Below are positions 1 to 34,227 of a stretch of 34,227 nucleotides of DNA, piece by piece. Where the stretch lies: NCBI GenBank assembly GCA_013425375.1, contig JACCLH010000083.1, positions 1 through 34,227 on the forward strand, written 5' to 3'. Both the position numbers and the translations under genes were made by a program. The stretch is from Microcaldota archaeon (GTDB lineage: Archaea; Micrarchaeota; Micrarchaeia; Anstonellales; Bilamarchaeaceae). The notes beneath the pieces were generated by a model, which saw only the letters and a program-made list of their open reading frames with translations, was not told the origin of the DNA and did not search any database. The first letter of the stretch is position 1. Each line of letters starts with the position of its first letter.

Positions 1-251
1 AGACTATTTTTCAATTCTTCTATCGCCTTTGCGACCTTCATCCCTTTCTCAGTAAGTTTGACTATCCTTTTCTTGCCCTTGGGCTCTATGGACACGAAGC
101 CGCCCTTCTGGAGCTGGGACATCAGCTTGGTCACATACACATAAGTGGTGTCTGTGCTTTTGGCGATTTTGGAGAGGTGCCACGGCGTCTCGCTGTCGCG
201 CAGCACGGCCATTATACGGCATGGTTTCGGCCGCGCGAACCTGGTGAACAT
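1..251 (-). CDS. Winged-helix (MarR/ArsR-like) transcriptional regulator, C-terminus cut by window edge
   Basis: The reading frame from ATG at 251 runs off the left edge after 83 codons. Its start, MFTRFARPKPCRIMAVL, is followed by a helix-turn-helix (HLSKIAKSTDTTYVYVTKLM, residues about 26-45) and a wing (GGFVSIEPKGKKRIVKLTEKG), the order of a winged-helix DNA-binding domain of the MarR type. A TATA-like TTTTAAAA at 274-281 lies about 26 nt upstream, so the transcript is probably leaderless. The gene is divergent from the 71-residue protein at 387. A 9-bp inverted repeat lies between the two promoters and could be its operator. The family is inferred from fold-level motifs only; the ligand and targets are unknown. 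Confidence 0.75.
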   Translation of the reverse strand, partial: MFTRFARPKPCRIMAVLRDSETPWHLSKIAKSTDTTYVYVTKLMSQLQKGGFVSIEPKGKKRIVKLTEKGMKVAKAIEELKNS

Positions 252-273
252 GACGCCCTATATCGTCCGCTTG

Positions 274-324
274 TTTTAAAAGCTATCATTTACGTCGTTG
301 CACCGACGATAGCTTTATAAAATA
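274..324. promoter_or_regulatory. Divergent promoters flanking an inverted repeat (candidate operator)
   Basis: AAAGCTATC at 279-287 is the exact reverse complement of GATAGCTTT at 308-316. An inner GTCG/CGAC pair lies near the centre. The left arm overlaps a minus-strand TATA box (TTTTAAAA, 274-281), and the right arm overlaps a plus-strand TATA box (TTTATAAAATA, 314-324). A dimeric regulator bound here would occlude both promoters. The flanking winged-helix gene is the obvious candidate; that assignment is inference. Confidence 0.5.
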
Positions 325-386
325 TCTCTCGGTGATATGGGTGCAATCGACAAACGCTCCCGCGGGGGGCATAAGAAGGTGACAAC

Positions 387-602
387 ATGGGACAGAAAAT
401 CGGAAGCGAAAAAATCTCTAGGGAAGACGGATATCTGTACTTCGTAGGCAAGGACGGCTATGTCTGGGCAGCTCCTATGAAGCACAACAAGAAGGGGAGG
501 AAGAAAAAGGTAGGCGGCGAGAAGATTTCCAAGGAAACCGGCTACATGTACTACCTTGGCAAAGACGGATATGTATACAAGGCGAAGCTGAAGAACTCGT
601 AA
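387..602 (+). CDS. Small basic protein with an internal tandem duplication
   Basis: This is a 71-residue protein. Residues 6-34 (GSEKISREDGYLYFVGKDGY...) and 43-71 (GGEKISKETGYMYYLGKDGY...) are two copies of one 29-residue unit, joined by a Lys/Arg-rich linker (KKGRKKK). The alternating aromatic and glycine pattern suggests short beta-hairpins. There is no signal peptide or membrane segment. An AAGGTGA ribosome-binding site ends about 6 nt before the ATG, and a T-rich tract follows the stop. I do not recognise a named family. The lysine content would suit nucleic-acid or ribosome binding, but that is a guess. Confidence 0.8.
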   Translation: MGQKIGSEKISREDGYLYFVGKDGYVWAAPMKHNKKGRKKKVGGEKISKETGYMYYLGKDGYVYKAKLKNS

Positions 603-611
603 TCAACCAGC

Positions 612-658
612 TTCATCTTTTTTTCTTTCCTCTTATTTTTTAAATCAACCCCTGCTAA
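612..658 (+). promoter_or_regulatory. T-rich terminator of the upstream gene and TATA box of rps6e
   Basis: A run of Ts and Cs from about 617 to 650 follows the stop codon at 602, as in archaeal U-tract termination. TTTTTAAATC at 646-655 is a plausible TATA box for rps6e. The leader carries GAGGTGG at 681-687, a strong ribosome-binding site placed just before the ATG at 693. Confidence 0.45.
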
Positions 659-692
659 TTCCTTTTCAATCTACTTATACTGAGGTGGACAA

Positions 693-1082
693 ATGCGTAT
701 AGTGATATCGGAATCCAGCGGAAAGAGCTACCAGATAGAGCTCGCGAAGGACAAGGAATCCAGCCTGGCCGGAAAGAAGATAGGTGACGAGCTGGACGGC
801 AACCTGGTCGGCGCTGCGGGGTACACCCTCGAGCTGACCGGCGGAAGCGACAACAGCGGCTTCCCGATGCGCGTTGAGGTGCACGGCGCAGCGAAGAAAC
901 TCGTGCTCACCAGCGACGGAGTCGGCTTCAAGGCCAAGGACAAGGGTGCGCGGAGGAGGCGTTACATGCGCGGCAACACCTACTCCTCCGAGATAGTCCA
1001 GGTGAACACTAAAGTGAAGACGCCCGGCGCGGTGCCCCTGGAGCAGCTTTTCCCCAAGGCTGAGAAGAAGGAGACCAAATGA
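693..1082 (+). CDS. rps6e: 30S ribosomal protein S6e
   Basis: This 129-residue protein is the normal archaeal S6e length. It shows the S6e signatures GKSYQIEL near the N-terminus, GAAGYTLELTGGSDNSGFPMR in the middle (residues about 50-70), and the basic KGARRRRYMRGNT stretch. S6e is a small-subunit ribosomal protein found in archaea and eukaryotes. A GAGGTGG ribosome-binding site fixes the start. Its stop overlaps the start of aIF2-gamma (ATGA at 1079-1082), so the two are translationally coupled. The rps6e-aif2g pairing is common in archaea. Confidence 0.96.
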   Translation: MRIVISESSGKSYQIELAKDKESSLAGKKIGDELDGNLVGAAGYTLELTGGSDNSGFPMRVEVHGAAKKLVLTSDGVGFKAKDKGARRRRYMRGNTYSSEIVQVNTKVKTPGAVPLEQLFPKAEKKETK

Positions 1083-2272
1083 TGCAGGCTGAGATGAACA
1101 TCGGCATGCTTGGCCATGTCGACCACGGCAAGACCACCCTCACCAAGGCGCTCACGGGAAAATGGACCGACACGCACAGCGAGGAGATAAAACGCGGCAT
1201 TTCCATCCGCCTCGGCTATGCCGACGCTTATATATATCACTGCCCGAAATGCGATTTGTATTCGTCTGAAGCTAAATGCCCGAAATGCGGCGGCAAGCCC
1301 AAGCTCGCCAGGAAGCTGTCCATAGTGGATGCGCCTGGCCATGAGACGCTTATGACCACGGTCATAGCTGCGACCAGCATCCTGGACGGCGTGCTTTTCC
1401 TAATAGCGGCCAACGAGCCATGCCCGCAGCCGCAGACCACAGAGCACCTGCTCGTGCTGAATTCCACAGGCATAAAGAACGTCATAATAGTCCAGACCAA
1501 GATAGACCTGGTCACCAAAGAGAAGGCCATGGAGAACTACAAACAGATAAAGGCGTTCCTGAAGGGCACGGTCGCAGAGAACGCGTCCATAATACCCGTG
1601 TCTGCCAATGCAGGCCTCAACATGGATGCTCTGCTCAGGAAGATAAACGAGGTCATGAAGCCCCAGCCGCATGACGAGAAAGCGCCGCTGAGGATGTACG
1701 TCTCACGTTCATTCGATGTCAACAGGCCAGGTACATCTGTCAAGGACCTGAAGGGCGGGGTGCTCGGAGGTTCCATCGTCCAGGGCGTGCTGAAGGTCGG
1801 GGACGAGATAGAGATAAAGCCCGGCATAGTGCGCAAGGAAGGCGGGAAGCCGACCTCTGTGGTATGCAAGGCCCAGAGCCTGATGGAGGAGACCGAGGTG
1901 CTTGAGAGCGCCAAGCCAGGCGGACTTGTGGCGGTGGCCACGACCCTGGACCCGTCGCTCACGAAATCAGACGCGCTCGTCGGCTCCGTAGTAGGAAGGA
2001 AGGGCGAGGTTCCTGACCCTGTGGATACGCTCAACGTGAAGTATGCCTTGCTCGAGCGGGCCGACATGCAGAACATGCCATTGCGCGAGAACGAGCCCGT
2101 TGTGGTGAACGTTCATACCTGCACAGACGTGGGGATTCTGGTGAAGCTTTCCAAAGGCGTCGCCACCATAAAGCTGAAGAAGCCGACAGTGGCTTACAAG
2201 GACATGTATGTGGCCCTTTCCAGGAAGATAGGCCAGCGGTGGCGCCTGAGTGCCTGGGGCAAAGTGGTCTAA
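1079..2272 (+). CDS. aif2g: Translation initiation factor aIF2 subunit gamma
   Basis: This is the GTPase subunit of aIF2, which delivers initiator Met-tRNA to the small ribosomal subunit. In 397 residues it has the P-loop GHVDHGKT (12-19), a zinc knuckle with C55, C58, C67 and C70 (two CPKC motifs), the G3 motif DAPGH (84-88), the G4 position TKID (140-143) and G5 SANAG. Domains II and III follow, including the family stretch LGGSIVQGVLKVGDEIEIKPG. The length is typical. One oddity is that the G4 motif reads TKID rather than NKxD. The start overlaps the rps6e stop; the second Met or M6 are alternative starts. Confidence 0.96.
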   Translation: MMQAEMNIGMLGHVDHGKTTLTKALTGKWTDTHSEEIKRGISIRLGYADAYIYHCPKCDLYSSEAKCPKCGGKPKLARKLSIVDAPGHETLMTTVIAATSILDGVLFLIAANEPCPQPQTTEHLLVLNSTGIKNVIIVQTKIDLVTKEKAMENYKQIKAFLKGTVAENASIIPVSANAGLNMDALLRKINEVMKPQPHDEKAPLRMYVSRSFDVNRPGTSVKDLKGGVLGGSIVQGVLKVGDEIEIKPGIVRKEGGKPTSVVCKAQSLMEETEVLESAKPGGLVAVATTLDPSLTKSDALVGSVVGRKGEVPDPVDTLNVKYALLERADMQNMPLRENEPVVVNVHTCTDVGILVKLSKGVATIKLKKPTVAYKDMYVALSRKIGQRWRLSAWGKVV

Positions 2273-2309
2273 TTTAAAATTCTGACGCGTAAAACTTATT
2301 CGTGTTCAC

Positions 2310-2509
2310 GCTGGGGTGCAGCTGACCGACGTTTCGGCCATCGCACCCCCAGCTACTGCGTGACTCATGTTTTCACGCTGGGGTTGTAGCTGGCCGGTGT
2401 TCCGGCCATCAAACCCCAGCTAAGCCAGACTCATGTTTTCACGCTGGGGTGCAGCTGACCGACGTTTCGGTCATCGCGCCCCCAGCTACTGCGTGACTTA
2501 TGTTTTCAC
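2310..2509 (+). repeat. Three tandem 66-67-bp hairpin repeats abutting tRNA-Ser
   Basis: Units start at 2310, 2377 and 2443. The next period boundary, 2510, is the first base of tRNA-Ser, which starts with the same GCTGGGGT. Each unit folds into an outer stem GCTGGGG.../...CCCCAGC, an inner 7-bp stem with a 4-nt loop, and a linker ending ATGTTTTCAC. The inner stem changes in a compensatory way: TGACCGA/TCGGCCA (one A-C mismatch) in unit 1, TGGCCGG/CCGGCCA in unit 2, TGACCGA/TCGGTCA in unit 3. The outer stem switches between TGC/GCA and TTG/CAA. This points to selection on RNA or cruciform structure. The outer stem imitates the tRNA acceptor stem. No protein gene fits here. Confidence 0.85.
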
Positions 2510-2647
2510 GCTGGGGTCGCCTAGTCCGGTAGGGCGAAAGGTTGCTATCGCGCTTTTTAGTAAAAAGCGCCCAAAAACGGGCTGTAAAAAGCGTTGCGGA
2601 AACCTTTTGCGCGCAAGCGTCCGGGAGTTCAAATCTCCCCCCTAGCG
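2510..2647 (+). tRNA. trnS(gct): tRNA-Ser(GCT) with one intron
   Basis: Acceptor stem GCTGGGG (2510-2516) pairs with CCCTAGC (2640-2646), with one G-U. The discriminator is G (2647), as expected for serine. D-arm GCCT/GGGC, anticodon stem AAAGG (2537-2541)/CCTTT (2603-2607), anticodon GCT (2544-2546). The T-arm is GGGAG, loop TTCAAAT, CTCCC. A 15-nt variable region with a GCGC/GCGT stem makes it class II. A 54-nt intron (2548-2601) sits at the canonical 37/38 position. There is no CCA in the gene. The acceptor half repeats the start of the upstream tandem units. ogt follows with no TATA box of its own. Confidence 0.93.
2548..2601 (+). other. tRNA-Ser intron (position 37/38) with CTTTTTAGTAAAAAG hairpin
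   Basis: The intron contains the hairpin GCGCTTTTT-AGT-AAAAAGCGC followed by a second hairpin, GCCC-AAAAAC-GGGC. The same two elements recur in the T-loop intron of tRNA-Trp and, modified, in the D-loop intron of tRNA-Arg, so these introns look related. Boundaries are set by restoring a normal seven-base anticodon loop, TTGCTAA. Splicing would be by the archaeal tRNA endonuclease on a bulge-helix-bulge. Confidence 0.85.
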
Positions 2648-2650
2648 ATT

Positions 2651-2723
2651 TTTGTTCACTGGCCTCGTTTTTGTTCGTTAGCTCGCCTCCGGCCCGCACG
2701 AACACTGGCTCGGCGTGAACAAA
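2651..2723. repeat. Nested inverted repeat between tRNA-Ser and ogt
   Basis: TTTGTTCAC at 2651-2659 is the exact reverse complement of GTGAACAAA at 2715-2723. Inside it, TGTTCGT (2672-2678) pairs with ACGAACA (2698-2704). The two nested stems would form a long interrupted hairpin in the transcript just before the ogt start. It could be a processing or termination structure, or the remains of a mobile palindrome. Confidence 0.6.
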
Positions 2724-2739
2724 CCACAAGCTGATTATC

Positions 2740-3117
2740 ATGTCATTCACAGAAAAGGTCTATTTTGCCTGCAAATGCATCCCGAAAGGCAAGGTCGCCA
2801 CCTACTCCCAGCTCGCCCGCGCAAGCACAAATTTTCGCAAAAAATTTGTGCGCATTGGAAATTCGGTTAGAATTTCCAATACAATAAACAAACCAAAATC
2901 CGCTCGTGCAATAAGTCGCGCGAACGCGTGTCGTGCAGTGGGCAACGCGCTCAACAAAAACCGTTCCCGCTCGGTTCCGTGCCATCGTGTCATAAGGAGC
3001 GACGGGACTGTTGGTGGGTTCGCGAGAGGAACGAGAGCGAAAATAAGGATGTTGCGGAGCGAGGGCGTGGAGATAAAGAACGGAAAAATCCCGCCGCGAT
3101 TCCTCTGCAGAATCTGA
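2740..3117 (+). CDS. ogt: Methylated-DNA-protein cysteine methyltransferase (MGMT/Ogt), with an insertion
   Basis: This single-use DNA repair protein takes alkyl groups from O6-alkylguanine onto its own cysteine. In 125 residues it is essentially the C-terminal MGMT domain. It has the family opening CIPKGKVATYSQLA (13-26), the helix-turn-helix part RAVGNAL, the active-site motif PCHRV with nucleophile C81, and the closing GGFARGTRAKIRML. Between YSQLARA and RAVGNAL, where relatives usually have only a few residues, there are about 30 extra residues rich in Asn, Lys and Arg. That stretch is coded by two perfect AT-rich palindromes. Activity with this insertion is uncertain. No TATA box is evident, so transcription from the tRNA-Ser promoter is possible. 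Confidence 0.88.
   Translation: MSFTEKVYFACKCIPKGKVATYSQLARASTNFRKKFVRIGNSVRISNTINKPKSARAISRANACRAVGNALNKNRSRSVPCHRVIRSDGTVGGFARGTRAKIRMLRSEGVEIKNGKIPPRFLCRI
2825..2880. repeat. Pair of perfect palindromes inserted in frame in ogt
   Basis: GCACAAATTTT (2825-2835) and AAAATTTGTGC (2841-2851) form an 11-bp stem with a 5-nt loop. Two bases later, ATTGGAAATTC (2854-2864) and GAATTTCCAAT (2870-2880) form a second 11-bp stem, also with a 5-nt loop. Both stems are free of mismatches and much richer in AT than the rest of the gene. The frame stays open across them. They coincide with the extra segment of the protein. Confidence 0.85.
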
Positions 3118-3180
3118 CTTATTCCTGTCATCGCAACTAAAATCCGTTCCTGATAACCACATTCAACCTCATTTGAATAC

Positions 3181-3219
3181 CTTTATAAACATTTTTCGCC
3201 ATATTCTGTCCGGGAGGGG
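3181..3219 (+). promoter_or_regulatory. TATA box and ribosome-binding site of the gene at 3228
   Basis: CTTTATAAAC at 3181-3190 is a clear archaeal TATA box. GGGAGGGG at 3212-3219 is a Shine-Dalgarno sequence placed 8 nt before the ATG at 3228. Confidence 0.6.
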
Positions 3220-3227
3220 ATAATTCT

Positions 3228-3536
3228 ATGAGGAATTTGAAGGCAGCAACCGAGGCCGTACCAAAGCATAGCCGCATAAAAATCCCGAAGGGATATGAAG
3301 CCAGAAAGAGGCTTGTGGAACTCTATTTCGAGCTGAAGCGGAGAAAACCGGATTCCGAAGCTCATGCCGATTCCAGGCCCTTTATCCTGTCAAAGCGGAG
3401 CAACGCCAGAGCCGAGCGCGAGATCGCGAAACTGGTCGGCACGAATGTGTCAATCGTCAGGTCCCACGAATTGGATGCAATGCTGGGCCAGGATGCGATA
3501 GACCGCCTGATTTCAGAAGCCAGGAAAAAGCGCTGA
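3228..3536 (+). CDS. Conserved-looking small basic protein, function unknown
   Basis: This is a 102-residue, strongly charged protein with Lys/Arg spread throughout and no membrane segment or signal. The N-terminal half (HSRIKIPKGYEARKRLVELY, residues 14-33) and the C-terminal half (REIAKLVGTNVSIVRSHELD) both look helical. The latter could be a DNA-binding helix-turn-helix, though weakly. A good TATA box and GGGAGGGG ribosome-binding site support it as a real gene. It ends 3 nt from the convergent orc1/cdc6 gene. I do not recognise the family. Confidence 0.65.
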   Translation: MRNLKAATEAVPKHSRIKIPKGYEARKRLVELYFELKRRKPDSEAHADSRPFILSKRSNARAEREIAKLVGTNVSIVRSHELDAMLGQDAIDRLISEARKKR

Positions 3537-3539
3537 GAT

Positions 3540-4730
3540 TCAGCTTCCGAACAGGCTCTTCTTGAGTATCGCCAGGACGCTCTCATGGTCAGGCTCTATC
3601 CTTATCAGGGTGGTCTGGCCGCGGACTCCCTTGCCGCTCGGAGTGGTTATTATCAGGCCAAGCGTCTCAAGGTCGTTCAGGTATTCCTTGTACCATCTTG
3701 AGCTCCTGGGCCTTTTCCTAGCGGCCTTGCACGCCCGTTCATACTCCTCATACACCTCTCCTGAGAAAAGGAACCCGGTCTCCACTCCCCCGAGCCTGGA
3801 ATATTTGCTGCCGGAGCCTGACAGGGTGGCTATCGCATAGAGGACCAGCTGATGCATCTCAGGCAGGGTGCTTATGGTCTCCACGATGAGGTCCAGCTCC
3901 ACCTTCTTCCTGGCGGATTCAACGTCTATGTCGCTCACTTTCTTCCTGCCCTGCTGCTGGGCGATCTCGCCTGCCTTGTTGAGCAGCTTGAGCGCATAGC
4001 GGGCATCGCCGCTCTCCTGCGATGTTATTGCTGCGGACAGATTGATGGCCGAAGGGTCTACCACTCCTGCCGCGAATCCCTCACCCACCCGCTGCTCAAG
4101 TATCTTCTTGAGCTGCTCAGCGGTGTATGGCTGGAATATCATCTCTGTCTCATAGAGGCTGCTCCTGCTCCTTGGGTCCAGCGAGTCCTTGAAGTTCAGC
4201 TTGTTGGAGATGCCTATGATGCTGACACCACCCCTCTTCACCTCGTCGTTGGAGCGTGTCATGGTGTACACCAGGTCATCCAGGTCCTTCACCATGTCTA
4301 TCTCGTCAAGCACGACCACGATCTGCTCTCCTGCGGAAGCGATCTCTATCAGCTTCTCGTAGAGGAAAGGCAGTCCGAATCCGGCCTTCTCCAGCTCTGG
4401 CATGTATCCCTTCAGCACCTTCTGGAGTATCCTGTAGCGCGAGTTGTATATCCTGCAGTTCACATAGTGCATGCTCGCGCTGCCTGGCTTGGCGTTGATG
4501 ATGAACTCGTCCATCACCTTCTTGGTGGTGCACGTCTTGCCCGTGCCGGTCTTGCCGTATATAATGAGGTTCCTGGGCCTCTGCCCTCTCAGCGCAGGTG
4601 TCACCACGGTCCTTATCTCGTGCATCTGCTGGTCCCTGTAGGGCAGGTCCTTGGGCACATAGTGCGGTGACAGGACCGACAGGTCCTTGAAGATGGAAGT
4701 CTCTGAAAGCATTTTGTCAAAAGAAGTCAT
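3540..4730 (-). CDS. orc1/cdc6: Orc1/Cdc6 replication initiator
   Basis: This AAA+ ATPase binds origins and helps load MCM. It shows Walker A GKTGTGKT (residues 59-66), Walker B VVVLDEID (138-145), a sensor-1 region (GVSIIGISNKLNF), the GDARYALKLLNKAGE sensor-2 helix, and a C-terminal winged helix with the Orc-type SSRWYKEYLNDLETLGLI. I chose the ATG at 4730 (396 residues, MTSFDKML...). A frame extends to 4772, but a TATA-like TTTTTAAG (4753-4760 on the plus strand) lies about 25 nt upstream of 4730, inside that extension, which makes 4730 a near-leaderless start. Archaeal origins often lie beside this gene. I saw no clear origin boxes in the short upstream gap. Confidence 0.95.
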   Translation of the reverse strand: MTSFDKMLSETSIFKDLSVLSPHYVPKDLPYRDQQMHEIRTVVTPALRGQRPRNLIIYGKTGTGKTCTTKKVMDEFIINAKPGSASMHYVNCRIYNSRYRILQKVLKGYMPELEKAGFGLPFLYEKLIEIASAGEQIVVVLDEIDMVKDLDDLVYTMTRSNDEVKRGGVSIIGISNKLNFKDSLDPRSRSSLYETEMIFQPYTAEQLKKILEQRVGEGFAAGVVDPSAINLSAAITSQESGDARYALKLLNKAGEIAQQQGRKKVSDIDVESARKKVELDLIVETISTLPEMHQLVLYAIATLSGSGSKYSRLGGVETGFLFSGEVYEEYERACKAARKRPRSSRWYKEYLNDLETLGLIITTPSGKGVRGQTTLIRIEPDHESVLAILKKSLFGS

Positions 4731-4849
4731 AGTAGTGCCTTGCTTGGAAATGTTTTTAAGCCAGAGTTCCACTAATCCGGGTCCCCGCGTTGCTTTTTAA
4801 TATTTTGCCAGCAGAAAGGTTCCTACTACTCTATGGAGGCGATTTGTGA

Positions 4850-5272
4850 ATGATAGTCGGTGAAAGGATACTAGAAGTCAGCGGAAACAAGACCCCGAAG
4901 GCCAGCATAAAAGGGCTGAGCATAAACATCTCTCTGGAAGACGTGAAGAGCCAGGAAGACAACATCGAGATAACGTATGTCTACACTGCCAACTACCAGC
5001 AGGATGCAGGCCAGCTCAAGATAAAAGGGGTCCTGCTCGCCAGGGAAGAGGCCAAGCTCGCCAAGGAGATCGTGGATACCTGGAAGAAGAGCAAGAAGAT
5101 CCCGGAAAGCTACACGAGCATGGTGCTGAGCGCGGTCAACTATAGTGGCAGCGCGAACGGCACCCTGGTCGCGCGCGTGCTCGGCCTGACAGCACCTCTG
5201 ATTCCGCCAAGGATACAATTGTCCAAGGGCGCTGGGACTGCTGTTCCAGCTGCCCCTGCGGCCAAGAAATAA
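4850..5272 (+). CDS. Conserved archaeal protein, possibly SecB-like
   Basis: This 140-residue soluble protein starts with a beta-rich part (ERILEVSGNKTPKASIKGLS, then EDNIEITYVYTANY). A helical part follows (REEAKLAKEIVDTWKKSKKI), then a segment that ends TAPLIPPRIQL before an Ala/Pro tail. The order of strands plus a long helix and a Pro-rich end resembles small archaeal proteins that have been compared to the SecB chaperone. That is a recollection of pattern, not a match I could test. A GGAGGCGA ribosome-binding site supports the start. It is divergent from orc1/cdc6, with about 120 bp between start codons. Confidence 0.7.
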   Translation: MIVGERILEVSGNKTPKASIKGLSINISLEDVKSQEDNIEITYVYTANYQQDAGQLKIKGVLLAREEAKLAKEIVDTWKKSKKIPESYTSMVLSAVNYSGSANGTLVARVLGLTAPLIPPRIQLSKGAGTAVPAAPAAKK

Positions 5273-5325
5273 TCATTTCCTCGTTTTCTCACTATTTTTA
5301 ACCTTTTCTTAACACATACATTCTG

Positions 5326-6321
5326 ATGGATGCACCACCACTATATCTCACGCTCGGCACGACCGCGGCCTCAAGGAAGCGGCGTCTTTGCTCGAGGATG
5401 CAGAAACAGGCTGAAGCCAATGCCAGAAACGGGCTCAGCACCCGCATCCCGTTCCTTAAAAGCGCTCTCTGCGGCCAGGAGACGCTGAACGGCGAATCCG
5501 TCCCCGCACAGCCGCGCAAGCTGGACAAGGACGCGCCAGAGGGCCATAGCCTCCCTTTCACCGTGAACTATCTCGCGCTATTCCGCCTGCGGTCCTTCTG
5601 GGACGACATCATGAGGTTCAATTCATTCAACGCCAGCCGCGGCCTACAGGCGATTTCCCTCGAGCGCCCCGTCAACAACCAACTACTCTATCGCGTCACT
5701 GCCTGCGACATATCTTATGTCGGAGACCTCCGCATCGCCCGCGTGACCGGCGACGAATCCGGCTTCACACTCGGCGGCGGTGGGGTTTTCAGCCCGATTC
5801 TGTACGGCATCGCCTTGAGCAAAGCCCAGTCATTCTATTCAGGTTCGCATATACAGTGCCACGAAATCGAACATGCAAGGCACCATTCACTGTGGCATCT
5901 TGCTGGGTTCCCGTTTCTCGCATTGCCGTCTAAATCTACTGAGTACCTCGCCATGCTCAAGACTCTGATTGAGCTGGGTGAAGCGCCGCAGCTGCTCGCG
6001 TGGCGGAATGAATTCATCGATGTCCTCCCGTTCAAAGGCCCTCCAGGGGACAGGAAAGCCCATGACGCCGCTGCCCTGATGTTCATCCAGCGCCTGACCG
6101 AGCGATACGGGATGACGAGAGAAGAAGTCGCCCTGGCGATAATATGGACCTTGCGGGAAGAAGTGGAGGCGCGCCACGGTCAGGAGGTCAGCCTGTCTTG
6201 CGCCGAACACTTCGAGAGAATGAAAGCCGCGGCGTTCATCGAATATCGTGAAACCTACGCCCGGCTTTTCGGGATGTCGCTGGACGACTTGCGCGATGTC
6301 GTCTCAAGGCTTAGCATGTAG
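5326..6321 (+). CDS. Putative zinc-dependent peptidase-like protein (HEIEH motif)
   Basis: This is a 331-residue soluble protein. The central stretch CHEIEHARHHSLWH carries an HExxH motif (H179, E180, H183). E206 in STEYLAML lies 23 residues further on, a spacing that would suit a gluzincin third zinc ligand. A glycine run (GFTLGGGGVFSP, about 147-156) precedes it. The N-terminal 70 residues are basic and probably disordered. No signal peptide is present, so it should be cytoplasmic. A TATA-like TTTTTAAC about 28 nt upstream suggests a leaderless transcript. It meets the convergent ACT gene with a 1-nt gap. I do not recognise the family; peptidase activity is inference from the motif alone. 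Confidence 0.65.
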   Translation: MDAPPLYLTLGTTAASRKRRLCSRMQKQAEANARNGLSTRIPFLKSALCGQETLNGESVPAQPRKLDKDAPEGHSLPFTVNYLALFRLRSFWDDIMRFNSFNASRGLQAISLERPVNNQLLYRVTACDISYVGDLRIARVTGDESGFTLGGGGVFSPILYGIALSKAQSFYSGSHIQCHEIEHARHHSLWHLAGFPFLALPSKSTEYLAMLKTLIELGEAPQLLAWRNEFIDVLPFKGPPGDRKAHDAAALMFIQRLTERYGMTREEVALAIIWTLREEVEARHGQEVSLSCAEHFERMKAAAFIEYRETYARLFGMSLDDLRDVVSRLSM

Positions 6322-6322
6322 C

Positions 6323-6736
6323 TCATTTCTGCAGTCTTTTCAGCGCGTCCATCGCATCCTTTCTTCTTTCCCACGGCACCAGCAGGTGGTCGTGGTGGTA
6401 TGCAGAAAAAGCATTGATGCTTATCTTCTCTTTCGCCAATGCCTCGCTTATCCTCGCCAGGAAACCGACCGCCATCAAATCAGAATAGACATTGAGCGTT
6501 ATCAAGGCGAACGGCCCGGCCATCTTTTCAGTCAGACCCGCGATTTCTTCCTTTATCCCTTCTTCTAACACCACCGTGAGCCCTTCCTCCTCCCGGTAGA
6601 TGCAGGTGATGTAATCCAGGTAGTTGGCAAGCATCATCAGCTCGCTTTCGCCAACAGAAGCCATGAAGTATCTGGTTTTCGCCATCTTCGGCTGCAGGTT
6701 CTTCAACAGCTTTTTCAGGTCAGATACTGTTTCCAT
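6323..6736 (-). CDS. ACT domain-containing protein
   Basis: This 137-residue protein has two ACT-like halves. The C-terminal half, GPFALITLNVYSDLMAVGFL followed by SINAFSAYHHDHLLVP, matches the pattern of small stand-alone ACT proteins that may bind amino acids. The stretch ISINAFSAYHHDH is characteristic of that group. The start is supported by a GGTGA ribosome-binding site 10 nt downstream of the priS stop. It is the last gene of the dys-priL-priS operon. No enzyme domain is attached, so its role is unknown; an allosteric or regulatory function is the family expectation. Confidence 0.8.
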   Translation of the reverse strand: METVSDLKKLLKNLQPKMAKTRYFMASVGESELMMLANYLDYITCIYREEEGLTVVLEEGIKEEIAGLTEKMAGPFALITLNVYSDLMAVGFLARISEALAKEKISINAFSAYHHDHLLVPWERRKDAMDALKRLQK

Positions 6737-6746
6737 AGTTTCACCT

Positions 6747-7907
6747 TCAAATCAGCACTGCACTGTCCTTGCAAACAAACAGCAAAGCGAAGCGCTGCGG
6801 CAGCTCTTTCATCTCGTCCTTCTTGAACGGTCCCACGGTATCGTTCCCGAGCGTGAGCTGCGGCACGTCTTCAATAAACTTCACCTTCATTTCATTTCCG
6901 GGTTCGCTCGCGCTTCCGATTCCGCTCGGATTTTCGGTTTTTTGTTTTGGGTTTTGGTTTTTGTTTTGGTTCTCGAGCACGGCGTCCTTCCACGGATCAA
7001 ATGCCTTTATATCATCTATTATCTTCGCCACCAATCCTGTCTCGCCATGTATGGAATTAGGAACCCGTATCAGCTTGCTGAGGTCCTGCGTCACTCCGAC
7101 ATCGGTATTCACAGAATGGATGGGCAGACTGTCAGCGACAATCTTCAGCCTCTTCTTCAATTCATCGAATTTCAGGAATGTCCTGCTCCAGTTGCCCTCT
7201 TTTATCCCGCTGATGAAGAACTCCCTCTCTTTCTGGTCAGCGTATTTCCGCGAAAGCGCTGTGGGATTATCCTCCAGCAGCTTCAACACCCCGCGTGCCA
7301 TCCGTCCCCTGTATCCACCCTCGTCAGGCCTCGGTCCCAACAGTTTCTGCGGCTTACTGTCAGACAGCCCGAAGAAATCCAGGTAATCCAGCCCCTGGCC
7401 CATTATGTAATCCACAAGCTCCCTTCTCTCATCGCCGCCAAGGTCCAGGAACGCCTTGTCCCTCACATGGATGTGATAGCCGCGGTTCCCTGAGAAAACG
7501 ATTATGACGTCCTCTTTTCCCACTCCGAAGTCATTGATTATGAAATCATCAACCAGCCGCACAACCTCCTCTTTCACTGCCTCCAGCTTGGCATAGGCGC
7601 CATATCTGCCTTCGGAGTGGATGTCAAGGTCAAAGACCAGGTCTGCCCCTTTCCACTGCTTCTTCTGTATCGGTGTGGCTCCGGGGAACTCGTAATACGC
7701 CGTCGAGTGGGATACGAACATCGGCGTGTTGCTGCAAAGGTATCTCCTGAGCTCCGTGGCATTGGCGAAATTCAGATGCCTGGCGTCTATCTTCTTCACA
7801 TTGCCGATGCCGAACTCCCTCTGCTCCAGGCCAGGGATGGGGAAGTCCGCCTCGGCGTAGTACGAAGCGAATATCCTCTTCACCGCGAGCATGTCGTCCT
7901 GTCTCAT
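6747..7907 (-). CDS. priS: DNA primase small (catalytic) subunit
   Basis: PriS synthesises RNA/DNA primers for replication together with PriL. In 386 residues the catalytic aspartates sit in VFDLDIH (D93, D95). The nucleotide-binding motif SGNRGYHIHV is at 139-148, followed by a helical region and a third conserved part, VNTDVGVTQDLSKLIRVPNS, with the usual LIRxPxS signature. A Gln/Asn/Lys-rich stretch (about 313-340) then interrupts the C-terminal part. Its coding DNA is a T/G-rich low-complexity run on the plus strand around 6915-6980. The start codon overlaps the priL stop in an ATGA, so the two subunits are translationally coupled. Confidence 0.95.
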   Translation of the reverse strand: MRQDDMLAVKRIFASYYAEADFPIPGLEQREFGIGNVKKIDARHLNFANATELRRYLCSNTPMFVSHSTAYYEFPGATPIQKKQWKGADLVFDLDIHSEGRYGAYAKLEAVKEEVVRLVDDFIINDFGVGKEDVIIVFSGNRGYHIHVRDKAFLDLGGDERRELVDYIMGQGLDYLDFFGLSDSKPQKLLGPRPDEGGYRGRMARGVLKLLEDNPTALSRKYADQKEREFFISGIKEGNWSRTFLKFDELKKRLKIVADSLPIHSVNTDVGVTQDLSKLIRVPNSIHGETGLVAKIIDDIKAFDPWKDAVLENQNKNQNPKQKTENPSGIGSASEPGNEMKVKFIEDVPQLTLGNDTVGPFKKDEMKELPQRFALLFVCKDSAVLI

Positions 7908-8842
7908 TTCCTTATGACCCCTTTCCTGTCATCTGTCAGCGTGTGCCAGTTCAGTGGATGCCCTATGCCGCACACAGCGCAGCACAGACCATAGGTCATG
8001 ATGGTGGCGCAGGAAGGCACGCTGTACTCCTTCTTCCTGATATGGCTCACCTGGTATTTCGTCACCTTCTCGTTGAAGTCAGGCAGGTCCTCGAACACCT
8101 TGACTATCGCCTCCTCGCCCATGCCTATCGCTGTCAGATAGGTCGCCAGGTACCATCTGGCATGGTGCGGCAGGTTCTCATGCTTCCTGGCGCTCTCCAG
8201 CATCTTCATGACACAGGGCGGGTGGTCGCCTGCCTTGATTATTATCCTGCTCTCGTTCTTGGGGATCTCTGCCAGCAGCTTCTTCGCCGCCTGCTTTATG
8301 ATGTCAGGTGGGTCCTTCACGAGCGGGATGTCCTCCACGTGCTGGCGGACCGCCTCCTCTATGAGCCTGAGCTTCTGCGAGCGCTTTATCTCCACCGTGC
8401 CGTGCAGTATCCGCATGTTTATTAGCCGGTAATCCGGGTTCCTCAGGCTGTACCGCAGGTAGGTGGGCAGGTCCACAGCGAGCCTGTCCCCCTCGCCTTT
8501 GGTGGCTATGCCGAAGCGTGAGGCCACCTCGTCAACGGCTGCATCACCATCGCGGTCAAGATAGCCCCGCGCCCTTTTCGATTCGTTGACAGCGAACCTG
8601 CTGGTGAGGAAATTGTTGTGGAGGTGCCCCAGCATCATCCTGGCAGCCGCGAACGAGGCTATCTCCTCCATCTTCTCGGTGTCGTGGAGGAGCATCCTGG
8701 CGCTGCTTTCGCCCTTGAGCGCCTTCTTCACCCGTTCCACGGCCAGTTCCACTATCCTTTCATCGGGCGCCATGCCCTGGATGTGCTTCTTGGCGCTCTC
8801 GCTGAACGGATATCTGACCGAGAAATCAAGCCCCTCCGCCAT
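7904..8842 (-). CDS. priL: DNA primase large subunit
   Basis: PriL is the regulatory iron-sulfur subunit of archaeal primase. The 312-residue protein is helical and carries candidate cluster cysteines at C210 (PPCVMKM), C278 (SCATIM), C287/C288 and C291 (GLCCAVCGIGHPLNWH). These fit the single 4Fe-4S cluster that links the C-terminal domain in this family. The N-terminal half (HDTEKMEEIASFAAARMML) matches the archaeal PriL scaffold. It lies between a membrane protein (19-bp gap) and priS (4-bp overlap). Confidence 0.92.
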   Translation of the reverse strand: MAEGLDFSVRYPFSESAKKHIQGMAPDERIVELAVERVKKALKGESSARMLLHDTEKMEEIASFAAARMMLGHLHNNFLTSRFAVNESKRARGYLDRDGDAAVDEVASRFGIATKGEGDRLAVDLPTYLRYSLRNPDYRLINMRILHGTVEIKRSQKLRLIEEAVRQHVEDIPLVKDPPDIIKQAAKKLLAEIPKNESRIIIKAGDHPPCVMKMLESARKHENLPHHARWYLATYLTAIGMGEEAIVKVFEDLPDFNEKVTKYQVSHIRKKEYSVPSCATIMTYGLCCAVCGIGHPLNWHTLTDDRKGVIRK

Positions 8843-8861
8843 GACCCCTATTCGGAGTTGT

Positions 8862-9362
8862 CTATTTTATATATTTCCCAAGAAGCCCGAAGAGCATGTA
8901 GGCCCCATCGAACAGCAGTATCGCGACCAGGTAGTCCCATCTCCCGAAAGCGACCATCACCAGGGCACCGAGCTTCAGGAACATGCGGTAATCTGTCAGC
9001 GGCTTCAAAGCGCCCACCAGCTTCAGCTCGTCAAGGAAAGCGAGCGCGACAAAGAACACGAAAACCATCACATCCAGCGACGGGAACCCGAAAGCGAAAA
9101 GCGATATCGCGGCTATCGCGAATCCTAACTGGTGGGCGACAGTATCAATCTTTCTGGCAAAAACCTGCGCCACGAGCGCAGCCAAAAACAGCACTGAAAA
9201 GCTCGCAGTCCCGATAAGATATCCTATCGCGAGGCCATAAGCAGCTGCGAAGACGTATTTGGATGGATGCTTGCTTTTCCTGTCGTCATCCATCCAGTCC
9301 ACTGCCTTGACCAGGAAACCGGCTAGGAAAGCGAGGATGAAAGGGAGGGCGGATGCGAGCAT
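8862..9362 (-). CDS. Small integral membrane protein, function unknown
   Basis: This is a 166-residue protein with about five predicted membrane segments, starting MLASALPFILAFLAGFLV and ending in a short Lys-containing tail. The first loop is charged and acidic (KAVDWMDDDRKSKHPSK). I set the start at 9362 because GAGGTGA, overlapping the dys stop (TTGAGGTGA), sits 5 nt before that ATG; a longer frame would start inside dys. There is no recognisable transporter or enzyme motif. It is wedged in an operon with dys and the primase genes, which says little about its role. Confidence 0.75.
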   Translation of the reverse strand: MLASALPFILAFLAGFLVKAVDWMDDDRKSKHPSKYVFAAAYGLAIGYLIGTASFSVLFLAALVAQVFARKIDTVAHQLGFAIAAISLFAFGFPSLDVMVFVFFVALAFLDELKLVGALKPLTDYRMFLKLGALVMVAFGRWDYLVAILLFDGAYMLFGLLGKYIK

Positions 9363-9367
9363 GTCGT

Positions 9368-10258
9368 TCACCTCAAAAACCTGGCCATTATAAGCGGCAA
9401 TGCGATTGTCGCATCGCAATCCACGGTCACATGGCCCGCGGTCTCCTTTATCTTGCCCCAGGATATGCCCTCACTGGTCCTCGCCCCGCTCAGCGAGCCG
9501 TCCCATGGCGATGAGGTCGTGACATAGACCGCATAGTCAAAGCCGCCCCTCAGCAGGTTCACCCCTATCGCATGGTGCTTGGATATCCCTCCGCCGAGCA
9601 CTATGCCGCCTGTCTTGTCCGCATTCAGCGCAAGCTGGGCCAGTTCATTCATGTCCTTGGTGACATCTATCGTGAAATCCTTCCTTTTCTGCTTGAAGAA
9701 ATATGTCTGCAGCCCTATGGCCGAGTCTGTTATGCCAGGGCAGAACACCGGTATGCTGTTCTTCGTGCACCAGTGCAGGAAAGAGTCCTCACCGGTCTTC
9801 TCCCCGATTTTCCTGGCTATCTGCGATGGCGAGACCGTCTTCTCTTTCTTATACAGCTCTTCATAGGTTTCTTTCATGAAGCCCTCCAGATATTCGTAGC
9901 GGTCGTTGGGCACAAGGATATTGCCTATCCTGTTGACTCCTTTCTTGTGGAGCGTGGCATCATCCATCATGAAATCTCCGAGCTGGTATGGCTTCGCGGA
10001 TTTGATGAGGTCATGGTCCAGGCTCCCTCCAGCGGTGATTATCGCATCCACGAACCGCCTTTTGCACATCTCCGCGATTATCCCCCGCAGGCCTGATGCT
10101 ATCATATTGGATGTGAACGTCAGGAAAATGGTCGCCTTCTCCTTCTTCATCCTCTCTATTATGGAGACCGCCCTGGCGATGTTGGTGGCCTGGAATCCGC
10201 AGCCGGCCAGTCCGTCAATCTCTCTCAGGTCTTCCGCTTTCAGGTCCTGGATATCCAT
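9368..10258 (-). CDS. dys: Deoxyhypusine synthase
   Basis: The enzyme transfers the aminobutyl group of spermidine to a lysine of aIF5A, the first step of hypusine formation, using NAD. The 296-residue protein has the N-terminal family stretch TFTSNMIASGLRG, the segment AGGSLDHD, the FCPGITDSAIG motif, and the active-site lysine K227 in LGGGISKHHAIG. SGARTSEGISWGK near the C-terminus completes the NAD/spermidine site. The length is slightly short of eukaryotic enzymes but normal for archaea. A TATA box at 10277-10289 (minus strand TTTTTTATATTAT) lies about 26 nt upstream, so the operon transcript begins near the ATG. Confidence 0.95.
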   Translation of the reverse strand: MDIQDLKAEDLREIDGLAGCGFQATNIARAVSIIERMKKEKATIFLTFTSNMIASGLRGIIAEMCKRRFVDAIITAGGSLDHDLIKSAKPYQLGDFMMDDATLHKKGVNRIGNILVPNDRYEYLEGFMKETYEELYKKEKTVSPSQIARKIGEKTGEDSFLHWCTKNSIPVFCPGITDSAIGLQTYFFKQKRKDFTIDVTKDMNELAQLALNADKTGGIVLGGGISKHHAIGVNLLRGGFDYAVYVTTSSPWDGSLSGARTSEGISWGKIKETAGHVTVDCDATIALPLIMARFLR

Positions 10259-10276
10259 GGCAAGCAGTAGGGAGTG

Positions 10277-10289
10277 ATAATATAAAAAA
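10277..10289 (-). promoter_or_regulatory. Promoter of the dys-primase operon
   Basis: On the minus strand this reads TTTTTTATATTAT, a strong TATA box centred about 26 nt before the dys ATG at 10258. It is the only good promoter I see upstream of the five-gene minus-strand run ending at 6323. Confidence 0.55.
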
Positions 10290-10300
10290 CAGAGGGCCGG

Positions 10301-11158
10301 CTACCTGTCCAGATACGGTATCGTATTGCCGGCGAATTCTATGAGCGCATCCTTCTCCCCAGGAGAGAGCTTCCTGTCCAGATAGGCCGCCATCGCCTCA
10401 TCCAGCATGCCGTTGTCCAGACCATCCCTTATCTTGCATATGATCATGGCACGCATATGTTCGGCCATGCCAGCTTCCTTGATGAGACCCACGAACTCGT
10501 TTGTGGAGAAATCTGCCGGTACAACGCACATCCCGTAGCGTATTATGCCGATGCTGTCCACCAGGTCCTTGGACCTTATCTTCTTCATCATCAGCTTCAC
10601 TATGAGCAGCTCCTCAGGACGCAGGAGACGTGCCTGCATGGAGAAGCTCCCGTTCTCAGGATAGAACCCGAAGATCTCTTTTTCGTAATTGGATGCGAGC
10701 GAGAATTTTGGTTCGTAAGCAACGGCGCTCGAGGCATCGTATATAGGCGATACGGATATATGGGCCGCGGTTGCGGGACCGCAGTCTTTCTTGGATTTGT
10801 TGGCCTTTCTGCCTAATATGATGACATTCTCGTTGGACAACCGTAACTTCTTTCTCTTGTAGCCGAGATTCTTCAGCATTAAACCTATCTTCCGGGCGTC
10901 TTCACTATGCACCACCATGTCTATGTCATGGGTGTATCTTGTCGGGCCGCTGTAGGCGCGCGCCGCATAGCCGCCCATGAGCAGCAGCCGGACTTTGTTC
11001 TGCCTCGCCCAGACCATCATCTCGTTGATATCATACATGGCCTGCCTCTCCTGGTTGGACCTTCCAAGGTTTTCGAGGAGAGGGCGCTGTTTTTCGAATC
11101 TCGAGCGTTCTATCTCGACGTAGCGTCTGCTGCCACTGCCCTTTAATCTGTTGTCCAT
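10301..11158 (-). CDS. Nucleotidyltransferase, AbiEii/toxin-like fold
   Basis: In this 285-residue protein the segment LLLMGGYAARAYSGPTRYT followed by HDIDMVV (residues 59-83) is the nucleotidyltransferase signature: GG at 62-63 and the metal-binding DxD pair D78/D80. The ARPEELLIVKLMM-type helix (RLLRPEELLIVKLMMKKI) is typical of AbiEii-like proteins. Those are toxins of type IV toxin-antitoxin pairs or stand-alone enzymes. No AbiEi-like antitoxin lies next to it. TTTATAAAT at 11181-11189 sits about 27 nt upstream of the ATG, giving a leaderless promoter. Substrate unknown. Confidence 0.8.
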   Translation of the reverse strand: MDNRLKGSGSRRYVEIERSRFEKQRPLLENLGRSNQERQAMYDINEMMVWARQNKVRLLLMGGYAARAYSGPTRYTHDIDMVVHSEDARKIGLMLKNLGYKRKKLRLSNENVIILGRKANKSKKDCGPATAAHISVSPIYDASSAVAYEPKFSLASNYEKEIFGFYPENGSFSMQARLLRPEELLIVKLMMKKIRSKDLVDSIGIIRYGMCVVPADFSTNEFVGLIKEAGMAEHMRAMIICKIRDGLDNGMLDEAMAAYLDRKLSPGEKDALIEFAGNTIPYLDR

Positions 11159-11180
11159 AGTGTAACTAAGGGTAATAGTA

Positions 11181-11189
11181 TTTATAAAT
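11181..11189 (-). promoter_or_regulatory. TATA box of the nucleotidyltransferase gene
   Basis: TTTATAAAT, a nearly palindromic TATA box, is centred about 27 nt before the ATG at 11158. It lies just beyond the stop of the nnrD gene at 11212, so the nucleotidyltransferase can be transcribed on its own. Confidence 0.55.
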
Positions 11190-11211
11190 GTTTGCGGATG
11201 GAAAAATGTGT

Positions 11212-11967
11212 TTATAGTTTGGCAGCGCTCTCTGCCAGCACATCAGCCAGTTCAGAGGCGCAGAAGTTGTATCCGTACTTTCTCTTAAGCATGTTGCCTG
11301 CGTTGCCTGTTATAATCGCTCCGGCCACCGCGGCTGTGAAGCTGTCGTTCTTGCATGCGAGCGCTGCCACGAGCCCCGCCAGCACATCCCCTGTCCCGCC
11401 TTTTGTCATCCCCTGATTATGCACCCTGTTGGTCACAGTCCTTTTCCCGTTGCTGATTATGTCCACTGGCCCCTTCTTGAGTATGATGCAGCGGTGCTTC
11501 GCAGCCATCGCCTTCACGTTCCTTGCGCTGCCTTCCATCCCGAAAAGCATCCTGAACTCGTTCTCGTGCGGGGTGAGTATGGCGCCTTTGGGTATCCTCC
11601 CTTTCACGCGCTTCAGGCCATCGCCATCTATCACGAGTTTCGTGTTTTTTGTTTCGGGTTTCGGTATCGCCACGCGCGCATCCGATATCCCTATACCGAA
11701 AAGTATGCAGTCAATCTTCCCCCTCATCGCCGCGCTCTTCAAATCATAAACCACAATCGCCTCAGGTATCCTTTTCACCGCGCCTATCAGATAAGGGTCC
11801 CGTTCCGCAGGATAGAAATAAAGCAGGTCCACGAATCGCCTCGCGGCAAGGATTGAGAACATGGGCGCGCCATGGTAGTCTCTGCTCCCTCCTATTATAA
11901 GCAGTCTTCCATTATCGCCCTTCCGCGATTTCCCTGGCGGCGAATAGAGCGAGCGCAGCGCATTCAT
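11212..11967 (-). CDS. nnrD: ADP/ATP-dependent NAD(P)H-hydrate dehydratase
   Basis: The enzyme repairs hydrated NADH/NADPH (NADHX) in an ATP- or ADP-dependent reaction. The 251-residue protein has the ribokinase-like NnrD features: GRLLIIGGSRDYHGAP (20-35), the segment ILTPHENEF (130-138) and the nucleotide-site motif KGGTGDVLAGLVAAL with GTGD at 191-194. Many archaeal proteins fuse this domain to an NADHX epimerase; here only the dehydratase is present. I chose ATG 11967. A TATA-like TTTTAAT lies about 28 nt upstream, within the longer frame that starts at 12024. Confidence 0.92.
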   Translation of the reverse strand: MNALRSLYSPPGKSRKGDNGRLLIIGGSRDYHGAPMFSILAARRFVDLLYFYPAERDPYLIGAVKRIPEAIVVYDLKSAAMRGKIDCILFGIGISDARVAIPKPETKNTKLVIDGDGLKRVKGRIPKGAILTPHENEFRMLFGMEGSARNVKAMAAKHRCIILKKGPVDIISNGKRTVTNRVHNQGMTKGGTGDVLAGLVAALACKNDSFTAAVAGAIITGNAGNMLKRKYGYNFCASELADVLAESAAKL

Positions 11968-12077
11968 GTTTATCGCTTCTCTGTAAGGATTAAAATTGTG
12001 ATTGGCCTGGTCCTGCCCCACCATGGCCTGCGGCAGGCACCGGAAAACAAAATGATTATTAAGGATATCTCAGTGGT

Positions 12078-12818
12078 ATGGACATGGTAACCAGAAAGAA
12101 GGACCCCCCTACAGCTAAGATTGAACGGGTGCCCAGCGGCATCCCAGGCCTTGATGAGATGGTTTGTGGCGGTTTCGTGAGGGACAGCACAGTGCTTGTG
12201 CAGGGCGGGACAGGATCCGGCAAGACCATCATGTGCCTCCAATATCTCTATAACGGCGTCATCAAGTACAACGAGCCCGGCGTCTATCTCAGCTTCGCAG
12301 AATCAGATGAGATGGTATACCAGCACGGCAGCCTGTTCTCCTGGGACTTCAAATCCCTGGTCCGGGCCAACAAGTTCGCCATCATACGCTACCAGCCCCA
12401 TGAGATAGTGAAGATAATAGAAGAAGGCGGCGGCGTGATACGCGACACCGTGGAGTCCATGGGCGCCAGAAGGCTCGTCATAGACTCGCTCAGCGCCTAT
12501 GAGATGATGTTCGAGAACAAATACCGGGCCAACGAATCCATCCTTTCGCTGCTGGAGATACTCCGCAAATGGAACACAACCTCGCTCGTCACTTCAGAGA
12601 GCCCGATAAGCCCCATGATAGGGGGGCGGGGGAGGCTCGGCTTCCTCACGGACGGCATCATCAATCTCTATTACCTAAGGACGAACCACCACCGTTCGCG
12701 AGTCGTGGAGATACTCAAGATGAGAGACACCAACCACAGCGACGAGTTGCATCTCTTCGATCTGGATAAGAAAGGGATCAGGGTGACAAGGAGGTTGGGG
12801 AAGGTTGGCCAGTCCTAG
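12078..12818 (+). CDS. KaiC-like RecA-family ATPase at the head of the pilus operon
   Basis: This 246-residue, single-domain KaiC/RadA-like ATPase has the family opening VPSGIPGLDEMVCGGF, Walker A GGTGSGKT (43-50), and Walker B RLVIDSLS (132-139). The usual KaiC catalytic Glu pair position reads AES (FAESDEMVY). Its stop overlaps the start of the VWA pilin gene by 14 nt. The gene heads a type IV pilus operon, so a role like that of ArlH, the KaiC-like partner of the archaellum motor ATPase, is plausible by position. Stand-alone KaiC proteins also act in signalling. The function is inference. Confidence 0.9.
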   Translation: MDMVTRKKDPPTAKIERVPSGIPGLDEMVCGGFVRDSTVLVQGGTGSGKTIMCLQYLYNGVIKYNEPGVYLSFAESDEMVYQHGSLFSWDFKSLVRANKFAIIRYQPHEIVKIIEEGGGVIRDTVESMGARRLVIDSLSAYEMMFENKYRANESILSLLEILRKWNTTSLVTSESPISPMIGGRGRLGFLTDGIINLYYLRTNHHRSRVVEILKMRDTNHSDELHLFDLDKKGIRVTRRLGKVGQS

Positions 12819-15096
12819 TAATGCGCAGGCGAGCGTGGAATTCCTTCTCATCCTAGCCGTATCCATGGTCGTCATAATGATGATTGTGATACTGGCGCAG
12901 CAGCAGATAACCACAGTGCAGGCCGAGAAGGACAGCATGGATGCGCAAAACTCGCTCCTGGACCTGAGTTCTGCGGCCAGGGAGGTATATGCCCAGGGCG
13001 AAGGTTCCAAGAAACTTGTTTTCATCAGGCTCCCGAGCAGCTATGAGCCCAGCCGGTCGTTCGTGGGCAACAAGTCCATACAGATAAGGGCGGCCGGGAC
13101 CGACCATGTCTCAGTGGAGAATTTCAACGTCCGCGGCTATCTGCCGGGCACACCTGGAGGACACTGGGTGTGGGTGACATCTGAGGGCAACCGCGTCCGC
13201 ATAGGGCTTGCCATGATGGAACTTGACAAGAACAGGATATATGTTGTGATGGACAGCAACAGCTCCGCCAGCCGGTCCTTCTCTATCAAGAACGCCTGGG
13301 TCAGGAATATCAGCGTGGAAACCGCCACCACATGGACCACCGCGGATGTGCAGATGAGCGGAGTACCATCCGCATTCCAGCTCAGTGTTAACGGCAGCGA
13401 GCTGATAAACGTCCAATTCGCCTCCAGCGCGGAATCTGCCGGCTTCTACATCGGTGCGATAGAACTCGATGCCAGCGACGGCACGGGCGCAGTCGAAACT
13501 GTCACCGTGCCGGTCACAGTGGAGGTAATCAATCCTAACCAGCCCCTCCTGCCGGTGAAGGATATCCAGGGCCCGATAATCACCAACATCTACCAGGTGC
13601 CTACGCCTGCGGTGAAGACCCAGCCACTGGCAATCTATGTGAATGCCACGGACTCCCTGACCGGAAACCACACCATAAGCGGCTGCCAGATAGACGCGGA
13701 TAACTCTGGCAACTGGCAGACCATGCTTCCGGTCGACGGAGCGTACGACCAGGTAACGGAATTGTCGGTTTTCAATTATACGAGCGGTTTCACCCTCGGT
13801 CCGCACACAGTGAGGGCCAAGTGCACGGACTTCCTTAACAACACCGGTCCATTGGCCTACTATTACTTCAATGTGAGCGAGGCGGACCAGCTCGGCCCCA
13901 TAGTCATCCAGATGTATCATACCGACTATGCGACGACCATATCCAACATATCTGTGGGCGGGATTGCGACCGACGCATATACCGGGGGCAACGATGTCTC
14001 GGGGTGCAATGTGAAGGTAGACTCAGGCGGCTGGCATCCTGCCACCCCTGGAGACGGAACGTGGAATTCGACGACCGAGAACTTCACATACAATGTCGGG
14101 CCGGTCGCGGTGGGCATCCACAGCGTATATTACCAATGCAATGATTCGGTCGGAAATGTCGGCGGCATCTACAACGACACTTTCGGCGTGGTGGATGTGG
14201 ACCTGATGCTTGTCCTGGACCGGTCCGGCTCCATGGCATGGAACGTCACCAATGCCACGAATAGCGCCATCGTCAGCGCGTCAAGCACAGGCTGGAGCAG
14301 CGTGAAGACCCTGAGCGTCACCGCAAAGAATGGCGAACTGGCGAACCTCACGACGGAGATACGCTCGAGCACATCCAATTGTCTGACGTCCTTCAATGTC
14401 ACCATAGGCGGAGTGCAGGTGGCGACCGGAAACACCACCTCGACAAGCTACGTCTATTTCAATAACAGCATCAACATCACGAATGTCTACCCGCCCTTCA
14501 CCGTCACCCTTTGGCTGAAGCGCAACGCCACCGGATGCACGGCATACAACGGGGACTTCTCCATCCAGCAGGCCCCGATCAAGATGGCCGCGGCCCAGAA
14601 CGGCTCAGAGATATTCCTAGACATCGCCGGAAACCAGGTGCAGGCCGGCCTTGTCTCATTCAGCACGAGCGCCACCACCAACGAACAGCTCGCGATGATG
14701 ACGCCTTCGAATCAGGGGCATCTGAAGGATGCCATAGACGCCCTCACAGCTTCCGGCACCACATGCATCGAGTGTGGGCTCACGAACGCGTGCACCGAGC
14801 TAAACTCGTCCCGGTCCAGGCCCACAGCCAGCAAGGTCGTAGTGCTTCTGACCGACGGTGTCGGCAACGTCTGCAAAGACACCGGCTCCTGCACTGGCAC
14901 TGAATGCATGGGCTGTTCTGTCGCAGGCGCGGTCTATTGCAGGGACCGCGATGTGACCGTGTATACCATAGGGTTCGGCAATGATGTGGACGAGTCGGAG
15001 CTCACGAATATCGCCCTTCTTACGGGAGGAGACTACTATTTCGCTCCGAACGTTGCCACACTGACCGCCATTTTCCAGAGCATAGGCAGGCATTAG
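12805..15096 (+). CDS. Giant pilin with C-terminal von Willebrand factor A domain
   Basis: This 763-residue protein begins NAQASVEFLLILAVSMVVIM, a class III signal peptide with the QxSxEF motif and a pilin-like hydrophobic helix. After a long Thr/Ser/Asn-rich, sequon-rich ectodomain with repeated Ig-like pieces (about 250-350 and 355-460), there is a VWA domain. Its MIDAS residues are D472-R-S-G-S and D684 (LLTDG). About 110 residues are inserted between the DRSGS strand and the first helix (resuming about residue 590, IKMAAAQNG). The VWA part carries many cysteines (CIECG, CKDTGSC, CMGC). The start is TTG with GGAGG at 12791-12795, overlapping the kaiC stop. It is probably a pilus-tip adhesin. 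Confidence 0.88.
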   Translation: MASPSNAQASVEFLLILAVSMVVIMMIVILAQQQITTVQAEKDSMDAQNSLLDLSSAAREVYAQGEGSKKLVFIRLPSSYEPSRSFVGNKSIQIRAAGTDHVSVENFNVRGYLPGTPGGHWVWVTSEGNRVRIGLAMMELDKNRIYVVMDSNSSASRSFSIKNAWVRNISVETATTWTTADVQMSGVPSAFQLSVNGSELINVQFASSAESAGFYIGAIELDASDGTGAVETVTVPVTVEVINPNQPLLPVKDIQGPIITNIYQVPTPAVKTQPLAIYVNATDSLTGNHTISGCQIDADNSGNWQTMLPVDGAYDQVTELSVFNYTSGFTLGPHTVRAKCTDFLNNTGPLAYYYFNVSEADQLGPIVIQMYHTDYATTISNISVGGIATDAYTGGNDVSGCNVKVDSGGWHPATPGDGTWNSTTENFTYNVGPVAVGIHSVYYQCNDSVGNVGGIYNDTFGVVDVDLMLVLDRSGSMAWNVTNATNSAIVSASSTGWSSVKTLSVTAKNGELANLTTEIRSSTSNCLTSFNVTIGGVQVATGNTTSTSYVYFNNSINITNVYPPFTVTLWLKRNATGCTAYNGDFSIQQAPIKMAAAQNGSEIFLDIAGNQVQAGLVSFSTSATTNEQLAMMTPSNQGHLKDAIDALTASGTTCIECGLTNACTELNSSRSRPTASKVVVLLTDGVGNVCKDTGSCTGTECMGCSVAGAVYCRDRDVTVYTIGFGNDVDESELTNIALLTGGDYYFAPNVATLTAIFQSIGRH

Positions 15097-15106
15097 GCTG
15101 ATAACC

Positions 15107-15490
15107 ATGAAAGCACAGGCCTCGTTAGAATTCATGATCGTATATTCTGTCCTGCTCATGATATTCGTGGTGGTGTTCACAATCTCTTTCGGCGGCAGCC
15201 TCAATCTCTTCCAGGCCCAGGACTCGGCGCTGGCCATGCGCAACTCCCACGCCGCGGCAGCAGCCATGAACTATGTCTACCTGGCCGGAGACGGCGCCAG
15301 TTACAACTTCACCAGGGCGAACGCCGATAACAGGGAGAATGTCACCATGTCAGCATATGCGGTGACTGTCTGGAGGCCGCTGGCATCCGCAGCCGTGCCG
15401 CTGCTGGACGGCAAGATGAACGCCAGCTCGCTCAACCGCAGCGGCATGCTCATAACAAACAACGGTGGTGAGATAGATATCGGCGACTGA
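15107..15490 (+). CDS. Class III signal peptide pilin-like protein
   Basis: This 127-residue protein starts MKAQASLEFMIVYSVLLMIF, the QxSxEF class III signal peptide followed by a single hydrophobic helix of the kind assembled into archaeal pili. The rest is a short beta-rich head with N-glycosylation sequons (NFT, NVT, NAS, NRS). It follows the VWA pilin by 10 bp. It is probably a minor pilin or initiator of assembly in the same operon. Confidence 0.85.
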   Translation: MKAQASLEFMIVYSVLLMIFVVVFTISFGGSLNLFQAQDSALAMRNSHAAAAAMNYVYLAGDGASYNFTRANADNRENVTMSAYAVTVWRPLASAAVPLLDGKMNASSLNRSGMLITNNGGEIDIGD

Positions 15491-15524
15491 CCCGACTGAC
15501 CACCGCAAAGGGCAGACATGGGCC

Positions 15525-16007
15525 ATGGACTTCATCATGGGCCTGCTGGCACTGACATTCATAATGGCGCTCTACATCCTTATGTGGGACAGCATCGCAC
15601 AGAGATGGAACGCAGCAGGTCGGCATACGGAAATGGAATCCAGCGCATATTTCGCGGCCGAGTCGCTCATGACGACGCCAGGCGAGCCGGAGAGCTGGGA
15701 GATGCTTCCGCATATCGACGGCAACGTGAGCGCCATAGGGCTGGTCAATGGCCGCAACGAGCTGAGCCGGATGAAGCTGGAGAAGCTGGTGGCCGAGAAC
15801 GCCACATCCTATGAGGCCATAACTGCGCGTCTGGGCATGCAGCGCTACGAGTTCGGTATGCGTGTCACGGATCTCCGTGGCAATAAAGTATACTACGAGT
15901 TCGGGAAGTTCAGTTTCGGCATGCTCAACAACTCGCTGATTTTCGACCGTCTGGGCATGCTGGACGGGGAGCCGGTGATTGTGCATATGGAGGTGTGGGG
16001 GAGATGA
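15525..16007 (+). CDS. Pilin-like minor subunit; true N-terminus probably upstream
   Basis: From ATG 15525 this is a 160-residue protein beginning MDFIMGLLALTFIMALYIL, a hydrophobic segment. The codons directly before the ATG read in frame K-G-Q-T-W-A (15507-15524), which completes a typical class III signal peptide, KGQxWxMDF. No ATG, GTG or TTG lies between that motif and the in-frame stop at 15474-15476. So either a non-standard start is used, the sequence has an error, or the shorter form is real. The head domain is unremarkable. Its stop overlaps the next gene in ATGA. Confidence 0.75.
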   Translation: MDFIMGLLALTFIMALYILMWDSIAQRWNAAGRHTEMESSAYFAAESLMTTPGEPESWEMLPHIDGNVSAIGLVNGRNELSRMKLEKLVAENATSYEAITARLGMQRYEFGMRVTDLRGNKVYYEFGKFSFGMLNNSLIFDRLGMLDGEPVIVHMEVWGR

Positions 16008-16411
16008 GGGGATTCGCCATCACCACGGATGCCGTAGTGGCAATATCATTTTTCCTGTTCGCCATAATGATCATATCAAGCCAGAGCTACCAGCCCAGGG
16101 CGCCCGGCGGCATCTACCTGAAGCAGCTGACGCTGGATGCGATGACAGTGCTGGAGAAGACAGGCAGGATAAACCAGGCCATCGCCGGCAACAACAGCGC
16201 CATCCAGGATATCATAGAAGCTACGCCGAATCTCGCATGCATGGACATCTCCATAATGAACGCCAGCGGGGATGTGGTGGCTACTGCCGTGAAGACCGAC
16301 TGCACCGAAAACGCCGGCTTGGATATGCAGACGAGCGCAAGGCCTGTGCTCTGCGATGGCATCACCTATGTAGTCAAATCCGAATCCTGGTTCAGGAAGG
16401 AGCCTGATTAG
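16004..16411 (+). CDS. Pilin-like minor subunit
   Basis: The start at ATG 16004 is chosen because it overlaps the previous stop (ATGA) and is preceded by GGAGGTG at 15990-15996. A GTG at 15995 is the alternative. The 135-residue protein begins MRGFAITTDAVVAISFFLFA, a short basic tip and hydrophobic helix as in archaeal pseudopilins, without the Q-x-S motif. Three cysteines lie in the head (ACMD, TDCTEN, LCDG). It is probably a minor component of the pilus made by this operon. Confidence 0.8.
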   Translation: MRGFAITTDAVVAISFFLFAIMIISSQSYQPRAPGGIYLKQLTLDAMTVLEKTGRINQAIAGNNSAIQDIIEATPNLACMDISIMNASGDVVATAVKTDCTENAGLDMQTSARPVLCDGITYVVKSESWFRKEPD

Positions 16412-16450
16412 CATGGGGGTACGGATGATGATTCCGGGGGGAGAAGAGCG

Positions 16451-17281
16451 ATGCGCGGATTCGTGATAACCATTCTGTCGGTGAGCCTCATAATGATGCT
16501 TGTGATGCTAGCCATGTCGCTCCGCAACGCCCAGCTCGGTACCGAGAGGGCGCTCCTGGAGCCGCTGCCCCTCACCTATGCCGCATTCCTGTTGGATGAC
16601 GTTGGCTACGAACTCAACTCCCTGGTCGGACCCCGCATCGTCTTCAAAGAGACCAACGAAAGCATGGGACTGGCCGTTAGCGATACCCTCCACGGCTACA
16701 ACCATTCCGCCGAAATGTCTTTCTACAGCGCCTTCCTGGCCGGAGAAGTGGCGACCAGGACCGCCAGCAACATCACAACAAACTTCACCAACATGACTGA
16801 CGGCGTGATACGCGTTTTCATAGCTGAGGATTACATCTACAGCAACGACCATACCAAAAATGAGTCGCTTTTCACCAAGTCAGACGGCACCGGTGCCACA
16901 TCCTATGACATAAACATCACAATCACAGCAGTCCGGTCCAACGTCACCCATATGGCGTTCAATGACAATGGCACCCTCAATGTCACCATACGCTATACCG
17001 ACCTTAACGGCACCGGGGTGGAGGAAGGGCGTGTCTTCCCTGACCAGCCCAACACCCTCAGGGTGGATTATGAGGGCGGAGGCAGCATACTCGTGGCGCT
17101 GGGGCCTGAAGGCGGCAATGACGGCTCGCTGCGTATGGAAGCGACCGGGATTAGCGCCGAGACTGCATGGGCCGCAGTCCTGCCGCCGCTCAATGCCACG
17201 AAGAGGATGGGCTATGAATACGATGCGACCATAGAATATGTGCAGGGCAAGGTTGCGAAGAGCTGCCGCATCGGAAAATGA
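16451..17281 (+). CDS. Pilin-like minor subunit with sequon-rich head
   Basis: This 276-residue protein begins MRGFVITILSVSLIMMLVML, again a short basic tip and a hydrophobic helix. The head is rich in N-glycosylation sequons (NITTNFTNMT, NVTH, NGTLNVT, NGTG) and beta-strands, so it faces the outside. It has the same MRGF opening as the preceding gene, suggesting that the two are distant paralogues. It is in the pilus operon, ahead of the motor ATPase. Confidence 0.8.
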   Translation: MRGFVITILSVSLIMMLVMLAMSLRNAQLGTERALLEPLPLTYAAFLLDDVGYELNSLVGPRIVFKETNESMGLAVSDTLHGYNHSAEMSFYSAFLAGEVATRTASNITTNFTNMTDGVIRVFIAEDYIYSNDHTKNESLFTKSDGTGATSYDINITITAVRSNVTHMAFNDNGTLNVTIRYTDLNGTGVEEGRVFPDQPNTLRVDYEGGGSILVALGPEGGNDGSLRMEATGISAETAWAAVLPPLNATKRMGYEYDATIEYVQGKVAKSCRIGK

Positions 17282-17315
17282 ATGCATTTAAATCACACAT
17301 GAGAGTGATGGGAAC

Positions 17316-19046
17316 ATGGCCGTGGAAACGAAAATCGACAAGATGGTCACCCTTCTGAGAAAAAACAAGACCATGAGCCTGAGGACGCTCGCCCGCGAGC
17401 TTTCTATCAGTGAGGAGCTGGTCGAGAAATTCGCGCTTTGCATGGAGAAGGCAGGGCTCGCATACATCCACTATCCCATCAACATGATAGAGAACCCTTC
17501 GGTCACATACGTGGCCCCTCCGGTCGAAGCGCAGAAGGCCGCCCACGTCGGCAAGCTGCTCAGCGAGTACGACATAACCCAGCAGGGCGATGCCATCGGC
17601 CACGTGAAGATATTCCATTCTCCTGAGGAGCGCCGCCCGCTCTATCTCATCGCGCTACCGGAAGCGGGCCCGGGCACACGCTCCTATCTGGAGGAAGTCA
17701 AGCAGGAGGTCTCCAGGACATTCCAGATCTGGGTCGATGAGAAGAATCCTGAGGAGAACAGGCGCCTTTTCGAAGGCCGCCGGAAACTGATATCGGACAT
17801 CATCAAGAAGGACCTCTCCCCGTCGCCGGAGGTGCTGGACGAGCTCGCTCGCATCGTCCTGAACGAGATGTACGGCCTCGGCGAGCTGGAAGCCCTGGTG
17901 GAGGACCGGAGGCTTGAGGAGATAGTAATCAACGCCGCCAAGCAGCCTGTCTCGGTATATCACAAGGAGTTCGGATGGCTCAGGACCAACATCAGGATGA
18001 AGAGCGAGGCTGAGATCGAGAACTTCTCGCAGCAGATTGCGCGCAAGGTGGGCAGGCAGATCAGCACCCTGAACCCCATCCTTGACGCGCACCTGGGGAC
18101 CGGCGAGCGTGTGAACGCGACGCTCAGCCCCATATCCGCCTACGGCAACACGATAACCATGAGGCTTTTTGCGAAGAACCCGTGGACCATAGTCAGTTTC
18201 ATCAAAAAGGAGAACAATGCCATGTCGCCGGAGATGGCCGCGCTATTGTGGCAGGCCATGCACTATGAGATGAACATACTCACCGCAGGGGGCACGGCGA
18301 GCGGCAAGACCAGCGCGCTGAACGCGCTCCTGGCGCTCATACAGCCTTTCCAGAGGATCATCACAATAGAGGATACCCGCGAGCTCTACCTTCCGACATA
18401 CCAATGGAACTGGGTGCCGCTGGTGACCAGGATGCCGAACCCTGAAGGCATGGGCGAGGTCACGATGCTCGACCTGATGGTCAACTCCCTCCGTATGCGG
18501 CCCGACCGCATCGTCCTCGGTGAAATCCGCCGCAAGCGCGAGGCCGAGGTCTTCTTCGAAGCCATGCACACCGGACACAGCGTCTATTCCACGGTCCACG
18601 CGGATACCGGCCAGCAGGTCCTGAAGAGGCTCATAGAGCCGCCCATCGAGATCCCTGAATCCCAGGTGGAGGACGTGCACCTCCTGCTGGTCCAGTACCG
18701 CGACAGGAGGCGGAACATCCGCAGGACGCACGAGATATCAGAGGTGCTCTGCGGTGTGTCAGGACCGGAGCTGAACAGGGTGTTCACATGGAAGCCGCGC
18801 ACCGACGGTTTCGAGAGCGCCAAGGCCCCCCACCGCTACATGGAGGAGCTCAACCTGCGGACCGGCATGACCGAAGCTGAAGTGAATGCGGACCAGAAGG
18901 ACAAGATAACGGTCCTCAGCTGGATGCTCAAGAACGGGCTGGAGGATGTGGAGAGTGTGGGCAGAGTCATGAAAGCCTATTACGCGGACACCGCAGGCAT
19001 AGTAGACGCGGCCGAGAAGGGGACTTCACCGCAGAAGGTGCTTTGA
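17316..19046 (+). CDS. Type IV pilus/archaellum-type secretion ATPase with N-terminal HTH
   Basis: This 576-residue VirB11/TadA/ArlI-family hexameric ATPase powers pilus assembly. Walker A is GGTASGKT (325-332). The Asp box is near TIEDTRELYLP, the Walker B region is DRIVLGEIRRKREAEVF (about 395-411), and the His box is HTGHSVYSTVHAD. The N-terminal 60 residues form an extra winged-helix-like domain (LLRKNKTMSLRTLAREL...), followed by the usual ArlI-type N-domain. A TATA-like CATTTAAATC lies upstream at 17284-17293, so it may have an internal promoter. Two T2SF genes follow directly. Confidence 0.93.
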   Translation: MAVETKIDKMVTLLRKNKTMSLRTLARELSISEELVEKFALCMEKAGLAYIHYPINMIENPSVTYVAPPVEAQKAAHVGKLLSEYDITQQGDAIGHVKIFHSPEERRPLYLIALPEAGPGTRSYLEEVKQEVSRTFQIWVDEKNPEENRRLFEGRRKLISDIIKKDLSPSPEVLDELARIVLNEMYGLGELEALVEDRRLEEIVINAAKQPVSVYHKEFGWLRTNIRMKSEAEIENFSQQIARKVGRQISTLNPILDAHLGTGERVNATLSPISAYGNTITMRLFAKNPWTIVSFIKKENNAMSPEMAALLWQAMHYEMNILTAGGTASGKTSALNALLALIQPFQRIITIEDTRELYLPTYQWNWVPLVTRMPNPEGMGEVTMLDLMVNSLRMRPDRIVLGEIRRKREAEVFFEAMHTGHSVYSTVHADTGQQVLKRLIEPPIEIPESQVEDVHLLLVQYRDRRRNIRRTHEISEVLCGVSGPELNRVFTWKPRTDGFESAKAPHRYMEELNLRTGMTEAEVNADQKDKITVLSWMLKNGLEDVESVGRVMKAYYADTAGIVDAAEKGTSPQKVL

Positions 19047-19047
19047 C

Positions 19048-19938
19048 ATGCCGGACCGCGTGCCAATAATGCTCCTGCCGGCCAACGTGGTGCGGAAACT
19101 CGGGCGGAGGACTTTCCCCCCTGTCATGCTGCTCCTGCCGCTCTTCCCGTCGCTCAAAGGCACGCTCCAGGAAATCCGGTCCGAGGTCGGCGTGGATTCA
19201 TTCGTCACGGCATCATTATTCTCATCCTTCATCTACGGGCTCATCTTCTTCCTGCTCAGCTTCGCCCTACTCTCATCGCGCCCGATCACGACAGACCCTC
19301 TCATCTTCTCCATCGTCCTGGGAGCCGTCTTCTGGCTGATGTTTTTCATCCTGCATATCTACTATCCGGGCATCATCGTGAAGAAGATCGCGGCCAAGGA
19401 GAACAAGGACCTGCTCTATGCCCTGCGCGAGATGATAATAGACATAGACGGAGGCGTCCCCCTGTTCGATTCCATGAAGAACATCTCCGCTGCCGGATAC
19501 GGCTACATCTCCGCGGACTTCGATTGGGTGGTGCGCCAGGTGGAAAGCGGCGTGCCGGAGCGGGAGGTCCTGAAGCAGCTCGCCCTCAAGACAGAGAGCG
19601 AGTTCCTCAAGCGGGCGGCCTGGCAGATGGTGAACGCCCTTGAATCCGGCGCCAAGATGAGCGATGCGCTGGAAGGCATCGCGGTTGCCGTGGAGGAATA
19701 CCTCCTTCGCGAGATAAAGAACTACTCCAACAACCTCAATTTCCTGTTGCTGATATACATGCTCGTGGGCATCGTGGCCCCGTCCCTGGGCATCACATTC
19801 ATGGTACTCCTATCGGCGTTCAGCGGGCTCGGCGTGACCATAGAGGCAGTGATGATGCTCATCATATGCACATCCATCTTCCAGGTCGTGATGATAGGAT
19901 ACATGGCCTCCACAAGGCCGGATCTCTTCGGTGGCTGA
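19048..19938 (+). CDS. Type II/IV secretion platform protein (T2SF), first subunit
   Basis: This 296-residue membrane protein belongs to the TadB/TadC/ArlJ group. It has two membrane segments around residues 50-110, a helical cytoplasmic T2SF domain (KNKDLLYALREMIIDIDGG... through EYLLREIKNYS), then two more membrane segments (LLLIYMLVGIVAPSLG, VMMLIICTSIFQVVMIGYM). T2SF proteins form the inner-membrane platform turned by the ATPase. It starts 1 nt after the ATPase stop and overlaps the next T2SF gene by 8 nt. Confidence 0.9.
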   Translation: MPDRVPIMLLPANVVRKLGRRTFPPVMLLLPLFPSLKGTLQEIRSEVGVDSFVTASLFSSFIYGLIFFLLSFALLSSRPITTDPLIFSIVLGAVFWLMFFILHIYYPGIIVKKIAAKENKDLLYALREMIIDIDGGVPLFDSMKNISAAGYGYISADFDWVVRQVESGVPEREVLKQLALKTESEFLKRAAWQMVNALESGAKMSDALEGIAVAVEEYLLREIKNYSNNLNFLLLIYMLVGIVAPSLGITFMVLLSAFSGLGVTIEAVMMLIICTSIFQVVMIGYMASTRPDLFGG

Positions 19939-20989
19939 AATGGAACCATCAACAAATGACAAGGAAGAATCGCTCATGAGCCAGAGGCCTTTCAGGCGCG
20001 TTGGTTCTGTGCTGCCAAAAGCCATGCTGAAGCATTTCAGCACCAGGCTCCGGCATGCAGGCATCAGGAAGGATGTTCGCGTGTGGCTCGGGGCACGGCT
20101 CCTCCTCGCGTTTCTGATTGGCTCAATCCTTCTCCTGCTCTACATCATGATATTCAATCCGGTCACCAATATCGAAACCCTGGCGGTCTCCATATGCCTT
20201 TTCCTGGGCGGGGGCTTCCTTGTTCTGGTGCCGTCATACCTTCAGCTTTATTACCGCATCGTGGACCGCACCACCCAGGTGGAGAAGGTCCTGCCGGATT
20301 TCCTGCTTCTCACAGTTTCCAACCTGAGGGCAGGCATGAGCCCATTCGCCGCCTTCACCCAGGCCGCAATCCCGGAATTCGGGTCTTTCCACGAAGAGGT
20401 GAGGCTGGGCGCTGCGAGAACCGGAGGCAAAAGCTCGCTTGCGGATGCGCTCAACGAGATATCCACTTATTTCGATTCGCATCTGCTCGAGAGGACAGTG
20501 AGCCTCTTCAACAAGGGGCTCCGCTCGGGCGGCCATCTCGCCAGGCTGCTCACCTCGATAGCGCAGGAGGTCCGCCGCATACAGGACCTGCGGGCCGAGC
20601 TGATATCATCCACCAGGTCCTACACGATTTTCCTCATGTTCATCCTGGTCCTGGTGATGCCGTTCCTGCTTTCGATCTCCACGCATTTCGTCCAGGTCTT
20701 CCTCAAGATTAACCAGGAGAGCGTGGCAGCCGGTGCAGACTCCAGTGCAACGGCAGGCATGCCTGTTTTCTCAGGCGCCATACTGATAACCGCCAACGAC
20801 ATGGTCATGATATCAATCACCCTGATAGTGACGAGCTCCCTGTTCATGTCTATCCTGATAGGGGTTATCAGCAGGGGCCGTGCCACCTATGGTGTGAAGT
20901 ATTTCCCTCTTTTTGCCTGCGCGGCGACGCTGACCTATCTGCTCTCGAAAGCGTTCATAGAAAGCTTCCTGTCAGGGTTCTCCTATTGA
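19931..20989 (+). CDS. Type II/IV secretion platform protein (T2SF), second subunit
   Basis: This 352-residue membrane protein has two segments at about 55-110 (LLLAFLIGSILLLLYIMIF and the following one), a T2SF domain (TTQVEKVLPDFLLLTVSNLR, SPFAAFTQA, ERTVSLFNKGLRSGG), and C-terminal membrane segments. It partners the preceding T2SF protein, giving the two-platform arrangement seen in Tad-like archaeal pili. It is the last gene of the long operon. The next genes have their own TATA boxes. Confidence 0.9.
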   Translation: MAEMEPSTNDKEESLMSQRPFRRVGSVLPKAMLKHFSTRLRHAGIRKDVRVWLGARLLLAFLIGSILLLLYIMIFNPVTNIETLAVSICLFLGGGFLVLVPSYLQLYYRIVDRTTQVEKVLPDFLLLTVSNLRAGMSPFAAFTQAAIPEFGSFHEEVRLGAARTGGKSSLADALNEISTYFDSHLLERTVSLFNKGLRSGGHLARLLTSIAQEVRRIQDLRAELISSTRSYTIFLMFILVLVMPFLLSISTHFVQVFLKINQESVAAGADSSATAGMPVFSGAILITANDMVMISITLIVTSSLFMSILIGVISRGRATYGVKYFPLFACAATLTYLLSKAFIESFLSGFSY

Positions 20990-21039
20990 ATTGTCGCTTC
21001 AGATGCATCCTGATGGGCGAAATTCCAGTTCCAGAAAGG

Positions 21040-21086
21040 TTTTAAACCTCCCCCTGAAAAGCTACTCCAAGCAAACCCAAGAGGTG
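21040..21086 (+). promoter_or_regulatory. Promoter and ribosome-binding site of the first major pilin
   Basis: TTTTAAA at 21040-21046 within GGTTTTAAACC is a TATA box, and GAGGTG at 21081-21086 precedes the ATG at 21095. The second pilin has TTATAAAAT at 21641-21649 and the third TTTTTAAAT at 22168-22176, so each of the three pilins appears to be transcribed separately. Confidence 0.55.
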
Positions 21087-21094
21087 CTATAAAT

Positions 21095-21547
21095 ATGAAA
21101 GGACAAGTTTCGACAGAATACCTTGTAATCCTGGCTATTGTCCTCGTCGTTGCCTTGGTCGTCGTCTACCTGGTAGGCGGCTTCGCTGGCATGGGCGTAG
21201 GAACGATGGAGACCCAGAGCATGCAGGCGTGGGGAACTGCGGCGCCGTTCGCTATCACGAGCTGGAAGCAGACCGACACCGCGTTGGAAATGGAGGTCCA
21301 GAACAACGATGTGGACCAACTGACCCTCACTGGCATAGCGATGGATGGCGCTAGTGTGACAATCGCCCCGGTGAACCAGACCTTCGCGAGCGGCTCTAAG
21401 TTCCTCATAACCGCTACCGTGGCTAGTGCATGCGGCGCTCCCGGTACGTCTTTCAGCCACTCAAACGTGATTTTGACCTATAACAAGGGCTCGATAAGCG
21501 GAAAGACGGAGACAGGCATAAGGCCGATAGTCGGCAAGTGCTCCTGA
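21095..21547 (+). CDS. Class III signal peptide pilin, paralogue 1
   Basis: This 150-residue protein begins MKGQVSTEYLVILAIVLVVA. The prepilin peptidase would cut between G3 and Q4, leaving the hydrophobic helix (QVSTEYLVIL...) for filament packing. A shared GGFAGMG turn and the head motif METQSMQAWGTAAPFAI follow. Two cysteines, SACGAPG and the C-terminal GKCS, probably form a disulfide. Its size and promoter fit a major pilin. It is the first of three tandem paralogues of equal length. Confidence 0.92.
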   Translation: MKGQVSTEYLVILAIVLVVALVVVYLVGGFAGMGVGTMETQSMQAWGTAAPFAITSWKQTDTALEMEVQNNDVDQLTLTGIAMDGASVTIAPVNQTFASGSKFLITATVASACGAPGTSFSHSNVILTYNKGSISGKTETGIRPIVGKCS

Positions 21548-21600
21548 ACCTCTGTTTTTTTCCTTTAATTTTTCTTTTTCTTCTTAATTTTCTCCTGCTT
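21548..21600 (+). terminator. T-rich terminator after pilin 1
   Basis: Immediately after the pilin stop comes a pyrimidine tract of repeated T5-T7 runs broken by C and A, without a strong hairpin. This is the usual form of an archaeal intrinsic (U-tract) terminator. A similar but weaker tract follows the third pilin at 22675-22710. Confidence 0.6.
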
Positions 21601-21681
21601 GATGCGCATCCTTCTACATGGCCAGGGTCATCCTCCCCCATTATAAAATCTGCCGAGAATAATCCATGTCGGGACGATAAA

Positions 21682-22134
21682 ATGTTCTGTAAAGGTCAAG
21701 TCTCCACGGAATATCTCGTGGTGCTCGCAATCATCCTGGTCGTAGGCCTTGTGGTCGTCTATCTTATCGGCGGATTCGCAGGCATGGGAGGATCGAACCT
21801 GGAGACCGAGAGCATGCAGGCATGGGGAACTGCAGCGCCGTTTGCCATAACCAACTGGAAGCAGACCGGCTCGACGCTCCAGATGGAGCTCCGCAACAAC
21901 GATATCAACACCCTGACCCTGACCGGCATATCCATGGACAATGCCGTTGTTTACTCAGCAAACACGACATTCACGAGCGGCGAGAAGAGGCTCATCAGCG
22001 TCACGACTTCGACCAGCTGCGGCGCGACCGGAACGCGGTTCGTCCACGATAATGTCCTGATAACCTACAACAAGGGCATGATAACTGGGAATACCGAAAG
22101 GGGTCTGAAGCCCATTATCGGCAAGTGCTCCTGA
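21682..22134 (+). CDS. Class III signal peptide pilin, paralogue 2
   Basis: This 150-residue protein begins MFCKGQVSTEYLVVLAIILV, the same class III signal peptide with one extra residue pair before KGQ and an unusual Cys3 in the leader. The body follows paralogue 1 closely (GGFAGMG, ESMQAWGTAAPFAI, then SCGATGTRF and GKCS at the end). I set the start at ATG 21682: the frame is open further upstream, but a TATA box at 21641-21649 and the signal peptide fix this start. The ribosome-binding site is weak. Confidence 0.92.
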   Translation: MFCKGQVSTEYLVVLAIILVVGLVVVYLIGGFAGMGGSNLETESMQAWGTAAPFAITNWKQTGSTLQMELRNNDINTLTLTGISMDNAVVYSANTTFTSGEKRLISVTTSTSCGATGTRFVHDNVLITYNKGMITGNTERGLKPIIGKCS

Positions 22135-22208
22135 ACCTGATCTCTTCACCGGCAGCTCAACCCCCATCTTTTTAAATCTGAAGCGGCTCTACTGCATGAG
22201 GGAATGTC

Positions 22209-22661
22209 ATGTTCAAGAAAGGGCAAGTATCTACTGAATATCTGGTTATTCTGGCTGTCGTGCTGGTCATAGCCCTTGTGGTGGTCTACCTGGTGGGCGG
22301 TTTTGCCGGCATGGGCGCGGGAACAACGGAGACCCAAAGCCAGCAGGCTTGGGGCACCGCAGCGCCATTCTCCATAACCATCCTGAAGCAGAGCGGCACG
22401 ACCCTTGAGATGGAGATACAGAACAACGACGTTGACAAGCTCATCCTGACCGACATAACGATGGATAACGTCTCGGTCTTGGCTACGAACACATCGTTCA
22501 CGAGCGGCGAGAAGAAAGTCCTCAACGCCACCACTGCGGCTTCCTGCGGAATCCCAGGTTCGGCGTTCTCGCATCAGAATGTCCGCATAACCTACACCAA
22601 GGGTGCGATAATCGGAAAGACCGAGTTCGGCATCCGCCCGCTGATGGGCAAGTGCTCCTGA
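22209..22661 (+). CDS. Class III signal peptide pilin, paralogue 3
   Basis: This is a 150-residue protein beginning MFKKGQVSTEYLVILAVVLV. It shares GGFAGMG, the TETQSQQAWGTAAPFSI segment and the two cysteines (SCGIPG, GKCS) with its two upstream paralogues. Its own TATA box is TTTTTAAAT at 22168-22176. The head differs most in the middle (LKQSGTTLEMEIQNNDVDKL). Such variation would suit antigenic or functional diversification of the filament, though that is inference. Confidence 0.92.
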   Translation: MFKKGQVSTEYLVILAVVLVIALVVVYLVGGFAGMGAGTTETQSQQAWGTAAPFSITILKQSGTTLEMEIQNNDVDKLILTDITMDNVSVLATNTSFTSGEKKVLNATTAASCGIPGSAFSHQNVRITYTKGAIIGKTEFGIRPLMGKCS

Positions 22662-22711
22662 AGAGACAGGTCCATCTTAATTTTCCTTTATTTTTCCTTT
22701 TCCCTCTCCTC

Positions 22712-23515
22712 TCAGGATAGATATCTCCTTATCACAGAATTGAGTTTTTCAGCTTCTTTCAGCGCTGCATCCGCAGGCTTCCCGCCCTGCTTCTCGTAGG
22801 CGTAGGCTATTGAAGAAGAGGCATTGATGCGGTGGATGAGGGCGTTTCCCTTCACTGCTTCCATAACCATCCCGAGATTGCCTCCCTGCGCGCCTATGCC
22901 AGGGATGAGGAACGGAACCTTATTTTCCGTCATCTTTGCCAGCTTCCCTATCGCCTCGCTCGTCGCGCCCACAACCAAACCACACTTCCAATCAAGTGCC
23001 TTCTCAGCGACCCGTTCGTAAACATATCCCTTGCCGCACTTCAGTTCCTCGAAATCTTTGGCTCCGGGATTTGATGTCCTGCAAAGCATGTACGCCAGCT
23101 TGCCCTCCCGAAGGAACGGCTTCACTGAATCCTCACCCATATAAGGGCTGATGGTGGTGGCATCAGCGCCCCAGAAGTCATAGAGCTCGCGTGCATACGC
23201 TTCGCTGGATTTGCCGATATCCCCCCTCTTCCCGTCGAGTATAAGAGGCACCTTCCCACGGTATCTTTGCATAATCTCTTCCAGCGCATACAATCCGTCG
23301 AACCCGTACTGGGCGAAATAAGCATAATTCGGTTTCAGGGCAGCTATGGCGTTCTCAGCGAGCAGCCTGTCTATGATGTCGTGGAAGAACGGCGCTATCG
23401 TCTCCTCAACCGACTTTCCTTTCCCCATGGCGCCTGCTATCCGGTCCATGTCCGGGTCCACTCCGAAACAGAGTATCGTCTTATTCTCTCTCGCGCTCTT
23501 CTCGAGGTCAATCAT
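22712..23515 (-). CDS. pyrF: Orotidine 5'-phosphate decarboxylase
   Basis: The enzyme makes UMP from OMP, the last step of de novo pyrimidine synthesis. The 267-residue TIM barrel has CFGVDPD (D20), ALKPNYAYF (K61), and the catalytic tetrad in LDGKRGDIGKSS (D94, K96, D99). The phosphate-binding stretch FLIPGIGAQGG is near the C-terminus. The length and the DGKRGDI motif place it in the longer type 2 branch, whose other members are largely bacterial. GTTTAAATC at about 23536-23544 is a TATA box some 25 nt upstream, so it is probably leaderless. Confidence 0.95.
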   Translation of the reverse strand: MIDLEKSARENKTILCFGVDPDMDRIAGAMGKGKSVEETIAPFFHDIIDRLLAENAIAALKPNYAYFAQYGFDGLYALEEIMQRYRGKVPLILDGKRGDIGKSSEAYARELYDFWGADATTISPYMGEDSVKPFLREGKLAYMLCRTSNPGAKDFEELKCGKGYVYERVAEKALDWKCGLVVGATSEAIGKLAKMTENKVPFLIPGIGAQGGNLGMVMEAVKGNALIHRINASSSIAYAYEKQGGKPADAALKEAEKLNSVIRRYLS

Positions 23516-23651
23516 GAATGACTAACGCCGGCGATGTTTAAATCCCTTAGCCACCCCCCTTTCACTGGCCACCGCACTCTTTCAGCAATCAATATAAACG
23601 TGTTCTGGCAAAGGAGATGTCGCTCTCTGACCAATGGCCAGAGTTTGTAAT

Positions 23652-23911
23652 GGGGTTATGGCGTAAAGCCGGATGTGGCACGCAACCTGGTAGCGCGGCA
23701 GAGGCTTATTTTCGCTTTCTCAAGACGAAAATCTGTTGCCGAAGCTCCAGATCTCTCTTCTGCATAAGCAGAAGAATTTGTAGCCGCGAAACCTGCATGC
23801 CGGAGTTCAACGCGCCTTTTTAGTAAAAAGGCGCGCCCAAAAACGGGTGTGCTAAAAGCGCCCAAAACGGGCCGTAAATAAAAATGCGCTGAACAGATCT
23901 CCGTGACCCCA
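23652..23911 (+). tRNA. trnW(cca): tRNA-Trp(CCA) that reads as interrupted by four introns
   Basis: Acceptor GGGGTTA (23652-23658) pairs with TGACCCC (23904-23910), discriminator A. A mature tRNA appears only after removing four segments. In the D-loop about 23666-23684 goes, giving GCGT/GCGC with CCTGGTA. In the anticodon stem 23702-23743 goes, giving a perfect GCAGG/CCTGC. At 37/38, 23751-23790 goes, giving loop CTCCAGA with anticodon CCA (23747-23749). In the T-loop 23811-23896 goes, giving CGGAG-TTCAAAT-CTCCG. Tryptophan identity rests on the anticodon, A73 and the D-loop. A TATA-like AATATAAACG lies at 23591-23600. The D-loop and anticodon-stem boundaries are the least certain. Confidence 0.82.
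23811..23896 (+). other. tRNA-Trp T-loop intron with CTTTTTAGTAAAAAG hairpin
   Basis: This 86-nt segment splits the T-loop between positions 58 and 59. Its first hairpin is CGCGCCTTTTT-AGT-AAAAAGGCGCG, followed by CCCAAAAACGGG and a second copy-like CCCAAAACGGG. These are the same building blocks as in the tRNA-Ser intron, although the host position is entirely different. The GC part of the first stem differs from that in tRNA-Ser but is still fully paired. Confidence 0.8.
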
Positions 23912-23947
23912 TTTTTTTACTACATCGATGATTTCCAAGAGGTGGAT

Positions 23948-24955
23948 ATGATGCGTTCGTATATCGTGTTGGCTCTGCTGGCGATAGTCCTCGCCGGCTG
24001 CGTGAACCCCCCTGTAGATGGGGGAAACCAGACAACCCAGCCACCAGTGATGGACGTGGCGCCAGGGCAGAACAATACCGGCCAGAACGTTTCTGTCCAG
24101 CCGCAGCAGAACCAGTCCACCGTGCTTGCGCCTGGCGATAGTGTGAGCCTCGGCGACCATGTCTGGGTGGATTACACCCTATGGGTGCAGGGCAAGGTCC
24201 TTGACACCAGCAATGCCACCCTGGCCAACGAGTCCGGCATCCTCAACCCGAACCGCCAGTACAAGCCCCTTGACTTCGAAGTGCAGTTCAACAAAGGCCT
24301 CATAGACGGCTTCATCATCAATGTCATAAACATGCATGTCAACGAGACTGTGAGCTTCGATGTGGACCCTGCACGCGGCTATGGCCCGTACGACCCAGCT
24401 AAGGTCATCGTGGTGCCGAGGTTCTACACCGCGGACCGTTACATCGAGCAGAGCCTGTACGAGACCGTGCCGCGCTCGTATTTCACCCAGCAGGGCATAA
24501 ATGTCTCCAACGGGACCGGCTTCGACACCCCCTACGGCACTGTGTTCATAACCGATTTCAACGACGAGAATGTCACAATATTCTACCTCCTCGTGCCTGG
24601 CGCCAATATAACTGTCGGCGGCGTTCCCCAACAGGTCGTGGCCCTCTCGAACCTGACCGCGAAGATGGAACTGATGCTCGAGGAGAACGGGACCTATGCT
24701 CTCCCGGACCCCATCCTCAAGGCCGCAGTCCCGCTGAGGGTCGTCAACAAGACAAACGACAGCATCGTCATGGAGAGGATGCTTATCGTGAACCGTTCCT
24801 ATAAGCTGGCACACCCATACACGTTGGCGCCTACGACATTTCTCGTGAAAGATGTCGCAGACACCAACATCACGCTGGATGGCAACCACCCGCTGGCTAA
24901 CGAGACACTGCACTTCCAGGTGACCCTGCTCAACGCCACCAGGCCCAGCAACTAA
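23948..24955 (+). CDS. FKBP-type peptidyl-prolyl isomerase lipoprotein
   Basis: This is a 335-residue protein. The N-terminus MMRSYIVLALLAIVLAGC has a lipobox LAGC with lipid-anchored C18, followed by an Asn/Gln/Pro-rich tether. Residues about 75-165 match an FKBP/SlyD domain: GDHVWVDYTLWVQGKVLDTS, a stretch ending FEVQFNKGLIDGF, then GYGPYDPAKV. Such proteins speed proline isomerisation in exported proteins. The C-terminal 130 residues are beta-rich and unassigned. I took ATG 23948 as start because GAGGTG lies just before it; ATG 23951 is equally possible. It begins 37 nt after tRNA-Trp, separated by a T-run. Confidence 0.87.
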   Translation: MMRSYIVLALLAIVLAGCVNPPVDGGNQTTQPPVMDVAPGQNNTGQNVSVQPQQNQSTVLAPGDSVSLGDHVWVDYTLWVQGKVLDTSNATLANESGILNPNRQYKPLDFEVQFNKGLIDGFIINVINMHVNETVSFDVDPARGYGPYDPAKVIVVPRFYTADRYIEQSLYETVPRSYFTQQGINVSNGTGFDTPYGTVFITDFNDENVTIFYLLVPGANITVGGVPQQVVALSNLTAKMELMLEENGTYALPDPILKAAVPLRVVNKTNDSIVMERMLIVNRSYKLAHPYTLAPTTFLVKDVADTNITLDGNHPLANETLHFQVTLLNATRPSN

Positions 24956-24975
24956 GTAAATGACTTAAAAAATAG

Positions 24976-25113
24976 CCTTAGAATGGCATACTCGACTGAT
25001 GCATCCGAATCGTCGGATGCATCGGCAGTAACAAGGTGAGACGACCCCGAGTATCGGGGCCAGGGTGCACTAACGTGCACTCGGCTCACCTTGTTAAGAA
25101 GTGCTGACTAAGG
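24976..25113. ncRNA. Compact multi-helix element between convergent genes (candidate structured RNA)
   Basis: A closing helix CCTTAG (24976-24981)/CTAAGG (25108-25113) surrounds several structures. The first is the hairpin GATGCATCCGA (24998-25008)/TCGGATGCATC (25013-25023). Next is an 11-bp helix AACAAGGTGAG (25030-25040)/CTCACCTTGTT (25085-25095), itself enclosing CCCCGA/TCGGGG (25045-25059) and GGGTGCAC/GTGCACTC (25063-25082). Nearly all of the segment is paired. It lies between the FKBP lipoprotein stop and the convergent P-ATPase stop. The strand is undetermined. It could be a stable RNA, a bidirectional terminator or a palindromic mobile element. I recognise no known RNA family in it. 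Confidence 0.55.
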
Positions 25114-25132
25114 TAAAAATTTAGGTCAGACA

Positions 25133-27826
25133 CTATCGTCCTTCTTTTTTCCCATTATACTTCATCCATTTCCTGATTTCCATGTAGGAGAACACGAACA
25201 GCGCCAGGCCTATCGCAAGTACCCATTCAGTAATGCCCAGCGGCTTCACATGGAACAGCTCATTGAGCAGCGGAGTATACAATATCGCCACCTGCATGCC
25301 CAGCGTCAGTATCGTCGTATAGACAAGCCATTTGTTCGCGAACAGCTCCCTGATGATCGGCCTCTCGAGCGAGCGGCAGGAGAACGCCTGCGTCTTCTCG
25401 AACATCACCATCACGGTGAAAGCCAGGCTCTGCGCCAGCACCATGTCGCCTCTGGTCACGTCGAACATGAATGCGCCGATGGTGGCGATGGTGACTATGG
25501 CCGGCGATTCGAATATGAATATGCCCATGCCCTTCCAGATGCTGTCTCCCTTCTTGCGGGGCTTTCTGTTCATGACCTCCCTGTCTATGGGGTCGACCGC
25601 CAGCGCGATGGCCGGCAGGCCGTCCGTGACGAGGTTTATCCACAGTATCTGTATGGCTATGAGCGGCAGGGGCATGCCCAGCATCACCGCGAAGAATATG
25701 ACCCCGACCTCTGCGATGTTGCCTGCGAGCAGGTAGGCGACCGTCTTCCGTATGTTATCATATATGCCGCGGCCTTCTTCTATGGCAGCCACGATGCTCG
25801 CGAAGTTGTCGTCAGCCAGCACCATGTCGCCGCTCTCCTTGGCGACCTCTGTGCCTGTGATGCCCATGGCCACGCCTATATCAGCCTTCTTCAGGGCCGG
25901 GGCGTCATTCACGCCATCGCCGGTCATCGCCACCACATGGCCTTTGTAGTTGAGCGCCTCCACGATCCTCAGCTTGTGTGCAGGAGACACTCGCGCATAG
26001 ACTGATATCCCATCCACTTTTGTGTGGAACTCGTCCTGGCCCATCCGGTCCAGCTCCTCGCCGGTCACCACCCTGCTGCCATCGCCTATGCCCAGCTCCT
26101 CTGCGATGGCCTTGGCAGTCAAGGGATGGTCGCCGGTTATCATGATTACCCGTATGCCAGCGCTCCTGCACAGCCTCAGGGCGTCCTTGACCTCCTCGCG
26201 CGGGCTGTCCATCATTGCAGCTATGCCTATGAAAGTGAGATCCTTCTCCACTGCGGCCTGGGTGAGTTTGGCTCCGTCCAGCTCCCTATATGCGAGCGCG
26301 AGCGTCCTGTATCCTTTGGCGGTCAACGCGTTGTTCGCTTCCTCTATCTCCTCTTTCTCCCCGGAACTCAGGCGCCTCGTTTTCCCATCTGCCAGCCTTC
26401 TCGTTGATAGCGTAAGCACGACCTCTGGCGCGCCTTTCACATAAGCTACGTTCTTGCCGCCATCCTTGCGGACCACAGCCATCATCTTCCTTGCGGAATC
26501 GAACGGGAACTCCACTATGGCCGCGTTCTCGGCCTCAAGGCTCTCCTTCCACGTGCCTCCCTTGGCTCCGAGCACGAGGAGCGAGCCTTCGGTCGGGTCC
26601 CCTATCACCTGCCAGCCTGCCTTCTCCTCCTTGAGGTACGCGTTGTTGCAGAGCACCGCGGTCTTCATCAGCATCTTCAGATCACACTCCCAGGGTGCGT
26701 GGCCTGCTTTATCCTTACTGAGAGCGCACCCTCGCATGCCGCCTTCCGCGCTGCTGGCGGCAGCGGGCGTCAGCCCTGGGAGTGTGCCGCTCTCCAGCCG
26801 TATCTCCTTGCCATCCACCGAGAATCCGCCTCTCGGCTCATAGCCTGAGCCGGAAACATCAACTATCTTATCATCGAGCAGTATCTTCCTGACCGTCATC
26901 TCGTTCTTGGTGAGCGTGCCGGTCTTGTCTGTGCATATCACGTCTGCGCAGCCGAGGGTCTCCACTGACTTCAGCTTCTTGACTATCGCATTGCGCCTGG
27001 ACATCCTCTGTACTCCCACCGCCAGTGTCACAACGACCACTGCTGGCAGTCCTTCGGGTATGGCTGCCACCGCCAGGCTCACCGAGGTCAGGAACATGCT
27101 GAACGGCTCAAAGCCCCTCAGCGTCCCAGCCAAGAATATGACCGCGCACAGCGCGACTATGGCCACGCCGAGCTGCTTACCCATGATCTCCAGGTCCTTC
27201 TCTATCGGCGTCTGCTCCTTCACAACGGATTGGACCATCTCGGATATCTCTCCCATCCTGGTGGCCATCCCGGTCTGCTCCACGAGCATCCTTCCCTTGC
27301 CTGACACCACTATGGTGCCCATATACGTCCTGCTCTCCTCCTCAGCGCTCTTGGCGACCGGCATGCTTTCCCCGGTCAGGGCGGCCTCGTCAGTGGCCAG
27401 ATCGAAGGATTCTATCACCACGCCATCAGCAGGTATCCGGTCGCCGGCCTCCACAAGCACGACGTCCCCAGGGACCAGCATCCTGGCGTCTATCACATCG
27501 ACCCTGCCGTCCCTCAGCACCATGGCCTTGGGTGAGACCATCCTCCTGAGCGCCTCGAACGACTTCTCGGCCCGGTACTCCTGGACAAAGCTGAGTATGG
27601 CGTGCATGAAGACTACCGCGAGTATCATGATGGCATCCAGGTCCTCCCCCAGAAGGGTGGCGATGGCCGCAGCGGCCAGCAGGAGCAGGATGAGGAAATC
27701 CGTGAACTGCTTCAGGAACTTGATGACCAGCGATTCTTTCTTCTTCTCCTGGAGCTCGTTGGGGCCGTGCTTCAGGAGCAGCTTCGCAGCCTCTGCATCC
27801 GAGAGCCCGGCATACCTGTTTTTCAT
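25133..27826 (-). CDS. Ca2+-type P-type ATPase
   Basis: This 897-residue P2-type cation pump resembles SERCA/PMCA. It has an N-terminal cation-ATPase domain (GLSDAEAAKLLLKHGPNEL), the actuator motif TGES (LTGESMPV), the M4 ion site AAIPEGLPAVV, the phosphorylation site DKTGTLT (D300), the nucleotide-binding KGAPEV, the hinge TGDGVNDAP (D641), and six C-terminal membrane segments including NLVTDGLPAIAL. PEGLP together with NLVTDGLP points to Ca2+ or Mn2+. Residues about 347-382 are an extra Ala/Gly-rich stretch between the P- and N-domain strands, encoded by a 104-bp palindromic element. Transcription is convergent with the FKBP gene. Confidence 0.93.
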   Translation of the reverse strand: MKNRYAGLSDAEAAKLLLKHGPNELQEKKKESLVIKFLKQFTDFLILLLLAAAAIATLLGEDLDAIMILAVVFMHAILSFVQEYRAEKSFEALRRMVSPKAMVLRDGRVDVIDARMLVPGDVVLVEAGDRIPADGVVIESFDLATDEAALTGESMPVAKSAEEESRTYMGTIVVSGKGRMLVEQTGMATRMGEISEMVQSVVKEQTPIEKDLEIMGKQLGVAIVALCAVIFLAGTLRGFEPFSMFLTSVSLAVAAIPEGLPAVVVVTLAVGVQRMSRRNAIVKKLKSVETLGCADVICTDKTGTLTKNEMTVRKILLDDKIVDVSGSGYEPRGGFSVDGKEIRLESGTLPGLTPAAASSAEGGMRGCALSKDKAGHAPWECDLKMLMKTAVLCNNAYLKEEKAGWQVIGDPTEGSLLVLGAKGGTWKESLEAENAAIVEFPFDSARKMMAVVRKDGGKNVAYVKGAPEVVLTLSTRRLADGKTRRLSSGEKEEIEEANNALTAKGYRTLALAYRELDGAKLTQAAVEKDLTFIGIAAMMDSPREEVKDALRLCRSAGIRVIMITGDHPLTAKAIAEELGIGDGSRVVTGEELDRMGQDEFHTKVDGISVYARVSPAHKLRIVEALNYKGHVVAMTGDGVNDAPALKKADIGVAMGITGTEVAKESGDMVLADDNFASIVAAIEEGRGIYDNIRKTVAYLLAGNIAEVGVIFFAVMLGMPLPLIAIQILWINLVTDGLPAIALAVDPIDREVMNRKPRKKGDSIWKGMGIFIFESPAIVTIATIGAFMFDVTRGDMVLAQSLAFTVMVMFEKTQAFSCRSLERPIIRELFANKWLVYTTILTLGMQVAILYTPLLNELFHVKPLGITEWVLAIGLALFVFSYMEIRKWMKYNGKKEGR
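26683..26786. repeat. 104-bp palindromic element in frame within the P-ATPase gene
   Basis: CACACTCCCAGGG (26683-26695) is the exact reverse complement of CCCTGGGAGTGTG (26774-26786). Inside are two further stems: GGGTGCG (26693-26699)/CGCACCC (26725-26731) and GCCGCC (26738-26743)/GGCGGC (26756-26761). The reading frame passes through without a stop and yields about 35 extra residues. The plan of an outer inverted repeat enclosing two hairpins is the same as in the intergenic element at 25030-25095, though the sequences differ. Confidence 0.75.
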
Positions 27827-27850
27827 CGTTTCCTAGTTCGAAACACGACC

Positions 27851-27860
27851 TTTAAAAATA
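27851..27860 (+). promoter_or_regulatory. TATA box of the proteasome beta gene
   Basis: TTTAAAAATA lies about 50 nt before ATG 27906 and about 20 nt before ATG 27876. Transcription would be expected to start around 27880, downstream of the earlier ATG. That argues for 27906 as the start codon. Confidence 0.5.
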
Positions 27861-27905
27861 CTCCGATGTAGAGAAATGTATAACTCGTTCTCCCAAGTGG
27901 TTTTG

Positions 27906-28541
27906 ATGGATAGCATAAAACACGTTGAAGATGCGAAGCAGACCGGTACTACGACAGTGGGCTTGGTATGCAAGGATGGGATTGTCCTCGCCAGCGACAG
28001 GCGGGCGACCATGGGCTATTTCATCGCGAGCAAGGATATTGACAAGATATATCCTGTGAGCGACCGCATAGCCATGACCATAGCCGGCAGCGTGGGCGAT
28101 GCCCAGACGCTCATCCGCTGGATGAACGCCGAACTCAAGCTCTATGAGCTTAAGCATGAGAAGGCGGCGACGGTGGAGGCCGCGGCCGTCCTCCTGGCCA
28201 ACATACTTTCCCAATACAAATACTACCCGTTCTTCGTCCAGCTGCTCATAGGCGGCATAGATGAGAAGCCCAGGCTCTTCTCGGTGGACATGCTCGGCGG
28301 CATAACAGAAGAGAAGATGACATCCACTGGCAGCGGTTCCCCCATCGCCTACGGTGTCATGGAGGAGCTCTACGCGCTTGACCAGGACATCTCGGTCAAT
28401 CTGCCCATAGCCGCCAAGGCCGTAAGCGCCGCCATGAAGAGGGATGCCGCCACCGGCGAGCGGGTGGACCTGGCAGTGATAACGAAATTCGGTTTCAAGA
28501 GGCTGGAAAAGGAAGATGTCGCCCGCCTTATGAAAGCCTAA
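27906..28541 (+). CDS. psmB: Proteasome subunit beta
   Basis: This is the catalytic subunit of the archaeal 20S proteasome. From ATG 27906 it has a short propeptide (MDSIKHVEDAKQTG), cleaved before the nucleophile Thr in TTTVGLVCKDG. Counting from that Thr1, the catalytic D17 (ASDRRA) and K33 (KDIDKIY) are in the right places, and the GSGSPIAYGVMEE stretch completes the site. It is 211 residues before processing. An in-frame ATG at 27876 would add 10 residues but lies upstream of the expected transcription start. No alpha subunit gene is in the window. Confidence 0.95.
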   Translation: MDSIKHVEDAKQTGTTTVGLVCKDGIVLASDRRATMGYFIASKDIDKIYPVSDRIAMTIAGSVGDAQTLIRWMNAELKLYELKHEKAATVEAAAVLLANILSQYKYYPFFVQLLIGGIDEKPRLFSVDMLGGITEEKMTSTGSGSPIAYGVMEELYALDQDISVNLPIAAKAVSAAMKRDAATGERVDLAVITKFGFKRLEKEDVARLMKA

Positions 28542-28614
28542 GCTCCCTAAACCTTAACCAATATTTTTTCTTTCAGCAGTACGCACATCAACGCAACTTT
28601 TCGAGGTGTTTCCA

Positions 28615-30510
28615 TTGCACTATAAGGACATAGTAAAGAAAATCAGCGAAATCATGCCGCCTGACTGCGAGGTCACAAAGGTGGAGCCTGAAGGGCTGTC
28701 CACCGTCATATACATCAAGAACATCAAGGCGTTCTACTCCAATGACAGGCTCATAAAGGAGCTGGCCAGCGCGCTCAAGAAGAAGGTCACCATCCGCGTG
28801 GACCCTGCCAATCTCATGCCGCTGGACGAGGCCAAGCAGATAATACAGACCCTGGTGCCGAAGGAGGCCGACATCCGCGACATCACCTTCGTCCCTGAGA
28901 TGTGCGAGGTCCGCATTGAGGCGATAAAGCCCGGCCTTGTCATAGGCAAGGGCGGTTCCGTACTGAAAGAGATCATGCTCCGCACCAACTGGGCGCCGGT
29001 CACCCTCCGCGCACCGACCATGCCCTCAGCGACCCTGGAGGGCGTGAGGAAGATAAACGCCATGGAGGCCGCGGAGAGGAAGAAATTCCTGGTCAACATA
29101 GGCAAGAAGATATGCCAGCCGTCTCCTCCAGGCGACTGGATACGGGTTATGGCGCTCGGAGGCTTCAGGGAGGTGGGTCGTTCCTGCATGCTTGTCCAGA
29201 CGCCGAACAGCAAGGTCCTCATAGATGTCGGGGTGAATACTGCCACATCCGATCCGACCAAGGCATATCCCTATCTGAACATGACCGGATTCTCGCTGGA
29301 GGACCTTGACGCCGTGGTGATAAGCCACGGCCACATGGACCACATGGGCTTCCTCCCCTACCTGTTCGCCTACGGCTATGACGGCCCGGTGTACTGCACG
29401 CCGCCCACGCGCGACTTCATGGTGCTGCTCCAGCAGGACTACCTCAATCTGTGCAAGAAGGCGTTCAACACAGACCCGCCCTACACCAAGAAGGACATCT
29501 ACAAGGAGCTCCGCAACATCATCACCGTGGATTACGAGGAGGTTGTGGACATCACGCCGGAGATAAAGATGACGCTCTACAACGCCGGCCACATCCTGGG
29601 CAGCGCCAGCGTGCATCTCCACATCGGAGAAGGCGCGCACAACCTGGTCTACTCGGGTGATATCAAGTTCGGCTTCACCAGGCTCTTCGACCCTGCCACC
29701 ACGCACTTCCCGAGGCTGGAGACGCTTTTCATAGAGAGCACCTACGGAGGCAGGAACGACATCTCAGTCAACAGGTTCGACAGCGAGAAGAGGCTCTCCA
29801 CCATAATAAGGGAGGCCATCGCCAAGAGGGGGAAGGTCCTCATACCGGTGTTCGCTGTCGGCCGTTCCCAGGAGATACTGCTCGTGCTGGAAGAGATGAT
29901 GCGCAGGGAGCCTGACATCAACATCCCGATATACATTGACGGCATGATACTGGAGGCGTCGGCCATCCACACCGCCTATCCCGAATATCTCCGCGAACAG
30001 CTCCAGAGGAGGATACTCTCTGACAGGAGCCCGTTCGAATCGCCGCTGATAAAGGTGGCCAAGGGCACGTCCAAGGAGGAGATAATCAATGGAGAGCCTG
30101 CGGTCATCCTGGCTCCGTCAGGCATGCTCACCGGAGGCCCGTCCTATGAATACCTCAGGCTCATGGCAGACGACCCGAACAACGCGCTCGTCTTCGTGGG
30201 ATATCAGAGCGCGCTTTCGCTCGGAAGCAAGGTCCAGCGCGGCATGAAGGAGCTGCCCATCCTCGGTGATGACGGCAAGATGAAGACGCTGAACATAAAC
30301 ATGCGCGTGGATACGGCTGAAGGCTTCTCAGGCCACAGCGACCGCGCACAGCTCGCCGCCTATCTCAAGAACCTGAGGCCGGGTCCTGAGCGCGTGCTGA
30401 CCATGCACGGAGACTGGGGCAAGACCGAGGAGTTCGCCAGGTCCATAGGCATGATGATGCGGAAGGATTCGCGCGCGCTGGCTGATCTGGAAGCCGTGAG
30501 GCTGAAATGA
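28615..30510 (+). CDS. fttA: aCPSF1/FttA beta-CASP ribonuclease (transcription termination factor)
   Basis: This is a KH-domain metallo-beta-lactamase/beta-CASP nuclease, the archaeal CPSF73 homologue that cleaves nascent RNA and drives termination. The 631-residue protein has two N-terminal KH domains (the second with VIGKGGSVLKEIM), then the MBL domain with HGHMDH (H238, H240, D242, H243). Next come AGHILGSAS, SGDIKFGFTRLFDPAT and a beta-CASP region (ESTYGGRND, PVFAVGRSQE, APSGMLTGGPS, VDTAEGFSGHSDR). I set the start at TTG 28615 because GAGGTG (28603-28608) is 6 nt before it. GTG 28606 would overlap that ribosome-binding site. Confidence 0.95.
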   Translation: MHYKDIVKKISEIMPPDCEVTKVEPEGLSTVIYIKNIKAFYSNDRLIKELASALKKKVTIRVDPANLMPLDEAKQIIQTLVPKEADIRDITFVPEMCEVRIEAIKPGLVIGKGGSVLKEIMLRTNWAPVTLRAPTMPSATLEGVRKINAMEAAERKKFLVNIGKKICQPSPPGDWIRVMALGGFREVGRSCMLVQTPNSKVLIDVGVNTATSDPTKAYPYLNMTGFSLEDLDAVVISHGHMDHMGFLPYLFAYGYDGPVYCTPPTRDFMVLLQQDYLNLCKKAFNTDPPYTKKDIYKELRNIITVDYEEVVDITPEIKMTLYNAGHILGSASVHLHIGEGAHNLVYSGDIKFGFTRLFDPATTHFPRLETLFIESTYGGRNDISVNRFDSEKRLSTIIREAIAKRGKVLIPVFAVGRSQEILLVLEEMMRREPDINIPIYIDGMILEASAIHTAYPEYLREQLQRRILSDRSPFESPLIKVAKGTSKEEIINGEPAVILAPSGMLTGGPSYEYLRLMADDPNNALVFVGYQSALSLGSKVQRGMKELPILGDDGKMKTLNINMRVDTAEGFSGHSDRAQLAAYLKNLRPGPERVLTMHGDWGKTEEFARSIGMMMRKDSRALADLEAVRLK

Positions 30511-30529
30511 AAAAAGGATAAAGAAAGGT

Positions 30530-31099
30530 TTACCTGATCCACACGTCTACGTTCCCCTCGCAGGCCTTTCCACCTACAGATACCGTGACATGTTTCAGGG
30601 CTTTTTCCAGGTCTGCATGCAGCTTAGATTTGAGATACACCATTTGAGCATCTGTGGACCTCCACAAATATGATTCTAGTGTGCAGGTCACATAAGGATG
30701 CCCATTTGACACCCACCATATTGATGTTTCACCTGCTCCTAGCTCAGCCAGTCGTTGAACTACTCGGCCGATACGGGCTCCTCCTGGGCCTGGGCAAAAG
30801 ACTGGAGTAGCGCGCTTCACGCTTATCTTGCCCTTCGTATTGACCTGGACGTCAAGCCTTACGGCAACCCTTGCGGGAAGAGGAGAATTTTCTCCCTCGA
30901 ATAGCCGAGTGTTGTTTATCACATCTTTGACTACATCATATAGTACATTATGTACCTTTTCCAGTGCCGCATTCTCGCATCGCATCGGCGGTTCGGTCTT
31001 CGGCTGCGCATAAGTAGGAAGCCCGCCGTTCAATGCCGTCGCCAAAGCTGCCGCAGCGACCGCTCCTCTCAATCCGACTTTCATCCTGTTATTCATCAT
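30530..31099 (-). CDS. Secreted cysteine-containing protein, possible TonB-C-like fold
   Basis: This 189-residue protein has a Sec signal peptide (MKVGLRGAVAAAALATALNG..., cleaved near TYA/QPK). Four cysteines follow in the mature part (MRCEN, FCPGPG, VTCTL, KACEG), enough for two disulfides. The middle, RVAVRLDVQVNTKGKISVKR, has the strand-turn-strand look of TonB C-terminal domains, but that is weak. The DNA is visibly richer in AT than the neighbours, which may mean transfer. The start is ATG 31099, preceded by GGGGGAT. Its own TATA box (TTTAAAAAT on the minus strand) lies around 31147-31156. It is convergent with fttA. No firm family. Confidence 0.7.
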   Translation of the reverse strand: MMNNRMKVGLRGAVAAAALATALNGGLPTYAQPKTEPPMRCENAALEKVHNVLYDVVKDVINNTRLFEGENSPLPARVAVRLDVQVNTKGKISVKRATPVFCPGPGGARIGRVVQRLAELGAGETSIWWVSNGHPYVTCTLESYLWRSTDAQMVYLKSKLHADLEKALKHVTVSVGGKACEGNVDVWIR

Positions 31100-31232
31100 A
31101 TCCCCCTTTGCACATACGCATGTGCCACCCTATATACGATTGAATACATTTTTAAATGTGTTCTATAACAAATGACAAGATTCAAGCGCTTATTATGGCA
31201 AATCCGACAATCCGGAATACGGAAACCTACGC

Positions 31233-31715
31233 CTACCTCTTTTTCTTCAGTTTCCTTTCTATCTCGTGGCGCTCCCATGGATAGACTATCCAGGCGCTGG
31301 CTGTCGCCGCGTAGTAATCCGGCTTGAAGTCCGAGAAATCCGGGGTCGGCTTGTAATGGATGGTGGCCACCCGTGTCTCTCCGGCTCCTTTCCTTTTCAG
31401 GTAATCCTTCGCCACCAGGATGCTCTTCCCAGTGTCTACTATGTCATCCACGATGAGTATCCTCTTGCCCTTGATGTCCATGTTGAGCTCCTGGGATATC
31501 CTCGGGAAGTCCGTGGGCTTGCCCATGGTCTTGTAGAACGAGATGCCCAATATCCCGATATCATCCACTCCGAGGATGTCTGCCAGTATCCTCGCAGGCA
31601 CCAGCCCTCCCCGGGAAAGTCCGACTATCATGTCCGGCTTGAAGCCTTTCACCATGCCGGCCAGCTTTTCGCAGTATGCGATGGTGGCATCCCAGTTCAT
31701 CCTCAACAGGTCCAT
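31233..31715 (-). CDS. Purine-type phosphoribosyltransferase
   Basis: This 160-residue PRTase of the Gpt/hypoxanthine-guanine type adds a base to PRPP in nucleotide salvage. The PRPP-binding loop is ILIVDDIVDTGKS (86-98). The N-terminal GLSRGGLVPARILADILG (32-49) is the pyrophosphate loop region with the typical GG pair, and the end has WIVYPWE, as in xanthine/guanine PRTases. The exact base is not decidable here. A palindromic TATA box (TTTAAA at about 31738-31743) lies 26 nt upstream and could also serve the divergent acidic-protein genes. Confidence 0.85.
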   Translation of the reverse strand: MDLLRMNWDATIAYCEKLAGMVKGFKPDMIVGLSRGGLVPARILADILGVDDIGILGISFYKTMGKPTDFPRISQELNMDIKGKRILIVDDIVDTGKSILVAKDYLKRKGAGETRVATIHYKPTPDFSDFKPDYYAATASAWIVYPWERHEIERKLKKKR

Positions 31716-31734
31716 GCGCTAATGCCCTTCAAGA

Positions 31735-31746
31735 ATGTTTAAAAGC
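31735..31746. promoter_or_regulatory. Shared palindromic TATA region for divergent genes
   Basis: TGTTTAAAAGCC reads as a TATA box in both directions. It lies about 26 nt from the phosphoribosyltransferase ATG at 31715 (minus) and about 43 nt from the acidic-protein ATG at 31785 (plus). One core could thus direct two divergent transcripts. Confidence 0.45.
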
Positions 31747-31784
31747 CTTTCTACGGTATAGCCATCAAAACTCAGGTGTATCAA

Positions 31785-31874
31785 ATGGAGCCCTTCAGGA
31801 TAGACGAAGAAGAAGACTGGGAAGACGACGACATGGAAGAGGACGAGTGGGAGGAAGAAGAGGAGGAAGAGTGA
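31785..31874 (+). CDS. Tiny acidic protein, copy 1 (29 residues)
   Basis: The open frame MEPFRIDEEEDWEDDD... ends in a run of glutamates before TGA. Twenty-two of its 29 residues are Asp or Glu. AGGTG lies about 8 nt before the ATG, and a TATA box lies upstream. The next frame (31890-31976) codes a clear paralogue with the same layout. A repeated opening (xPxRIDEEE) and closing (DWEEEEE-like) in two separate frames, each with its own start and stop, argues that they are translated. Function unknown; acidic microproteins can mimic nucleic acid or act as chaperones for basic proteins. Confidence 0.65.
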   Translation: MEPFRIDEEEDWEDDDMEEDEWEEEEEEE

Positions 31875-31889
31875 CTCCGGGGCAGTTCC

Positions 31890-31976
31890 ATGAAACCATT
31901 ACGCATAGACGAAGAGGAAGAGCCTTCTGACGACGACTTCGAGGAAGAGGACTGGGAAGAAGAGGAAGAGACCTGA
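31890..31976 (+). CDS. Tiny acidic protein, copy 2 (28 residues)
   Basis: The open frame MKPLRIDEEEEPSDDDFEEE... ends DWEEEEET. It aligns with the 29-residue copy just upstream: same start M-x-P-x-R-I-D-E-E-E, a central DDD, then Trp within a Glu run. GGGGCAG lies about 6 nt before the ATG. The gap between the two genes is 15 nt, so they are co-transcribed. A T-run at about 31995-32003 may terminate the transcript. I do not recognise a family. Confidence 0.65.
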   Translation: MKPLRIDEEEEPSDDDFEEEDWEEEEET

Positions 31977-32054
31977 TACCGCTGTTTCCCTGCTGTTTTT
32001 TTAATCTTAGGAAGCTAGTTCTTTTTGTAAATCAAGTACGGGCTCGTAGCTCAG

Positions 32055-32137
32055 TCGCACCTTTTTAGGAAAAAGGTGCGTCCAAAAACCGGTAGTTAGT
32101 TTTTGGCGCGCTTCACAATAAAGCGGTGCGGAGAAGC
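32055..32137 (+). other. tRNA-Arg D-loop intron with CTTTTTAGGAAAAAG hairpin
   Basis: This 83-nt segment lies in the D-loop, a non-canonical intron site. It opens with the hairpin CGCACCTTTTT-AGG-AAAAAGGTGCG, then CCAAAAAC, which pairs with GTTTTTGG further on (32093-32106). The core CTTTTTAG(T/G)AAAAAG is shared with the tRNA-Ser and tRNA-Trp introns, while the outer GC pairs differ but still match. A common origin is likely. Confidence 0.82.
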
Positions 32138-32160
32138 TTGGATAGAGCGGCAGCCTTCTA

Positions 32161-32213
32161 AGCTTTGGGTAATAGCAAGCCAGTTTTTGGCCGCTTTTTC
32201 CCAAAAAGCGGAA
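32161..32213 (+). other. tRNA-Arg canonical intron with CCGCTTTTT/AAAAAGCGG hairpin
   Basis: This 53-nt segment at position 37/38 carries CCGCTTTTT-CCC-AAAAAGCGG, a hairpin of the same plan (GC clamp, T5/A5 core, three-base loop) but with loop CCC in place of AGT/AGG. A neighbouring GCCA/TGGC stem precedes it. It may be a more diverged member of the same intron family. Confidence 0.75.
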
Positions 32214-32373
32214 AGCTGTAGGTCAGGGGTTCAAATCCCCTCGGGCCCGTTTCTATTCACTGCGGCGAGGCCGGGCAGCGTGAAGCCCGGCACTTCCTAA
32301 GCCTTTTAAATTCCTTTTCATCATCTACTGGCTATCAAATCCTTGAAGCGAATGCTTTCTGTCAGGTGGTCTT

Positions 32374-32622
32374 ATGGATATCAAACAAATCAGCGAAATG
32401 GTCGATAATCTCGTCAATGACACAACAATCCCGAAGAATATCCGCAAGGCCCTGTCCGAGGCCAAGTCCAGGCTTGACAGCAACGAAGAGAAAAGCGTCA
32501 AGATAAGCGCGGCCATCTATCTCATCGAATCCATAACCGAGGACATCAACATGCCCGCCCATGCAAGGACCCAGATATGGTCCATCATAGGCGCGCTTGA
32601 AGAGATGAATGAGCGAACGTGA
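32374..32622 (+). CDS. UPF0147 family protein
   Basis: This 82-residue, all-helical protein contains the family signature stretch NDTTIPKNIRKALSEAK and ends with HARTQIWSIIGALEE. UPF0147 is widespread in archaea and has no known function. AGGTGG precedes the ATG by a few bases, and CTTTTAAATT at about 32303-32312 is the likely TATA box. Its last 14 nt overlap the start of the polymerase D small-subunit gene, so the two are co-transcribed. Confidence 0.93.
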   Translation: MDIKQISEMVDNLVNDTTIPKNIRKALSEAKSRLDSNEEKSVKISAAIYLIESITEDINMPAHARTQIWSIIGALEEMNERT

Positions 32623-34057
32623 GGCGATGATCGCTGAACTCGCTGAGAAAGGCATAAGGGTTGCGGTCGAAGCAGAGGAGCTCCTTATCAACGACCAGAC
32701 CGGCACCCTCGTGCAGAGGATGCTTCTCCTGGACAAGCCGTTCATAACCAAGGAAGATGTGGAATCGCTCCTCAAACCGCCTGAAATCCCCAAGGCCGAA
32801 ATCATCAGGCCCTCCTCGTTCTCGCCTAGCGCCAAGGAGCACCCGCCGGACATAAAGGTCAACCACACCCTGGATGTGACAGGCAAGTCCAGGACAAAGG
32901 GCGAGGTAGACAATTTCATCGCGCATTTCAGGAACAGGTTCGAACGCATCTCCCGCATGCTGAGGAGGAGCAATGCTGTGCCCACTGTGGACCTGGCCGA
33001 TGTCAGGAAGCACCTCAACGAGAAGGTCCGCGTCATAGTCTTCATATCCGAGAAGCGGGACACCAAGAAGGGCAACCTGCTTTTCGAGGTGGAGGATTTC
33101 ACAGGAACGTTCAAGATCGTCGTTTCCCAGTCCAGGTTCAACGACAAGATAATGGACAAGGCCAAGGCCGTGCTGCTGGATGACATCGTGGCCATAACAG
33201 GCAAGGTCCTGGAGCCGTATATCATAGCAGAGGACATAGAATGGCCGGACATCCCGGTCATCCGCGAGAAGAAGCAGGTGGAGGCTGATGTGGCCGTCGC
33301 CTATCTCTCTGACCTGCATTTCGGCAGCAGGCATTTCCTGAGCAAGCCCCTGAAATCCTTCTCGGACTGGCTCCACGGCAGAGGTGAGGCCAGGGAACTG
33401 GCAGGCAAGGTGAAGTACATATGCATCGCCGGTGACATCGCCGACGGCATCGGCATCTACCCCAACCAGGAGAAGGACCTGGTGGTGAAGGACATCTACC
33501 AGCAGTACAAGATGTTCGACGATTTCATGGAGACCCTGCCGGATTACATCGAGGTCATAGCCGCGCCGGGCAACCACGACGCGGTCCGGAGGGGGGAGCC
33601 CCAGCCAGCATTGGCCAAGGATATGATATCCTCGGACATCACCCTCGTAGGCAACCCGTCCTGCGTGGCGGTGGAAGGCGTGAAGCACCTGATATATCAT
33701 GCGACGTCCATGGATTCCATGATAGCGAGCATCCCGCATGCGTCCTACATGCACCCTGAGAAGGTGATGGTGGAATATCTCAAGAGGCGGCACCTCTCGC
33801 CCATCTATGGCGGCAACCTGATAATCCCTGAGAACGTGGACTACATGGTGATAGAGGAGCCGCCTGATGTCTTCCATTCCGGCCATGTGCACAAGAACGG
33901 ATACACCCAGTACCGCGGCACGCTCGTGATAAACTCAGGCACGTTCCAGGACCAGACAGACTACCAGGTGAAGCAGGGCCATATCCCCACTCCGGCGCTG
34001 GTTCCGGTGTATGAGATGAAATCCGGCCGCCTGCACACCCTGGATTTCAAATCATGA
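32609..34057 (+). CDS. polB: DNA polymerase II (family D) small subunit DP1
   Basis: DP1 is the 3'-5' exonuclease/structural subunit of archaeal polymerase D. The 482-residue protein has an N-terminal helical part, an OB-fold (RVIVFISEKRDTKKGNLLF...VEDFTGTFKIVV, about 140-175), and a calcineurin-like phosphodiesterase domain. The metal-binding motifs of that domain are SDLHFGS, AGDIADG, PGNHDAVR, YHATSMD and GHVHKNG, all intact, so the exonuclease should be active. The start ATG 32609 overlaps UPF0147; ATG 32627 is an alternative. The large subunit DP2 is not in the window. No clear gene is seen in the remaining 170 bp to the right edge. Confidence 0.96.
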   Translation: MSEREAMIAELAEKGIRVAVEAEELLINDQTGTLVQRMLLLDKPFITKEDVESLLKPPEIPKAEIIRPSSFSPSAKEHPPDIKVNHTLDVTGKSRTKGEVDNFIAHFRNRFERISRMLRRSNAVPTVDLADVRKHLNEKVRVIVFISEKRDTKKGNLLFEVEDFTGTFKIVVSQSRFNDKIMDKAKAVLLDDIVAITGKVLEPYIIAEDIEWPDIPVIREKKQVEADVAVAYLSDLHFGSRHFLSKPLKSFSDWLHGRGEARELAGKVKYICIAGDIADGIGIYPNQEKDLVVKDIYQQYKMFDDFMETLPDYIEVIAAPGNHDAVRRGEPQPALAKDMISSDITLVGNPSCVAVEGVKHLIYHATSMDSMIASIPHASYMHPEKVMVEYLKRRHLSPIYGGNLIIPENVDYMVIEEPPDVFHSGHVHKNGYTQYRGTLVINSGTFQDQTDYQVKQGHIPTPALVPVYEMKSGRLHTLDFKS

Positions 34058-34227
34058 CAAGGGTCGCGCCAGCCGTTCTGACTTCCTCCCAGTAAATCCG
34101 CAAGTGAATAAAAAGACGTCGGATTGACTCAGGAATTTCAGTAGATTTTGAAGCTCAGCAGCACGATTGCCGGATATACAGGCATACTGCCGCTGCCAGT
34201 TGCAGCAGACTACTGCAGAACTCTGTC

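Follow-up and report, generated by a model that had tools for sequence, protein, structure and literature searches.

At positions 23652-23911 of the window (the whole 34,227-nt stretch of DNA analysed here), a complete tRNA-Trp can be rebuilt only by removing four internal segments. This raises the question of whether the locus is a working gene with four introns or a decayed copy broken by insertions, and where such introns may have come from. We analysed the locus in the genome studied (G000), that of a tiny, uncultured member of the Bilamarchaeum group of Micrarchaeota, and across the 17 genomes of its genus (G000-G016), in which G014 is the sister species.

Structure and detection of the tRNA-Trp gene

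The initial annotation had proposed a 260-nt gene containing four segments of 19, 42, 40, and 86 nt, and these lengths and their coordinates proved exact. The locus encodes a tRNA-Trp(CCA) composed of five exons and four introns (Table 1). By standard tRNA numbering, these introns interrupt the D-loop at 15/16, the anticodon stem at 30/31, the canonical 37/38 position, and the T-loop at 58/59. The 37/38 junction is ambiguous by 1 nt because there is an A at both ends. The joined exons give a 73-nt molecule, GGGGTTATGGCGTAACCTGGTAGCGCGGCAGGCTCCAGACCTGCATGCCGGAGTTCAAATCTCCGTGACCCCA, which ARAGORN calls as tRNA-Trp(cca).

Table 1. Coordinates of the tRNA-Trp exons and introns and of two further interrupted tRNA genes in the window
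Feature	Position	Strand	Remarks
tRNA-Trp exon 1	23652..23666	+	positions 1-15; acceptor 5' strand GGGGTTA, D-stem 5' strand GCGT
tRNA-Trp intron 1 (19 nt, 15/16)	23667..23685	+	helix GCGT/ACGC; bulges AA^A, AA^C; missing in 11/17 orthologs
tRNA-Trp exon 2	23686..23701	+	positions 16-30
tRNA-Trp intron 2 (42 nt, 30/31)	23702..23743	+	helix CGGC/GCCG; bulges AG^A, AA^G; G000 and G016 only
tRNA-Trp exon 3	23744..23750	+	positions 31-37, anticodon CCA
tRNA-Trp intron 3 (40 nt, canonical 37/38)	23751..23790	+	in 17/17 orthologs
tRNA-Trp exon 4	23791..23810	+	positions 38-58
tRNA-Trp intron 4 (86 nt, 58/59)	23811..23896	+	member of dispersed palindromic family; partial internal duplication; helix GTTC/GAAC
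tRNA-Trp exon 5	23897..23911	+	positions 59-73; T-run directly after
tRNA-Ser(GCT)	2510..2648	+	one 54-nt intron of dispersed palindromic family, 2548-2601, site 37/38
tRNA-Arg(TCT)	32040..32250	+	two dispersed-family introns: D-loop 32057-32136 (sense), anticodon loop 32162-32214 (inverted)

Standard finders missed the gene, as the initial annotation had predicted. On the unspliced window, ARAGORN reported zero tRNAs, and Rfam reported one, which is a different gene, while tRNA-Trp was not detected. A purpose-built caller that allows introns in the D-loop, anticodon arm, and T-loop was run on both strands of the window and returned three candidates, all of which (3/3) are real tRNAs. In 100 dinucleotide-shuffled windows, the same caller gave 7 false candidates, one of which scored as high as the tRNA-Trp gene, so the reconstruction alone is only moderately strong and not decisive. 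It is this rate, about 0.07 false candidates per shuffled window, that would favor a chance reconstruction or an assembly artefact, in which four free deletions force a cloverleaf. Such an explanation is contradicted by the independent genome G014, in which the gene recurs with three of its four introns, and by 15 further congeners with an ortholog, the loci inspected having a downstream lipoprotein gene in common. We consider it extremely improbable; on comparative sequence grounds, the orthologs settle the reality of the gene.

The spliced tRNA-Trp was also compared with the whole assembly, since the initial annotation had called for a check for another tRNA-Trp(CCA). No second tRNA-Trp was found in this assembly, which is about 82% complete and lies in 89 contigs, so that an intronless copy could sit in sequence that the assembly lacks. 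For the D and anticodon arms, the 23652-23911 locus was the only match. A second match, at C35:16041-16063, corresponds to the 3' half of another tRNA, a proline-like one, and the matches on C79 and C69 are not tRNA-Trp either.

Interrupted tRNA-Trp orthologs in the genus

One interrupted tRNA-Trp ortholog was present in each of the 17 genomes, with 1 to 4 introns. We found one intron in G005, G006, G007, and G013; two in G001, G002, G008-G012, and G015; three in G003, G004, G014, and G016; and four in G000 only. The 37/38 site is used in all genomes, the T-loop site in 11, the D-loop site in 6 (G000 included), and the anticodon-stem site in 2. Sixteen orthologs were spliced by script, and 16/16 were called tRNA-Trp(cca); that of G006 was read by eye. 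All tRNA-Trp stems are intact in the 17 species. A second T-loop intron family, AGGCCTTTTTG...CCCTGGGAAAAA, was observed in both G016 and G004.

The mature tRNA-Trp of G000 and G014 are identical at 73/73 positions, and G014 is without precisely the 42-nt anticodon-stem insert, indicating that this intron is bounded exactly. The EndA tree, otherwise poorly resolved, places G014 as sister of G000 with support of 100/99.

Splice junctions

Base pairing at the junctions was assessed with cuts placed after the second nucleotide of each 3-nt bulge, by comparing the 4 exon bases before the 5' bulge with the 4 intron bases before the 3' bulge. In the tRNA-Trp orthologs, which together have 19 non-canonical introns, 62 of 76 central-helix pairs were formed, compared with 34.4 ± 4.4 of 76 in a control using the intron tetramer at random offsets (0/20,000 as high as 62). 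Introns 1, 2, and 4 of the G000 gene each formed 4/4 pairs (helices in Table 1), and the T-loop introns of G002 and G008-G011 paired poorly in the fixed register. For intron 3, the 3' GCCGCG is complementary to the exon CGCGGC and covaries to TACGGC/GCCGTA in several congeners, but no single textbook BHB could be drawn. Thus, introns 1, 2, and 4 have the central 4-bp helix and 3-nt bulges of archaeal BHB (EndA-type) introns, intron 3 lacks a textbook fit, and exact removal of all four leaves a standard tRNA.

These results bear on the possibility that the locus is a decayed copy, a tRNA-Trp gene broken by repeat insertions and out of use, the outcome that the initial annotation had named as its refutation. 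Decay would fit the unusual location of three of the four inserts and the repetitive nature of one. It does not explain why the sister species has the very same mature sequence, why that sequence is conserved with intact stems across 17 species, or why the inserts are confined to junctions that pair as BHB helices and whose joining gives back an exact tRNA. The locus is moreover the sole tRNA-Trp found in the 82%-complete assembly, a T-run directly follows it, and 17/17 genomes keep an interrupted ortholog. We therefore judge decay to be highly unlikely, and a four-intron tRNA-Trp at the sites given above is supported by these comparisons as the best reading.

Splicing enzymes

G000 encodes a 391-aa epsilon-type EndA with a full-length match to ARMAN-2 EndA (4fz2, 9w2k; E=3.3e-131). 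Alignment to 4fz2 showed that the catalytic Tyr, His, and Lys and the ASL specificity lysine are conserved (residues named in PMC6379350), and with its fused three-unit architecture of ~390 aa, the protein has the features of an epsilon-2 (ARMAN-type) enzyme. The relatives retrieved by this protein are Micrarchaeota. An RtcB ligase is also encoded (E=5.7e-165), and the genome thus has both the splicing endonuclease and the ligase expected where BHB introns occur. Enzymes of the epsilon-2 type accept relaxed motifs and cleave tRNAs at a variety of positions (PMC6379350, PMC12397907).

A second, short EndA-like protein (PF01974) is encoded at G000:C64 ~7000-7500 and in nearly all congeners. Its catalytic Tyr and His are replaced in an alignment to M. 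jannaschii EndA, and it is perhaps a non-catalytic structural partner beside the epsilon enzyme.

Taken together, we put the probability at roughly 0.9 that this is a functional and probably the only tRNA-Trp gene, whose four introns are cut by the epsilon-2 EndA and whose exons are joined by RtcB, and that its T-loop intron is a copy of the element described below. The 260-nt precursor would be transcribed as one piece, and the endonuclease would cut the four introns at BHB-like junctions; at the three non-canonical sites, each cut would follow the second nucleotide of the bulge. RtcB would then join the five exons into the 73-nt tRNA-Trp. We infer this splicing, including any order of the cuts, from the gene structure and the enzymes encoded.

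A dispersed palindromic element in tRNA introns

Unexpectedly, the T-loop intron of tRNA-Trp matches many places in the genus, a repeat relationship that the initial annotation had no means of seeing. These matches have in common a core in which a hairpin precedes C(A)n, typified by GCGCTTTTTAGTAAAAAGCGCCCAAAAAC. The variable T/A runs were misaligned by MAFFT, so a covariance model of the element was abandoned and we used a strict gapped pattern, CTTTTN{3,6}AAAAGN{3,8}CAAAA, with the same pattern reversed as control. It matched G000 at 24 places, whereas the reversed control matched once; the highest count was 86, in G012, and the genus as a whole had about 350. Within the taxonomic family, the element is enriched only in this genus and one other, g8 (~25 per genome).

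According to the caller and reading of the loci, 19 of the 24 copies in G000 are inside tRNA introns, about 12 in sense and 7 in inverted orientation. In a sample of other congeners, 22/39 matches were in called tRNAs and several more in tRNAs missed by the caller; in g8, 10/23 were in called tRNAs. The remaining 5/24 copies in G000 comprise a pair at C11, one in the rpL23-rpL2 spacer, one upstream of rpL3, and one ~90 nt downstream of tRNA-His, so the element is not purely an intron. Copies outside tRNAs are often found after a stop codon. Their placement between ribosomal protein genes or just past stop codons resembles that of a terminator or REP element. The pair at C11:22042-22103 is arranged head to head in a non-tRNA region, with closely similar pairs in G002 and G004; a search for a known RNA there gave no credible Rfam family, only a sub-threshold miRNA match, and E. 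coli genomes gave nothing.

The ends of the element (e.g. GCGCTTTTTA...TAAAAAGCGC) are complementary, as the terminal inverted repeats of a MITE-like transposable element would be, but such pairing also serves the BHB. Since the element would be removed as an intron within a BHB context, it would be tolerated in tRNA genes. Near-identical introns occur in different tRNA genes, the pattern expected of transposed introns. RNA-level reverse splicing is disfavored as the sole route of spread, as tRNAs also carry the inverted element. No clear target-site duplication was seen on comparing the filled with the empty tRNA-Ser(GCT) site.

Element introns in other tRNA genes

Two further tRNA genes in the window contain the element (Table 1). 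The tRNA-Arg(TCT) gene was missed by ARAGORN and Rfam, and after splicing ARAGORN calls it as tRNA-Arg(tct). The tRNA-Ser(GCT) gene is intronless, as a contiguous match, in at least 9 congeners including G014, whose gene is identical to the spliced G000 form at 84/85 nt and differs in the last base. At its 37/38 site, the element intron is present in G010, G003, and G012 and unrelated introns in G011 and G004. This variation among congeners indicates that the intron content of fixed sites turns over quickly, through gain, loss, and replacement. In G014, element copies were observed directly upstream and downstream of the intronless tRNA-Ser(GCT).

Two other genes appeared to be interrupted in unusual ways. 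In tRNA-Pro(GGG) of G000, G014, and G015, the T-arm is seemingly split by two introns flanking TTCAA, and in a tRNA-Cys-like gene, the acceptor 3' strand ACCCGGC seems to be parted from the T-arm by a further intron near 65/66.

The same data allow two views of the tRNA-Trp T-loop intron. With the gene structure unchanged, the intron itself may be old and its inside replaced by repeats of different families. Because species share the 58/59 site (used in 11/17 species, with unrelated contents) and differ in what it holds, the element may have entered an existing intron there; the close relatives G010 and G011, with an element and an unrelated intron, respectively, at the same tRNA-Ser(GCT) site, fit this as well. 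The intronless tRNA-Ser(GCT) of the sister and other congeners speaks against it, showing that gain or exact loss does occur, as does the presence of the element at several different sites, in many tRNAs, and in both orientations. We give this refilling of an old intron close to an even chance. In our preferred explanation, the T-loop intron is one copy of a short palindromic DNA element, dispersed in the genome, which has entered numerous tRNA genes in this lineage.

A broader proposal, which we offer tentatively and at somewhat below even odds, is that this short non-coding palindromic element propagates within genomes of the present Micrarchaeota lineage and itself generates tRNA introns, with tRNA-Trp as an extreme product. 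It would do so because its complementary ends fold into a junction that is removed by the permissive epsilon-2 endonuclease. We infer the mobility of the element from the distribution of its copies.

Significance and comparison with known systems

The origin of tRNA introns is an open question, and among the 17 related genomes the same site can hold an intron in one, be empty in another, and hold a replacement in a third. One intron family is common to several tRNAs and also occurs between genes, and the enzyme is of a type known for relaxed junctions. This combination makes intron gain testable with closely related species. Widely used tRNA finders overlook essential tRNA genes here, and the apparent completeness of these genomes is lowered as a result.

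Published summaries give three introns per archaeal tRNA as the maximum (PMC8450103, PMC4033280, PMC6379350), and judging by its sequence, the G000 tRNA-Trp would be one intron above the maximum found there. The view of the initial annotation that such a gene would be exceptional outside the Thermoproteales was somewhat too strong, since the listings in PMC4033280 include multi-intron tRNAs of ARMAN-1/2, and in some Asgard archaea they are common (PMC11291895). We found no report of a four-intron tRNA or a dispersed intron element for this genus, and the Bilamarchaeum paper (PMC8561730) makes no mention of introns.

The multi-intron tRNAs of Thermoproteales (Sugahara 2008; Fujishima 2010, as cited in PMC4090602 and PMC4033280) are alike in that a single gene can have several BHB introns, at canonical as well as non-canonical sites. 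There, the occurrence of similar introns in different tRNAs was taken as evidence of intron transposition (Fujishima 2010, as cited in PMC4090602), which the pattern in G000 resembles. In published summaries, Thermoproteales have at most three introns per tRNA, whereas G000, a member of Micrarchaeota with an epsilon-2 enzyme, has four in a single gene. Unlike the Thermoproteales case as described in these citing papers, the element of the present lineage occurs in both orientations and has copies outside tRNAs.

ARMAN-1/2 belong to the same phylum and have the same enzyme type, with broad specificity on relaxed BHB according to the accessible accounts (PMC4033280, PMC6379350, PMC12397907); in contrast to G000, a four-intron gene or a dispersed intron family was not found in these accounts. 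The Asgard Atabeyarchaeia and Freyarchaeia are likewise intron-rich, with introns reported in 92-95% of tRNA genes, more than half having several, often non-canonical, but they are of a different phylum, and four per gene may occur there as well (PMC11291895). Eukaryotic introners offer an analogy, not a class to which we assign the Micrarchaeota element: they are short repeats that turn into introns wherever copies settle in the many genes concerned (PMC9860276), but they are spliceosomal, lie in mRNA, and have no machinery in common with it. If the element does generate introns, it would be the archaeal tRNA counterpart of eukaryotic introners.
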